From positions 1 to 49,280 of IMG/VR virus record IMGVR_UViG_3300028895_000137: DNA of 49,280 bases; one strand, written 5' to 3'. The DNA comes from a virus. The notes beneath the pieces are model-generated. The model ran no database searches. It was not told the DNA's origin and was given only the letters and a program-made list of their open reading frames with translations. The position numbers and the translations under genes are program-made. Below, piece after piece: positions 1 through 49,280 of the stretch. How positions within the stretch are numbered: position 1 is the stretch's first letter; each line of letters opens with the position of its first letter.

Positions 1-1
1 T

Positions 2-37
2 CCAATAGCTCCTATAGGTCCTATAGGAATTACTTAA
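2..37 (+). CDS. 3' end of a collagen-like protein (partial)
   Basis: The frame starting at base 2 reads PIAPIGPIGIT and then TAA at 35-37. The Pro-Ile-Gly periodicity is typical of the collagen-like Gly-X-Y stretches found in phage tail and fibre proteins. The two copies of CCTATAGG here (11-18 and 20-27) are explained by these codons. The stop lies 25 bases before the next start. Only 11 residues are visible, so the function is an inference. Confidence 0.4.
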   Translation, partial: PIAPIGPIGIT

Positions 38-62
38 AAAACATACCATCCGAGGAGACATC

Positions 63-290
63 ATGTCTAAGCATATTTCTGTAATCTTCTTCCTACTGTT
101 TGCAGCAAGCACAGCTCTGGCCGGTTTTGATGGCGCTAATGCTCCAGGAGGTCAGCAAGTTGGTGGAGCTCCTAATTCGTCCCAAACTGGTGGAGTAGGC
201 TATAAGAGCGGAAAGCCCTCTTCTGCTAAATCCTCTTCAGGCAGTAAGACACCAGAGGGTGGCGCTAAGAGTCAGAAAGGCAAGAAGTAA
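63..290 (+). CDS. Small exported Gly/Ser/Lys-rich protein, unknown function
   Basis: A 75-residue protein. It opens with a clear Sec signal peptide: a positive start (MSKH), a hydrophobic core (VIFFLLFAAS) and a likely cleavage after ALA near residue 20. The mature part is low-complexity, rich in Gly, Ser and Lys, with no cysteines and a basic tail (KSQKGKK), so it is probably disordered in the periplasm. A good ribosome site (GAGGAG) precedes the ATG. Its stop overlaps the next start, so the two exported proteins are probably translated together. I do not recognise the family. A role at the host envelope, such as excluding other phages, is a guess from the signal peptide alone. Confidence 0.75.
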   Translation: MSKHISVIFFLLFAASTALAGFDGANAPGGQQVGGAPNSSQTGGVGYKSGKPSSAKSSSGSKTPEGGAKSQKGKK

Positions 291-553
291 TGATTAGAGC
301 ACTCTTACTCCTTCTTTTCTCTGGAGCCTCTTTTGCTGGTCCATACGCAGGAATCACTTATTCTCATGATAATGATATGGGATTTTGCTCTGATGTAGAG
401 TATTGTGATTCAGTCAGACTGTTCGCTGGATATGACCTCAATATCACAGAAAACACTTATTTAGATGCATATGTATCATATAGAGATCAGCTAAATGGAT
501 CTCCAGAAAGGAAGCCTAAGAGTGCCTCTGTCACAATTATCCATAGATTTTGA
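290..553 (+). CDS. Small exported protein, outer-membrane-like, unknown function
   Basis: An 87-residue protein with a signal peptide (MIRALLLLLFSGASFA, likely cleaved after SFA at residue 16). The mature part has alternating polar/hydrophobic segments (GPYAGITYSHD, VRLFAGYDLNI, TYLDAYVSYRD) and ends in phenylalanine (SVTIIHRF). That resembles the beta-strands and C-terminal signature of outer-membrane barrel proteins, although it is too short for a full barrel unless it oligomerises. Two cysteines ten residues apart or less (CSDVEYC) could form a periplasmic disulfide. The start overlaps the stop of the preceding exported protein by one base, so the pair is translationally coupled. Function is unknown; surface modification during infection is one possibility. 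Confidence 0.75.
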   Translation: MIRALLLLLFSGASFAGPYAGITYSHDNDMGFCSDVEYCDSVRLFAGYDLNITENTYLDAYVSYRDQLNGSPERKPKSASVTIIHRF

Positions 554-556
554 ACC

Positions 557-721
557 ATGAATGAATGTATGAAGATCCTTTTTCGAGAGGTAGAAAGAGC
601 TGAAGATTACCTCTTCCACGCAAAAAGGACTGGAGATTTAGATCTTCAAATGCTATACTTCTCTGAGATCCAACTCCTTAAGAGGATCCTTAGAGAGCTC
701 TCGGAAGAATACAATGGCTAG
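557..721 (+). CDS. Small helical acidic/basic protein, hypothetical
   Basis: A 54-residue reading frame starting at ATG 557, three bases after the previous stop, and ending TAG at 719-721. It overlaps the start of the next gene (714) by 8 bases. The translation begins MNECMKILFREVERAEDYLF and is predicted almost wholly helical, with charged heptad-like spacing (EVERAEDYLFHAKR, LLKRILRELSEEY). It fills the only sizeable gap in this part of the operon. The ribosome site is weak, so it may rely on coupling to the upstream gene. Function is unknown. Confidence 0.55.
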   Translation: MNECMKILFREVERAEDYLFHAKRTGDLDLQMLYFSEIQLLKRILRELSEEYNG

Positions 722-959
722 GAATTACCGACAAGAATACGACAGATACCAGGGGAAACCAGAACAAAAGAAGCGTCGAGCTAAGCGTAATGCTGCTCGT
801 CGTAAGCTGATGAAAGCGGGTAGGGTAAGGCTAGGAGACGGTAAGGATGTCGATCATTCTAACGGCAATCCTAACGATAACTCAGCTAAGAACTTAAAAG
901 TAAAATCTAAAAGTTCCAACAGATCATTCAAACGGAACAAGAAGGCAGGCAAGGCTTAA
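714..959 (+). CDS. Small basic HNH-like protein
   Basis: An 81-residue, strongly basic protein. Residues about 1-35 are an Arg/Lys-rich helix (RRAKRNAARRKLMKAG). Residues 44-70 carry DVDHSNGNPNDNSAKNL followed by SxSxNRSF, which matches the D-H...N...N core of small phage HNH-type proteins. Similar short HNH-like genes often sit next to phage terminase genes, and here the small terminase starts at the stop codon (TAATG overlap). HNH proteins near terminases can assist packaging-associated DNA cleavage. Whether this short form is catalytic or only binds DNA cannot be told from the sequence. Confidence 0.7.
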   Translation: MARNYRQEYDRYQGKPEQKKRRAKRNAARRKLMKAGRVRLGDGKDVDHSNGNPNDNSAKNLKVKSKSSNRSFKRNKKAGKA

Positions 960-1495
960 TGGCTAAAAGTGACGAGAAACCCAAACTGACCCCAATGGAG
1001 GAGCTATTCGTAGAGCAATACTGCTCTGAGACGAATGGTAACGCTACTGAGGCTGCTAGACGTGCTGGGTACTCTCGTAGTGTCGTTGAGAAAGCATATG
1101 AGCTCCCTAGGAAGCATCACATAGCTCAAGCAATAGACAACTGGCGAGAAGCCAGGAAACGCTCTTTTTGGGTCACTGAGAGCCAGATACTGCAAAGGAT
1201 GTGGGAAGAGGCTAACTTCTATGATCAGGGGGCTACTCATGCAGGTAGAATCTCTGCTCTGGTTAATCTCGGTAAACATCTCGGAATGTTTGGTGAGGGG
1301 GCTAAAAAGGATGGTGTGAAAGGTGCTGGAAACACCTATAATATCATTAACTATGCCAGTGCTGATCCAATGGGGCAAAAGGTGTCCCAAGCTGTAAAAG
1401 AAAAAGAAGCTGAAGTTCTCGAAGCCCTAGAGAGTCCTGAAGAGGACGAGGGAGCACTCGTCGAAATTAAAGATTATTCTAAGTCTGAAAGGTAA
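959..1495 (+). CDS. terS: Terminase small subunit
   Basis: 178 residues. The N-terminal part (about 12-60) reads LTPMEELFVEQYCSETNGNA followed by TEAARRAGYS and is the winged-helix-like DNA-binding region typical of Terminase_2-family small subunits. A helical oligomerisation region follows (about 65-115, ITESQ/LQRMWEEAN, GRISALVNLGKHLGMF). The C-terminal tail is acidic (EALESPEEDEGALVEI). In the family this protein recognises viral DNA and regulates the large subunit during packaging. Unusually, the large terminase is not the next gene but lies 13.3 kb downstream. The start overlaps the previous stop by one base. Confidence 0.88.
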   Translation: MAKSDEKPKLTPMEELFVEQYCSETNGNATEAARRAGYSRSVVEKAYELPRKHHIAQAIDNWREARKRSFWVTESQILQRMWEEANFYDQGATHAGRISALVNLGKHLGMFGEGAKKDGVKGAGNTYNIINYASADPMGQKVSQAVKEKEAEVLEALESPEEDEGALVEIKDYSKSER

Positions 1496-1499
1496 TATA

Positions 1500-1697
1500 A
1501 TGAACACACAAGAATTTGCAGCTGCTTTAGCACAAGCTGAAGCCAAAGAGCAGAAAGCCATTCGTACTCAGAAATTACTGGATCAGCGCATGGAAGATTT
1601 AGATGCACGTGAAAAGAAACTTGAGTTTCGTGAGCAGAATATTGAAATGCGTGAACTAGCTGTCACCAAACGTGAGCAGTTGTTACAGGAAAGCTAA
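1500..1697 (+). CDS. Small coiled-coil protein, hypothetical
   Basis: 65 residues, very rich in Glu, Lys, Arg, Gln and Ala. A continuous predicted coiled coil runs through residues about 12-60 (LAQAEAKEQKAIRTQKLL, REKKLEFREQNIEMREL). There is no signal peptide or membrane segment. A ribosome site (AAAGG) lies 5-9 bases before the ATG, and the stop overlaps the next start (TAATG). Its place between the small terminase and the tail genes suggests an accessory virion or assembly factor. Function is unknown. Confidence 0.65.
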   Translation: MNTQEFAAALAQAEAKEQKAIRTQKLLDQRMEDLDAREKKLEFREQNIEMRELAVTKREQLLQES

Positions 1698-3286
1698 TGG
1701 CAACAGTCACATTCGACGGTGCAACTCGTGTAAACGATGCAGATGCAAACACCGACTGGAATAACTATGGATCTGGCGGTCCTAGTCCTGCGTCAGAGCC
1801 TCAGCTTAGGTACCAGTACTCGGGCACAGGCTCTGTTGGTGCTGTAAACAAAAAGGTAACATCGACAACCTCTAGAACTGGTGTTGAGTATAACCCCGGA
1901 TCAGGGGCTGTTGATATGACCGCGGCAGCTAACCCTCTTTGGTTTGCTAAGGTATACGTAGCTGACTTCGGTGATTTGAATTCCACTTTTGGTGTCGGCC
2001 TCATTATCGGTTCCGCCAACAATGCTTACTATGAATATAATGTGGCTGGAACAGGAGCTAATAGATCTGTTTTTAATACCTATCCAGCCCAGGGTGGCTA
2101 TCTGATTGTAGCTATTAATCCATCTATCTCTGCTTGGAGAGAGGGCACAGGTACTGGAACTCCTGCATTGTCAGCTATCGATTATTTTGCTGTAGGTGCT
2201 CAATTTGTTGTTGGTGGTGCTAAATCAGAGAACGTAGCAATGGACGCTATCGATATCGGACGAGGGCTCCTGTTAACTGGAACCAGTGGTTCATTTGCTG
2301 ACTTCCTCTCAACAGACCAGGATACAATTGCAAATCGTTGGGGTGTTGTAACAGGAAACGCTCCCGTTATTAATGCTCGTGGTCTCCTGACTATTGGCAG
2401 TGCGACAGCAACTACTTTCTCAGATTCTACTTATACTGTACTGTTTGTTGATGGTTATCATGGACCTGGAGATGTAGGAACTAAGTTCGATCTTCAGAAT
2501 GCCAGTACAGATATAACACTAGATTCTACCCTAATCGGCCTTGGCTCTAGTACTACCTCTGATACTCGCCCAGACCTTACGGTAACTGGAACCTCTGGCT
2601 CTATGAGTATTGGCGGTTCTATTACTAACCACAGAAATATAGTATTAACAAGCGTTGTAGACGTAGATGGAGCTACTTTAGGTGCTAGTGATATCACACA
2701 AAGTTCAGCACATATTCAAAATAGTACTATAATCACCGATAGTGCTTCTGGTGTCGCTGCTATTGATGATGCCACTTTTGGGCAGACGTCTGGGCTACAC
2801 GATTGCTCTTTTGTCCAAGGTGGATCTGGTCATGCAATAGAGATTACTTCGCCAGGAACTTATAACTTCTATGGGTTTACCTTTAGTGGATATGGAGCAG
2901 ACACAACTAATAGCGCTGTTATCTATAACAACTCCGGTGGTGCTGTTACTATTAATGTAAATAGTGGAGAGTCTCCTACCTTCCGAAACGGGACAGGGGC
3001 CTCTACTAGTATTGTTACTGGTCAGGTAACACTGACCCTAACTGGCCTGAAGGTTAATACCGAAGTCCGTATCTATTCAGCAGGAACGCAGACACCACTG
3101 GCCGGAGTAGAGGATTCTGGAACAACTTTCGCGTATACTTACTCATACGCTCCGTCTACTGAGGTAGACATTGTAATTCATAATATCAATTACCAGTACA
3201 TTAAACTGACAAATGTATTGTTGGGGTCAGGTGATGCCAGCTTACCGATCCAACAGATTCCTGATCGCTGGTACGACAATCCGTAG
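1697..3286 (+). CDS. Virion structural protein, beta-rich, tail-associated
   Basis: 529 residues, dominated by Gly, Ser, Thr, Asn and short beta-strands. The N-terminal half (about 1-240) resembles a jelly-roll or Ig-like structural domain. Residues about 245-430 show repeated short strands (ITLDSTLIGLG, LTVTGTSGSMSIGGSI, AHIQNSTIITDSA) like a right-handed beta-helix. The C-terminus (about 430-529) looks like a small beta-sandwich (VTLTLTGLKVNTEVRIY). Beta-helices are common in phage tail spikes and side fibres. No catalytic motif was recognised. It is the first of four consecutive structural genes with minimal spacing. Confidence 0.7.
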   Translation: MATVTFDGATRVNDADANTDWNNYGSGGPSPASEPQLRYQYSGTGSVGAVNKKVTSTTSRTGVEYNPGSGAVDMTAAANPLWFAKVYVADFGDLNSTFGVGLIIGSANNAYYEYNVAGTGANRSVFNTYPAQGGYLIVAINPSISAWREGTGTGTPALSAIDYFAVGAQFVVGGAKSENVAMDAIDIGRGLLLTGTSGSFADFLSTDQDTIANRWGVVTGNAPVINARGLLTIGSATATTFSDSTYTVLFVDGYHGPGDVGTKFDLQNASTDITLDSTLIGLGSSTTSDTRPDLTVTGTSGSMSIGGSITNHRNIVLTSVVDVDGATLGASDITQSSAHIQNSTIITDSASGVAAIDDATFGQTSGLHDCSFVQGGSGHAIEITSPGTYNFYGFTFSGYGADTTNSAVIYNNSGGAVTINVNSGESPTFRNGTGASTSIVTGQVTLTLTGLKVNTEVRIYSAGTQTPLAGVEDSGTTFAYTYSYAPSTEVDIVIHNINYQYIKLTNVLLGSGDASLPIQQIPDRWYDNP

Positions 3287-3297
3287 GAGGATTAAAC

Positions 3298-4692
3298 ATG
3301 CCCCTTATTACTGACCCCGATAATCTCAATCAAGGTACTGAGATTACTATTGATACAACTAATCTTGAGATCACTCTCAATATCGCAGGTAACTTATCTG
3401 CTGATGGTGTGACAGGACAATGCCTGTACTCATTTCTGAAAGAAGAATGGAAGAATGACGCAACCAAGATTCCATTCCTGTTCCCAATGGAAGCGATCAC
3501 GCCGGAATCGTTTGAATTCATTAACGACTGGCGTCCGGCTGATGATGCTACCCGTAAACTGCTTCGCCAGTGCGGTTGGGCAGAACGTGACGCAGGCACA
3601 ATCGTACGTGAGTACATGGGCTTTATCTCACTGGGTAACATTGACGCTACCAGTAAAACAGTGGGTGACAAGGCTTACTATGCCTTCGCAGGTGATGCGG
3701 CTCGTACTGAGTTCACCTACGCAGGCCCAGTTGATGAGGCTGTACAGATTTTCGGTGGACCGTCTGACGGCGACTTTGATGTGCGTGACCAAACCACTGA
3801 CCTGTTGACGGCCTTCATTCGTATTCAGGGTAAAACCTACGATCAGGTTACAGCAACAGACATCGGTGTAAGCACACTGACTTACATTGCTTATCGATTC
3901 CCGCTGTCGGAAGCAACAGACCTGAAATACTCAGATCAGTCTCCGTACACCGGAATGACGATTACTTATTATGCCACTCCTCAAGCGTCTGACACGTTCC
4001 TGACCAACGACTTGTCTGGTGGCCCTTATAACTTCCACGTAGTCATTGATCCAAATGGTGCGACAGCTTCCAAGACCTATGCGTTCTTGAAAGACCAGTT
4101 GCGTACTGATGCAGACATTGATGATGGCGCAGGTACAGTCAACGGCCTTCTGGCGGACGACTTGGCGGAATACGTTGGTGATACCTTCAAGACCAAAGAA
4201 ATCTCTATTGGCGGTGTGGCGCTTGATGGTGACAACCTGAACAGTAACGACATCAACTCTGTGGTGTTTGTTGATGATACGGGTGCAGAGCGTTCATTCC
4301 CATTCGTTGCAGCAGGTTCTTTGGTGTTCTCACAAACGTTGCTTGACGATACTTCTGCTGAATACTGGATGTTCTTCACTAACGATGACGCAGGTGACAA
4401 TTTGGGCAATGACTTCGGTACATCAGGTGCAATTATTGTTGATGATAACTCTGGTACTGATATCCAAGGTCTTGTCTCTGCTCATGTTGATGGTGAGATC
4501 AGTTGGGACTTTGACTATGATGGCAACACACAACGTGGTACGGGCTCAGACGGTACAGACGCACCAGTAACAGTCGTAGCGATTGGCCTTGGTGGAGCTC
4601 AATACGTTGTAACTACATCAACCATTACCCGAAACGTAGGCCAGAATATCTCGCTTGTTGCGGCTCTGGAACGTAACTACGTTAACGCATAA
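3298..4692 (+). CDS. Virion structural protein, duplicated domains
   Basis: 464 residues, with a strong AGGAGG ribosome site. No signal peptide or catalytic motif was recognised. The protein appears to hold two related segments: one around residues 35-60 (GQCLYSFLKEEWKND) and one around 255-275 (KTYAFLKDQLRTDADID), each followed by beta-rich sequence. The last 200 residues are Asp/Gly-rich (VFVDDTGAERSFPF, TNDDAGDNLGNDFG), compatible with calcium-binding beta structure. Codon choice (CGT, GGT, GCA, CTG) is visibly more host-optimised than in the flanking genes, which suggests a product made in many copies. The exact role in the particle is not known. Confidence 0.7.
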   Translation: MPLITDPDNLNQGTEITIDTTNLEITLNIAGNLSADGVTGQCLYSFLKEEWKNDATKIPFLFPMEAITPESFEFINDWRPADDATRKLLRQCGWAERDAGTIVREYMGFISLGNIDATSKTVGDKAYYAFAGDAARTEFTYAGPVDEAVQIFGGPSDGDFDVRDQTTDLLTAFIRIQGKTYDQVTATDIGVSTLTYIAYRFPLSEATDLKYSDQSPYTGMTITYYATPQASDTFLTNDLSGGPYNFHVVIDPNGATASKTYAFLKDQLRTDADIDDGAGTVNGLLADDLAEYVGDTFKTKEISIGGVALDGDNLNSNDINSVVFVDDTGAERSFPFVAAGSLVFSQTLLDDTSAEYWMFFTNDDAGDNLGNDFGTSGAIIVDDNSGTDIQGLVSAHVDGEISWDFDYDGNTQRGTGSDGTDAPVTVVAIGLGGAQYVVTTSTITRNVGQNISLVAALERNYVNA

Positions 4693-5972
4693 TGGCAGTC
4701 TCTATCGACGGATCTAGCCTCTTAATCACTCTCGAATCGGGAGTGACGGAGGTTAATGTTGCTGACATCTACAGCGATTGGAAGCGGTGGGTGATACAAG
4801 GCGATAATGCTAAGTATCTCCCCGCTTTCAGAACTGTGGGTGGTGACCCGTTGACGTCAATTATTGATGCAGGTGCGTATTACTTCTTAAGAAACGATTT
4901 AGGCTGGAGAATTAAGCCGCCCGAAGAAGATATCACGATTTACACAGCAGGAAACCTTGCAGCTCAAGATACGGGTCTTCCTGTATTCGTACCTACCACC
5001 GGTGAGTACACCGCGGCTATATTGGGCTTACAACCTGTGACACAGGGCGTTACACCAGTAATGGCGAGTCAGTTAGCTTTCGGTTCGTTTGCAGGTGGCG
5101 TTTGGGTTGACCAATCAAGCTCTTTGTCCGGCACGGGTCTGACAGAAACTGGTGAGCCTATTGGAAACGCAGCTAATCCAGTGAACAATTTCTCAGATGC
5201 CAGAGCAATCTCTGTAGCTAATGGATTGCCTGAGACTTTCTTTATCAAAGGTAATGCTACATTAGATTCTGGTGATGATGTGTCTGGCTTTAAGTTAATC
5301 GGCTCCAATGCGATCAGAACGGTACTGACTGTGAACGACGCGGCAGAGACCAACAACTGCACTATTGAAGACTGTTATCTGGTTGGTAATTTGGACGGTA
5401 ACACGTTGGTAGAGCGATGTGTGGTTGATAACGTCAATTACATCAACGGCTTTGTCCATAATAGTATGCTTGCCAATGGTACGATCTATTTGGGCGGTTC
5501 TCAAGTTGCTAACTTCTTAGGATGTTACTCCGGGGTTCCCGGTACAAGTACACCAACACTTGATTGTAATGGGCTTAGTAATGATCAATCGACACCGCTG
5601 GCTGTACGTGACTATAATGGTGGTATTAAGCTTGTTGGCTTGGACGGTGGTGCAAGTGTATCAATCGATCTAGTTGCTGGTCAGGTGGTTATTGATTTGA
5701 CTACATGCAACAATGGCGATGTTGTTGTACGTGGTAATGGCAAAGTAATCGATACTAGTGGTAATACTCTGATGTCAGGTACATATAATACCAATCTGGT
5801 AATACGCAATGAATCTAATTTTGGTAAACAGATCCAGGAGCTCTGGCAGCTACAGGGTCTGGATCCCAATAGTCCAATAACTGTTACACCGACCTCTAGA
5901 ACGGCTGGAGATATTGATCAGACGATAACTGGAGATGGAGTAACTACTACAACTGTAACAAGAGACCCATAA
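4692..5972 (+). CDS. Virion structural protein with C-terminal beta-helix-like region
   Basis: 426 residues, start overlapping the previous stop by one base. The N-terminal region (about 1-140) contains VADIYSDWKRWVIQGDNAKY and FLRNDLGWRIKPPEED, which I associate with a recurring phage structural module found beside tail genes. Residues about 190-370 have short repeated turns (CTIEDCYLVGNLDGN, VERCVVDNVNYINGF) typical of a beta-helix. A short C-terminal tail follows (IQELWQLQGLDPNSP, residues 382-396, then TVTPTSRTAGDIDQTI). Its context suggests a tail or fibre-network component. No enzyme motif is seen. Confidence 0.68.
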   Translation: MAVSIDGSSLLITLESGVTEVNVADIYSDWKRWVIQGDNAKYLPAFRTVGGDPLTSIIDAGAYYFLRNDLGWRIKPPEEDITIYTAGNLAAQDTGLPVFVPTTGEYTAAILGLQPVTQGVTPVMASQLAFGSFAGGVWVDQSSSLSGTGLTETGEPIGNAANPVNNFSDARAISVANGLPETFFIKGNATLDSGDDVSGFKLIGSNAIRTVLTVNDAAETNNCTIEDCYLVGNLDGNTLVERCVVDNVNYINGFVHNSMLANGTIYLGGSQVANFLGCYSGVPGTSTPTLDCNGLSNDQSTPLAVRDYNGGIKLVGLDGGASVSIDLVAGQVVIDLTTCNNGDVVVRGNGKVIDTSGNTLMSGTYNTNLVIRNESNFGKQIQELWQLQGLDPNSPITVTPTSRTAGDIDQTITGDGVTTTTVTRDP

Positions 5973-6497
5973 ATGGCTGTCAACCCTCTTCATACAGCCA
6001 CTGAGGGTCTATTAGGTGGAGGAAGCCCCTTAACTATTGCAGCTAGGGGGCTCTTATCCAATTTGGCTGGGGACAATGCAATAGTCCCTGTAGTCAATAT
6101 TGCACTGACGCCTTGGGTCCTCCAGGCAGATGTGCCTCTATTACCAAATGATGTTGATCTGACAGCTTCGAGCATACCGATCACATCAAACATCCCTCTC
6201 GGGATGACTGGTGAGTTAGTTACCCTAGGGGTTGTAGAGATCCCAGTAACAACTCATCCAGGAACATGGGAGCTTCCTCCGAGTATCTCGGAAATTCCAA
6301 GCCTTAATGTTCCTATAGACACTCAAACGCCTCTAGGTCTAGAAGGCGAGATGTCTGTTATAGCGGTCCCTAATATCCCTATTAGTGTCAGTATACCTTT
6401 TGCATATACGGCACCGTCAGGGTTCCAACCTTGGAAAGAGACCATTAGGTACACCCTGTACTTACAAAGGAAGACCTGCTATACTCTTAAACGCTAG
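5973..6497 (+). CDS. Tail-associated protein with IP-x-x repeats
   Basis: 174 residues, starting immediately after the previous stop. From residue about 40 on it consists of degenerate repeats around the pattern [N/S]-[I/V]-P-[I/V]-[T/S] (VPLLPND, SIPITSNIP, EIPVTTHPGTWE, NVPIDTQTPLGLEGE, NIPISVSIP). The same pattern recurs in the linker of the 2095-residue protein downstream and throughout the protein at 13419-14447. The C-terminus (IRYTLYLQRKTCYTLKR) resembles the end of the latter (TLQLQRAERRTSYITKS). I infer an extended beta-strand linker or adaptor. No known function is recognised. Confidence 0.65.
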   Translation: MAVNPLHTATEGLLGGGSPLTIAARGLLSNLAGDNAIVPVVNIALTPWVLQADVPLLPNDVDLTASSIPITSNIPLGMTGELVTLGVVEIPVTTHPGTWELPPSISEIPSLNVPIDTQTPLGLEGEMSVIAVPNIPISVSIPFAYTAPSGFQPWKETIRYTLYLQRKTCYTLKR

Positions 6498-6501
6498 CAA
6501 A

Positions 6502-6515
6502 CTTTAGATCTAAAG
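6502..6515. repeat. Perfect 14-base palindrome before a structural gene
   Basis: CTTTAGATCTAAAG is a perfect inverted repeat in the 33-base gap between two structural genes. It ends 6 bases before the AGGAG ribosome site of the gene at 6531. It could be a protein-binding site or a weak RNA hairpin, but it is short and there is no direct evidence of function. Confidence 0.35.
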
Positions 6516-6530
6516 AATAGGAGAATTTGA

Positions 6531-6983
6531 ATGGCTACCACTACTGGTACTAATAACCTCTATGATCTCGTAAAAGAGAAATTGATGGATGGCACTATTG
6601 ATCTGGATAATGACACCTTCCAGGTTCTGTTGACCACCTCTGCATATACCCCCAATCAAGCCACCCATGACTTCGTTGATGATATCACTAATGAGGTTAC
6701 TGGTAACGGTTATGCTCGTCAGACCCTGACCTCTGTTCAGTGGGTAACGTCTGGTGGTGCTAATGGTCAGATGAAGTTCGATGCTGCTAACCCGGTATGG
6801 ACTGCATCTGGCGGCTCTATTGTTGCTCGTTACTGGGTTCTGTTCAAGAATACCGGTTCTGATGCCACTTCTCCTTTGATGGCTTACGGCCTCTTGGATG
6901 ACACCCCGGCTGATGTGACGACTACTGATGGTAATACCCTTACCCTCAATGTGAATGCTAATGGCTTCTTCACCGTAGGTTAA
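6531..6983 (+). CDS. Abundant-type virion structural protein
   Basis: 150 residues with an AGGAG ribosome site. It matches a small beta-rich structural family that I have seen in many phages (NLYDLVKEKLMDGTIDLDND, FQVLLTTSAYTPNQATHD, GYARQTLTSV, ARYWVLFKNTG, PLMAYGLLDD). It shares fold-level features with the 190-residue protein at 24004-24576 (YTPVAGDTA, AVTAYGAFLIS). Codons are strongly host-optimised (GGT, CTG, ACC), and a structured terminator follows directly, both consistent with a high-copy virion protein. Decoration or tail-fibre attachment are possible roles; the sequence does not decide. Confidence 0.7.
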   Translation: MATTTGTNNLYDLVKEKLMDGTIDLDNDTFQVLLTTSAYTPNQATHDFVDDITNEVTGNGYARQTLTSVQWVTSGGANGQMKFDAANPVWTASGGSIVARYWVLFKNTGSDATSPLMAYGLLDDTPADVTTTDGNTLTLNVNANGFFTVG

Positions 6984-6995
6984 TGCTTAACACGG

Positions 6996-7087
6996 CCCCT
7001 CTTATTGCTTCAGGCTGGTGGATACCAGCTAGCTCAACTACGAGCACGCATCGTCCGTTGACGGTGGGCAATACTGAGGGGTTTTTT
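6996..7087 (+). terminator. Multibranched intrinsic terminator
   Basis: CCCCTC (6996-7001) pairs with GAGGGG (7076-7081), and inside it ATTGC (7004-7008) pairs with GCAAT (7068-7072). Three hairpins lie within: GCTGGT/ACCAGC (7014-7019 with 7024-7029), GCTC/GAGC (7032-7035 with 7042-7045) and CCGT/ACGG (7055-7058 with 7061-7064). Six thymines follow at 7082-7087. The T-run after a GC-rich stem is the classic intrinsic terminator end, but the cloverleaf-like interior is unusual. No tRNA T-loop or acceptor pattern is present. Confidence 0.65.
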
Positions 7088-7114
7088 CTTTATCCGCTCT
7101 ATATGGATCAATAG

Positions 7115-10100
7115 ATGACATTTGAAGAGTATCTTGCAACACTGTCTCCAAGCCCCACTGCTACTTGGCTGTTAGATGAAACGACTGGGCCGTCGGCAGA
7201 TGATGCTGTCGGTACAATCGATGGCACATATACCAATGGTGTGTCGCTTAATAATGCCGATAATCCTCCGGGGATGGCAGGGGTATCTGCGGACTTTACT
7301 GCAGCCTCTTCCCACTATGTTGCTATTCCTGGCACTTCAACTGTTGTTAATCAATCTACTTTCTCTATTATTATTTGGTTTAAGCCGGATTCGTCATCAG
7401 GCGATCTCATAACAAAAGGAGATACAGATCAGTATTCTTGGCGAGTAGGTTGGGACGGATCTGTTACCCAATGGACTTCTCTGGGTGCAACCTACCGATC
7501 TTTTAGTCCTACATCCGCCAGCAAGCCGGTTACTGTAGGCGAGTGGAACATGCTCGTGGTAGAGTTCTCTACTGCTGAGACTAAAGTGTATGTTAATGGA
7601 GAGCTTGGAGGATCCTCTACAGACACTAGCGGTACTTGGGCAACTAATACTACTTCTGATATCCAAATCAGCGGAAGAGCTGATGGGGGCGGAGGCGGCT
7701 ATTTTGATGGCAAGGTTGCCCGAGTAGATTATATTCCAGGAACCTACACCGCTAGTGAGATTAAAGACCTCTATCAAGCTGGAGCGGATGATGGGTCATA
7801 TTTCTGGTATGCCGAAGATGCAACGAGGCCAGTAGGTTACTGGCGTTTTGGTGAGCCCACTGGTGATGAATTAATCACTAACGGTACTTTTGACTCTGAT
7901 ATATCTAGCTGGGGGACGATAGGGGGTATTGTCCAGTGGTCTTCGTCGGACGGCGGGACATTACGAATAAACCGTAACGGTGCCGGATACAACGAACATG
8001 GGGCAAAGCAGGGAATTTCTACAGTTGTCGGAGAACGATACCGTGTATCGGTAGATGTAGTCGCGGCGACATTTTACTCCCAAGTTCGTGTCTTGGCGGG
8101 AGACCCTGGTACAAATTGGTCTGGGGTCACAAACCTAACATCGGCAGCCTTTACTACTAATGGTCAGACAGGCACACTGACCGCTACTTTCACGGCTACG
8201 GGTACCACAACGTGGATAATCATGATTGTGGCTAACTCCCTGTTCGCAGAGTCCAGATTTGATAATGTTACTGTTACCCATCTCGCCTCGGATGAGGTAG
8301 GTACTTCTCATTTAGACTACAAAGGTAATCCTACCCTTAATGAACCAAGTTTGGTCGCTACGGAAAGTGACACTGCTGTAACTTTTAACGGTACTACCCA
8401 ATACGTAGACGCTGCTCACAAGTTAGGGGCCCTCATTGATGGAGCCTCCGCTGCAACTGTCTGTTTCTGGGCTAACTTCAATACTCTAGATAGCAGGTTT
8501 CAGCAAGTACTCAAAGTTGACGTAGGGAACAAGGATGGTATTGGTATTGTTCTTAGGGATCCGAATGAGGGTCTCTCATATATTGGCGGAAGATCACAGA
8601 ATAGCGATGCTTACGATAGCCTAGAGTTTACCCCATCTATAACTGCTGGGAATACTTACTTCTTTGCCTGTGTATTTGACTACGCCAATGGTGAGGTCAT
8701 TGTGTATATCGATGGGGCAGAAGCCGGTAGCGATGATACAATGACGTGGGGTAGTACCACATATGTCCATACAGATACAGGAACAATAGATACCATCGGA
8801 ACTACCCTGAGTTTATCTGGTCGGGACATGGACGGAACACTGGATGAGTTCGCGATCTATGACTACGCGTTATCTTCTGCCGAGATTTCGGAGATGTATG
8901 CGCGGTCAGATGATGGGTCATATTTCTGGAAAGCCAAAAATGATCTAGACCCAGTAGCCTACTGGCGCTTGGGAGAGTCTACGGGGCCTACTGCCACTGA
9001 CGAGTTAGGTAACTACGATCTGGCGTACCAGGATAGCCCGACACTTGGGCAAGACAGCCTACTGCCCAGCTCCGACGATACTTCGGTAGAGTTCAACGGG
9101 AGTAGCGAGTTCGCCATGCGTACGGGAACCGACTTCCGCCCATCCGACGCCCAAGGCAGTATTTCCGCGTGGTTCCGTTACGCTTCACTCGGTGGATCAC
9201 TGGTCTGTCTAGGTGACAACATCGGGACGTTTTGGAAGCGCCTACAGATCGGTCTCGATAGGACTACCCAGATTCCGTACTTGATTGCGGATTGTGACAC
9301 TGCCGGGTTCACGAACCGCATAGATGGGCCTTCTGCCCCGTCCGCCAATGAGACACATCACATGGTGGTCACCAGTAATGGTAGTGACTACCGCATGTAC
9401 CTGGACGGGCAGGAGCTAACAACCAGTGTCAGCGAAGGGGCGGATGACGGTAAGTGGTTGAGTTCAATCACTGGTACCAAAGATAGGGTGACATTAGGGG
9501 CCGTGTGGGTAAGCTCCAGCGCCGCTGGTCACCTTGACGGTAATCTGGACGAAGTTTCGATATACGACTATGCACTGTCCCCCACTGATGTCGCTGACCT
9601 GTGGGCTCGCGGGGGGATCTCTGAAGAGTCTAATATTCCGGTACAGGCGATAGGTGTCACACCTCAAACCCCTCAAGCGGATACTTCTGAATCAGATACA
9701 GAGACTGCCAACCTCCCCACACAAAGTATAAGTATCACTACTCAGCCACCAGAAGCTGTAGTTACTAACGATGCTGATATACCTGCAGAATCCATTAGTA
9801 TCTCTGCACAAAATCCAGAGATCTCAGTATCAGTCGTAAAGCCGACTCCCCCGGTAATCCTAAGCGATGACGCTAGGAATGATAATGCTCTTTGGGTTGC
9901 ACCTTTTGCTGAAGCTAACGTATATGAATCTATTGGCACCTATGAGAATACTTTCTCAGAGTTTAATACGCCGTCTTCTTTTACCCATCCAGAGGGGAAT
10001 GCTTGGCATAACGGGTCTTTAGCGGATAACGGATGGTTTGATGTAGCTGACTACACTAACCTCTCCACGGTTATCCGGTTTATCCCTAAGGCTAACAATA

Positions 10101-13100
10101 TCAACGGTTTCCTTATGGGGGCCCGAGCTTCTGGAAATAACCGTTGGTATGCATTTCAGACTGGAACTAATAATCTAGTCTTCTCAGCAGGCGGATCTAA
10201 TGCTTGGGGGACAGCGTCAGCGCCAGTTCTTGTTAATCAAGTCAACACTCTTGTATATGTTAAGAGCGGAACTACAGTTACTGCCTATCTTAACGGAGCT
10301 CAAGTAGCAACAACGTCCGGTATCAGCTTCTCCACTGGTTCTGGAGATATCCTTGGGATTATGTGTGACTTCCAGGGGAACGGATCACAAGAGTATAATG
10401 GATACATGCTATTTATGGGTATGTATGCCGAGGCCTTTGATCTCACAGATGCCCAAAGCTGGCACGACAATCCATACTCAACTTTACAGGAATCCTTCAA
10501 TAATGCGTCAGATGCTCCGGCATCTTCTGTCGCACTAACAGCTGTAGCCGGGACTTTTGAAACTAGCGATAACAATCAGGTCACTGGTGATGTAGCTAAT
10601 ATCCCAATGATCACCTCTCTGATGACGGCTACTGCTAGTGAGCCTCCAGAGAAGTCCGTCTACTCTAAATTGTGGACTAAGATCTTTACGCATAGAAACT
10701 ATAACCTTCTGGAGCTTGAAGAGCAAGTCCAGTCCTCTGATCTTACATTCAACACATCAAACTGCTGTGATTGCGTAGCCAAAGCTCCTAGCATAATCCA
10801 TCAAGACTCAGATGAGTCAGTAGTGTTTACCGGCGATGAGTATTTTATAGACTCTCAGGCAATGTTCATTAACACGCAGACGGAACTGTCTGTTAGCCTG
10901 TGGTTCCAGCCAGATACTAATGGGGGTACTACTGGAAGCTTTGACACTGATGGAGAAGGCTTGGTCTGTTGTAATAACAGCTCTGATGTATTTGCTAATT
11001 TTGGTATTGTCTGGTTTAATAGCCGCATCCATGTGAGGGTCGCTAACCAAGACTATACTTCGGCTAATACATATACGGTCGGAGAGCCACACCTAGTTAA
11101 TGTGATTTGGGATGATACTAATGGAACCTTCTACTTGAATGTAGACGGAGTCCAGGACACTCTGACCACTAGTGTTTTCTATTCATCTTTCTCTGATAAT
11201 AGCTCTGTTGTTATTGGGCGTAGGACTCCGACTGCTAATGGATTCCGCGGTAAAATACAGCATATCGGCGTGGCCACTGATTTCACCGAAAGAAACAGTG
11301 ACGGGTACCATTATCCGCGGCACAATGCATGGCTCTGGGCTAATGGAGCAGATATTGCTACTCCTCTGAATTACCACCTAAAGAGCTACTGGAACAGTAA
11401 CGATACAGACTATCTGAATCCGTTCGTCTATTTCCCAATGAACGATTCTTCTGGTACTCCAGCAGATGCGACTGGAAACCATAGTGACTGGTGGACTGTT
11501 AATACTGGTTCTTTGACCTGGAATGAGTCTGTAGACATTGAAGGATACTCAGATACCTGTATGTCTATGCCAAATACCAGCGAGACTAAGATTACGATGT
11601 CTCCAAAGATGTTCATCAACTCTAATGTGGGTGATGACTATTTTGGGGATAATTTGTATTCCTCTTTCTCTTTCTGGTTTAGGATCAATGAAGTTGGAAG
11701 AGAGGGTACCGTTGAGATCGAATTCCCTCTAATTGAGTTTTCTCGTTATGGAGAGAATAACAATTTCAATATCCAGTTTAGGTTGAATTATGCTAATGAT
11801 CTGAAATTATTCGCAGAGAACGAATACTATGGGTCTGAACCTCTAGATATCGGGGTTTGGAATCATTTGGAATTCCGTACTTGGGATCAACAAATCACCC
11901 TTACTGGACTAATGTGGTACCTCAATGGTGAGCTGGCGTTTAATAATTCATTCAGCAATGGGTTCAACTATGGTGGAGAGATTCTTGATATAATCATCAA
12001 GAACAGTAACTTCAATTCTAGTGGAGAGAAGGTTTCGTGTAGCGTAGACTTTATGAACTTTGCTATGGGTTACAGGACCTCCAAGTTCCTTAATGATGAG
12101 AGCTCCTACCTTCAACGTTTTAGGGAGCTATATCAGTTAGAGGGCATCAACTATGATTATATTAACAATCTAGATAATACCTTTAACGAAGTAATCTTCG
12201 ATTGCCAGACAGCTAATGGAACGTTTGTGCCTTATGGCGATTACCTAACGTTTTTCAATGATTATGGCAGCATGTCTGTAACGCCTAATAATAGTCCCAC
12301 GTATAGACAGACTAATGGTCCCATTCCAGGGATGCCTTATACAATCGGCCTGGATACATCTGCTGGTGAAGGCTTAACTATCGAGAATAACTCAGATACT
12401 GTTCCATATCGTCTTAACCTATGGTTTAAAGTGGACTCTTGGGTAGGAACAGATGATTCGCCTATTGTCTCTATTATTGATACTGTAAACAGCGGTAGGA
12501 ATGTTTATGTTGAAAGAGATTCCAGCCAGACTAATCAGATTCGCCTAAGAACCGAACAGGACTCTCAGACTGGGACGTCATTTGACATTACTCTTGGTCA
12601 GTGGAACTTATTGACTGTAGGTCATGATGGAACTGCAGACCCGACGCTCTATTTCAATGGGGTTGACCACTCCCTTACGCATACGTTCACTCAGACTTGC
12701 GGGAGAGAAAAGGTTGTTATCGGAAATGAGTCCTCCGATACTCACGGGTGGGATGGAGATGTAGCTCTTATAGTCTTGGCCCAGCCATCTCTTGCTGTTC
12801 ACGATTCAGCCTATATTGAGGCATATGCAACTGACAAACTCCAGAGAGAGTGGGCTAAAACAGGAGTAGTCTACGCTGATCCGTTCACTTCGGACTTCAC
12901 CTTTGAGTTCTATCCAATCATATCTTTTACTGGATATAATGGTAGTTGGAATGGAACCCCTCTCCTTAGGAATGAGGCAAGCCCTGTCTATCCGGCTGGG
13001 CCTAATATTGTACGTCTTGACTCCGATGGGGATAGCTACACTATCGATCCTATTGCAACTGGGGATGCATTTAACCATATTGAGTGCTATATTAAGATCA

Positions 13101-13402
13101 ATTCATGGATCGATGCAGATGCCTACATCATGGGTATGGGAGAGAATGGCGCATCTGCTGATTGGGACATCGGGATCAAACGAGACGGCTCTACAGGGAA
13201 TATCCAAGTTTTTTACCACAACATTGGTGGAACCCTCCTAGAAGGAACTTCTGTCGGTATTACGACTGGGGTCTGGCACCATGTAGCCCTTGTATATGCA
13301 GAAGACGCTTCTTTCAATCAGTACCTAGAGCTCTATATTGACGGAGTCCGAGTAGCCGTACTACAGGACTGGTGGAGAGATCCAGGCTTTCTGGGGAAAT
13401 GA
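7115..13402 (+). CDS. Giant LamG-repeat tail protein, apparently truncated by a frameshift
   Basis: 2095 residues. It is built of concanavalin/LamG-like jelly rolls. Three clear modules lie at about residues 1-225, 225-605 (with an inserted carbohydrate-binding-like beta-sandwich at about 255-390) and 605-835. Each has a YWRxGE-type opening, a VYxNG/YIDG strand and a DG.LDE..IYDYALS ending. A linker of IP-x-x repeats (about 835-915) follows, then at least four more divergent LamG-like domains. Such domains bind glycans, so this is probably a receptor-binding or side-fibre protein. The last domain breaks off after IDGVRVAVLQ, and its missing end is encoded one frame over at the start of the next reading frame. 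The ribosome site is weak. Confidence 0.82.
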   Translation: MTFEEYLATLSPSPTATWLLDETTGPSADDAVGTIDGTYTNGVSLNNADNPPGMAGVSADFTAASSHYVAIPGTSTVVNQSTFSIIIWFKPDSSSGDLITKGDTDQYSWRVGWDGSVTQWTSLGATYRSFSPTSASKPVTVGEWNMLVVEFSTAETKVYVNGELGGSSTDTSGTWATNTTSDIQISGRADGGGGGYFDGKVARVDYIPGTYTASEIKDLYQAGADDGSYFWYAEDATRPVGYWRFGEPTGDELITNGTFDSDISSWGTIGGIVQWSSSDGGTLRINRNGAGYNEHGAKQGISTVVGERYRVSVDVVAATFYSQVRVLAGDPGTNWSGVTNLTSAAFTTNGQTGTLTATFTATGTTTWIIMIVANSLFAESRFDNVTVTHLASDEVGTSHLDYKGNPTLNEPSLVATESDTAVTFNGTTQYVDAAHKLGALIDGASAATVCFWANFNTLDSRFQQVLKVDVGNKDGIGIVLRDPNEGLSYIGGRSQNSDAYDSLEFTPSITAGNTYFFACVFDYANGEVIVYIDGAEAGSDDTMTWGSTTYVHTDTGTIDTIGTTLSLSGRDMDGTLDEFAIYDYALSSAEISEMYARSDDGSYFWKAKNDLDPVAYWRLGESTGPTATDELGNYDLAYQDSPTLGQDSLLPSSDDTSVEFNGSSEFAMRTGTDFRPSDAQGSISAWFRYASLGGSLVCLGDNIGTFWKRLQIGLDRTTQIPYLIADCDTAGFTNRIDGPSAPSANETHHMVVTSNGSDYRMYLDGQELTTSVSEGADDGKWLSSITGTKDRVTLGAVWVSSSAAGHLDGNLDEVSIYDYALSPTDVADLWARGGISEESNIPVQAIGVTPQTPQADTSESDTETANLPTQSISITTQPPEAVVTNDADIPAESISISAQNPEISVSVVKPTPPVILSDDARNDNALWVAPFAEANVYESIGTYENTFSEFNTPSSFTHPEGNAWHNGSLADNGWFDVADYTNLSTVIRFIPKANNINGFLMGARASGNNRWYAFQTGTNNLVFSAGGSNAWGTASAPVLVNQVNTLVYVKSGTTVTAYLNGAQVATTSGISFSTGSGDILGIMCDFQGNGSQEYNGYMLFMGMYAEAFDLTDAQSWHDNPYSTLQESFNNASDAPASSVALTAVAGTFETSDNNQVTGDVANIPMITSLMTATASEPPEKSVYSKLWTKIFTHRNYNLLELEEQVQSSDLTFNTSNCCDCVAKAPSIIHQDSDESVVFTGDEYFIDSQAMFINTQTELSVSLWFQPDTNGGTTGSFDTDGEGLVCCNNSSDVFANFGIVWFNSRIHVRVANQDYTSANTYTVGEPHLVNVIWDDTNGTFYLNVDGVQDTLTTSVFYSSFSDNSSVVIGRRTPTANGFRGKIQHIGVATDFTERNSDGYHYPRHNAWLWANGADIATPLNYHLKSYWNSNDTDYLNPFVYFPMNDSSGTPADATGNHSDWWTVNTGSLTWNESVDIEGYSDTCMSMPNTSETKITMSPKMFINSNVGDDYFGDNLYSSFSFWFRINEVGREGTVEIEFPLIEFSRYGENNNFNIQFRLNYANDLKLFAENEYYGSEPLDIGVWNHLEFRTWDQQITLTGLMWYLNGELAFNNSFSNGFNYGGEILDIIIKNSNFNSSGEKVSCSVDFMNFAMGYRTSKFLNDESSYLQRFRELYQLEGINYDYINNLDNTFNEVIFDCQTANGTFVPYGDYLTFFNDYGSMSVTPNNSPTYRQTNGPIPGMPYTIGLDTSAGEGLTIENNSDTVPYRLNLWFKVDSWVGTDDSPIVSIIDTVNSGRNVYVERDSSQTNQIRLRTEQDSQTGTSFDITLGQWNLLTVGHDGTADPTLYFNGVDHSLTHTFTQTCGREKVVIGNESSDTHGWDGDVALIVLAQPSLAVHDSAYIEAYATDKLQREWAKTGVVYADPFTSDFTFEFYPIISFTGYNGSWNGTPLLRNEASPVYPAGPNIVRLDSDGDSYTIDPIATGDAFNHIECYIKINSWIDADAYIMGMGENGASADWDIGIKRDGSTGNIQVFYHNIGGTLLEGTSVGITTGVWHHVALVYAEDASFNQYLELYIDGVRVAVLQDWWRDPGFLGK
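7787..7807 (+). repeat. 21-base direct repeat at LamG module junction, copy 1
   Basis: Identical over 21 bases to 8909-8929. It encodes DDGSYFW at the start of the second LamG-like module. The flanking sequence is similar but diverged (PVGYWRFGE versus PVAYWRLGE), indicating module duplication with a conserved junction. Confidence 0.8.
8909..8929 (+). repeat. 21-base direct repeat at LamG module junction, copy 2
   Basis: Second copy of the 21-base word found at 7787-7807, again encoding DDGSYFW at the start of a LamG-like module. It could serve as a site for homologous exchange of modules. Confidence 0.8.
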
Positions 13403-13418
13403 GAGTGGTGCTATTAAT

Positions 13419-14447
13419 ATGAGCATGACTCTTGGAGCTGTTGGTCCTGAGATCCTCCCGCCATTATCCGGGAGAATTGAGGCGCATTATGATGCATCCC
13501 TGGATCCTAGCAATACAAGCTTAGAGGAACCTCTGCAAGTTAATCTGGAAGCAGCAGAGATCCCATTCTGTAAGCCAGTATCTAACTGGGTCAATCAGCC
13601 CCCAGAAGGTGTAATTCTTAGTTCTATTAATCTTCCGATATCCACTCAATCTGGAGACTGGGTAACTACAGAGAAGCACCAGATTAATATGCTAGCATCC
13701 ACCATCCCAGTGGAACCTAGGAGCCCTACTTGGGTTGCATCTGAAGTTGAGCTCTTTGAAGTTCTTATGAGCACTGTGAATATCCCTGTGTCTGTCGCAG
13801 ATCCCGGGACATTCTATACGGCTAATAGGTGGTCTTCGACCCCTGCTTCTACAATCCCAGTAGATACTCAGACTAATACTTGGACCTCCTTAGATTTTTC
13901 TCAGGTAGAGCTAAACTCTCTAAATGTGCCTTTGAATTCATTGGCTGTATCCTGGAGCACTCAGGAGAATAATCGTATTAACCTCCTGCTCAATACTGTT
14001 GAGGTAGATGAGAGGATCTTCCATAGAACGTTAGTAACTGAGCATACCTGGGCTGGTTTAGAGCCCGTCTCTTTGCCTATAGCTAGCAATGCACCTAGCG
14101 CAGTCGTGGAGGAGCATGTAGTAGTCTCTATGGATGCTGCAGGAATCCCTATTACGGAGCTATCGCAAACTTTTGATGCTACTGAAAAGCACCAGATCTT
14201 ATTGAATTCTCAAGTAATTCCGATGGTGGCGGCTAAGCAAAAGTGGAATGCATCTAGGAACACTGACGATGTTGAGGTATATTCGACCACTCTCCAACTC
14301 CAGAGGGCCGAGAGACGCACCTCTTACATTACTAAAAGCGCCAAGTATTCCTCAGGAATCCATCGAGTTATTCGATATTCTTCCGGAATTGAGCGATTTG
14401 AGAGAAAAACTATGCGTATTAGGCGCACATTCAGCCTAAAAGCTTGA
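13419..14447 (+). CDS. C-terminal part of the LamG/IP-repeat tail protein (frameshifted) or separate tail protein
   Basis: 342 residues from ATG 13419, but the frame is open from 13356 and lies +1 relative to the 2095-residue gene that ends at 13402. Its first 30 residues (MTLGAVGPEILPPLSGRIEA) look like the closing strands of a LamG domain (iGa...sGrIe), exactly what the upstream protein lacks. The body consists of IP-x-x repeats about every 30-35 residues (NLPISTQSGDWVTTEKH, TIPVEPRSPTW, NIPVSVADPG, TIPVDTQTNTW). The C-terminus is basic and Tyr-rich (RTSYITKSAKYSSG). The ribosome site is poor (GAGAG, 13 bases away). It is most simply the continuation of the upstream gene. Confidence 0.7.
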   Translation: MSMTLGAVGPEILPPLSGRIEAHYDASLDPSNTSLEEPLQVNLEAAEIPFCKPVSNWVNQPPEGVILSSINLPISTQSGDWVTTEKHQINMLASTIPVEPRSPTWVASEVELFEVLMSTVNIPVSVADPGTFYTANRWSSTPASTIPVDTQTNTWTSLDFSQVELNSLNVPLNSLAVSWSTQENNRINLLLNTVEVDERIFHRTLVTEHTWAGLEPVSLPIASNAPSAVVEEHVVVSMDAAGIPITELSQTFDATEKHQILLNSQVIPMVAAKQKWNASRNTDDVEVYSTTLQLQRAERRTSYITKSAKYSSGIHRVIRYSSGIERFERKTMRIRRTFSLKA

Positions 14448-14472
14448 CTAATTAGTATTTTTAGTCTATATT
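14444..14472 (+). promoter_or_regulatory. Sigma70-type promoter for the packaging/head block
   Basis: TTGACT (14444-14449) and TATATT (14467-14472) are separated by exactly 17 bases, close to the TTGACA-17-TATAAT consensus. Transcription would start near 14479, leaving a short leader before the ATG at 14498. It overlaps the stop codon of the tail gene. This implies that host RNA polymerase transcribes the packaging and head genes. Confidence 0.7.
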
Positions 14473-14497
14473 CCAACAGATTAGAAACGAGGTTAAT

Positions 14498-14824
14498 ATG
14501 GCAACTTGCTCAACAACTTGTGATGCTGAGATCCATGTAGGTGATATTGGCACAGCTTTCGAGGTGACCCTGGAAGACTGTGATGGTATCGTAGACCTGA
14601 CGGGAGTCAGCACCATTGAGTACAGATTTAAAGATCCCAGCGGAACTACTACGCTTAAATCGGGTTCAGTACTGACTGATGGTACTGACGGGAAAGTCGT
14701 ATACAATACCGTTGATGGGGATTTGCCCACTCCTGGCGGCTGGGAGCTCCAAGTAAGAGTTGTCCTCCCTACTGGTACTTGGCATTCAAATAAAGAAAAA
14801 TTCAAGGTCTATCCGAATATCTGA
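14498..14824 (+). CDS. Beta-sandwich structural protein (BppU N-terminal-like)
   Basis: 108 residues, with a GAGG ribosome site 5 bases before the ATG. It reads as a single Ig-like/beta-sandwich domain: IHVGDIGTAFEVTLEDCDG, STIEYRFKDPSGTTT, GKVVYNTVDGDLPTPGGWEL, QVRVVLPTGTWHSNKEKFKV. This strand order (a parameter stating a domain, then a W-x-[LV]-Q strand, then a K-F-x-V end) resembles the N-terminal domain of baseplate upper protein BppU. Two Cys near the N-terminus (CSTTC) are unusual. It overlaps the large terminase start by one base. It is probably a small virion or baseplate component. Confidence 0.65.
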   Translation: MATCSTTCDAEIHVGDIGTAFEVTLEDCDGIVDLTGVSTIEYRFKDPSGTTTLKSGSVLTDGTDGKVVYNTVDGDLPTPGGWELQVRVVLPTGTWHSNKEKFKVYPNI

Positions 14825-16152
14825 TGGCTATTACAATCCCATATAACTTCCAACCTAGAACTTATCAGCTAGATCTGATGAGAGCTATGGATAGCGGGAT
14901 TAAGAGAGCTATTACTGTATGGCATCGCCGAGCAGGGAAGGATAAGACTCTTTTCAATATCCTGATCAAAAAGGCCTTTGAGAGGGTGGGGGTTTACTAT
15001 TACTTCTTCCCAGAATTCGCTCAAGGCCGACGCGTTATTTGGGACGGTATCGATGGTAATGGCTTTGCTTTTAGGGATCATATCCCGAAAGAACTAGTCA
15101 AACAGGCCCACGTAACTGATATGAAGATTCAGCTGGTTAACGGCTCAATTATTCAGATCATCGGAACTGACAAGTATGATAAAGTCCGCGGATCTAATCC
15201 AGTTGGTTGCGTATTCTCTGAGTTTGCTTATCAGAATCCAGCAGCGTGGGACGTTGTTCGTCCGATCCTCGGGGAAAATGGTGGATGGGCTGTATTTAAC
15301 TCGACTCCATTCGGCAAGAACCACTTCTTCGATCTATACGAGCATGCAAAGCACAATGAGAAGTGGTATACGGCTCTAGTGACTGTCGAAGACTCTCTCG
15401 ATGAAGAGGGGAATCGTTACGTCCCGGAACATGTTATCGAAGAGGATAGGCTCTCTGGGATGGCAGAGGAGATGGTACAACAAGAGTACTACTGCTCCTT
15501 TACAGCTAACTCTCAGGGGTTCTATTACCTTGAGTACCTAACGAGAGCAGAGGAAGAGGATCGTATTGGTACTGTTCCATATTCTCCTGATATCCCTGTA
15601 GATACTTGGTGGGATATTGGAGTTGGAGACTCTACAGCTATCTGGTTTACCCAGACTGTAGGAAAAGAGATCCATGTAATTGACTATTATCAAAATAACA
15701 GTACTGGTCTTGAGCACTACGTGAAATACCTGCAGACTCTTCCGTATGTCTACAATAGTCATAACTTCCCGCATGATATGGGACATACAGAGTTTGGTAC
15801 TGGACGGACTCGAATGGAGATGGCTGAGAGCCTCTTCACTAACGTCCGCTTGAACATCCTCCCAAAAGTTGGACTAGAGGATGGTATTAACGCAGCTAGA
15901 ATTATTCTCCCACGCTGTCATTTTGATAAAGAGAAGTGCGATCAGGGTCTTAAAGCCCTCTATAATTATCATAGAGAGTGGGATGATAAGGTCGCTGAGT
16001 ACAAGAATAAACCGAAGCATGACTGGTCCTCTCATGGGGCAGATGCTTTTAGATACTTTGCTGTAGGATTTGTGGCCCCTAAGAAACGCTCACACCGAGA
16101 TGATATGCTCCGTAAACACCGCCGCGGCAACCGTTCCTGGCAAGCAGCTTAA
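14824..16152 (+). CDS. terL: Terminase large subunit
   Basis: 442 residues, the usual length for a compact phage packaging motor. The N-terminal ATPase has a Walker A-like motif RRAGKDKT (35-42) preceded by the adenine-motif-like Q (YNFQPRTYQLDL), and a Walker B-like segment GCVFSEFAY near 128-136. STPFGKNHFF follows near 160. The C-terminal RNase H-like nuclease begins with WWDIGVGDSTAIWF (about 260-273, with the first Asp) and ends with HDWSSHGADAFRYFAVG, carrying the last conserved Asp. The enzyme pumps DNA into the prohead and cuts it. It overlaps the previous stop by one base and is followed by the portal after 9 bases, the standard order. Confidence 0.93.
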   Translation: MAITIPYNFQPRTYQLDLMRAMDSGIKRAITVWHRRAGKDKTLFNILIKKAFERVGVYYYFFPEFAQGRRVIWDGIDGNGFAFRDHIPKELVKQAHVTDMKIQLVNGSIIQIIGTDKYDKVRGSNPVGCVFSEFAYQNPAAWDVVRPILGENGGWAVFNSTPFGKNHFFDLYEHAKHNEKWYTALVTVEDSLDEEGNRYVPEHVIEEDRLSGMAEEMVQQEYYCSFTANSQGFYYLEYLTRAEEEDRIGTVPYSPDIPVDTWWDIGVGDSTAIWFTQTVGKEIHVIDYYQNNSTGLEHYVKYLQTLPYVYNSHNFPHDMGHTEFGTGRTRMEMAESLFTNVRLNILPKVGLEDGINAARIILPRCHFDKEKCDQGLKALYNYHREWDDKVAEYKNKPKHDWSSHGADAFRYFAVGFVAPKKRSHRDDMLRKHRRGNRSWQAA

Positions 16153-16161
16153 GAGATTCAT

Positions 16162-18174
16162 ATGAGTAGACTTACGAGAAAGAAACTAGCTAATGCACAG
16201 TGGGATCGCTATACGGCGAGTATGACCCGCGGACATCAGGCCTACCAGAAACAAGCCAAACTGAATGAGGCCTTTTACCTAGGTGGTGGCCGACAGTGGG
16301 ATGATGTGATCAAAGCAGACCTGGAAGGTAAAGGCAAGCCCTGGCTTGAAGAGAACATTATTTTCTCCACTGTAAACACAGTAATTGGGTATCAGACTCA
16401 ATCAAGGATGGATATCGCCTATAAGCCAAGGGAGTTGAATGATCAAGAGACCTCTGATGTTCTTACCCAGGTCGGCATGTATACGGTAGATCGTAACAAG
16501 TTCCCTTGGAAAGAGTCTCAAGTTTTCTCTGATGGCATGATTCAGCAGAGAGGGTATTTCGATATCCGCATAGACTTTGAAGATAACATGAATGGGGATA
16601 TCAAGATTGATACCCTTGACCCTCTCGATGTTATCCCAGACCCAGATGCTAAGAGTTACGATCCGGATGATTGGGCTGATGTAATGGTACTGAAATGGGT
16701 TCCTCTATCTGATATCAAAGAGACTTATGGACCAGCTAAGTATCGGGCAATTCTTAAGTCCCTCAATCAGAATGATGAGGCTGACTGGGGAGACGGGTCT
16801 GATGGATTCGGTGAGTCTCGTAATAAGTTCGGAGATGATTCTACCTACTTCTCATATTTCCGTGATGAAGGAGAAGAGGTCCATGTACGGATTATTGAGC
16901 GACAGCATTGGAAGATGCATAATCGTCCTTTCTACTATGATATCGATACTGGAGAACTCTATCCAGCACCAGATAAACTGACTGATGCGGAGTATAAGAA
17001 AGAAGCCAAAGCACAGGGCTATGAGTTCATTAAGCGAGTCTCAAAGAGAGTACGCTGGACAGTCACCACAAAAGATGTTATACTACACGATGACTGGAGT
17101 CCCTACGAGCATTTCACAGTAGTTCCTTTCTTCCCCTATTTCCGTAGAGGTGTTACTCTAGGAATGGTGGATAATCTTATTAAGAGCCAGGAGATGCTCA
17201 ATAAGGTCTACAGTCAAATTCTGCATGTAGTAAATACTACGGCCAACTCGGGTTGGACTGTTGAAGAGAATACTCTGACCAATATGGATACAGAGGATCT
17301 TGAAGATCGGGGGGCAGAAACTGGTCTTGTCATAGAACATAAAAGAGGCTCCGAAGCTCCTAAAAAGATCGAGCCTAACCCAATTCCTGCAGGTCTTAAG
17401 GACCTAGTGACAAGCGCAGTCGATCTGATCCGATTGATTAGTGGTGTTTCAGAGACCTTCCAAGGAGGCAAAGGCCCGGAGGTATCCGGCACTGCAATTC
17501 AATCTCGGGTCCAACAGTCAGCTATCCAGCTGGCCACCCCTATTGATAATCTGTTCAGAACACGTAATATGATTGCTGAGCGGATGCTTAAGCTTATCCA
17601 GAGCTTCTATACTGACCAACGAGCTTTCTTGATTGTCGGTGAGGATGAAGAGGACGCTGAGCCTAAGGAACTCGTTATCAATGAGGCCCTTGAAGAGACT
17701 AGTGAGATCTTGAATGATGTAACTAAAGGACGCTACGATGTTGTCATCGCTGATGTCCCGACTCAGATCACCTTCCAGAATGCTCAAATGGCGCAAGCTA
17801 TCGAACTCCGTAAGTATGGAGTAGCTATCCCGGATGATGAGATGGTGCGTATGTCCACCCTCACCAGAAAGGATAAAATAGCTGGTAAGATCTCAGGAGA
17901 GAAGTCAGAGGAAGCTCAGCAGATTGAAAGAGAGCAACTCGAACTGACCTTGAAGAATATGGCTGCAGCCATTGAAGATCTCCAGTCTAAGGCTAATAAG
18001 GCTAACGTAGAGGCAGCTGCTAAGGCGACTGAGGTAGCCCAAGCTATCGCAGAGAATCCTTCAATAGCTCCACTGATTGATACCCTGTTGAATACTTACT
18101 CCGAGGATCCCGGTGCTGTTGAAGAACCAGCAGAAATGCCTGTCCCGGAGCCTTCACCCACGCTAGGATTTTAA
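16162..18174 (+). CDS. Portal protein, P22-type
   Basis: 670 residues, close to the size of P22-like portals. Typical features are the N-terminal clip/wing region (FYLGGGRQWDDVIKADLEGK, ENIIFSTVNTVIGYQTQSRM), the DPLDVIPDPDAKSYDPDDW segment and the central crown/stem (PFFPYFRRGVTLGMVDNLIK, QEMLNKVYSQILHVVNTTA). The C-terminal 130 residues are a helical barrel-like Ala/Glu-rich coiled region ending in a Pro-rich tail (EEPAEMPVPEPSPTLGF). The portal forms the dodecameric ring through which DNA enters and leaves. It lies directly after the large terminase and before the scaffold. Confidence 0.9.
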   Translation: MSRLTRKKLANAQWDRYTASMTRGHQAYQKQAKLNEAFYLGGGRQWDDVIKADLEGKGKPWLEENIIFSTVNTVIGYQTQSRMDIAYKPRELNDQETSDVLTQVGMYTVDRNKFPWKESQVFSDGMIQQRGYFDIRIDFEDNMNGDIKIDTLDPLDVIPDPDAKSYDPDDWADVMVLKWVPLSDIKETYGPAKYRAILKSLNQNDEADWGDGSDGFGESRNKFGDDSTYFSYFRDEGEEVHVRIIERQHWKMHNRPFYYDIDTGELYPAPDKLTDAEYKKEAKAQGYEFIKRVSKRVRWTVTTKDVILHDDWSPYEHFTVVPFFPYFRRGVTLGMVDNLIKSQEMLNKVYSQILHVVNTTANSGWTVEENTLTNMDTEDLEDRGAETGLVIEHKRGSEAPKKIEPNPIPAGLKDLVTSAVDLIRLISGVSETFQGGKGPEVSGTAIQSRVQQSAIQLATPIDNLFRTRNMIAERMLKLIQSFYTDQRAFLIVGEDEEDAEPKELVINEALEETSEILNDVTKGRYDVVIADVPTQITFQNAQMAQAIELRKYGVAIPDDEMVRMSTLTRKDKIAGKISGEKSEEAQQIEREQLELTLKNMAAAIEDLQSKANKANVEAAAKATEVAQAIAENPSIAPLIDTLLNTYSEDPGAVEEPAEMPVPEPSPTLGF

Positions 18175-18175
18175 C

Positions 18176-18304
18176 ATGAAAGATGAAGAGAAACAGAAAA
18201 AGACCGTCGGCAAGAAAGCTGCTGACGCCATGAAGAAACGTAAGAAGAAGTCCCGTCAAAGACTCGGTGATATTATGGGAGCGATTAGAGGCGCTCGTCG
18301 CTAA
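18176..18304 (+). CDS. 42-residue lysine/arginine-rich protein
   Basis: ATG at 18176, one base after the portal stop, to TAA at 18302-18304. The translation (MKDEEKQKKTVGKKAADAMK and on to IMGAIRGARR) is extremely basic, with KKRKKKSRQR in the middle, and is probably helical. A ribosome site (AGGA) lies about 8 bases upstream, inside the portal gene. Genes of this size and charge between portal and scaffold are easily missed. It may bind DNA or the acidic scaffold. No family was recognised. Confidence 0.65.
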   Translation: MKDEEKQKKTVGKKAADAMKKRKKKSRQRLGDIMGAIRGARR

Positions 18305-18313
18305 GCCAAATTC

Positions 18314-18373
18314 GCCACATAGTGTGGCATTCGTTTGCACTACGTTAAAGTGCGCAAGTCGTCAACGCAGACG
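18314..18373 (+). promoter_or_regulatory. Three consecutive hairpins upstream of scaffold gene
   Basis: The 90-base gap before the scaffold gene folds as three simple hairpins: GCCACA/TGTGGC (18314-18319 with 18323-18328), GCACT/AGTGC (18337-18341 with 18349-18353) and CGTC/GACG (18360-18363 with 18370-18373). No T-run follows, so this is not an intrinsic terminator. The end (ACGTTAACAG) resembles the GTTAAC core of the elements at 19447 and 20685. It may control scaffold translation or RNA processing. Confidence 0.45.
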
Positions 18374-18394
18374 TTAACAGTAAAGGAAAATTTT

Positions 18395-19399
18395 ATGGCT
18401 GATGAAAAAGACTACGAGGAAGAGGTTGATCGCGGAGACGTGTTCATTCCGGATGATGAAGAAGTCACTGAGCTTGATGAGCTTGAGGATGACGAAGAGC
18501 TCGAAGAAGATGATGAAGAGCTAGAGGACGAAGACGATGAGGAAGTGCTCGAAGAAGACGAAGAAGACGAACCCGAAGAAGACGAAGATGATGACGAGGA
18601 GGAAGATGAGGAAGATGAAGGAGACGAGGAAGAAGCTCGGATCCCTCGGTCCCGCCTGAATCAAGTCATTAACGAGCGTGAAGCTGAACGAGAGCGAAGC
18701 GCTTGGTTGGAAGAGCAGAACGAGCGTTTGATTGAACTTCTGACTACATCACAAGGAACGGTTCAAGAGGCTCCTCCAGCACCGAAAGAACCTCCGTATG
18801 ATTTCGATGGTAAAGAAGAAGAGTACGCCGAACTGATTATTGATGGTGAAACGGCTAAAGCTGCTAAGCTCCGCAATGAGATCACCGCAGCTCGTGAGAA
18901 ACAGCTGACTGAGCAAATTAGAGCAGCTAAAGAAGAGGCATCCTCTGATGCTTATACTAAGGCTGAAGCTGCACGAGAAGAAGATCGTTTCCAAAAGGCT
19001 ATCCAGTCTTCTATCGAGTCCTATGATTTCTTGGATGACGCTTCTGATGCATACGATGAACGAGCTGTCACTGCAGTTAATGCTATGATGCAGGGTAATA
19101 TTGCTGGTGGTATGACTAAGTCTAAGGCACTTCAGGAAGCAGTAGCTGAATTAGGACCTCTTTATGCAAAGAAACTTGGAATTAAAGAAGAGCCTAAAAA
19201 AGAATCCCTCGGTAAAAAGAGAACCAAAACCGCTAGGAAGAAAGCGGCAAAAGCCTCTCAACAACAGCCCCCGGCGACTAAAAGGGCTGCTAAAGGGAAG
19301 GCATCTCGTGATCTTGATACTCTTGACCTAGCTAAGATGTCTGAATCCGAGTACAACAAATTGACCCTACGTGAGCGTAAAGCTCTCCGCGGCGATTAA
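18395..19399 (+). CDS. Scaffolding protein
   Basis: 334 residues from ATG 18395, chosen over an upstream in-frame ATG at 18335 because AAAGGA lies at the right distance and the upstream part overlaps the hairpins. Residues about 1-80 are almost entirely Glu/Asp (a long acidic tract). A helical coiled region follows (about 85-230, RLNQVINEREAERERSAWLE). The end is a very basic, Ala/Lys-rich segment (KKRTKTARKKAAKASQQQ) plus a short helix (LTLRERKALRGD). A helical, acidic-to-basic protein between portal and major capsid genes is the usual scaffold. The basic C-terminus probably binds the capsid shell, as in P22-type scaffolds. Confidence 0.82.
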   Translation: MADEKDYEEEVDRGDVFIPDDEEVTELDELEDDEELEEDDEELEDEDDEEVLEEDEEDEPEEDEDDDEEEDEEDEGDEEEARIPRSRLNQVINEREAERERSAWLEEQNERLIELLTTSQGTVQEAPPAPKEPPYDFDGKEEEYAELIIDGETAKAAKLRNEITAAREKQLTEQIRAAKEEASSDAYTKAEAAREEDRFQKAIQSSIESYDFLDDASDAYDERAVTAVNAMMQGNIAGGMTKSKALQEAVAELGPLYAKKLGIKEEPKKESLGKKRTKTARKKAAKASQQQPPATKRAAKGKASRDLDTLDLAKMSESEYNKLTLRERKALRGD

Positions 19400-19402
19400 T
19401 AA

Positions 19403-19468
19403 AAGGCCCCTTGAAGCCTTAATTCATGTTTCAGGTATGATTCGACCGTTAACGAAATCCGGCGTCGA
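19403..19468 (+). promoter_or_regulatory. Pseudoknot-like structured leader before capsid gene
   Basis: The gap holds AAGGC/GCCTT (19403-19407 with 19416-19420), then AAT-CAT/ATGATT with one bulge (19421-19427 with 19437-19442). The loop of the second hairpin, GTTTC (19428-19432), can pair with GAAAT (19454-19458). The downstream pairing strand follows CCGTTAAC, and the string CCGTTAACGAAATCC closely resembles CCGTTAACAGCATCC in the element after the capsid gene. It is probably a cis-acting RNA; the function is not known. Confidence 0.45.
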
Positions 19469-19521
19469 CTCCGAAATGTCTAACTTAACTACTAATTAAA
19501 TTTGATATAGGAGAAGCAATA

Positions 19522-20637
19522 ATGGCTTTAACTAACTTTGCTGCTTTGACTCCGGAGCAGAAGATTGTCTGGAGTCGCGATGTATGGCGCGATGCGCGTG
19601 ATATGTCCTTCATCAACAAGTTCACTGGTACCGACGAGAACAACGTCATCCAGCGTATCACCGAACTTACTAAGACCGAGAAAGGCGAAAAGGTACTGAT
19701 GCACCTGTTGGCTGATCTGGTTGATGACGGCGTTATCGGCGACAATGAGCGCGAAGGTAACGAAGAAGAGATGATGACCTACACCGATGACATCACCATT
19801 GATCTCATCTCTCATGGTGTTCGTCAGAAAGGTAAGCTGGCTGACCAGAAGACCGTAGTCTCCTTCCGTGAGCATGCTCGCGACGTACTGGCCTACTGGC
19901 TGGCTAACCGTATGGACCAACTGGCGTTCCTGACTATGGCTGGTATCGGCTATGACAAGAACAACGATGGTTCTGCTCGTGCCTCTGGTGCTTTCGCATC
20001 CTTGGCCTTCGCTAGTGATGTAGCCGCTCCGACCGGTAACCGTCACTACATGGTTAAGAATGATGGTGCTGGTACTGTATCTATTGCCCCTGGTAATACT
20101 GCAGGCCTGGAAGCTACCGACACTCTGACCTACGAGCACATCGTAGATCTGACCACTCTGGCTAAGACCAACTACATCAAGCCTCTGATGGCTGGTGGTA
20201 AAGAGTACTACGTGGCGTTTGTACGTCCCGAGGCTCTGGCTCAGCTGAAGAAGGATCAGGACTTCCAACGTGCTGTTGTTACTGGTCTGCCGCGTTCTGA
20301 TAAGAACCCGTTCTTCTCTGGCGGTACTGTAACCGTTGATGGTCTGGTCTTCCATGAGCATCGTCTGGTTTACAACACCAAAGGCGCTACCTCTGGCGTA
20401 GACAAGTGGGGCTCTGGCTCTGATGTTGACGGTTCTCGTATGGTCATCGCTGGTGCTCAGGGTCTCGGCATGGCCGACCTTGGCGCTCCGGAATGGTCTG
20501 AGAAGTTGTTCAACTACGACAGCTCTCCGGGTATCAACGTCGATAAGATGTTCGGTCTCCTGAAGCCGAAGTACTACACTAACTACTCGAAGTCTATCGA
20601 AGACTTTGGTATCATGTGTGTAGACCACGCGGTCTAA
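19522..20637 (+). CDS. Major capsid protein, N4 gp56-like family
   Basis: 371 residues, with an AGGAG ribosome site. The sequence matches the N4 gp56-type/DUF4043 major capsid family: an N-terminal arm (PEQKIVWSRDVWRDARDMSF), the E-loop region (GEKVLMHLLADLVDDGVIGD), the spine helix (FREHARDVLAYWLANRMDQL) and the A-domain (YYVAFVRPEALAQLKKDQDF, DGLVFHEHRLVYNTKGA, C-terminal KPKYYTNYSKSIEDFGIMCV). Codons are the most host-optimised in the window (CTG, CGT, GGT, ACC), as expected for the most abundant virion protein. Structured elements lie on both sides of the gene. Confidence 0.9.
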   Translation: MALTNFAALTPEQKIVWSRDVWRDARDMSFINKFTGTDENNVIQRITELTKTEKGEKVLMHLLADLVDDGVIGDNEREGNEEEMMTYTDDITIDLISHGVRQKGKLADQKTVVSFREHARDVLAYWLANRMDQLAFLTMAGIGYDKNNDGSARASGAFASLAFASDVAAPTGNRHYMVKNDGAGTVSIAPGNTAGLEATDTLTYEHIVDLTTLAKTNYIKPLMAGGKEYYVAFVRPEALAQLKKDQDFQRAVVTGLPRSDKNPFFSGGTVTVDGLVFHEHRLVYNTKGATSGVDKWGSGSDVDGSRMVIAGAQGLGMADLGAPEWSEKLFNYDSSPGINVDKMFGLLKPKYYTNYSKSIEDFGIMCVDHAV

Positions 20638-20648
20638 AGCAACCTAAT

Positions 20649-20698
20649 CTACTGGCCTCTTTGATGCTGTGAGGTCAGTAGCATCCGTTAACAGCATC
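20649..20698 (+). promoter_or_regulatory. H-type pseudoknot between capsid and decoration genes
   Basis: An 11-pair stem (20649-20659 with 20671-20681, one G-T pair) encloses the loop TTTGATGCTGT. Eight loop bases, GATGCTGT (20663-20670), are perfectly complementary to ACAGCATC (20691-20698) downstream, giving an H-type pseudoknot. The ribosome site of the next gene (AGGAG) follows 5-10 bases later. Position and structure suggest a cis-acting RNA controlling message stability, processing or translation of the decoration gene. No T-run is present, so this is not an ordinary terminator. Confidence 0.6.
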
Positions 20699-20717
20699 CT
20701 ATTTAGGAGCTAATATT

Positions 20718-21104
20718 ATGGCTATTGTTAAAAACCCGGGTCGTCAGGAAGTAATCTGTGCGGTCCAAAAGATTGATGGTGCTACTCTCGGTGCTGCTGC
20801 TGCTAACGAAGCAGTAGACCTGCCGGAAGGTGCCATTGTAGTTGGCGGTTATCTCAACGTAACCGAAGCGTTTACCGGTGGTGCTGATATCACTCTGGCT
20901 GTCTCTGGCGGTGGTGTAACCCTCACTGCTACTGATGCAGATACTGGTACCTCTTCCAATGGTCTGACCGTTGATGGTTCGGTTGTTGGTGCTGGTGGCG
21001 ATGTAATCAGCGTGACCAATGCTGGTACTACCCCGACCGGTGGTACTGCGTATCTGGTTGTTGAATACGTTGTAGAAGGCCGTGCAGCTTTCTCTGAAGG
21101 TTAA
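20718..21104 (+). CDS. Capsid decoration-type protein, copy 1
   Basis: 128 residues, beta-rich, Gly/Ala/Val/Thr-rich, no Cys beyond residue 13. It begins with NPGRQEVICAVQKIDG and ends with GTAYLVVEYVVEGRAAFSEG. It sits directly downstream of the major capsid gene, the usual place for a head decoration or minor capsid protein. Codons are as optimised as those of the capsid gene, implying many copies per particle. It is followed by an intrinsic terminator and then by a diverged paralogue, with which it shares NPGRQE, an EAF motif and the VEYxVxGRAxF ending. Confidence 0.75.
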   Translation: MAIVKNPGRQEVICAVQKIDGATLGAAAANEAVDLPEGAIVVGGYLNVTEAFTGGADITLAVSGGGVTLTATDADTGTSSNGLTVDGSVVGAGGDVISVTNAGTTPTGGTAYLVVEYVVEGRAAFSEG

Positions 21105-21122
21105 TAAGCCCTCGTAGCTTTT

Positions 21123-21147
21123 CCCGGCCCTTCGGGGCTGGGTTTTT
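21123..21147 (+). terminator. Intrinsic terminator with UUCG tetraloop
   Basis: CCCGGCCC (21123-21130) pairs with GGGCTGGG (21135-21142), eight pairs including one G-T, closed by a TTCG tetraloop and followed by TTTTT (21143-21147). This is a textbook Rho-independent terminator. It lies 19 bases after the first decoration gene and would end most transcripts of the high-level capsid module. Confidence 0.92.
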
Positions 21148-21161
21148 CTAAGGAATTATAT

Positions 21162-21551
21162 ATGGCACAAACATTAGAATGTGGCTTAATGAACCCAGGC
21201 AGACAGGAGATGATTGTCGCTACTGCTAGTTTTTGGTTTAGCGATGTTAAGTCTACAGATCCTTTCCCAGCAGTTCAGTTGCCGCCTAAAGCCGCTATCC
21301 TTAGAGGAAAGTTTGCTATAGAAGAGGCTTTTGATGTTGCTACATCTCTGACCATCTCTGTTAATGGCACAGAAATTTTAACTGACCAAAACTTAAATAA
21401 CGTAGAGATTGTTGACTTAGCACCTTACTGTGCTGTGAGTCCTAATCCTGAAACAGTCAACTTACAACTAAACCAAGTCCCTACACAAGGGTTTGCTAGA
21501 TTTACTGTCGAGTATATTGTAATTGGTAGAGCTAGCTTTACACAAGATTAA
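21162..21551 (+). CDS. Capsid decoration-type protein, copy 2 (paralogue)
   Basis: 129 residues, with an AAGGA ribosome site. It is related to the protein encoded at 20718-21104: NPGRQEMIVATASF near residue 11, EEAFDVATSLTISVNG in the middle and ARFTVEYIVIGRASFTQD at the end. The rest is strongly diverged, and the codon usage (TTA, AGA, ACA) is ordinary, unlike that of copy 1. It also lies beyond the terminator. I infer a low-copy specialised relative, perhaps at a special vertex or in the neck, arising by tandem duplication. Confidence 0.7.
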   Translation: MAQTLECGLMNPGRQEMIVATASFWFSDVKSTDPFPAVQLPPKAAILRGKFAIEEAFDVATSLTISVNGTEILTDQNLNNVEIVDLAPYCAVSPNPETVNLQLNQVPTQGFARFTVEYIVIGRASFTQD

Positions 21552-21571
21552 ACTTTTACGAGGAGTTTATT

Positions 21572-22003
21572 ATGAGATTTAGAAGTCAATCAGATGAGGT
21601 AGTACGTATCGCTAATACTAGCGGGCATGTAGCAGTCGTAGGTCCTGAATGGACCAACGTACATAAGAGCCTAGAAGCCGACGCTTACGCTGCTGGTCTT
21701 ATCTCTCAGAACATGACTAAAGACCGGGCTATCAAGCAAGTCCCTGATAGCATGGTAGAAGGAATGTCCAAAATCGCTCTTGAGAAGGAGCAAGTAAAAT
21801 CACTCATTAAGAAGTGGTACACTAACCTCTCTGAGTATGAGCATTGCTTCAAGAAGAATAATGAGCCTGCTATGACTGAGATCACTAAAGCTCTTGGATT
21901 TAAGACCCAAGCTGGATATGTAGCTCAAATGGCTCATGAAGTACGACAAGAACTAGGTATCCCGAAAGGCCATCTGAAGCCTTTGACTGAAGCTGAGGAA
22001 TAA
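21572..22003 (+). CDS. Hypothetical head-completion-region protein
   Basis: 143 residues with an AGGAG ribosome site. The N-terminal part is beta-like (MRFRSQSDEVVRIANTSGHV followed by AVVGPEW). The rest is mostly helical and charged (AYAAGLISQNMTKDRAIKQV, LEKEQVKSLIKKWYTNL, TEITKALGFKTQAGYVAQMA). It has neither a signal peptide nor a membrane segment. It lies between the decoration and adaptor genes, so a role in head completion is likely by position only. No family was recognised. Confidence 0.65.
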   Translation: MRFRSQSDEVVRIANTSGHVAVVGPEWTNVHKSLEADAYAAGLISQNMTKDRAIKQVPDSMVEGMSKIALEKEQVKSLIKKWYTNLSEYEHCFKKNNEPAMTEITKALGFKTQAGYVAQMAHEVRQELGIPKGHLKPLTEAEE

Positions 22004-22006
22004 TTG

Positions 22007-22711
22007 ATGCTCCTGCTAGACCAAATCAAATTTCTGCGTGAATCCATCTTGGATGACATCGGTGGTACTGGTGTGGATTGGCAGGACATTAATGAGACTC
22101 AAGCGGAGTCCTCCCAGCTTCGCTGGACTAATGAAGAACTAGCCTTCTTCCTTACTCAGGCTGAACGTGAAGTTGCTAGACGAGCTAAGCTGCTGAAAGA
22201 TACCACTGGAAACTACGATATCACTACTGTAGCTGACCAGATGGAATACCCATTGGACGAGAAAGTTCTCCGTGTAATTCATGCAGAGATTGATGGAAAG
22301 CCTCTGGCTGATAAAGAAATAGAAGAGATCTACAAGACCTACCGGTGGAAAGAGCGAAAGGGGACCCCTCAAGTCATTATCACTGATCATAGCGCTAGAT
22401 CTGTTAGCCTGTGGCCTATTCCAGATGCAGTCTTCACCGCGGAACTCATTGTATACCGTCTTCCGCTAGTGGACCTTGATTGGGATCTTGCAGATTCTCA
22501 GAGCCCTGAGATCCCTGAGATGCATCATTTCCCGATGATTAACTACGCAGCTTACTTGGCGTATATGAAAGATGAGGCTAATGCTCTTGATCCTACTAGG
22601 GCTGCTCAGTATAAAGGCCTTTTCGATACCGATTATCCGGATCAAACTTGGTCTGCAGAAATGCGTAAGATGCGTAATAGGGGCCGAACCGTTAAGTATG
22701 GGGGTCTTTGA
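22007..22711 (+). CDS. Head-tail adaptor protein
   Basis: 234 residues from ATG 22007 (a TTG at 22004 is also in frame, but GAGGA is better placed for the ATG). The pattern is that of podovirus adaptors of the P22 gp4/SU10 type: an N-terminal helical bundle (LRESILDDIGGTGVDW, RWTNEELAFFLTQAEREVAR), a small beta-domain (YDITTVADQMEYPLDEKVLR, VIITDHSARSVSLWPIPDA) and a C-terminal helix and tail (MINYAAYLAYMKDEANALDP) ending in Arg-rich residues that would contact the portal. It joins the portal to the tail nozzle. Its stop overlaps the next start. Confidence 0.75.
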   Translation: MLLLDQIKFLRESILDDIGGTGVDWQDINETQAESSQLRWTNEELAFFLTQAEREVARRAKLLKDTTGNYDITTVADQMEYPLDEKVLRVIHAEIDGKPLADKEIEEIYKTYRWKERKGTPQVIITDHSARSVSLWPIPDAVFTAELIVYRLPLVDLDWDLADSQSPEIPEMHHFPMINYAAYLAYMKDEANALDPTRAAQYKGLFDTDYPDQTWSAEMRKMRNRGRTVKYGGL

Positions 22712-23988
22712 TGCCTCAACACCCTAAGACAGTTGGCATAGCTTCATTCAAGGGACTCAACAATGTCCTGAGACCAGAGCGTACTCCAAAAGAGTACTTG
22801 AAGACTGCTGATAATGTTGACATTGATAAGTCAGGTGGGATCCAGAAACGAGAGGGCTATACCCTAATCGACTCTGGGTCCTACCATTCTGTTTGGGCCG
22901 ATGGAAACCTTTGCTTCGCTGTGAAAGACGGAGATTTAGTTCAGCTAGATCCTCAACTTAACCCGACAGTGGTTGTCCCAAATGTCGGCTTAGATCCTAT
23001 CTCTTACTTCCGTATTGAAAACTCTGTCTACTACAGCTCTCGAAGTGTTAATGGGGTCTTAGAGAATGGAACTTCTAGAGACTGGGGAATCTCACGACCG
23101 AATCCCTATCCTACACTCAGTCAGGTTACTGGGAGCTTAGAGTCAGGTAAGTATCAAGTAGCTATTACTTACGCTAGTATTGATGGTCGCGAGTCTGGAG
23201 CTAGAGTCTCGGGGGAGATTGAGGTCTCTACAGGATCTGGCATTCAGCTCTCTGGTATCCCCGAGTCAGAAGATCCGACTGTTGACATGGTCAATATCTA
23301 TATGTCTCATGATAATGGACAGGTGCTTTACTATAAGGCCTCTGTATCTAATGGGACATCCAGCTATGTACTGGCGGATGATACTGGCCTAAGGCGTCCA
23401 CTAGACACCTTCAACCAAGTTCCAGCTCCGAAAGGTCACATAGTCGCACAGGCTCATAGCCGTGCTTGGATTGCTGAAGACAATTATCTATGGCATAGTG
23501 ATCCATTTCAATATGAGCACTTCTCTCTGGCAGACAGCTATATCCACTTCCCAGATAGAATACGAGCAGTGATGCCAGTTGAAGGGGGTCTTTGGGTGGC
23601 CTCCGATGGTCTATACTATTTAGCAGGAGAAGATCCTGAGAGAATGGATCTAGATCTCAAAGAGCCTATTAAAGTCGTGGAGGGGTCAGCTGTACGTATC
23701 CCAGGAGCTTATGTCTTTATTGAGAATACTCCTATAGGATACAAGTGGATCATTTCTTCAAATAGGGGAATCTACGTTCTGTTCAATGACGGGATTGCCC
23801 TTAATATGACCTCCCAGAACTATGAGTTCCCTAGTGCCGATGAGGGAGCAGCGACATTCATGCAAGTAGACGGATTGAACAAATACATCTCCTTACTTAA
23901 GCAACCTAAGAGTGATTCAGAGAATGCTACAGTAGGAGATCTAGTAACAGCGACTATTATCCGAAATGGAGTAGTTGTTCCTGAGTAA
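22711..23988 (+). CDS. Tail nozzle/stabilisation-type protein, beta-propeller-like
   Basis: 425 residues from ATG 22711, overlapping the adaptor stop by one base. The opening FKGLNNVLRPERTPKEYLKT, then ADNVDIDKSGGIQKREGY, is characteristic of phage nozzle/tail-hub proteins. Repeated strand pairs follow (SVWADGNLCFAVKDGDLVQL, RAWIAEDNYLWHSDPFQYEH, GGLWVASDGLYYLAGEDPER, KWIISSNRGIYVLFNDGIAL), which suggests a beta-propeller. A fibronectin-like insertion sits near residues 140-240 (SGKYQVAITYASIDGRESGA). It is expected to form the tube below the adaptor, a position matching the gene order. Confidence 0.75.
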   Translation: MPQHPKTVGIASFKGLNNVLRPERTPKEYLKTADNVDIDKSGGIQKREGYTLIDSGSYHSVWADGNLCFAVKDGDLVQLDPQLNPTVVVPNVGLDPISYFRIENSVYYSSRSVNGVLENGTSRDWGISRPNPYPTLSQVTGSLESGKYQVAITYASIDGRESGARVSGEIEVSTGSGIQLSGIPESEDPTVDMVNIYMSHDNGQVLYYKASVSNGTSSYVLADDTGLRRPLDTFNQVPAPKGHIVAQAHSRAWIAEDNYLWHSDPFQYEHFSLADSYIHFPDRIRAVMPVEGGLWVASDGLYYLAGEDPERMDLDLKEPIKVVEGSAVRIPGAYVFIENTPIGYKWIISSNRGIYVLFNDGIALNMTSQNYEFPSADEGAATFMQVDGLNKYISLLKQPKSDSENATVGDLVTATIIRNGVVVPE

Positions 23989-24003
23989 TCACTGGAGATT
24001 GTA

Positions 24004-24576
24004 ATGGATAAGAATATCATGCAAGAAATCCTTCGTGGAAAGTTCGAACAGAACGACGAAGGTGGTATGTACCTCCCTGGTGCAAAAGTTAATATCGGCG
24101 GTGTGTTCGCTAACTGGCTCAACGATGATGTAGAAGATACCCAGTACTCTGGGAATATCGTAGTTGACGAAGGTTTGAACCATATCCTGGATGTTGCCCT
24201 GTCTAATGCCACCCAAGAGTCTACTTGGTATGTTGGTATTTACAAAAATAACTACACCCCGGTAGCAGGTGATACTGCATCTGTTTTTGCTGGTGCAGGT
24301 AAGGGGAATGAGATCAATTCAGAGATCGACGAGATTGTCCGTCCGACTTTCGTTGATGCCGGAGCTTCTGGTAAGATCATTACTAACACCGCTAGTCCTG
24401 CAGTCTTCACTGCTAACCAAGCTGTCACCGCTTATGGTGCATTCTTGATCAGTGACAATGTCTTGGGCGGTTTGACTGGTGTCCTGTGCTCTGCATCCTT
24501 GTTTGCTTCTCAGCGTGACATGGTTGATACGGATGTTCTGAACGTCACCTATCAGCTGCAGATTGCTGACGCTTAA
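24004..24576 (+). CDS. Virion structural protein related to the 6531 gene product
   Basis: 190 residues with a GGAG ribosome site. It contains VVDEGLNHILDVALSN, STWYVGIYKNNYTPVAGDTA, IVRPTFVDAGASGKIITNTA and AVTAYGAFLISDN. This is a recurring small phage structural family (a fold with a helix followed by a beta-sandwich), and similar elements occur in the protein at 6531-6983. Codons are host-optimised, pointing to an abundant product. It lies between the nozzle-like gene and a large tail gene. Tail-fibre anchoring or decoration are both possible. Confidence 0.7.
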   Translation: MDKNIMQEILRGKFEQNDEGGMYLPGAKVNIGGVFANWLNDDVEDTQYSGNIVVDEGLNHILDVALSNATQESTWYVGIYKNNYTPVAGDTASVFAGAGKGNEINSEIDEIVRPTFVDAGASGKIITNTASPAVFTANQAVTAYGAFLISDNVLGGLTGVLCSASLFASQRDMVDTDVLNVTYQLQIADA

Positions 24577-26969
24577 TGACTAAGAAGCCGATCTTCAAGC
24601 GATTTACGGGGGACAAGAAGCTAGCCCAAAGGTATATGCCTAAGGCTAGATCGATGATCCGCGAGCTTGAAGAGAGGCCGTTTGATGCTGGATTGCCTGT
24701 GAGAATTAATCGCAGGCAATTTGGTGCTAAAGAAGAACAGGCTACTCTGACTATCTATGAGCACGCTACTCATTTTGTGGCTCATATTGACGCTGTTCAG
24801 AAGGAACAAAAAGAAGGTGGCCGCGGAGGTGTATGGTTAATCCCATACGATGATGCTAACTCCGCTGGCTATGATGGAGGGGGAAATCCCGTCGCTCCTA
24901 AGACCCTCGTAGATGATGAAGGCAAGTCTTACTACAATCCGCTGGGATCTTGGGCACATCATTCTTTAGAGCCTAAGAAGTCTACAAGAGGTGACTTCGG
25001 TCCGCAAGAAGCTGGGATCCAGCCTACTACAGCTGATGAACCAGTAGACCCAACCTATGCCTATTACGTTGTATCTGATCATGGAGTTGGAAGAAGAAAC
25101 ACTACGTTCTCTTACCATGAGCCATCTGACTCTTATCTCTCATGGGAACTAGGGTGGGACAACATAGGTTATATTGGCTTCAGTATTTCTGAGGTCGAAA
25201 ATAGAGGCATCAATCGAACATACAGCAACCGGTATTTCCATAATCCTGCTGGGCAATACTTAACGTGGAATGGGCACTCTCTTGGCCAAGTTCCAACTGA
25301 AGGAGCCCACAATGATTTCAGAGCAATACTGGGTGCAAACTTGCTAGGAGGCGATACAGGATCTCTAACGGTCCTTTTGACTACCATCGAATACTCCAGC
25401 AATTTAAATTATACTTATGGCGCATGGACTAATGAAGTCCGTACTCCCATAGTAAAAGTCTGGTCTAGGAGCTTCCCAGGAAACCTAGAACCTAAGTATA
25501 AGTTTCCAGACAACTCTATAGCCACCGAGGAAAATCCAGCTGGTTGGAATCTTATAGGAACTTTAGAGGTCCCAGCTAAATGGGATTTCCATACCAGACA
25601 AGAGTATACTACTGGGCACTTTGGTCAGCCTCATAGAAGCTATTATTATGTCTGGCCGAGGGTTCATGGTGTAGCAGCCTTCAATGAAGAGCCTGTGAGA
25701 GATCCAGAGACTAATGAGATTCTCTACTATGAGATCTCTGGACCTTGGCACATGAATGCTATACATGAGTGGGACCTCGGGGATCCTGTTGCTAGGCCCC
25801 CTGACTACAGTGAAGATCCTGTAGTGACTGAGTACTCCTTCTGCGGGACCCAGGTTACTGGTGCTTTTTGGCACTTAAAGATCTCTCCAGATCTACTAGG
25901 AATAGTAGAACAAGAATGGGAAGCTGTCATTCATGATATTGACGAGACCATCACTCCTGCATCTGAGAGCCCTCTTAGTGAGGGGTATCATACAATTCTC
26001 AGGGGAATCAACCCAGGAGATGGGTGGGTCAAAGCAGCTATTGACTATCGAGGCGGAGAGCGAGTATATCTAGAGGGTAGAGGCTTTGTTGATGATGACT
26101 ACTATACCGGCAGTCAAGAGTTTACAGCAGCCTTTAATTCGGTAAGCCAGATAAGATGGAATGGTCACTCATTTACCGGACAGAGGACTGAGTACTTTGA
26201 TACTCCCTCTAATCCGCTAATCAACTTGGATCAGTTTGATGCTGATTATAATCACTTCGTGATTCAAGGAATAGATCTTCGTTATGACAGGGCATGGGTC
26301 ACCTCTTATTTTGTAGAGAAAAGATGGCACTGGACTGGAACTGAATTTGATTATTTAGATGTCTTTACACAGAAGGCCTCTAATTTCCTTATCGTAGGAA
26401 AGGACATCTTGAGAGAAGGGCAGACACCAGAGGATCTGGATATCCCTAATAACACGATTATCCATATGTGGGATGAGTTCGATGGGGGCCAGCCCCTCCT
26501 TACCCCATATAACTTGAATGGTGACGATCCTGGAACTCCTTCGTCTCCAATAAACACTCTGAGAGATGCCTGTAGCTCATATGAGACAACTCAGTGGTAC
26601 TTGCAGAACCAGGAACTTATTTGGCCTATGAGTATGGACCTCTGCTGGAATGGTCATGATGGATCTACTAGAGATAAGAACATCGAGGGCTTCAGCTATC
26701 GAGCAGGGTATCAAACAGATGCTGACAAACTTGTCTCGGCCTGCATAGGATTCTCTTGCACTCATGAGGGGAATGTGATCCTCGGGAAAAAGAGACAACA
26801 ATTCGGTTTCTCTACTTTTAGAAATCTACAACCCATATACGGGATTCAGTGGGATATCTCGGGAGAGAAAGCAATCGTATGGGACACCCTGAACTTTGAT
26901 ACTGCTTATGTGGATACCTACAATATGCCTAGTAATGACTCTGACTGTGATTGGCTTGGAATGATCTAA
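24576..26969 (+). CDS. Large tail protein, Trp/Tyr-rich
   Basis: 797 residues, starting at the stop of the previous gene. It is rich in Trp, Tyr, His and Asp, with a recurring WNGH motif (YLTWNGHSLGQ, IRWNGHSFTGQ, LCWNGHDGSTR) about every 280 and 180 residues, plus related blocks beginning WHLKIS/WHMNAIHEW. There is no signal peptide. The composition suits a beta-rich surface protein such as a tail fibre, spike or hub. The N-terminus (KPIFKRFTGDKKLAQRYMPK) is basic and could anchor it to the tail. No enzyme signature was recognised. The next gene starts on its stop codon. Confidence 0.68.
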   Translation: MTKKPIFKRFTGDKKLAQRYMPKARSMIRELEERPFDAGLPVRINRRQFGAKEEQATLTIYEHATHFVAHIDAVQKEQKEGGRGGVWLIPYDDANSAGYDGGGNPVAPKTLVDDEGKSYYNPLGSWAHHSLEPKKSTRGDFGPQEAGIQPTTADEPVDPTYAYYVVSDHGVGRRNTTFSYHEPSDSYLSWELGWDNIGYIGFSISEVENRGINRTYSNRYFHNPAGQYLTWNGHSLGQVPTEGAHNDFRAILGANLLGGDTGSLTVLLTTIEYSSNLNYTYGAWTNEVRTPIVKVWSRSFPGNLEPKYKFPDNSIATEENPAGWNLIGTLEVPAKWDFHTRQEYTTGHFGQPHRSYYYVWPRVHGVAAFNEEPVRDPETNEILYYEISGPWHMNAIHEWDLGDPVARPPDYSEDPVVTEYSFCGTQVTGAFWHLKISPDLLGIVEQEWEAVIHDIDETITPASESPLSEGYHTILRGINPGDGWVKAAIDYRGGERVYLEGRGFVDDDYYTGSQEFTAAFNSVSQIRWNGHSFTGQRTEYFDTPSNPLINLDQFDADYNHFVIQGIDLRYDRAWVTSYFVEKRWHWTGTEFDYLDVFTQKASNFLIVGKDILREGQTPEDLDIPNNTIIHMWDEFDGGQPLLTPYNLNGDDPGTPSSPINTLRDACSSYETTQWYLQNQELIWPMSMDLCWNGHDGSTRDKNIEGFSYRAGYQTDADKLVSACIGFSCTHEGNVILGKKRQQFGFSTFRNLQPIYGIQWDISGEKAIVWDTLNFDTAYVDTYNMPSNDSDCDWLGMI

Positions 26970-28069
26970 TGGCAACATATAATGATACAATTGATGAGAA
27001 CCTAAATACCTCTCATAACTTCTTAGTGGGGTTCAGTGCTGCTGTGTCAGAGAACCTGGAAGTCTCCACTAGCTTTGCATTAGATCTCTACACACATATC
27101 CTAGAAGGGATCAACGCTACCAGCTCTCTTATCTCCTCAGGCTCTTTCTCCAGCTCTCTAGTGGACAAAGTGACTCTTAGGGATACCATATCCGTTCTAT
27201 TCCCTATTCTCCTCTCAGATATCATTACAGTGGACGACAGCATAACCGAGCTTAAGCTACGTCTAGCAGATATCATTGAGTCTCTGAGAGTAAATGATAC
27301 TCCCAGCTCCAGGGCAACTTTTAATACTGCTCTAGCCCTGAGCCTTGTCATGACAGATCTGGCTGAAAGAGGTTGGCGAAAAGAGATCCTGGAGCTTGTC
27401 GATGTATATGACGAAGTGGTCGACTTATTCGTAAGATCTGCTATACTTATAGATCAAATTGAACTAACTATGGTTCAGAGTGAATTCTTTATTCTCGGAG
27501 CTCTAGCTCAAGAAGATCTCACGGCGCTGGATGATATAGACCTACAGTCCATTCTGAACAGTGAACTAGTAGACCAATTCCAGTTTGTGGGAGCTATGAG
27601 AGCTGATGGGTTTTATAATACCTACAGCTTTAATCCGGAAGGATATGCTCTGTCCACTTATTCTAATTTTAATTTCAATAGCATTGCTGAGTTCCAGGGG
27701 CAATACTTGATGGCCAATAGTGAAGGCCTCTATCAATACGGTGGAACTACTGACTCTCTCGTTGATATTGTCGCAACTCTTAAGACTACAGCTATTGACT
27801 TTAACACCTCCTCTAAGAAGCAGGTGAAGAAGATGTACTTGGGTGTAACTAATGATTGCTCCATCATCTTGAAGGTCCTCGTAGATGGGAAGAGTTCCCA
27901 ATATTACGAACTGGACTCTAAGACGGTAGGGTTAGACACTCAAGCTATTAAAATAGGTAAAGGCCTAGTAGGGCGCTACTGGCAATTTGAATTGATTACT
28001 AAAAACAACTCTAGCCTCGAACTTGATGAGATCGAGTTTATCCCCGTTGAGTTCAGGAGAAAGATTTAA
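26969..28069 (+). CDS. Tail protein (hub/fibre-type C-terminal domain)
   Basis: 366 residues from ATG 26969 (TAATG overlap with the previous stop; an upstream TTG at 26951 is less likely). The N-terminal 190 residues are Leu/Ser/Asp-rich and look like a repetitive helical or solenoid segment (LRDTISVLFPILLSDI, ITELKLRLADIIESLR, ALALSLVMTDLAERG). The C-terminal domain (about 210-366) includes GAMRADGFYNTYSFNPEGYA, YLMANSEGLYQYGG, VKKMYLGVTNDCSI, and RYWQFELITKNNSSLELDEI followed by EFIPVEFRRKI. That ending is widespread in phage tail proteins. It is therefore probably a tail-hub or fibre component. Confidence 0.72.
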   Translation: MATYNDTIDENLNTSHNFLVGFSAAVSENLEVSTSFALDLYTHILEGINATSSLISSGSFSSSLVDKVTLRDTISVLFPILLSDIITVDDSITELKLRLADIIESLRVNDTPSSRATFNTALALSLVMTDLAERGWRKEILELVDVYDEVVDLFVRSAILIDQIELTMVQSEFFILGALAQEDLTALDDIDLQSILNSELVDQFQFVGAMRADGFYNTYSFNPEGYALSTYSNFNFNSIAEFQGQYLMANSEGLYQYGGTTDSLVDIVATLKTTAIDFNTSSKKQVKKMYLGVTNDCSIILKVLVDGKSSQYYELDSKTVGLDTQAIKIGKGLVGRYWQFELITKNNSSLELDEIEFIPVEFRRKI

Positions 28070-29931
28070 TGGGAACTTACAACTACGTACCAATCGTAAA
28101 TCCTAATATTGACATTACGTCGGCTATCAATAACGCCAATAATGCCTATAGGACTGCGATTGATTTCTTAGATGAGCTGGACAACTACATTCCAATGTCT
28201 AGCTATGAGATTGCAGAAACTGCTTTCGATGGGGTTACTCCACCTGTAATTGATTTTGATCCGGGGGAGACACCTGATGCTCCTGACCGAGATATCCAGT
28301 TTGACCCTAATTTTCCGTCAGTACCAAACCTGACTGAAGTAGACAAGTCGGGCCTTAGTGTAACCGTTCCCACTTTCACAGGCACGGCCCCGGTTCTAGA
28401 CGACATCGAGAATCCTGGTGCTCTAGACGTGTCTGCTCCAGGAGATGCTCCAGATGTTGACTTTAATTTCACAGATCCTACCAGTCCTGATTACACTCTT
28501 CCTAGTGTTCCGACTTTTCAAGAACTGGACATACCTTCACTCCCTACAATCACACAATACGAGTTTACTGCCGACGCGCCGACTGACGAAAACATTCAGA
28601 TACCAGGAAACACATTTAGCTTCTCGGAATCGGAATATCACTCGAATCTAGTTGATGCAGTAACAGCAGAGCTTATTGATCGTGTTCAAAACGGTGGAAC
28701 CGGGCTAAACCCGACCATCGAGAATGCTATCTGGGAAAGAGCCAAAGACCGAGAAGAAAAAGAGTCGATGAAGACCATTGACACCATTCTATCTAAGAAT
28801 GCTAGTCGTGGCTTCCAACGTCCTCCTGGCTCCGTCCTTGCAGCTATTGATGAGGCTACCCAAGAAGTACAAGGCAAGATTGCTGATCTGTCCCGAGAGA
28901 TTGCTATTAAGCAAGCGGATCTAGAGCAGTCCAATATCAAGCATGCTATCGAGCAGGCTATTGTTCTAGAGCAAGTCCTGATTAATCTTCATAATGATGT
29001 TCAGAATCGAGCCCTAGAAGTCCAAAAGTATATCCAACAGACAGCTATCGCTATTTTCGAGGCATCTGTTCAACAGTTTAGTGTTCGTCTTCAGGCTTAT
29101 AAGACTGCTGCTGATGTTTTTGAAACGCAAGTTAGAGCAGAACTTACTAAAGCTGAGGTCTATAAAGCACAAATAGAGGGCGTAAAAGCCCAAGTAGACA
29201 TCAACGATTCTAAGGTTAGGCTCTATGTTTCCCAAATCGAAGGCATTCGCCAGATTGTGGAGATCTATAAAGCTGAGTGGTCGGCTGTTGAAACTAAGGT
29301 TCGAGCTGAAGCTGCTAAGCTGGAAGGTTTCCGATCCCAGGTTGATGCTTATACAGCGCAGGTTGGAGCGTATCAGGCGGAAGTAGGTGCATATGCTGAG
29401 CGAGTTAAGGCAGAAGTCGCTAAGGCAGACGTCTTTGACTCTCAAGTAAAGGCATACGCATCCCAGGTTCAAGCCTATGCGTCCCAGGTAGATGCTGGAA
29501 AGGTTATTGCAGATACGGATATTGAAGTCAATAAGCTAACCCTACAACACACTCTCGGCAAGATTGAAGCTATTGTGAAGAATACTCAAGCACAAGCAGC
29601 TGTCTTTAACGCCGAGGTAGATAAGTTCCGCTCTGAAGTACAAGCGTACTCTGCAGACATCTCCAAAGAGGAGGTCCGTTCTAGGGTTCTCCAGAATATC
29701 TTTGAGTTGCAGCTGCAACAAGCCAAGTACAAGGCAGATGTGGATCTCAAGAATACTGATCAAAACATCGCTAATGCTCGTAATGCCGCAGAGCTTCTAC
29801 TAGAGAAACTGAAATCTGGAGCCTCTATTGGCTCTGGTCTGGTAGCAGCCTCTATGAGCGGAATCAATATGAGCCTGAGCGAATCTCTGAGTGCAAGCCA
29901 CGTAGAGACACATACATACCAGGAGAAATAA
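28069..29931 (+). CDS. Coiled-coil virion protein with heptad repeats
   Basis: 620 residues. The N-terminal 200 residues are Pro/Asp-rich with repeats such as APVLDDIENPGALDVSAPGD and DFNFTDPTSPDYTLPSVPTF, suggesting an extended beta or disordered stretch. From about residue 225 to 590 it is almost continuously helical. Residues about 425-470 contain strict heptads of the type xQVxAYx (SQVDAYT AQVGAYQ AEVGAYA; SQVKAYA SQVQAYA SQVDAG). The end is Ser/Met-rich (MSGINMSLSESLSASHVETH). This suits a long trimeric needle, fibre or neck whisker. It has no membrane segment. Confidence 0.7.
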   Translation: MGTYNYVPIVNPNIDITSAINNANNAYRTAIDFLDELDNYIPMSSYEIAETAFDGVTPPVIDFDPGETPDAPDRDIQFDPNFPSVPNLTEVDKSGLSVTVPTFTGTAPVLDDIENPGALDVSAPGDAPDVDFNFTDPTSPDYTLPSVPTFQELDIPSLPTITQYEFTADAPTDENIQIPGNTFSFSESEYHSNLVDAVTAELIDRVQNGGTGLNPTIENAIWERAKDREEKESMKTIDTILSKNASRGFQRPPGSVLAAIDEATQEVQGKIADLSREIAIKQADLEQSNIKHAIEQAIVLEQVLINLHNDVQNRALEVQKYIQQTAIAIFEASVQQFSVRLQAYKTAADVFETQVRAELTKAEVYKAQIEGVKAQVDINDSKVRLYVSQIEGIRQIVEIYKAEWSAVETKVRAEAAKLEGFRSQVDAYTAQVGAYQAEVGAYAERVKAEVAKADVFDSQVKAYASQVQAYASQVDAGKVIADTDIEVNKLTLQHTLGKIEAIVKNTQAQAAVFNAEVDKFRSEVQAYSADISKEEVRSRVLQNIFELQLQQAKYKADVDLKNTDQNIANARNAAELLLEKLKSGASIGSGLVAASMSGINMSLSESLSASHVETHTYQEK

Positions 29932-29932
29932 T

Positions 29933-31147
29933 ATGGCTCTATCTGATTATGAAAAAGAGCTAGGTAAACGAGCTAAACTTGCTAGCCCTACAGTTACTGG
30001 ACAAGGTAATCCAGATGAGCTGAGAGAGCTCCCTTCTCTTGTTAAGAAAGGCCTTAAAGCAGCAGACAGAGGGATTTCAGCAGGTGTCGCTGGTCTTATT
30101 AGGCGAGCCGTAGGACAAAATAAACCCCCCTCTACCGTATCCCCCTCTCCCGTAGGCGGGCCTGATGCTCAGCGTACAGCAAACATGAACGAAAAAGCTG
30201 GGGGAGCTGGCGGTACTGCTGGAGCTGATGCTTCTGGTACTGGTGTAGGAACTGTTGGAGCTTTTGATGTAGCTGCTGCTGCCCGTCCTGCGCAACAACT
30301 TATTAAGAATACCCAAGCTCAACGAGAGTTTGATAATCAGCCGATGAAGCGCTCCCAAGGTGCTTTTCGCACTGATGGAACTGCTCTAGGCCAAACTGGT
30401 GCTGGGACCTTTAATACCGTTAGTGGAGTCACCTCAACTGATACTGGGCCTGCGCTGCAAGCTGCTAAGTTAGCTGCAGTTAGACGTGGAGAATCTCTTG
30501 AGCCGACTCGACGTGCTTATGCCCCTGATGCTACTCAACAGATTCGGGAGGAAGCTAAAGCTCGTCAAGCCTTCTATGATGACATTCTCTCTAAGGCTGG
30601 TAGAGGCCCCGGTGGGGAGATTAGCCTTCGAGCTGCTTTGGGGGTAATTGCTCAGATGGAGGGTCAACGTCTTCAGTCCGAAGCTAAGCTCCGCGGACAG
30701 GACATTACCTTCGATACCGCTACTGCTGATAGAGAGCAGCAAGCGGAAATTGCTTTCAACCGTCAGCGGATCGAAGAGGTTCTTGGTCAGCTTGGCCTCC
30801 AGTCTGAAGCTGCTGACCGGGCCTCCCGTGAAGGTCTCGCCTCGGAGGAACTGGCTCAGCGAGCTGCTCAATTCGAAAAGACTTACGGACTTGAACAAGG
30901 AGATCAAGAGCTTCAGAGGACTCGACTCGCCGCGGAGACTGCTGCAGCTGGTCAGAAGGCAGTGACTGATCTAGCAGAAACTCGTCGCAAAGCAGAGAAA
31001 GATCGAATCGACGCTCTAGCGAAGCTTTCTGGGTTTGCCACTGGTAAAGATATTGAAGGCATGCCTGTCGCCTCACCCGAAGTCTTTAAACTCTTGGAAC
31101 AATTCCTCTATCCTAGTGATAAGAAGAAACTTGGTGATGAGAAGTAA
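29933..31147 (+). CDS. Putative internal/ejection protein
   Basis: 404 residues with a CAGGAG ribosome site. It is Ala/Gly/Gln/Arg-rich. Residues about 60-150 are low-complexity (GGAGGTAGADASGTGVGTVG). The C-terminal half is a long charged helix (ERQRLQSEAKLRGQDITFDT, LASEELAQRAAQFEKTYGLE, AETAAAGQKAVTDLAETRRK). The composition and the position immediately before the giant polyvalent protein resemble podovirus ejection (internal core) proteins. No catalytic motif is present. Confidence 0.6.
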   Translation: MALSDYEKELGKRAKLASPTVTGQGNPDELRELPSLVKKGLKAADRGISAGVAGLIRRAVGQNKPPSTVSPSPVGGPDAQRTANMNEKAGGAGGTAGADASGTGVGTVGAFDVAAAARPAQQLIKNTQAQREFDNQPMKRSQGAFRTDGTALGQTGAGTFNTVSGVTSTDTGPALQAAKLAAVRRGESLEPTRRAYAPDATQQIREEAKARQAFYDDILSKAGRGPGGEISLRAALGVIAQMEGQRLQSEAKLRGQDITFDTATADREQQAEIAFNRQRIEEVLGQLGLQSEAADRASREGLASEELAQRAAQFEKTYGLEQGDQELQRTRLAAETAAAGQKAVTDLAETRRKAEKDRIDALAKLSGFATGKDIEGMPVASPEVFKLLEQFLYPSDKKKLGDEK

Positions 31148-31159
31148 TAGGAATAATAT

Positions 31160-34100
31160 ATGGCCCTTACTGAAGCTCAACTTAAAGCTATTGAAGAGTA
31201 TAATAAGTCTCGGACCTCTTCACCAAAGCTAGGTCAGACTCAAGACACTCGTTGGGAGTTTACCAAGGGTGTCTCTTCTGGTATTGATCAACTACAGGGC
31301 ATGGGCTACGGCCTAGCTGCTCTTGCTGGTGATGCTATTGGGTCTGAAGGCTTACGTGAATTCGGCTTAGAGGGATATGAAAGGAATGTCCAAGAAGCCC
31401 AAGAGAATGCTCCTCGTATAGGTCGAGTTGAAGACGTAGAGAGTTTTGGGGACTTCACTGATCTGGTCTCTGGTACGCTTGGCCAATTGGTTCCAACTGC
31501 AGCTGCTATGGCTACTGGCGGCGGCTTGGCTGGTATGGCTGTTAAGTCTGCAGCTAGAAATCAAATAACCAAGCTAGCTGGAGAAGCTCTCGCTAAGAGA
31601 GTCGCTCTGGCTCAAACTGCTGGTACCTTCGGAGCCTCTATGGGGATGGCAACTGGCGGCATCTATGGCGATGTAGCTTCTGAAGGAGCTGAAGGGGCTG
31701 GTGCTATTCTGCCAGCTTTGGCTGGTGGTGCTGCGTCTGGCGCTTTAGATGCTCTCCCTATTCTACGTCTTGGTAAAGCTTTTGGGTTCGGTGGTGAGCT
31801 GAAGAAAAAGATTGTCGGGAAGATAGGCGAGCGCATTGCCAAAGAGGGCGGAAAGCAAGCATTCATCGAGGGTGGGACGGAAGCACTACAGTCTACTATT
31901 GAAGAAGCTACTAAAGCCTTTATCATGGAGCGAGGTCTCCCAGATGATATGGGATCTATTCTGCTTAACTCTGTTGTCGCTGGCGCTATCGGTGGTAGTG
32001 TTATGGGTGGCGCTACTGGTGCTATCGCTGGTGAGTCCCCTCCTCCTGGTCCCATCGAGAAAGCAGCTCAAGGGCTGGAGAAGCAAGTAGAAGAAGGTAA
32101 GAACCCAGTATCTGGTGAAGACTTTGGATTCTCTGATATTGCCGCTGCATCCAATCAACTGCAGAGTATTGACCAGCAAATCAAAGCAAACCCCAATGGC
32201 CCTATGGCTTCTAAGCTTCGTGAGAAAGCTGGTGTAGTCTTGGATGAGATCGCCAATAAATACATCCTGGGCGAGACCGATGCTGAGGGTAAACGAGTAG
32301 AGCCGATTAAGGTCGCCAAGATGGAAGCCGAGGATCTCATCAACTTCTACCGAGATTATGTCGGTGGAGGGGAGATCGAGATCGGCGGAGTAGCTCCCGA
32401 GACGAATGAGCAACGTGAAGCTCGACTAGCCGATGAAGAGGCTGCTCGTGTTGGTAAGGCTGAGCGTGAACAAGGCACTATGGCTGAGGGCCCTCAAAAT
32501 ATTGCTGAGGAAGAGCGTGAGGCTATGAACCAGCAGCTCAATGCAGAAGCTGCAGCCCAAGTAGAAGAAGAGCAAATCCTCCAGGCCGAGACTGAGAAAC
32601 TAACTAACGCTATTGAGGAGAGAGCTGAGGAGATTGTTAATCCTACCCCAGAGCCAGAGGCTACCCCAGAGCCAAAGCCTGTTCCTGAGGTAGAACCGGA
32701 AGATCCTATCGAGCCAGAAGAAGTTGCGGAGACTGTTCAGGACACTAGTGACGAGGATGTCATTCGTGAACTCCCTGAGTTTATCCCCCAAGAAGAAGCC
32801 CCGGAAGTAGCAGCGGAAGCTGAAGCACAAGCTGAGATCGCCACTGAGCGCCGAGAGCCTGAGATTGAGAAGGCTGAAGCTATTGCTGTAGAGGCTAAGA
32901 TTGCTGAGCAGACTGAAAAGGACCTCGCAGAAAAAGTAGCTGAAGACAATCAGAAGCTGGAGGAAAGCCTTCAGGTAGTCAGAAATATGGCCTCCGAAGG
33001 AGCTTCTATCGAATCCCTTAACAAAGCTCTTGACCTTATCTCACAGAAGACTGGTAATCCAGATGCCCGTGGGATGGGCGAGGCTATTATCATCGAAGAG
33101 ATGAAAAAGCGTCAGGAGAATTACAATAAGTGGGCTGAGTTCTACCGGTTGTCTGAGAAGCCAGTAGACTCTTTTACAGGTACTCCGCCGGTTGGTTATG
33201 TCTTTGGTAGCGATTATGTTCCTAGTAAGTTCTGGAATGCTCGTAGAGTAATTAAACCTGATGAGTACATGGATGGTGTCCGTGAAGACATGGAGAAAAA
33301 CTTCGGCCCCGATCCCTTTAAGAAGGAAGCTAGTAATCTTGCAGACAAAAAAGCAAAGACAGTTCAAGAACCTGCCCTTAGTGATTCTGAAGCGGCAGAA
33401 GGTGGCCAAGTCCAAGAAACGATGGAAGACCGAGACGCAGAGAGAGCGCGACGCCTTCCAGAGCTAACAGTCCCGCAGATGCGTCAGCTTCTGAAGGAAG
33501 CCAATGTCCCTGGACGCTCTAAGTTCAAGAAGAAACCTGATCTCGTTAATGCTGTCCTTGAGAACATTAATGGTCTTGAGACGACTATTGATGAAATGCT
33601 TTCGTTTAAGAAGGGCGCTAAAAAGCCTACAGCTAAGGCCACCCTAAAGAAGCAAAAAGAAGCTAGGGATGCACTAGAGGCTAAGCGCGAGCGTGAAGCT
33701 GCTCTGGCTGATGACCCTCTAGCACAAGCTGCTATGGAAGAGGGGATCGATATCCCCGAGGTTACCAGAGACGGTGAGAATATCGGTAAAGAAGAGCTCC
33801 GCAAGATGGAGCAAGAGATGCTTGACCTTGAACGGGGCCAGGATGACCTAGCTGGAACAGGACTTGAAGATTTCGGATCTTATGATGAGGATCCATTTGA
33901 GTTCAGTGTGACTGAAATGGGTAAAGGGATGGAGTTCACCAAAGCAAAAAATATTGCTAAGGGAGAACTAAGACAAGTCCTTGAGTCCTCTGAATACAAC
34001 GAACATCAGAAAGAAGTCGCTGAGCGGATGATCAGGTACATTGATGAGAAACAGATGATCCCTGACTATAAGCTCTATATAGACATGCAGTCTGATGCAG

Positions 34101-37100
34101 CTCGTGATGCTATGGGGCTAAATGCTCCTAGTGGGAGCCTTCCCCAGCTAGAGGGGAGGGAGGTCCTACTTAATGACAATCCGCTTTTCAAGTACAGACT
34201 TACGGGACAGTGGAAGAAACGAGCGGGGCGGTATGTTCTCCAGGGTATTGATCAGAAGACCTCACAAACTGTTTGGACTACTGCAGGCTCGTTGGGCCTT
34301 AACTCTGAGGTGGATGCCCTTATTCGTCGTTCTGAGATGAAGGTTATCAGAGATTTCGAGAAGAGTCCCGCTCGTACTGCTGAAAGCTTTTCCCGCTCCA
34401 TTCTGGAGCAACGTCTACAGTTCGGTGTCCGCGGAAACTATATCCCTGGTGACACTGAGTTCGCTAAGAGATACGAAAAGCGCATCAAAGAACTGGAGAA
34501 AGATTTCTACAACTGGGTATCCAAGCTGAAGATTCCATCGGGTGAGATTAAGTTTGTCTTCATCAAAGATATGAGTGATGCCCCAGATAGTCTAGGTCGC
34601 AAAGCCACTCTTCCTGTAGAGCTTGGCTACGGTGGAATGCATAGAAGTAAGCCCGGTGCTCCTACCGAAATCTACATGAACCCACATAACTTTGTTCTGT
34701 ATCAAGACTACAAGAAAGAATTCTTGGGCACCTTCCTGCATGAACTAGTAGGTCATCATGGTCTTCGCAGGCTCTTCGATTCTATCGGATTCAATTACGC
34801 TAACGGCGGTATCTCTAAGTATGACGATTTTCTTGATCGTATTGCTGACACTAATAGAGAGATTCTAGAGAAGGCTCTGGATCTCCGTTTCCGTTGGGAT
34901 AAGATTGACCTGAAAGGTGGTCGACTAAAGGGTCAGAAGGGCTCTGGTATCCGCCCTTATACAGTAGTGGGTCAGGATGGGAAGACTAAAGAGACTATCT
35001 ATGTCTCCAATGAAGCACGTCGTCGTCTCCTAGACGAATATATTGCTGAGCGAGCTAAAGAGTTCAGTGATCCTAAGCTCCGTGAGAAATGGACGAAGGG
35101 TGAAGAGAGCCTCATGAAAAGGTTGAGGACCTGGGTTAAACACAGACTTCGCACTATCTTTGGAGAGCATAAAATCACCGATGAAGATCTGATGGCTATG
35201 GTTGCTCAATCCTATGAGAACCTATATGGCCAGGGCGTTGCTTTGCCTAATGCAAAGGGCAAGAAGAAGCTGATGGTCAAGCCTCGTCTTGAAACTCTTG
35301 CCCAAATGACTGAGCAAGATGTCGGGTATGATCAGTTTTCTCCAGCTGAATCCTATAATGAAGCAGCAGATAATGGAGATCTTCCTCCGCGCACTAAAGA
35401 GGAGGCCTACCAAGAACGTTTGGAAGCTCTAAAGCAAGCAGCTGCAGAGGGTATGAGTATTAAAGAGATCACAGCTGCTGATGCTGTAATGAATAGTGGG
35501 TACGCTGATGTCACCGAGAATGCTTTCACTTCCTATGGAATCAAGGTATGGCGTAAGTTCCGTAATGAGTTCACCCCAATGTACTCTTTCTTCAATGCTG
35601 AGGGAACCCTTCGTAACCATAAGATGAAGGAGGCAGTAGCCCAGAAAGTCTTGGGAAATATTGAGCGTACCAATGTTCTGGCTCGTAAAGCCCAGAAGGT
35701 CCTGAAAAACCTGTCTCAGCAACAGAAGCGAGTTGTGATGGAGTTTATGCGGAGTGACCGTATCAATGTTGAGGATATCAATCTAACCCAGAGCCAAAAA
35801 GACGCACTAGTATCTTATAAAGAAGAGATCAGTAAGTTCGGTGAGCGTCTGGTACGGATTGGTAAACTAGATCCTGAGACTTACCTCGCGAACCAAGGAA
35901 AGTATCTACCAGCTCGATACATGTTGTATGCATCTCGTGCTATGGGTTCTGGGCGTAAAGCTTCTCCCTTAACTTACCTGATGAAGAAAGCTCCAGAGCT
36001 GACTGCTCGTGATAAAGCTATGCTTGGTGAATTGCAGAACCCAGAGTTCATTATTCCCGAGGCTCTCAGCCTGATTGGTCGTGACGTTGCTCTCCTGGAG
36101 TATACACACCTAATAGGGAAACTCTCTTCAGAGAAGGATCTCGGATGGGTGCTTGGAGACAATAAGATCGAACAGTACAATACTGGTAAAAAGATTACTA
36201 TTGATCGTGCAGAAACACTGGTAGAGAGCTACCGAAAGATTCTGGAAGATGTACGCAGAGGTGATCTGACCTATGAACCAGAACATGTAAAAGCGCTAGA
36301 AGAGGAGTTGGCACATACTGAGAATGAACTCAAGAAGTACAATGAAGCTCTAGAGGCCAAGATTAAGTCAGAGGTTGGCCTGCCCCTTGACCAACCATTC
36401 CCGGCTGATGAGTTCAAGAAGGCTGTGTCTCATGCCTATCGAAAGATGCCTATGGAACGAGGCTATGGAGATCTGGCTGGGCGTTGGGTACGTAAAGAGA
36501 TCTATGATGAGTTCACAGAGACCACCTTTGCTATCGAGGATATGAATGGTCTAACTAAAGCCCTGGCTCCTGGCGGTAAGATGGACAGAGCTAACCAGCT
36601 TTGGAAACTGTCGAAGGTCGTCTTGAACCCACCTTCTTGGTTCCGTAATGCTATCGGTAACTTTGTATTGCTGGATATAGCCTCTCCTACTAATTCTCTG
36701 AAACTCATGAAGATGTGGGTCGAAGAGTTAGTCAAGGTCTATAAGGGCAAGCCCTCTGAGTATTGGGCAGCCGCTCATGAACATGGTCTATTCGGAACTA
36801 CCTATAGCTCCAGCGAGATCTACCTACTCTCTGAGATGACCAATGCCACTCACGCAGCTAAAGTCGCTAGAGAGATGCAGAATCTAGAGGGATCCGTAAA
36901 GTCTCAATGGCTTAAAATTCAGGGGATGATGCTAGCCACTGGAGAGGCTGCGGCTAATTTCTATGGTGGACTAGAAGGTGTTTCCAAGGCTGTAGCCATG
37001 AGGGATTACATTGAGCGCTGGACTCGTGAGAACGGTGTAGATAGCCTGAAGAGTCTTGACCAAGCTCAACGTGATGCTGTTATGAACAGGTCTGTTATCC

Positions 37101-38056
37101 ACGCTAATGAGGCTATCTTTGATTACTCCAATGTGACTGCTTGGTTTAAGGACCTGCGTCGTAATGCTTTCGGTGCTCCATTCATTACATATACAATGAA
37201 GGCACTCCCAGCTGTTGTTCGTGGGCTCTCTAGGAACCCTCAGAAGTTTATCAAATATGCCGCTCTCCCATCTATTATGAGCGCCTATGCTGTCAGTTCT
37301 TTAGGAGATCTGACTCCCGAGGAGATAGATGAGATTGAGAAGAACATGCCTAAGTGGATGCGAGAGAAGTCCTCTGTGTACTTGTGGCCGACTAAAGATG
37401 CCAACGGTAAGATCGTACCCGTAGACTTTGGGTACTACTTCCCTTGGGCTCCTTGGCAAGATGTAGCTACTAAGAGTATCGGTAAGTTCCAGTACGCTGA
37501 GACTGGTGAAGACTATGCTTACGGAGCAGTCTCTGCAGCTTGGGATGGAGCTAATAGTCTTGGCTTACTCGGAGGTCCTATCCCAACCACTATTGTATCT
37601 CTTCTGTCCAATAAAGATACCTTTATGGGTAGGGAGATCGTAAGTGCAGGGGACTCCGCAGGCACCGCGCTCGCTAAGATCTGGAACTACGGCTACGCTA
37701 TGATGGCCCCTCCATTCTTGACTAATCACGGTGTAGCTGGTAAACTTATGGATCATTATGACATGAGTATCTTAGGGCTTCCCAATAACAATGTTGACAT
37801 TGAAGGGAACCAAAAAGAGACAATGTCTCAGTCCATACTCCGCGGTCTAGGTGTAAGCAGCTATGCAACTACAGTCAAACAGACTAAGTATCGTCGCGCT
37901 CAAGAGCACAAAGCTGAACTAAGAAAACTACAAACTGCAAGATCTAAGGTTGTAAAGAACCAGGGACTCTCTAAACAACAGAAAGTTAGAGAAATTCAAG
38001 ATATCAACAGACGAATGATCCTGCTCAACAGAAAATACAGTGAGACTACGAAATGA
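31160..38056 (+). CDS. Giant polyvalent/ejection protein with zincin-type metallopeptidase motif
   Basis: 2298 residues. In order: residues about 45-310 hold several Gly/Ala-rich hydrophobic segments (MATGGGLAGMAVKSA, LPALAGGAASGALDALPI, SVVAGAIGGSVMGGAT) that could insert into membranes. About 430-640 is Glu/Pro/Ala-rich and disordered. About 765-805 is SAP/HeH-like (LTVPQMRQLLKEANVPG). HELVGHHGL places a zinc-metallopeptidase HExxH motif at H1194-H1198, preceded by a beta-region (VFIKDMSDAPDSLGRKAT). The C-terminal 650 residues are helical and end in a basic tail. This is the architecture of 'polyvalent proteins' injected with DNA. No RNA polymerase motifs were found. Confidence 0.8.
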   Translation: MALTEAQLKAIEEYNKSRTSSPKLGQTQDTRWEFTKGVSSGIDQLQGMGYGLAALAGDAIGSEGLREFGLEGYERNVQEAQENAPRIGRVEDVESFGDFTDLVSGTLGQLVPTAAAMATGGGLAGMAVKSAARNQITKLAGEALAKRVALAQTAGTFGASMGMATGGIYGDVASEGAEGAGAILPALAGGAASGALDALPILRLGKAFGFGGELKKKIVGKIGERIAKEGGKQAFIEGGTEALQSTIEEATKAFIMERGLPDDMGSILLNSVVAGAIGGSVMGGATGAIAGESPPPGPIEKAAQGLEKQVEEGKNPVSGEDFGFSDIAAASNQLQSIDQQIKANPNGPMASKLREKAGVVLDEIANKYILGETDAEGKRVEPIKVAKMEAEDLINFYRDYVGGGEIEIGGVAPETNEQREARLADEEAARVGKAEREQGTMAEGPQNIAEEEREAMNQQLNAEAAAQVEEEQILQAETEKLTNAIEERAEEIVNPTPEPEATPEPKPVPEVEPEDPIEPEEVAETVQDTSDEDVIRELPEFIPQEEAPEVAAEAEAQAEIATERREPEIEKAEAIAVEAKIAEQTEKDLAEKVAEDNQKLEESLQVVRNMASEGASIESLNKALDLISQKTGNPDARGMGEAIIIEEMKKRQENYNKWAEFYRLSEKPVDSFTGTPPVGYVFGSDYVPSKFWNARRVIKPDEYMDGVREDMEKNFGPDPFKKEASNLADKKAKTVQEPALSDSEAAEGGQVQETMEDRDAERARRLPELTVPQMRQLLKEANVPGRSKFKKKPDLVNAVLENINGLETTIDEMLSFKKGAKKPTAKATLKKQKEARDALEAKREREAALADDPLAQAAMEEGIDIPEVTRDGENIGKEELRKMEQEMLDLERGQDDLAGTGLEDFGSYDEDPFEFSVTEMGKGMEFTKAKNIAKGELRQVLESSEYNEHQKEVAERMIRYIDEKQMIPDYKLYIDMQSDAARDAMGLNAPSGSLPQLEGREVLLNDNPLFKYRLTGQWKKRAGRYVLQGIDQKTSQTVWTTAGSLGLNSEVDALIRRSEMKVIRDFEKSPARTAESFSRSILEQRLQFGVRGNYIPGDTEFAKRYEKRIKELEKDFYNWVSKLKIPSGEIKFVFIKDMSDAPDSLGRKATLPVELGYGGMHRSKPGAPTEIYMNPHNFVLYQDYKKEFLGTFLHELVGHHGLRRLFDSIGFNYANGGISKYDDFLDRIADTNREILEKALDLRFRWDKIDLKGGRLKGQKGSGIRPYTVVGQDGKTKETIYVSNEARRRLLDEYIAERAKEFSDPKLREKWTKGEESLMKRLRTWVKHRLRTIFGEHKITDEDLMAMVAQSYENLYGQGVALPNAKGKKKLMVKPRLETLAQMTEQDVGYDQFSPAESYNEAADNGDLPPRTKEEAYQERLEALKQAAAEGMSIKEITAADAVMNSGYADVTENAFTSYGIKVWRKFRNEFTPMYSFFNAEGTLRNHKMKEAVAQKVLGNIERTNVLARKAQKVLKNLSQQQKRVVMEFMRSDRINVEDINLTQSQKDALVSYKEEISKFGERLVRIGKLDPETYLANQGKYLPARYMLYASRAMGSGRKASPLTYLMKKAPELTARDKAMLGELQNPEFIIPEALSLIGRDVALLEYTHLIGKLSSEKDLGWVLGDNKIEQYNTGKKITIDRAETLVESYRKILEDVRRGDLTYEPEHVKALEEELAHTENELKKYNEALEAKIKSEVGLPLDQPFPADEFKKAVSHAYRKMPMERGYGDLAGRWVRKEIYDEFTETTFAIEDMNGLTKALAPGGKMDRANQLWKLSKVVLNPPSWFRNAIGNFVLLDIASPTNSLKLMKMWVEELVKVYKGKPSEYWAAAHEHGLFGTTYSSSEIYLLSEMTNATHAAKVAREMQNLEGSVKSQWLKIQGMMLATGEAAANFYGGLEGVSKAVAMRDYIERWTRENGVDSLKSLDQAQRDAVMNRSVIHANEAIFDYSNVTAWFKDLRRNAFGAPFITYTMKALPAVVRGLSRNPQKFIKYAALPSIMSAYAVSSLGDLTPEEIDEIEKNMPKWMREKSSVYLWPTKDANGKIVPVDFGYYFPWAPWQDVATKSIGKFQYAETGEDYAYGAVSAAWDGANSLGLLGGPIPTTIVSLLSNKDTFMGREIVSAGDSAGTALAKIWNYGYAMMAPPFLTNHGVAGKLMDHYDMSILGLPNNNVDIEGNQKETMSQSILRGLGVSSYATTVKQTKYRRAQEHKAELRKLQTARSKVVKNQGLSKQQKVREIQDINRRMILLNRKYSETTK

Positions 38057-38382
38057 GAAATGAGAAAACTGAGTATGATGGCGATCAGGACACTCGTCTC
38101 TCTCGACTAGAAGCAATCGTGGAGAACCTAGCTCTCGAAGTTAGGGACCTCAAGGAGATTATGGTTGCTTCCGGAAAGACTAATTGGAATGTTCTGGCAT
38201 CGTGGGCAGCAGTTATTTTGGCTATCATCTCTATCGGTGCCTCAGGTTATATCTCAGACCTATCTAATCTAGAGAAGAAGATGGATGAGATCACTGCTAG
38301 GCAGATAGAGATGAGAGTCATTGAGGCTCGCATGGAGGAGCGCCTTCACTGGACACTAAAAGAGGCTGATCATCACGAATGA
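38053..38382 (+). CDS. Membrane protein with flanking coiled coils (lysis-region)
   Basis: 109 residues. Residues about 14-40 form a coiled coil (RLSRLEAIVENLALEVRDLK). One transmembrane helix follows (about 45-66, VLASWAAVILAIISIGASGY), then a second charged helix (LSNLEKKMDEITARQIEMRV). This layout resembles XhlA-like accessory lysis proteins and some holin-associated proteins. It overlaps the end of the giant gene by four bases and the endolysin start by four bases. A role in lysis timing or in the virion is possible. Confidence 0.65.
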   Translation: MRNEKTEYDGDQDTRLSRLEAIVENLALEVRDLKEIMVASGKTNWNVLASWAAVILAIISIGASGYISDLSNLEKKMDEITARQIEMRVIEARMEERLHWTLKEADHHE

Positions 38383-38735
38383 TTTACTTTAACTATTCAG
38401 AATTTGACTCACCAGACCAACCGGGATCTGGAGAAGCCCACATGGACCCTGAGTTCTTAGAGATGCTTGATAAGGCTAGGATCATCTCAGGAGTTCCCTA
38501 CAATATCACCTCTGGATTCAGGACTGAAGCCCATAATAGGAGTGTTGGTGGAAGCCCTACTTCAAGCCATAGGGACGGGTATGCCGCTGATATTGGATAT
38601 AGCTCTAAGAAAGAGGCCCTTCGAATCATTCAAGGGCTTGTAAGAGCTGGCTTTAGGCGGATAGGGATGGCCAACACATTTATCCATGTAGATAATGACC
38701 CGAATAAACCGGAGGCCTACTGGGGCTATGAGTAA
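38379..38735 (+). CDS. Endolysin, M15-family zinc D,D-peptidase
   Basis: 118 residues, the usual length of single-domain Peptidase_M15_3 endolysins. The signature is ITSGFRTEAHNRSVGGSPTS-SH64-x6-D71 (SSHRDGYAADIGYS), with a final H103-x-D105 (FIHVDND). H64, D71 and H103 are the expected zinc ligands. The enzyme would cut the peptide cross-links of peptidoglycan. It has no signal peptide, so it needs a holin to cross the inner membrane; the holin gene overlaps its end. The start overlaps the preceding membrane protein. Confidence 0.9.
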   Translation: MIYFNYSEFDSPDQPGSGEAHMDPEFLEMLDKARIISGVPYNITSGFRTEAHNRSVGGSPTSSHRDGYAADIGYSSKKEALRIIQGLVRAGFRRIGMANTFIHVDNDPNKPEAYWGYE

Positions 38736-38970
38736 CTTCATTTACAAACACGGCGTACTGAGTGTACTCGTAGCTCTATGGGCTATGGGTCTCGTAGGCT
38801 ATGCTACATACATGATGTTCTCAGACATCTCATTAATTACCGCGGCTGCTAATGCTGCCTATGCATCTCTGCTGGGACTGCCTCCAGCAGCAATAGCACT
38901 TTATAAATGGAGAAATTCTAATGTGGGGAACAGTACTAAGCCTCGGTCCAAAGATTCTGGGGATAGCTAA
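38728..38970 (+). CDS. Holin, two transmembrane segments
   Basis: 80 residues from ATG 38728, which overlaps the endolysin stop (TATGAGTAA) and has GGAGG 11 bases upstream. A longer start at 38695 lies deeper inside the endolysin gene and is less likely. Two hydrophobic helices are clear (about 10-31, VLSVLVALWAMGLVGYATYM; about 38-58, AAANAAYASLLGLPPAAIAL), then a charged tail (YKWRNSNVGNSTKPRSKDSG). It lies between endolysin and spanins, so it is a class II-type holin that permeabilises the inner membrane. Confidence 0.8.
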   Translation: MSNFIYKHGVLSVLVALWAMGLVGYATYMMFSDISLITAAANAAYASLLGLPPAAIALYKWRNSNVGNSTKPRSKDSGDS

Positions 38971-39283
38971 AGGCAACCCTATGATCATAGGGGCTGTGCT
39001 AGCCATAGCATTCTCTGGATGGATTGGATATAAGGTAGCTCAGGCTAAATATGAGTCTGAGAAAGTTGAAGCTCTTGAAAACCTTATCATACAGCAACAG
39101 TTGATCTCTGAAGAAAACATGGAGATTAACGAAGATGTCGTTGAGGTTGTCGAGGTTATCAGGTGGAAAGAACGGGTAGTTCTTGAACAGGTAGACAATT
39201 ATGTGGAAGAAAATTCTAGTGCTCTTGATTGCGAGCTTGATGCTGACGGGCTGCAGCTTTGGAACTCTGCAGGTCAGGAGTGA
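38921..39283 (+). CDS. i-spanin (Rz-like)
   Basis: 120 residues with a GGAG ribosome site inside the holin gene. One N-terminal membrane anchor (about 20-40, PMIIGAVLAIAFSGWIGYKV) is followed by a periplasmic coiled coil (YESEKVEALENLIIQQQLIS, VVEVVEVIRWKERVVLEQVD). This is the usual i-spanin topology. It would pair with the outer-membrane lipoprotein encoded in an overlapping frame to fuse the two membranes at lysis. Its last third overlaps the o-spanin gene in a different frame, the typical Rz/Rz1 arrangement. Confidence 0.82.
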   Translation: MWGTVLSLGPKILGIAKGNPMIIGAVLAIAFSGWIGYKVAQAKYESEKVEALENLIIQQQLISEENMEINEDVVEVVEVIRWKERVVLEQVDNYVEENSSALDCELDADGLQLWNSAGQE

Positions 39284-39446
39284 ATACCCAGCACAGACGC
39301 TGGTGAAGTGTCCTCCTCGCGTGGATGCGACGGACGGTAGGTTTAAAGCGTTGATTAAGCATCACGTCCGACAGAACGCTCAATACGATGAGTGTGCTGC
39401 CAGACATAATGAGTTAGTTGACGTTATTCAGGAGAGATCTCAATGA
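39201..39446 (+). CDS. o-spanin lipoprotein (Rz1-like)
   Basis: 81 residues. The signal peptide MWKKILVLLIASLMLTGC ends in a lipobox LTGC with the acylated Cys at position 18 and Ser at +2, which favours the outer membrane. The mature part is short and holds Pro (EYPAQTLVKCPPRVDA), then a helix (RFKALIKHHVRQNAQYDE) that could bind the i-spanin. The first 83 bases lie inside the i-spanin gene. The 3' end overlaps the convergent minus-strand gene by 23 bases. Confidence 0.85.
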   Translation: MWKKILVLLIASLMLTGCSFGTLQVRSEYPAQTLVKCPPRVDATDGRFKALIKHHVRQNAQYDECAARHNELVDVIQERSQ

Positions 39447-39624
39447 ACGTTGCTTGATACAACTTCAAGTAGCATCGGGCGATCTCTAAGAAGCCCATCT
39501 CCTCTTCAGTGATAGTACTCGGGTCTCTCCCATAGAAGTTAGCGACATACTCTGCAAGATTATCTGCAATCTTACCAAAAGTATCTCTCTCTTCTATGGA
39601 GAACCTTTCATTGCCATCAGACAT
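39424..39624 (-). CDS. Small hypothetical protein, end of the minus-strand block
   Basis: 66 residues from ATG 39624, chosen over a longer start at 39690 because GGGGAG lies 6-11 bases upstream and the longer version overlaps the preceding gene entirely. It reads MSDGNERFSIEERDTFGKIA and continues with a helical, acidic sequence (ADNLAEYVANFYGRDPS, TEEEMGFLEIARCYLKLYQA). It is the last gene of the minus-strand block. Its 3' end overlaps the o-spanin gene by 23 bases with no terminator between. Function unknown. Confidence 0.6.
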   Translation of the reverse strand: MSDGNERFSIEERDTFGKIADNLAEYVANFYGRDPSTITEEEMGFLEIARCYLKLYQATFIEISPE

Positions 39625-39841
39625 CTGACGACTCCCCAATGATTTTATTGATCTCTCCAATCGAGTTATCGATTCGATACTGAAGGCCATTCAAAGCCAG
39701 TGAGCGTACCTCTGCATCATTCATGATCTTCAATTGCTGTTCAGTCTCAGCAATCACTTGGTTCTTCAATCCTTGCAGCTTATTCTTCTGCTGGATAAAA
39801 CCCTTCATGATACCATCAAATTTCTTATGTACGTCAGTCAT
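39617..39841 (-). CDS. Small helical hypothetical protein
   Basis: 74 residues from ATG 39841 (CAGGAG 6 bases upstream; an ATG at 39844 is too close to it). It is probably a helical hairpin or coiled coil: MTDVHKKFDGIMKGFIQQKN, KNQVIAETEQQLKIMNDAEV, YRIDNSIGEINKIIGESSDV. It overlaps the next gene by 8 bases and follows nrdB after 13 bases. Such small helical proteins between metabolism genes are often regulators or host-takeover factors, but nothing specific can be claimed. Confidence 0.6.
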   Translation of the reverse strand: MTDVHKKFDGIMKGFIQQKNKLQGLKNQVIAETEQQLKIMNDAEVRSLALNGLQYRIDNSIGEINKIIGESSDV

Positions 39842-39854
39842 CATATTCTCCTGA

Positions 39855-40832
39855 TTAATCCCAAAGGCTTCCTGTTAAGGTGCCAGTTTTAGCGTAGTCG
39901 GTGGATCGCTTTTCGAAGAAGTTGGTGTGGACTTCTGCGTTGATGATCCAATCAAGCCATCCCAGGGGGTTATACTTAACTCCATAGTTAGCTTTGAGCC
40001 CCAATTGCAGCAATCGTCTATCTGCGATATAACGGATATACTGTTTGACTTCTTCAGCCTCAAGACCCTCAATGCCGCCCATCTCAAAAGCAAGGTCGAT
40101 AAAGTGATCTTCAAGTTCAACCATCTTTCTCGCAATCTCATAGATCTCCCTCTTGAAGTCATCCGTCCAGATCCATCGATGCTGTTTAATGAACTCCCTG
40201 AAAAGCCATAGCATTCCTTCGATGTGTAGAGACTCATCTTTGATGCTCCACTCTACGATGGTACACATACCCTTCATCTTGTTGAACCGCTGAAAGTTCA
40301 TCAAGATCGCAAAGCTACTGAAGAGCTGTAAGCCCTCGGTGAAACCTGAGTAGACAGCTAGGCTTTTAGCCACACTCTCTAAGTACTCATTACTCCCCTC
40401 CTCTCCAACGATTTTGAACTGCTCAACATAGTTGTGCTTGTCCGCCATCTCCTTGAAGCTCGTGAAAGCTTGGTACTCTACCTCATCCATCCCTACCGTA
40501 TCAAGTAGGAGACTATACGCATGCATATGGACTGACTCCATATTAGCGAAAGCTCCCATCATCATCCTCAGTTCCGGTAGTTTAAAAACCGGGATATAGT
40601 TATCGAAATACCCTTGAGCTACATCGGCGTCTCCCTGTGTGAAGAACCTAAAGAGCTGTGTCAATAGATTCTTCTCAGGAAGAGTAAGCTTGTTATTCCA
40701 ATCAGATACATCTGTGTGGAGTGGAACTTCTTCAGGAAGCCATCCCATCTTCTGTTGCTGATGGTAGAACTCAAATGCAGCTGGATACTGAAAGGGTTTA
40801 TAGTGTGCCCTTGTGTCCAGGATGCTGCTCAT
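39855..40832 (-). CDS. nrdB: Ribonucleotide reductase class I beta subunit
   Basis: 325 residues. All di-iron ligands of class I small subunits can be placed: D68, E99, H102 (MESVHMHAY), E166 (FTEGLQLF), E200 and H203 (KDESLHIEG). The radical tyrosine is Y106, at the spacing seen for Y122 in E. coli NrdB, so this is a Tyr-radical enzyme. The C-terminal tail carries the conserved Tyr/hydrophobic peptide that docks with the alpha subunit (RSTDYAKTGTLTGSLWD). It supplies dNTPs for phage replication with NrdA, encoded upstream. Two small genes lie between them. Confidence 0.94.
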   Translation of the reverse strand: MSSILDTRAHYKPFQYPAAFEFYHQQQKMGWLPEEVPLHTDVSDWNNKLTLPEKNLLTQLFRFFTQGDADVAQGYFDNYIPVFKLPELRMMMGAFANMESVHMHAYSLLLDTVGMDEVEYQAFTSFKEMADKHNYVEQFKIVGEEGSNEYLESVAKSLAVYSGFTEGLQLFSSFAILMNFQRFNKMKGMCTIVEWSIKDESLHIEGMLWLFREFIKQHRWIWTDDFKREIYEIARKMVELEDHFIDLAFEMGGIEGLEAEEVKQYIRYIADRRLLQLGLKANYGVKYNPLGWLDWIINAEVHTNFFEKRSTDYAKTGTLTGSLWD

Positions 40833-41029
40833 TACTTCACTACCTCCCCATCCACCTGGATATACATGATCTTGTCGGGGTTGAAGATTGTATACCCCTC
40901 ATCACTGAAGATCCGTAACCAAGTTCCAGATGCATCAAACCATTTTACGTTGTTTAGAACAACTACTCGGTCTTCCAAGTACATCCTACGAGTCTTCTCA
41001 TCCACGTTAACTCTGCTATGTGCAGCCAT
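40832..41029 (-). CDS. Small hypothetical protein between nrdA and nrdB
   Basis: 65 residues from ATG 41029, the second of two adjacent ATGs, 7 bases after GAGGAG. The sequence (MAAHSRVNVDEKTRRMYLED and RVVVLNNVKWFDASGTWLRI, then FSDEGYTIFNPDKIMYIQVD) is a compact beta-rich domain, with the pattern of a small Sm/SH3-like or beta-barrel fold. It overlaps the start of nrdB by one base and the preceding mini-gene by 14. A role in ribonucleotide reductase control is possible from position only. Confidence 0.6.
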   Translation of the reverse strand: MAAHSRVNVDEKTRRMYLEDRVVVLNNVKWFDASGTWLRIFSDEGYTIFNPDKIMYIQVDGEVVK

Positions 41030-41138
41030 CATTATTCTCCTCTAGCCCTTTTAGGCCTTCAATCAAGTGGTCAAGGACTGCCTGGGCCTCAAGATACTCA
41101 CCGTCCTTGATTAGTTCCTGGCAAATCTTTAACCACAT
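41016..41138 (-). CDS. 40-residue hypothetical protein downstream of nrdA
   Basis: ATG 41138 to TAG at 41016-41018. The translation (MWLKICQELIKDGEYLEAQA and VLDHLIEGLKGLEENNDGCT) is a likely helical hairpin with TPR-like spacing. It begins 11 bases after the nrdA stop and overlaps the next gene by 14 bases, fitting the tight packing of the operon. The ribosome site is weak (GCAGAG), so coupling to nrdA is likely. This is the only open frame in the gap. Confidence 0.5.
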   Translation of the reverse strand: MWLKICQELIKDGEYLEAQAVLDHLIEGLKGLEENNDGCT

Positions 41139-41149
41139 CTCTGCATGTA

Positions 41150-42994
41150 TTACCCTTCGCAATTCAGACATTCGTCTGCACTCCCGAAAGGATCATCTAG
41201 CCGAATTCTCTCTACACTTTCTGAGAGGTTCTCGGCCTTCCTTGCCCCCTCAGATCGACAGTAATAGAGGGACTTCATTCCCTTAGCCCAAGCTAGTGTG
41301 TGGAGCCTGGAGAACTTCTTGATATCATACCCTTGGTAGATGAACAGATTCACAGACTGTGACTGACAGAGGTAAATCTGACGATCCCCCGCTAGTCCAA
41401 TAATGTACTCCTGGTCAATCTCCTTGGCAGTCTTGAAGACCTCTTTCTCCCATTCAGTCAAGCAGTCTATCCCTTGGACTGATCCATCGTCAACCAAGAT
41501 CTGCTTCCAGACCTCATTTAGCCACTCTCGATCTCGTCCAAGCTCTTTCATTCGCTCATAGAGGATCGCCTCCAGGTGCTTATTCTTGATCTCAACCGTG
41601 CCAGTAAGAGTCTGCTGTACGTAAGCATTCGCTTTCCAAGGCTCGATGCTGGGACTAGTATTAAGAAGAATACTTGTAGAAGCATTAGGAGCAATAGCAA
41701 GAAGATGGGCATTACGTAGTCCAGTCCCGACCATATCCTCTGGCTCACCACGCTCTTTAGCCAAAAGCTTCGAAGCTTCAACTGCCCTCTCCTTAACCAA
41801 TCTAAAGACCCTGTGGTTGATAGAAGCAGCCATCACATTCTCAAATGGAACATTCTTAGACTGTAAGTAGCTATGGAACCCCAAGGCTCCCAGACCCAGA
41901 GACCGCTCTGCTGCCGCGGACTTCACTGCTTTCGGGATATGCTGGGCATTCCTGATAAAGTACTCCAAGACATTATCCAAGTATCTTATAGCAAAGTAGA
42001 TAAAATCTGGATCCTCTGACCACTCATCAAACTTCTCTACATTCACAGAGGCTAGACAACAGACCGCTGTTCGTTCATCGTTAGTAGGAAGGGTAATCTC
42101 AGAGCATAGATTACTGTGATGAATCTTCAGGCCTTTAGCTTTCTGAGTCTCTGGAAGATCTCTGTTAGCCGTATCTACAAAGAAGATATATGGCTCACCA
42201 GTAGCTGCTCTCAATTGCAAGATCTTCTCATACAACTCACGAACCTTTAGCGTACCAGTTACTTGTCCACTGTCTGGATCAATTAGATGCCAGTCAGGAT
42301 CTTCCCCATTCTCAAGGGCATCTCTAACCAGTTCCATGAATACATCCGGGATATTAACTCCTTGATGAAGGTTCAAGTTCTTACGGTTGATATCGCCTCC
42401 GGAGGGCTTACGCATCTCCAGGAACTCGATGATCTCTGGATGGTCAAGATCCATATAGGCTGCATAAGAGCCCCTACGAGTCTTGCCCTGAGCCCATGCG
42501 AGCATTTGGCTATCAACTACGTGAAGAAAAGGTATGCTACCAGTGCTAACAGACCCATTGCTAGTAGTAGCTCCATCAGAACGTATATCGCCCCAATAGC
42601 CACCAATGCCTCCTCCGAAGGACGATAGCCAAGCATTTTCAGTATAGTGAGCATTTAGTCCTATCCGACTGTCAGGCACATAGTTCAAGAAACAACTGAT
42701 AGGCATCCCACCCTTTGTACTCTTGAAGTGTGTACTATTAAAGCTATCAAGTGGGTCTCCTTCAGCCCAAGAGATCCTCTCAGGAGCTGTAGATAACTCA
42801 GGAGATGCCGCGGATAGCCACTGCATACTCAGGTACTGATAGATCTTCTCAGCCATCTCAGGATAATCGGAGAAAGCCCGAGCAGTACGCAAATACATCT
42901 CTTGTGGGCTCTCTTCTCCTGGAATGAAATACCTATCTTTAAGAGTGAGCTTTGCGAAGTCCGTCAGCAAATTGTCACGTTCATAATCAATCAC
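41150..42994 (-). CDS. nrdA: Ribonucleotide reductase class I alpha subunit, no ATP-cone
   Basis: 614 residues from GTG 42994 (GGAGG 6 bases upstream; no ATG in frame nearby). Catalytic residues are visible: C101 (MPISCFLNYV), N295/C297/E299 (NLCSEI), C312 (AVCCLASVN), radical-transfer Y577-Y578 (SLYYCRSEG) and the C-terminal swivel pair C609-x-x-C612 (ECLNCEG). It lacks the roughly 100-residue N-terminal ATP-cone of E. coli NrdA (761 residues), so overall activity would escape dATP feedback, common in lytic phages. It reduces ribonucleotides with NrdB. It overlaps the diphosphohydrolase gene by 8 bases. Confidence 0.94.
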   Translation of the reverse strand: MIDYERDNLLTDFAKLTLKDRYFIPGEESPQEMYLRTARAFSDYPEMAEKIYQYLSMQWLSAASPELSTAPERISWAEGDPLDSFNSTHFKSTKGGMPISCFLNYVPDSRIGLNAHYTENAWLSSFGGGIGGYWGDIRSDGATTSNGSVSTGSIPFLHVVDSQMLAWAQGKTRRGSYAAYMDLDHPEIIEFLEMRKPSGGDINRKNLNLHQGVNIPDVFMELVRDALENGEDPDWHLIDPDSGQVTGTLKVRELYEKILQLRAATGEPYIFFVDTANRDLPETQKAKGLKIHHSNLCSEITLPTNDERTAVCCLASVNVEKFDEWSEDPDFIYFAIRYLDNVLEYFIRNAQHIPKAVKSAAAERSLGLGALGFHSYLQSKNVPFENVMAASINHRVFRLVKERAVEASKLLAKERGEPEDMVGTGLRNAHLLAIAPNASTSILLNTSPSIEPWKANAYVQQTLTGTVEIKNKHLEAILYERMKELGRDREWLNEVWKQILVDDGSVQGIDCLTEWEKEVFKTAKEIDQEYIIGLAGDRQIYLCQSQSVNLFIYQGYDIKKFSRLHTLAWAKGMKSLYYCRSEGARKAENLSESVERIRLDDPFGSADECLNCEG

Positions 42995-43433
42995 TCCCTT
43001 CCTCCTTTACTATGCACATGGCTTGGTACAACTGGTCAGCGCGCATTTCGGCGTCGGCACCCTTTACTATAATCGCCCCTGGTTGATTCCATTCGGCTGG
43101 CTCATTCATAAAGAACTGATTCCATGTATCGACAGCCTCCTGATTGCTCTCGTTGGCCTTGATAGAAAACTCCAAGAGAGCTAACACATTCCAAGCAGCA
43201 TGAGCTAAGTGAGCCAAGCCAGATTCCTCATCCACTCCATCCTGCATGAGATGCCGGAAGAGAGCATCTCGATATCGATCAGGATCTACGGTCTTCCAGC
43301 CATTCGGGGTATACTTCTCAGCACCGAACGTCCCAACCTTAGCAACCTCCATAAGCGCCTTGTTAAAGCCGCCCAATACCAAGCCAGCTCGTGGCTTACC
43401 CGCGTCGTATTTAACACCTGCTTCAGCGCTCAT
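42987..43433 (-). CDS. dATP/dGTP diphosphohydrolase-type protein (DUF5664-like, MazZ-related family)
   Basis: 148 residues from ATG 43433 (AAGGG 8 bases upstream, better than the GTG at 43442). It matches the phage family with GVKYDAGKPRAGL, then VAKVGTFGAEKYTPNGWKTV, then RYRDALFRHLMQDGVDEESG followed by LAHLAHAAWNVLALLEF. That is the HHA-type core of a nucleotide pyrophosphohydrolase (all-alpha NTP-PPase). Family naming in public databases is 'dATP/dGTP diphosphohydrolase', which includes MazZ of phages with 2-aminoadenine DNA. It sits next to a MazG gene and the reductase, so a role in shaping the dNTP pool is clear. Exact substrate unknown. Confidence 0.8.
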   Translation of the reverse strand: MSAEAGVKYDAGKPRAGLVLGGFNKALMEVAKVGTFGAEKYTPNGWKTVDPDRYRDALFRHLMQDGVDEESGLAHLAHAAWNVLALLEFSIKANESNQEAVDTWNQFFMNEPAEWNQPGAIIVKGADAEMRADQLYQAMCIVKEEGSD

Positions 43434-43752
43434 CACCGTCACCCTTAATAGTTCCTGCCTTCAACCGACCCGTCAGTTTATCCCGATTCTCAGCCATAAT
43501 CTCCTCAGGGCTCCAACCAAAGTGATCGCATAGTCGAACCATAAACCAGAAGAGATCTCCCATCTCTTTTCGGGCTCGATCCATCGCTTCGTCAAGCCCA
43601 TAGTCCCCGCGGTCATTCTTTGCGAATGCAGAGAAGAACTCTCCGACCTCTCCAACAAACCCGTTCATCAGATAGTCGTACTCATGCTCTTTTGGGTACT
43701 TGGCTACAGTTCGAGTAAAAGCCATGTAATCATCGATCAAGATCTTACTCAT
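43423..43752 (-). CDS. mazG: MazG-like nucleotide pyrophosphohydrolase
   Basis: 109 residues with an AAGGA ribosome site. The all-alpha NTP pyrophosphohydrolase motif is complete: E35-x-x-E38 (GEVGEFFSAFAK) and E63-x-x-D66 (ARKEMGDLFWFMVRLC), the four acidic residues that bind magnesium. A final helix GWSPEEIMAENRDKL closes the fold. Phage MazG enzymes hydrolyse non-canonical or dG/dC nucleotides and may alter host ppGpp signalling. It overlaps the next gene by 11 bases, so the two pyrophosphohydrolases are coupled. Confidence 0.88.
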   Translation of the reverse strand: MSKILIDDYMAFTRTVAKYPKEHEYDYLMNGFVGEVGEFFSAFAKNDRGDYGLDEAMDRARKEMGDLFWFMVRLCDHFGWSPEEIMAENRDKLTGRLKAGTIKGDGDER

Positions 43753-43761
43753 GTTGTTTCC

Positions 43762-44013
43762 TTAGTGAGTGATTTCATCATCAGATTTCCTTGCTACCAA
43801 TGGATTCAGTTTGATAAACTTGATGTTATCAGACGGGATGATCAATAGAGGGATCTCAGATAGATTATCATTGTAGAAGACTAAAGTATCATTGGCACCC
43901 TCAGCATTCCCGAAGGCAGTACAAACTGCTTCCATTGGATCTGAACCATCGCGCCATACAATGGTGATCTTTGTTTCCTCATGTTTTCCGTCTGGAAAGT
44001 TCACAACAGCCAT
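43762..44013 (-). CDS. Small hypothetical protein
   Basis: 83 residues from ATG 44013 with a strong AAGGAG ribosome site. It looks like a single small beta-barrel or OB/Sm-like domain: KITIVWRDGSDPMEAVCTAF, NDTLVFYNDNLSEIPLLIIP, SDNIKFIKLNPLVARKSDDE. The first 35 bases overlap the preceding nuclease gene. The function is not recognised; it may bind nucleic acid or modulate the nucleotide enzymes around it. Confidence 0.65.
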   Translation of the reverse strand: MAVVNFPDGKHEETKITIVWRDGSDPMEAVCTAFGNAEGANDTLVFYNDNLSEIPLLIIPSDNIKFIKLNPLVARKSDDEITH

Positions 44014-44401
44014 ATATTTCTCCTTCTTCTGCGAGAAGATCCAAAAGAAACTCTCGCATCTCGTAGTTATTTTTTATCAAGCTCAGTAGGTGATCCACTT
44101 GAACTACAGCCAGTGTTGGCTTGCGGTTCTTTTTCATGATCAATAGAGGCTCATAGTCACCTTTATGATCTGTGGCCTGCTGATAAGCCTCATAGACATT
44201 CAGCTTTTCTACCCATTTACACTCAATAACGTAGGGCATACGTACTCTAGCAGCTGGACTAAGTTGGACATCCTCTCCACCCTGGCCCATACCCGTAGAT
44301 CGTACATCATCTTCTTCCAGATCTTGGAACAAGTCTAATATACGATCTCGGACCTCCTGCTGTAGCTTACGCCCTTTCTGTTTAGCGCTCGCTGGTTTCA
44401 A
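43979..44401 (-). CDS. PD-(D/E)XK-like endonuclease (possible Holliday-junction resolvase)
   Basis: 140 residues from TTG 44401. The AGAGG ribosome site 5-8 bases upstream and the lack of an ATG for 35 codons support this unusual start. The core reads STGMGQGGEDVQLSP (Asp), then MPYVIECKWVEK with the E-x-K of the PD-(D/E)XK nuclease fold, then a helix NVYEAYQQATDHKGDYEPLL. The N-terminus is a charged helix (KQKGRKLQQEVRDRILDLFQ). The layout is that of phage recombination/resolution nucleases of the archaeal Hjc/T7-endonuclease size class. It follows the 5'-3' exonuclease gene after 3 bases. Confidence 0.72.
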   Translation of the reverse strand: MKPASAKQKGRKLQQEVRDRILDLFQDLEEDDVRSTGMGQGGEDVQLSPAARVRMPYVIECKWVEKLNVYEAYQQATDHKGDYEPLLIMKKNRKPTLAVVQVDHLLSLIKNNYEMREFLLDLLAEEGEIYGCCELSRRKT

Positions 44402-44404
44402 TAG

Positions 44405-45301
44405 CTACCTCTCATCTGGTGGAAGCCAGAGCTCCCCATCGTACTTTTGCATCCATAAAAGCCTAGCGATTTCCGTTACCCGCTCACGTAGTGGCATGTC
44501 AGGTTTTGGCATACGCTCTCGCTTCTTAGGATCATCAAGTGCATCCTTATAACACTCTAAGCAAAACTCCCACAGCTTCTGTTCGTCAGTTGTCTTAAGG
44601 GATTCAATCATCTTATCAGCTGTCTTCATCCCAACACGATAGATACCATAGATGTTATCCGTCATGTCCCCAACTAGCAGTTGCTTGTAGAAAAACTTGA
44701 TACCCTCTTCCCAGGAGACTGTGAACAGTTGATTCTTAGGGACGTTAAAGTGATCCCCTGGAACCATGTTCAGGTCTTTATCCTGAGTTACAATGCAGCT
44801 CTGTCTCCCTTCCTTGCGGTACTTATACTGTGCCTTGGACATACCATCGTCCGCCTCACAGTTTGTCTCCATTGTTCCGCCGTATTCATCCATGATGAGA
44901 TCTCTAGTGTACTGCCAATAGTAGGGCCTGCGCTCTACTTCTCGGTTTCCCTTGTACGGGATGATAGTACCTAGCTTATATCTGAAATTCCCATCATCGT
45001 CTGATGTGAGAAAGATCTCATATACAGGACACTTAGTTCGCTCCTTTATAAAGCGGAGTATACGATCTAAGTGATACCTTACAGCTACTACATTTCGTGG
45101 TATAACTAGCTCTTCGATCTCCCAGAAATCATTCTGGTCCTCTTCAAGCCATTCAACCAAGTCTTGCTTACAATCGAACGTCCAACGCTCTTTTGTTTCT
45201 GTGTTAATCAGGACCTTGAAGCTTTCTTGAGTGAGATGGCCGATCTTATAGACCAGCTCATCCCCATCAATCAAAGCAACTCGATCAGTGCTTGTACCCA
45301 T
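44405..45301 (-). CDS. 5'-3' exonuclease / flap endonuclease, T7 gp6-like
   Basis: 298 residues. FEN-family acidic residues are visible: D12/D14 (VALIDGDELVYK), the YKGNREVERRPYYW arch region, EADDGMSKAQYKY (about 146-158), IVTQDKDLNMVPG (about 166-178) and the helix-3-turn-helix GDMTDNIYGIYRVGMKTADK (about 213-232). In T7-like replication this enzyme removes RNA primers and degrades host DNA. The length matches T7 gp6 (300). It overlaps the preceding small gene by 17 bases. Confidence 0.9.
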   Translation of the reverse strand: MGTSTDRVALIDGDELVYKIGHLTQESFKVLINTETKERWTFDCKQDLVEWLEEDQNDFWEIEELVIPRNVVAVRYHLDRILRFIKERTKCPVYEIFLTSDDDGNFRYKLGTIIPYKGNREVERRPYYWQYTRDLIMDEYGGTMETNCEADDGMSKAQYKYRKEGRQSCIVTQDKDLNMVPGDHFNVPKNQLFTVSWEEGIKFFYKQLLVGDMTDNIYGIYRVGMKTADKMIESLKTTDEQKLWEFCLECYKDALDDPKKRERMPKPDMPLRERVTEIARLLWMQKYDGELWLPPDER

Positions 45302-45563
45302 CTCGAAGAGAAGCTACGGCGGCCACATTGCCGTCTGCTTCCGCTGCTTCCAATTCCTCTGAGTGAATACGAGCATCCCACTCAGCACTCAACTGCTCCA
45401 AGTAGTTAAAGGCCTGCGGTGCATAAGTAACCTCCTCCTCAACTACATCAGTCTCCTTGTTATAGATAATGTATACGTTCCCCTTCATTTCAGGGTCTCG
45501 CACACTCTCACCGACGATCAGTCGATAGACACCCATTTCCTTAAGTACGGTGCCTTTTAGCAT
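45285..45563 (-). CDS. Small hypothetical protein between SSB and exonuclease
   Basis: 92 residues from ATG 45563 with a strong AGGAGG ribosome site; its ATG overlaps the SSB stop (TAATG). The N-terminal 60 residues look like a small beta-domain (GVYRLIVGESVRDPEMKGNV, YIIYNKETDVVEEEVTYAPQ). The C-terminus is a charged helix (AEWDARIHSEELEAAEADG). The function is not recognised. The position between SSB and exonuclease, and coupling to both, suggests a replication accessory role. Confidence 0.65.
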   Translation of the reverse strand: MLKGTVLKEMGVYRLIVGESVRDPEMKGNVYIIYNKETDVVEEEVTYAPQAFNYLEQLSAEWDARIHSEELEAAEADGNVAAVASLRDGYKH

Positions 45564-45982
45564 TACAGGTCCTCCTTAGATACCGGCTTAAACTCTGAAC
45601 CACCACCACCGGCGTATTCGACCAGTTCAATGACTTGAACTCCTTCCAGATCAGCAGACATACCGCTACCGAAGCTGTTGTTATACTGGTATGGACGGAT
45701 CTGTACCAATACCAATGAGCCGTTGCCAATCTCTTCATTGAACGGATTAGCATCTGCATCTACAACATTCGGCTTTCCTGCCTCTTCGCCAGTCACCTTC
45801 AGTACGTTACGCTTAACCTTGAAGACGTTATTATCTCCATCCTTCTTGACTTTCAGGCCAGCCTCTCGCAGCTCTTGTGCGACATCATCCTCGACAAGTA
45901 GAGTAATGCTGTACTTTGCAGGTGGGAAACGGTCGTCTGGTTTCTGAACGTGTGCCCAATTTGCAATACCTTTTACCAACAT
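45563..45982 (-). CDS. ssb: ssDNA-binding protein (internal start within the fusion)
   Basis: 139 residues from ATG 45982, preceded by AGGGAG about 12 bases upstream and AAGGAG a few bases further. The sequence MLVKGIANWAHVQKPDDRFP, then KYSITLLVEDDVAQELREAG, VKRNVLKVTGEEAGKPNVVD and NGSLVLVQIRPYQYNNSFGS is the OB-fold pattern of phage gp2.5/DUF2815-like single-strand binding proteins. The acidic C-terminal tail (EFKPVSKEDL) is used in such proteins to contact polymerase. This is probably the functional SSB, since codon use and family length fit and the polymerase gene lies just upstream. Confidence 0.72.
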   Translation of the reverse strand: MLVKGIANWAHVQKPDDRFPPAKYSITLLVEDDVAQELREAGLKVKKDGDNNVFKVKRNVLKVTGEEAGKPNVVDADANPFNEEIGNGSLVLVQIRPYQYNNSFGSGMSADLEGVQVIELVEYAGGGGSEFKPVSKEDL

Positions 45983-46417
45983 AAGTTTATTTCTCCCTAG
46001 CTCCTTCGAGCTATCTAGATAACGGATAGCGGACTGCAAGATCGCAGGGTTATCTTGTAGCAGTCCAAGTCCAGTGTTACAGTTAGAGCATAAAAGCCCC
46101 CTAACTGCCCCTGTTTGATGGTCGTGGTCAACGCAGAGATGACCAGAGATAGTCTCGTCATCCGATCCACATATCGCGCAGCAACCATGCTGTTCATCGA
46201 TCATAGTCAGGTAATGTTCCTCAGTGATACCATAACTATGCTTAAGGTGATGGCTCCTTCGGCCTTCAGTCTTACATGAAATGCAGTACATCGCCCTCCC
46301 ATCAGGGGAGGATTCTTGTCGATGGAAAGCATCGAATGCCTTCTCTGTACCACACTTCGTGCAGACCTTACGACCTCTGGAGATATCATACTCTATCTCC
46401 TCTCTCGTTCGTGGCAT
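45563..46417 (-). CDS. Endonuclease VII-like HNH protein fused in frame to ssDNA-binding protein
   Basis: 284 residues. Residues 1-140 are a recombination endonuclease VII-type (His-Me finger) domain: C19-x-x-C22, C45-x-x-C48, then YGITEEHYLTMIDEQHGC, C80-x-x-C83, the D97-H98-D99-H100 motif (CVDHDHQTGAVRG), C110-x-x-C113 and N114. Free-standing proteins of this kind behave as homing endonucleases. With no stop codon the frame runs on (SSKELGRNKL) into residue 146, where a T7 gp2.5-like ssDNA-binding protein begins. The insertion separates the strong AAGGAGG site from SSB. Whether a fusion, SSB alone or both is made must be tested. Confidence 0.78.
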   Translation of the reverse strand: MPRTREEIEYDISRGRKVCTKCGTEKAFDAFHRQESSPDGRAMYCISCKTEGRRSHHLKHSYGITEEHYLTMIDEQHGCCAICGSDDETISGHLCVDHDHQTGAVRGLLCSNCNTGLGLLQDNPAILQSAIRYLDSSKELGRNKLMLVKGIANWAHVQKPDDRFPPAKYSITLLVEDDVAQELREAGLKVKKDGDNNVFKVKRNVLKVTGEEAGKPNVVDADANPFNEEIGNGSLVLVQIRPYQYNNSFGSGMSADLEGVQVIELVEYAGGGGSEFKPVSKEDL

Positions 46418-46453
46418 ACTATATTAGACAACCTCCTTACCAATAAAGTTCCA

Positions 46454-48433
46454 TTAGTGAGTCTCAGCCCAGTTATTACCTACCATGTACTCAGCGTCCA
46501 TAGGGATTCTCATCCCAAGATCGACACCTGCTTGGCGAATACTCTTCACACCAAGCTCGCCCACTCGACAATAGTGTCGGCTATAGATCCCATCATGTTC
46601 ATGGATACCTGACCAGATTTGGTCGCCATAAGGCCTAGAGCGCACAGCTTCTAGGTTGTCCGATTCATAGGACAGTACAAACCTCTTAGGCACACCAGTT
46701 TGAAGTTCATCATGAACATTTGCAAGATACTCCCACTGAAGGCGCTCATCTCTCGCCCAGTGATCAAAGATCTGTGCAGACTTCTTCATGATGATTGAAC
46801 CGCATGACTGAAATAGAGCGTTGAGAGCAGAGTGGCTAGACCGGATCAGGATCTTACGTCCATCGATACCGGGAACATAGCCATACTCTTCTGCCATACG
46901 CATGATCTTATCACGCAGTCGCCCTAAGCCTGGGTTGTTATCCCAAAACTCCTCGAATCGCGACTCAGCGATCTTCCTAGGAATCTTAAGAGTCTCAGCT
47001 AACTTAGGGACTTGTGCCCCATAAACGAGAGCATAGAATCCGTTCTTGCTGATATTTCGGTAGGGTGTGAACTCTGCATCGGCTTTCGTTAGCCCCTCAG
47101 TCTCTTCCGGAAAGAAGATATGAGCGTTATGCGAATGTACGTCACCCTCAAGTATCAGCTGAGCGAACTCGCCGCCATCAAACTTATAGGTATAATGCGC
47201 CATTACCCTAGCTTCTAGTCCAGCCCCATCCCAGCCAACTAAGTAGTCGCTTTGATGTGGTATGAACAGCTGACGCATCTGTTCCCCAAATAACACTTTT
47301 GGATCGGCCTTCGGCACATTAACGACAATTTTATGCTTCATCCTAGCGGTATTAGTTCCCGCTGAATCAGCACCGGCTGTCAACCTTCCGTCAGGTCTTA
47401 GCTTGTCGATCCAACCTTCGATTTGGGATTTGCGGTGAGCATAGGTATAGTACTCAGCGAGCTTTTTACCTATGGGAAGTTCCATCTGACTTAGTGTCTC
47501 AACTGGTTTCCCTTTGTCAGTTAGCTTCCATTTCTCACCACTTGGTGTCTTGAGCGTTGGTTTCCACCCGAGCTTAAGTAGCTGGTCCGCCAAACGCTCT
47601 CTTTTTGTTAATGATGGCTCTTCAAACGACACCCTAGTAAAAGGGCCACCAACCGAATGGACGTCCTCGCCCATATAGTTAACGACAGCTTGAGAATAGT
47701 CTAAGTTCTTCTTAAACGGCTTCTTAAGTTCTGTCCCGGCATACACCTCGTAGGATAGATAGGATCTGATGTCGCTATACAAGTCCTCTAGAATCGCATC
47801 CAACGTCTTGATGTGCTGGTGCGCGAGCTGTATGTCAAATGGGAAACCTGTGACCTCTTGTTGGTGTATGATCCAGGCTATGTATTGCTCTAGCTCAAAC
47901 GCTGGAGCCCACTCCCAATCGCCTGCCTCCTCGATCATCTTGAGGAATGAGAGATGGTTGATCTCTACGTCCTCAGTACACCTATGAAGCATCTCCTTAT
48001 CAAATGTTTCCCACTCATAGTAGGGCGGCTTACCGCGGCCCACTCGATAACCCCAAGTTGCAAGACTATGGGGAGTCATCTTGTCCAGTCTCCCTGTCAA
48101 GGGATTCACTACACTTGTAGGGCAGTTAACTGGCAATTGACGATCTGGGTTTAACACCTTAGAGATTACAAGTGTATCGACTACCTTCTCTAAGGGCCAT
48201 GAGAAGCCCATAAGCTTCTCTAATACCGGTAGGTCGTATGAAATTATGTTATGACCTACAAGAAAGTCCGCGGAGTAAAGCTCATCTGTGGCATACTTCA
48301 GCGTATTCTCGTAATACTGGTTGACTGTGCCAGTCTGGAGGTCCTTTATTACGATACAATGTACTGTGTCCGGGTCAAACCCATTTGCCTCGATATCGAA
48401 TACGAGGTACTTCTCACTTTTCAAGTCATACAT
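46454..48433 (-). CDS. DNA polymerase, family A, T7-type
   Basis: 659 residues (T7 gp5 is 704). 3'-5' exonuclease: D13/E15 (VFDIEANG), D67 (GHNIISYDLP), D155 (CTEDVEINH). Polymerase: motif A D402 (GWDGAGLEARVMAHY), motif B R459-x3-K463-x3-Y467 (YRNISKNGFYALVYGAQ), motif C H574-D575-E576 (ANVHDELQTG). Tyr467 occupies the position that sets ddNTP discrimination in T7 polymerase (Y526). It is the replicative polymerase. The gene starts with AGGAG upstream and follows a 50-residue acidic protein. No primase/helicase gene is in the window. Confidence 0.95.
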   Translation of the reverse strand: MYDLKSEKYLVFDIEANGFDPDTVHCIVIKDLQTGTVNQYYENTLKYATDELYSADFLVGHNIISYDLPVLEKLMGFSWPLEKVVDTLVISKVLNPDRQLPVNCPTSVVNPLTGRLDKMTPHSLATWGYRVGRGKPPYYEWETFDKEMLHRCTEDVEINHLSFLKMIEEAGDWEWAPAFELEQYIAWIIHQQEVTGFPFDIQLAHQHIKTLDAILEDLYSDIRSYLSYEVYAGTELKKPFKKNLDYSQAVVNYMGEDVHSVGGPFTRVSFEEPSLTKRERLADQLLKLGWKPTLKTPSGEKWKLTDKGKPVETLSQMELPIGKKLAEYYTYAHRKSQIEGWIDKLRPDGRLTAGADSAGTNTARMKHKIVVNVPKADPKVLFGEQMRQLFIPHQSDYLVGWDGAGLEARVMAHYTYKFDGGEFAQLILEGDVHSHNAHIFFPEETEGLTKADAEFTPYRNISKNGFYALVYGAQVPKLAETLKIPRKIAESRFEEFWDNNPGLGRLRDKIMRMAEEYGYVPGIDGRKILIRSSHSALNALFQSCGSIIMKKSAQIFDHWARDERLQWEYLANVHDELQTGVPKRFVLSYESDNLEAVRSRPYGDQIWSGIHEHDGIYSRHYCRVGELGVKSIRQAGVDLGMRIPMDAEYMVGNNWAETH

Positions 48434-48441
48434 TTACTCTC

Positions 48442-48594
48442 CTAAGGTGCATAGGGAGGGAGGTCCTCGCCTTCATCATCGAGCTCTATCTCGTTTATGA
48501 GATCTGCAAGCTCTTCCTCTGCATCCATTTGATCTCCATTAATCAGAGCTTCATGGATATCCGATAGTCGATACATAATATCTGTTTTAGTCAT
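48442..48594 (-). CDS. 50-residue acidic protein upstream of DNA polymerase
   Basis: ATG 48594 to TAG at 48442-48444, with AGGAG 6 bases upstream. The translation (MTKTDIMYRLSDIHEALING, then DQMDAEEELADLINEIELDD, then EGEDLPPYAP) is a helical hairpin followed by a disordered acidic/Pro end. Its ATG overlaps the stop of the metallophosphoesterase gene (ATGA). The next gene, DNA polymerase, starts 8 bases after its stop. A small acidic partner of the polymerase or a DNA mimic are possible; nothing is known. Confidence 0.72.
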   Translation of the reverse strand: MTKTDIMYRLSDIHEALINGDQMDAEEELADLINEIELDDEGEDLPPYAP

Positions 48595-49127
48595 TGTCTA
48601 CTCCTAATCAATAGGTCTTGATATTGGACAACAGGAACTCCATAAAGTTTCATGTTCTCCTCTACGCATACATTGAGATATCTTGGATCATCAATAGTAT
48701 TCTCATGAACATGGCCATGAGCATTCGCATTCCCCCTTAGCTCTTCCGGATGGATAGGAGCATGAGAGAGCCAAATTCCTTTATACTCACAGAAACCGCG
48801 GATCACATTGAAGTATTGTGTATAGGCCTCTATACCCATGTCATCATGGTTGCCTAGAATGAGGTTCTTGGTTCCATTAATTCTTCCGATCTTACTCAGA
48901 TGATGCCACCCATCTCCTGGTTTATCCAATGTACCTGGACGACCCCAAGAGACGTCTCCTAGCATCCATAGATTGTCTTTAGGATGAACCACGGAGTTGA
49001 TAGCATCTATAAGCCACTCATCATGTTCATCTACATTGGAGCCCTTCCGATACCTATAAGAAAACTTTACAATGTTCTCATGGCCTAGATGTAAATCCGA
49101 TATAAAATATGTCTTAGGTGATGCCAT
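48591..49127 (-). CDS. Metallophosphoesterase
   Basis: 178 residues from ATG 49127, chosen over a longer frame (49166) because AGGAGG lies 6 bases upstream and family similarity starts at MASPKTYFISDLHLGHENIV. Calcineurin-like motifs are in order: DLHLGH (D/H metal ligands), LGDVSWG, LGNHDD (NHD), LSHAPIH and AHGHVHENT. The two-metal phosphoesterase could remove phosphates from nucleotides, nucleic acid ends or tRNA 2'-3' ends. Phage copies are often near replication genes. Its start overlaps the upstream partial gene by 14 bases. Confidence 0.88.
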   Translation of the reverse strand: MASPKTYFISDLHLGHENIVKFSYRYRKGSNVDEHDEWLIDAINSVVHPKDNLWMLGDVSWGRPGTLDKPGDGWHHLSKIGRINGTKNLILGNHDDMGIEAYTQYFNVIRGFCEYKGIWLSHAPIHPEELRGNANAHGHVHENTIDDPRYLNVCVEENMKLYGVPVVQYQDLLIRSRQ

Positions 49128-49280
49128 TCGGAACCTCCTGCTCTTGGATTTGGTAGAGTCGCACAAATGACCAATCGCATTGATCTGCTCGTTTAACGCT
49201 AAACGAGTCTTCTTTGTCTAGGGCGACAAGAAATGAAGCTATGCCGAGCTCTTTCACCTTCACCCACCTCGGCAACGGAC
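49114..49280 (-). CDS. Hypothetical protein, 5' end outside the window (partial)
   Basis: An open frame running in from the right edge to TAA at 49114-49116. The visible C-terminal part (PLPRWVKVKELGIASFLVAL, then DKEDSFSVKRADQCDWSFVR, then LYQIQEQEVPNGIT) is 54 residues with normal composition. It overlaps the metallophosphoesterase start by 14 bases, as elsewhere in this operon. The other frames are interrupted by stops within this stretch. No family was recognised; the start lies beyond base 49280. Confidence 0.6.
   Translation of the reverse strand, partial: PLPRWVKVKELGIASFLVALDKEDSFSVKRADQCDWSFVRLYQIQEQEVPNGIT

Follow-up and report, generated by a model that had tools for sequence, protein, structure and literature searches.

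An endonuclease VII-type nuclease and a gp2.5-type SSB share one open reading frame in a phage

The DNA analysed here (the window) is the entire IMG/VR record IMGVR_UViG_3300028895_000137, a stretch of 49,280 nucleotides, and represents a piece of a phage that is also recorded as G001 (68,553 bp). The features of the locus under study, from upstream to downstream, are the following.

46454..48433, minus strand: DNA polymerase A, 659 aa, the upstream neighbour of the fused frame, 36 bp away (Pfam/PHROG)
46432..46438, minus strand: ribosome site AAGGAGG of the fused frame, with a long spacer of about 13-14 nt
45563..46417, minus strand: fused ORF of 284 aa, endonuclease VII-type nuclease plus gp2.5-type SSB (ORF, Pfam, PHROG; same frame in G001)
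46274..46363, minus strand: N-terminal CxxC...CxxC stretch, residues 19-48 (motif positions; aligned with Hpy99I and F-CphI)
46013..46252, minus strand: endonuclease VII core, residues 56-135, with CAIC/DHDH/R/CSNC/N (Pfam PF02945; motif as defined in PMC6083498)
45983..46006, minus strand: residues 138-145, KELGRNKL, probably the SSB leader (similarity to the L192 leader; usual nuclease ends)
45993..45998, minus strand: internal ribosome site AGGGAG of the SSB, about 9-10 nt before its ATG
45563..45982, minus strand: gp2.5-type SSB, 139 aa, with its own ATG at 45982 (PHROG 112, Met alignment, AlphaFold2, Foldseek)
45285..45563, minus strand: 92-aa ORF with no assigned function, the downstream neighbour, its ATG overlapping the SSB stop (ORF list)
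44405..45301, minus strand: 5'-3' exonuclease (phrog_107; Pfam matches below cut-off)
43979..44401, minus strand: PDDEXK nuclease (RusA-like phrog_244), a candidate junction resolvase (Pfam, PHROG)

At the centre of the locus lies a single open frame of 284 codons, which runs on the minus strand from 46417 to 45563 and encodes an endonuclease VII-type nuclease followed by a complete T7 gp2.5-type SSB. The region between the two domains contains no stop codon. The first-pass annotation had placed this frame at the correct coordinates without giving its strand, and the read-through from nuclease to SSB that it described is confirmed by the frame itself, by the Pfam and PHROG domains and by the second record. 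G001 carries the same fused frame with one mismatch in the 7,715 bp around the locus; over 40,000 bp elsewhere, a single mismatch and a 20-base gap separate it from the window (window positions 40000-41565 were left out of the comparison). As G001 is the same phage, it backs the sequence and adds no independent lineage. The open fusion frame is a true feature of one phage population, the only one from which the fusion is known.

The genes around the fused frame differ in several details from those of related phages. The DNA polymerase of the window is encoded by one frame, whereas its exonuclease and polymerase parts are found in separate frames in L209, L211, L005 and L202. The 92-aa ORF is matched in six of the nine relatives' loci tested, the exceptions being L209, L010 and the truncated L211. 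The gene that follows the exonuclease gene encodes the PDDEXK protein in the window, whereas genes with weak HNH matches occupy this place in L191, L193, L005 and L010.

The SSB part is recognised by PHROG 112 (gp2.5-like SSB) at residues 141-277 of the fused protein with 73-74 bits (E about 3e-20), and weakly by the Pfam family Enc34_ssDNA-bd (E 7e-6). Residue Met146, which corresponds to the ATG at 45982, aligns with the first methionine of seven other phage SSBs. The AlphaFold2 model of the SSB alone, built with 20 relatives in the alignment, has a pLDDT of 86.8. Its best PDB match by Foldseek is T7 gp2.5 (1je5, E 8.7e-8), followed by the Enc34 SSB (5odl, E 1.9e-7), and the protein is thus predicted to adopt the OB fold of gp2.5. 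The likeness to both proteins lies in the predicted fold, whereas the protein read from 46417 differs from them by an N-terminal nuclease extension of 145 residues. T7 gp2.5 has an acidic C-terminal tail with a final aromatic residue. The SSB of the window ends in SKEDL, which is short and has no final aromatic residue; DDF or GDF-like tails are found in several relatives.

The nuclease part contains the Pfam domain Endonuclease_7 at residues 56-135 with an E value of 1.3e-23. The endonuclease VII motif is defined in PMC6083498 as CX2-4C, DHDH, R, CX2C and N. All motif residues are intact in the fused protein (CAIC at 80-83, DHDH at 97-100, R106, CSNC at 110-113 and N114). The N-terminal stretch with two CxxC pairs appears zinc-ribbon-like, judged by its cysteines. 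F-CphI, a free-standing homing endonuclease of cyanophage S-PM2 with the endonuclease VII motif, aligns with residues 17-134 (38.8% identity over 129 columns, 89 bits), while the alignment with T4 gp49 is confined to residues 64-121 and reaches 36 bits. The comparison with solved structures gives the same picture: the restriction enzyme Hpy99I is matched over residues 15-135 (E 1.1e-11), and T4 endonuclease VII over residues 70-121 only (E 9e-4). F-CphI and Hpy99I belong to the endonuclease clade and T4 gp49 to the resolvase clade (PMC6083498). A resolvase of the T4 endonuclease VII kind would align with gp49 over its whole length and carry the motif at its N-terminus. Here the gp49 alignment is partial, and the motif stands at the C-terminal side of the nuclease part (145 residues), being N-terminal only with reference to the whole fused ORF. 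Because the near-full matches are to F-CphI and Hpy99I and the match to T4 endonuclease VII covers the core only, the nuclease is best classed from its sequence as homing-type rather than as a resolvase. In a nuclease tree of 19 rows none of the 16 inner branches was well supported, and the tree favours neither class. The first-pass annotation had described the frame as an in-frame fusion of a homing-type endonuclease VII with a gp2.5-like SSB, and the sequence comparisons support this.

Other phages carry relatives of this nuclease at varied positions: next to a kinase gene, between virion protein genes, after ssb in S-CBS2 and after the DNA polymerase gene in Pseudomonas phage ventosus. In ventosus, where a match seemed to extend past the nuclease, the next gene matches families of unknown function only and not an SSB family. 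In its G+C content, GC3 and codon usage the nuclease part resembles the rest of the phage and is no outlier. In a check for an intron, no Rfam match reached the gathering score in the whole window, and none was found in 45900-46600 at E values up to 5. A small G+C-rich hairpin lies within the nuclease coding region at window positions 46295-46311. Beside it stands a GGGAGG 3 nt before the in-frame ATG of Met43, which is too close for a usual start.

The junction between the two parts was examined together with the start signals. Of 17 compared nucleases, 15 stop 1-8 residues past a conserved YL/YI/YV/YM, as judged by eye, the exceptions being L014 and L191. The fused frame continues for 11 residues past its conserved YL and then reaches Met146. 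Each of the other two frames holds two stops between residue 133 and the SSB ATG, and in both of them a TAG follows just past the conserved YL. When codons 135-145 were shuffled, the fused frame stayed open in 41% of the shuffles. In-frame entry into the SSB after the loss of a stop is therefore not improbable, and the open frame gives no evidence of selection. The residues KELGRNKL probably represent the SSB leader read as protein. In L192 the leader that follows the stop of an HNH gene reads LGKIK and then M, and the window reads LGRNKL and then M; this likeness extends over some 20 purine-rich bases, and convergence could account for it.

The SSB start is preceded by its own ribosome site, as the first-pass annotation had stated. 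AGGGAG is well spaced from the ATG at 45982 and pairs with the 16S tail at an energy of -8.8, which is tied for fifth among the 22 starts examined. The start of the long form at 46417 pairs more strongly (-12.5) and has the long spacer listed above. A simple scan for embedded sigma-70 promoters, with phage-type promoters outside its scope, found none on the minus strand; on the plus strand one was found and 2.5 were expected.

The first-pass annotation had proposed a comparison with related phages carrying the SSB without the 145-residue extension at the same locus, and such phages exist, namely L209, L010, L005 and L193. Among the relatives that share the gene order L209 is the best, its polymerase being 45-53%, its SSB 44% and its exonuclease 39% identical. 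Its polymerase and SSB genes are separated by 9 bp with no insert, and the corresponding gap is 70 bp in L010. L193 and L005 (terminase 60.5% identical) have only small ORFs between the two genes, and the two in L005 match no PHROG. Other relatives carry different nuclease genes in this segment. In L192 an HNH_3 gene (E 5.2e-15), unrelated to endonuclease VII, ends 15 bp before the SSB and lies in the same frame, one stop apart; an AP2 match of this gene is below its cut-off. The polymerase gene of L191 (L191 3033-5147) is interrupted by an endonuclease VII ORF, and the split is flanked by two group I intron matches, one of 36.1 bits (E 2.2e-7) and one of 24.5 bits (E 7e-4), both below the Rfam gathering score of 50. 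L208 (1-1116) has a 3' group I intron match of 35.2 bits (E 3.5e-7), likewise below the gathering score, which lies downstream of an ORF and before a polymerase piece, the upstream polymerase piece being off the contig. Since no Pfam family matches the L208 ORF at E 0.01, it is not called a nuclease.

A close parallel to the fusion is found in S-RIP1 (NC_020867; L002 5837-6258). As in the window, an endonuclease VII core lies directly before the SSB in the same frame, but there the core ends in a TAA, with the SSB ATG directly next to it. The S-RIP1 nuclease gene is unannotated and frameshifted, with its N-terminal part in another frame. At this place, relatives whose SSB is 72-80% identical lack an insert. 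In S-RIP2, S-CBP4 and MedDCM-S04-C24 the RNA polymerase overlaps or abuts the SSB without an insert; the apparent gene before the SSB in MedDCM-OCT-S04-C24 is the end of the RNA polymerase and not a nuclease.

Several surveys were made for a second fusion. Ninety loci gave an SSB match, five of which are copies of this phage. None of the 85 non-self loci holds another fusion, and the upstream in-frame opening is at most 33 codons; in this survey two loci are cut at once by a contig end, several have short upstream flanks, and S-RIP1 escaped detection. Only one of the 85, L010, has an endonuclease VII gene, about 3 kb away. Longer upstream frames of 75 and 106 codons in L215 and L216 proved to be partial matches inside longer SSB genes and contain no endonuclease VII motif. 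The terminase-relative set comprised 61 relatives together with L005 and L010 (63 records, mostly fragments), of which 50 were searched. The SSB was found in six of these 50, one being this phage, and endonuclease VII and SSB share one frame in this phage only. When all 274 loci were scanned for the motif, it was found at 36 places, and at ten of these more than 90 residues follow it. These ten are eight copies of this phage, T4 gp49 and L025 (3001-3537), where two tandem endonuclease VII domains in one open frame account for the length, so that the scan revealed no second fusion. When 50,697 phage records were searched with the fused protein, 2,367 matched. Among the 40 of these matches listed, none reached 80% coverage, and the highest coverage (77%) belonged to S-RIP1, which has the internal stop; at its sensitivity this search would miss a fusion to a very different SSB. 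The literature searched contained no recognisable report of an endonuclease VII-SSB fusion, which is weak evidence of absence.

We propose that a free-standing, F-CphI-like homing gene inserted at the border of the SSB leader; its frame lacks a stop and now runs into the SSB. We give this reading a probability of about two in three. The alternative that the fusion is a working two-part enzyme, in which the SSB would keep the nuclease at ssDNA or forks and two starts would serve to make both the fusion and free SSB, agrees with the open frame, the intact motifs of both parts, the strong ribosome site of the long form and good site of the short form (-12.5 and -8.8), and the phage-like composition. 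It is considered unlikely, as the fusion is confined to one population and occurs in none of the 85 non-self SSB loci, the linker resembles an untranslated leader, about 41% of shuffles leave the frame open by chance, and the spacer after the ribosome site of the long form is long. A related possibility, that free SSB is accompanied by an SSB-borne homing nuclease which is carried to ssDNA at forks or gaps and cuts insert-free genomes there, is judged quite unlikely. If it were true, cutting and strand invasion would occur where the replication and recombination proteins already are, and the fusion to an essential gene would help to keep the mobile gene.

It is very unlikely that the nuclease part is the Holliday junction resolvase of the phage, fused to the SSB for recombination. 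The endonuclease VII family name and the position among replication and recombination genes would suit this function, and a podovirus endonuclease VII clade without endonuclease I has been proposed to consist of resolvases (PMC6083498). The poor, core-only match to T4 endonuclease VII against near-full matches to Hpy99I and F-CphI speaks against it, as do the C-terminal location of the motif within the nuclease part, shared with the endonuclease clade of PMC6083498, the presence of a separate RusA-like/PDDEXK gene, and the absence of this nuclease from the same place in close relatives. A sequence or assembly error, by which a one-base slip hides the stop of the nuclease and makes two ordinary adjacent genes look fused, would fit the TAG that both other frames carry just past the YL, where most of the compared nucleases (15 of 17) end. 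This explanation is highly improbable, given that two records agree, possibly from shared source material or reads, and that the junction contains no homopolymer run.

According to the preferred reading, insertion with loss of the stop, a free-standing homing gene with the endonuclease VII motif would have landed in the gap that separates the DNA polymerase gene from SSB, at the 5' border of the SSB leader. The nuclease would move by homing, and its gene would once have had a stop of its own near residue 136-142. This stop may have been lost through a substitution or a slip. Free SSB would be made from 45982, and some full-length fusion may also be made from 46417. Most likely the fusion is a by-product that the phage tolerates, and not a two-part enzyme kept by selection. 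Insertion with loss of the stop codon had already been suggested in the first-pass annotation and remains the best reading; its description as recent is not borne out by the nuclease composition and codon usage, which are like those of the rest of the phage. The further suggestion that the fusion ties the mobile element to SSB expression is not supported, because the SSB start has its own ribosome site and SSB could be made without the nuclease. With such a start the phage could lose the nuclease and still keep its SSB, so the fusion alone is no lock.

The nuclease part resembles F-CphI in its motif residues, its length and its layout, with CxxC...CxxC first and the endonuclease VII motif last (PMC6083498). 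The F-CphI gene stands by itself close to the psbA intron, whereas the nuclease of the window reads into the SSB and no intron signal was found. Endonuclease VII motifs are also described in polymerase B sequences of Caenorhabditis (PMC6083498), so that fusing this motif to other proteins is not unheard of. A comparable arrangement is that of segG in phage T4, which lies between gene 32 (SSB) and gene 59 and contains the gene 32 promoters, a situation argued to favour its retention in a review of T4 mobile elements (PMC2988022). In both cases a free-standing homing gene adjoins an SSB gene and contains signals for the expression of SSB. The segG product is a GIY-YIG nuclease, and its gene has its own stop and embedded promoters (PMC2988022), in contrast to the endonuclease VII motif, the missing stop and the embedded ribosome site of the window. 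By analogy, the present case can be regarded as a closer form of the segG arrangement, one that reaches the reading frame itself.

Should the fusion be expressed, it would show how a mobile nuclease can join an essential replication protein harmlessly, with an internal start covering the risk. Either way, the polymerase-SSB segment of this phage lineage has repeatedly been hit by different mobile nucleases. Two modes are seen in the lineage, a free-standing gene before the SSB and an intron-like arrangement in the polymerase gene. Such genes land recurrently at the edge of the SSB leader, comparable to segG at gene 32 of T4. The locus provides a testable case of mobile genes settling beside essential genes.
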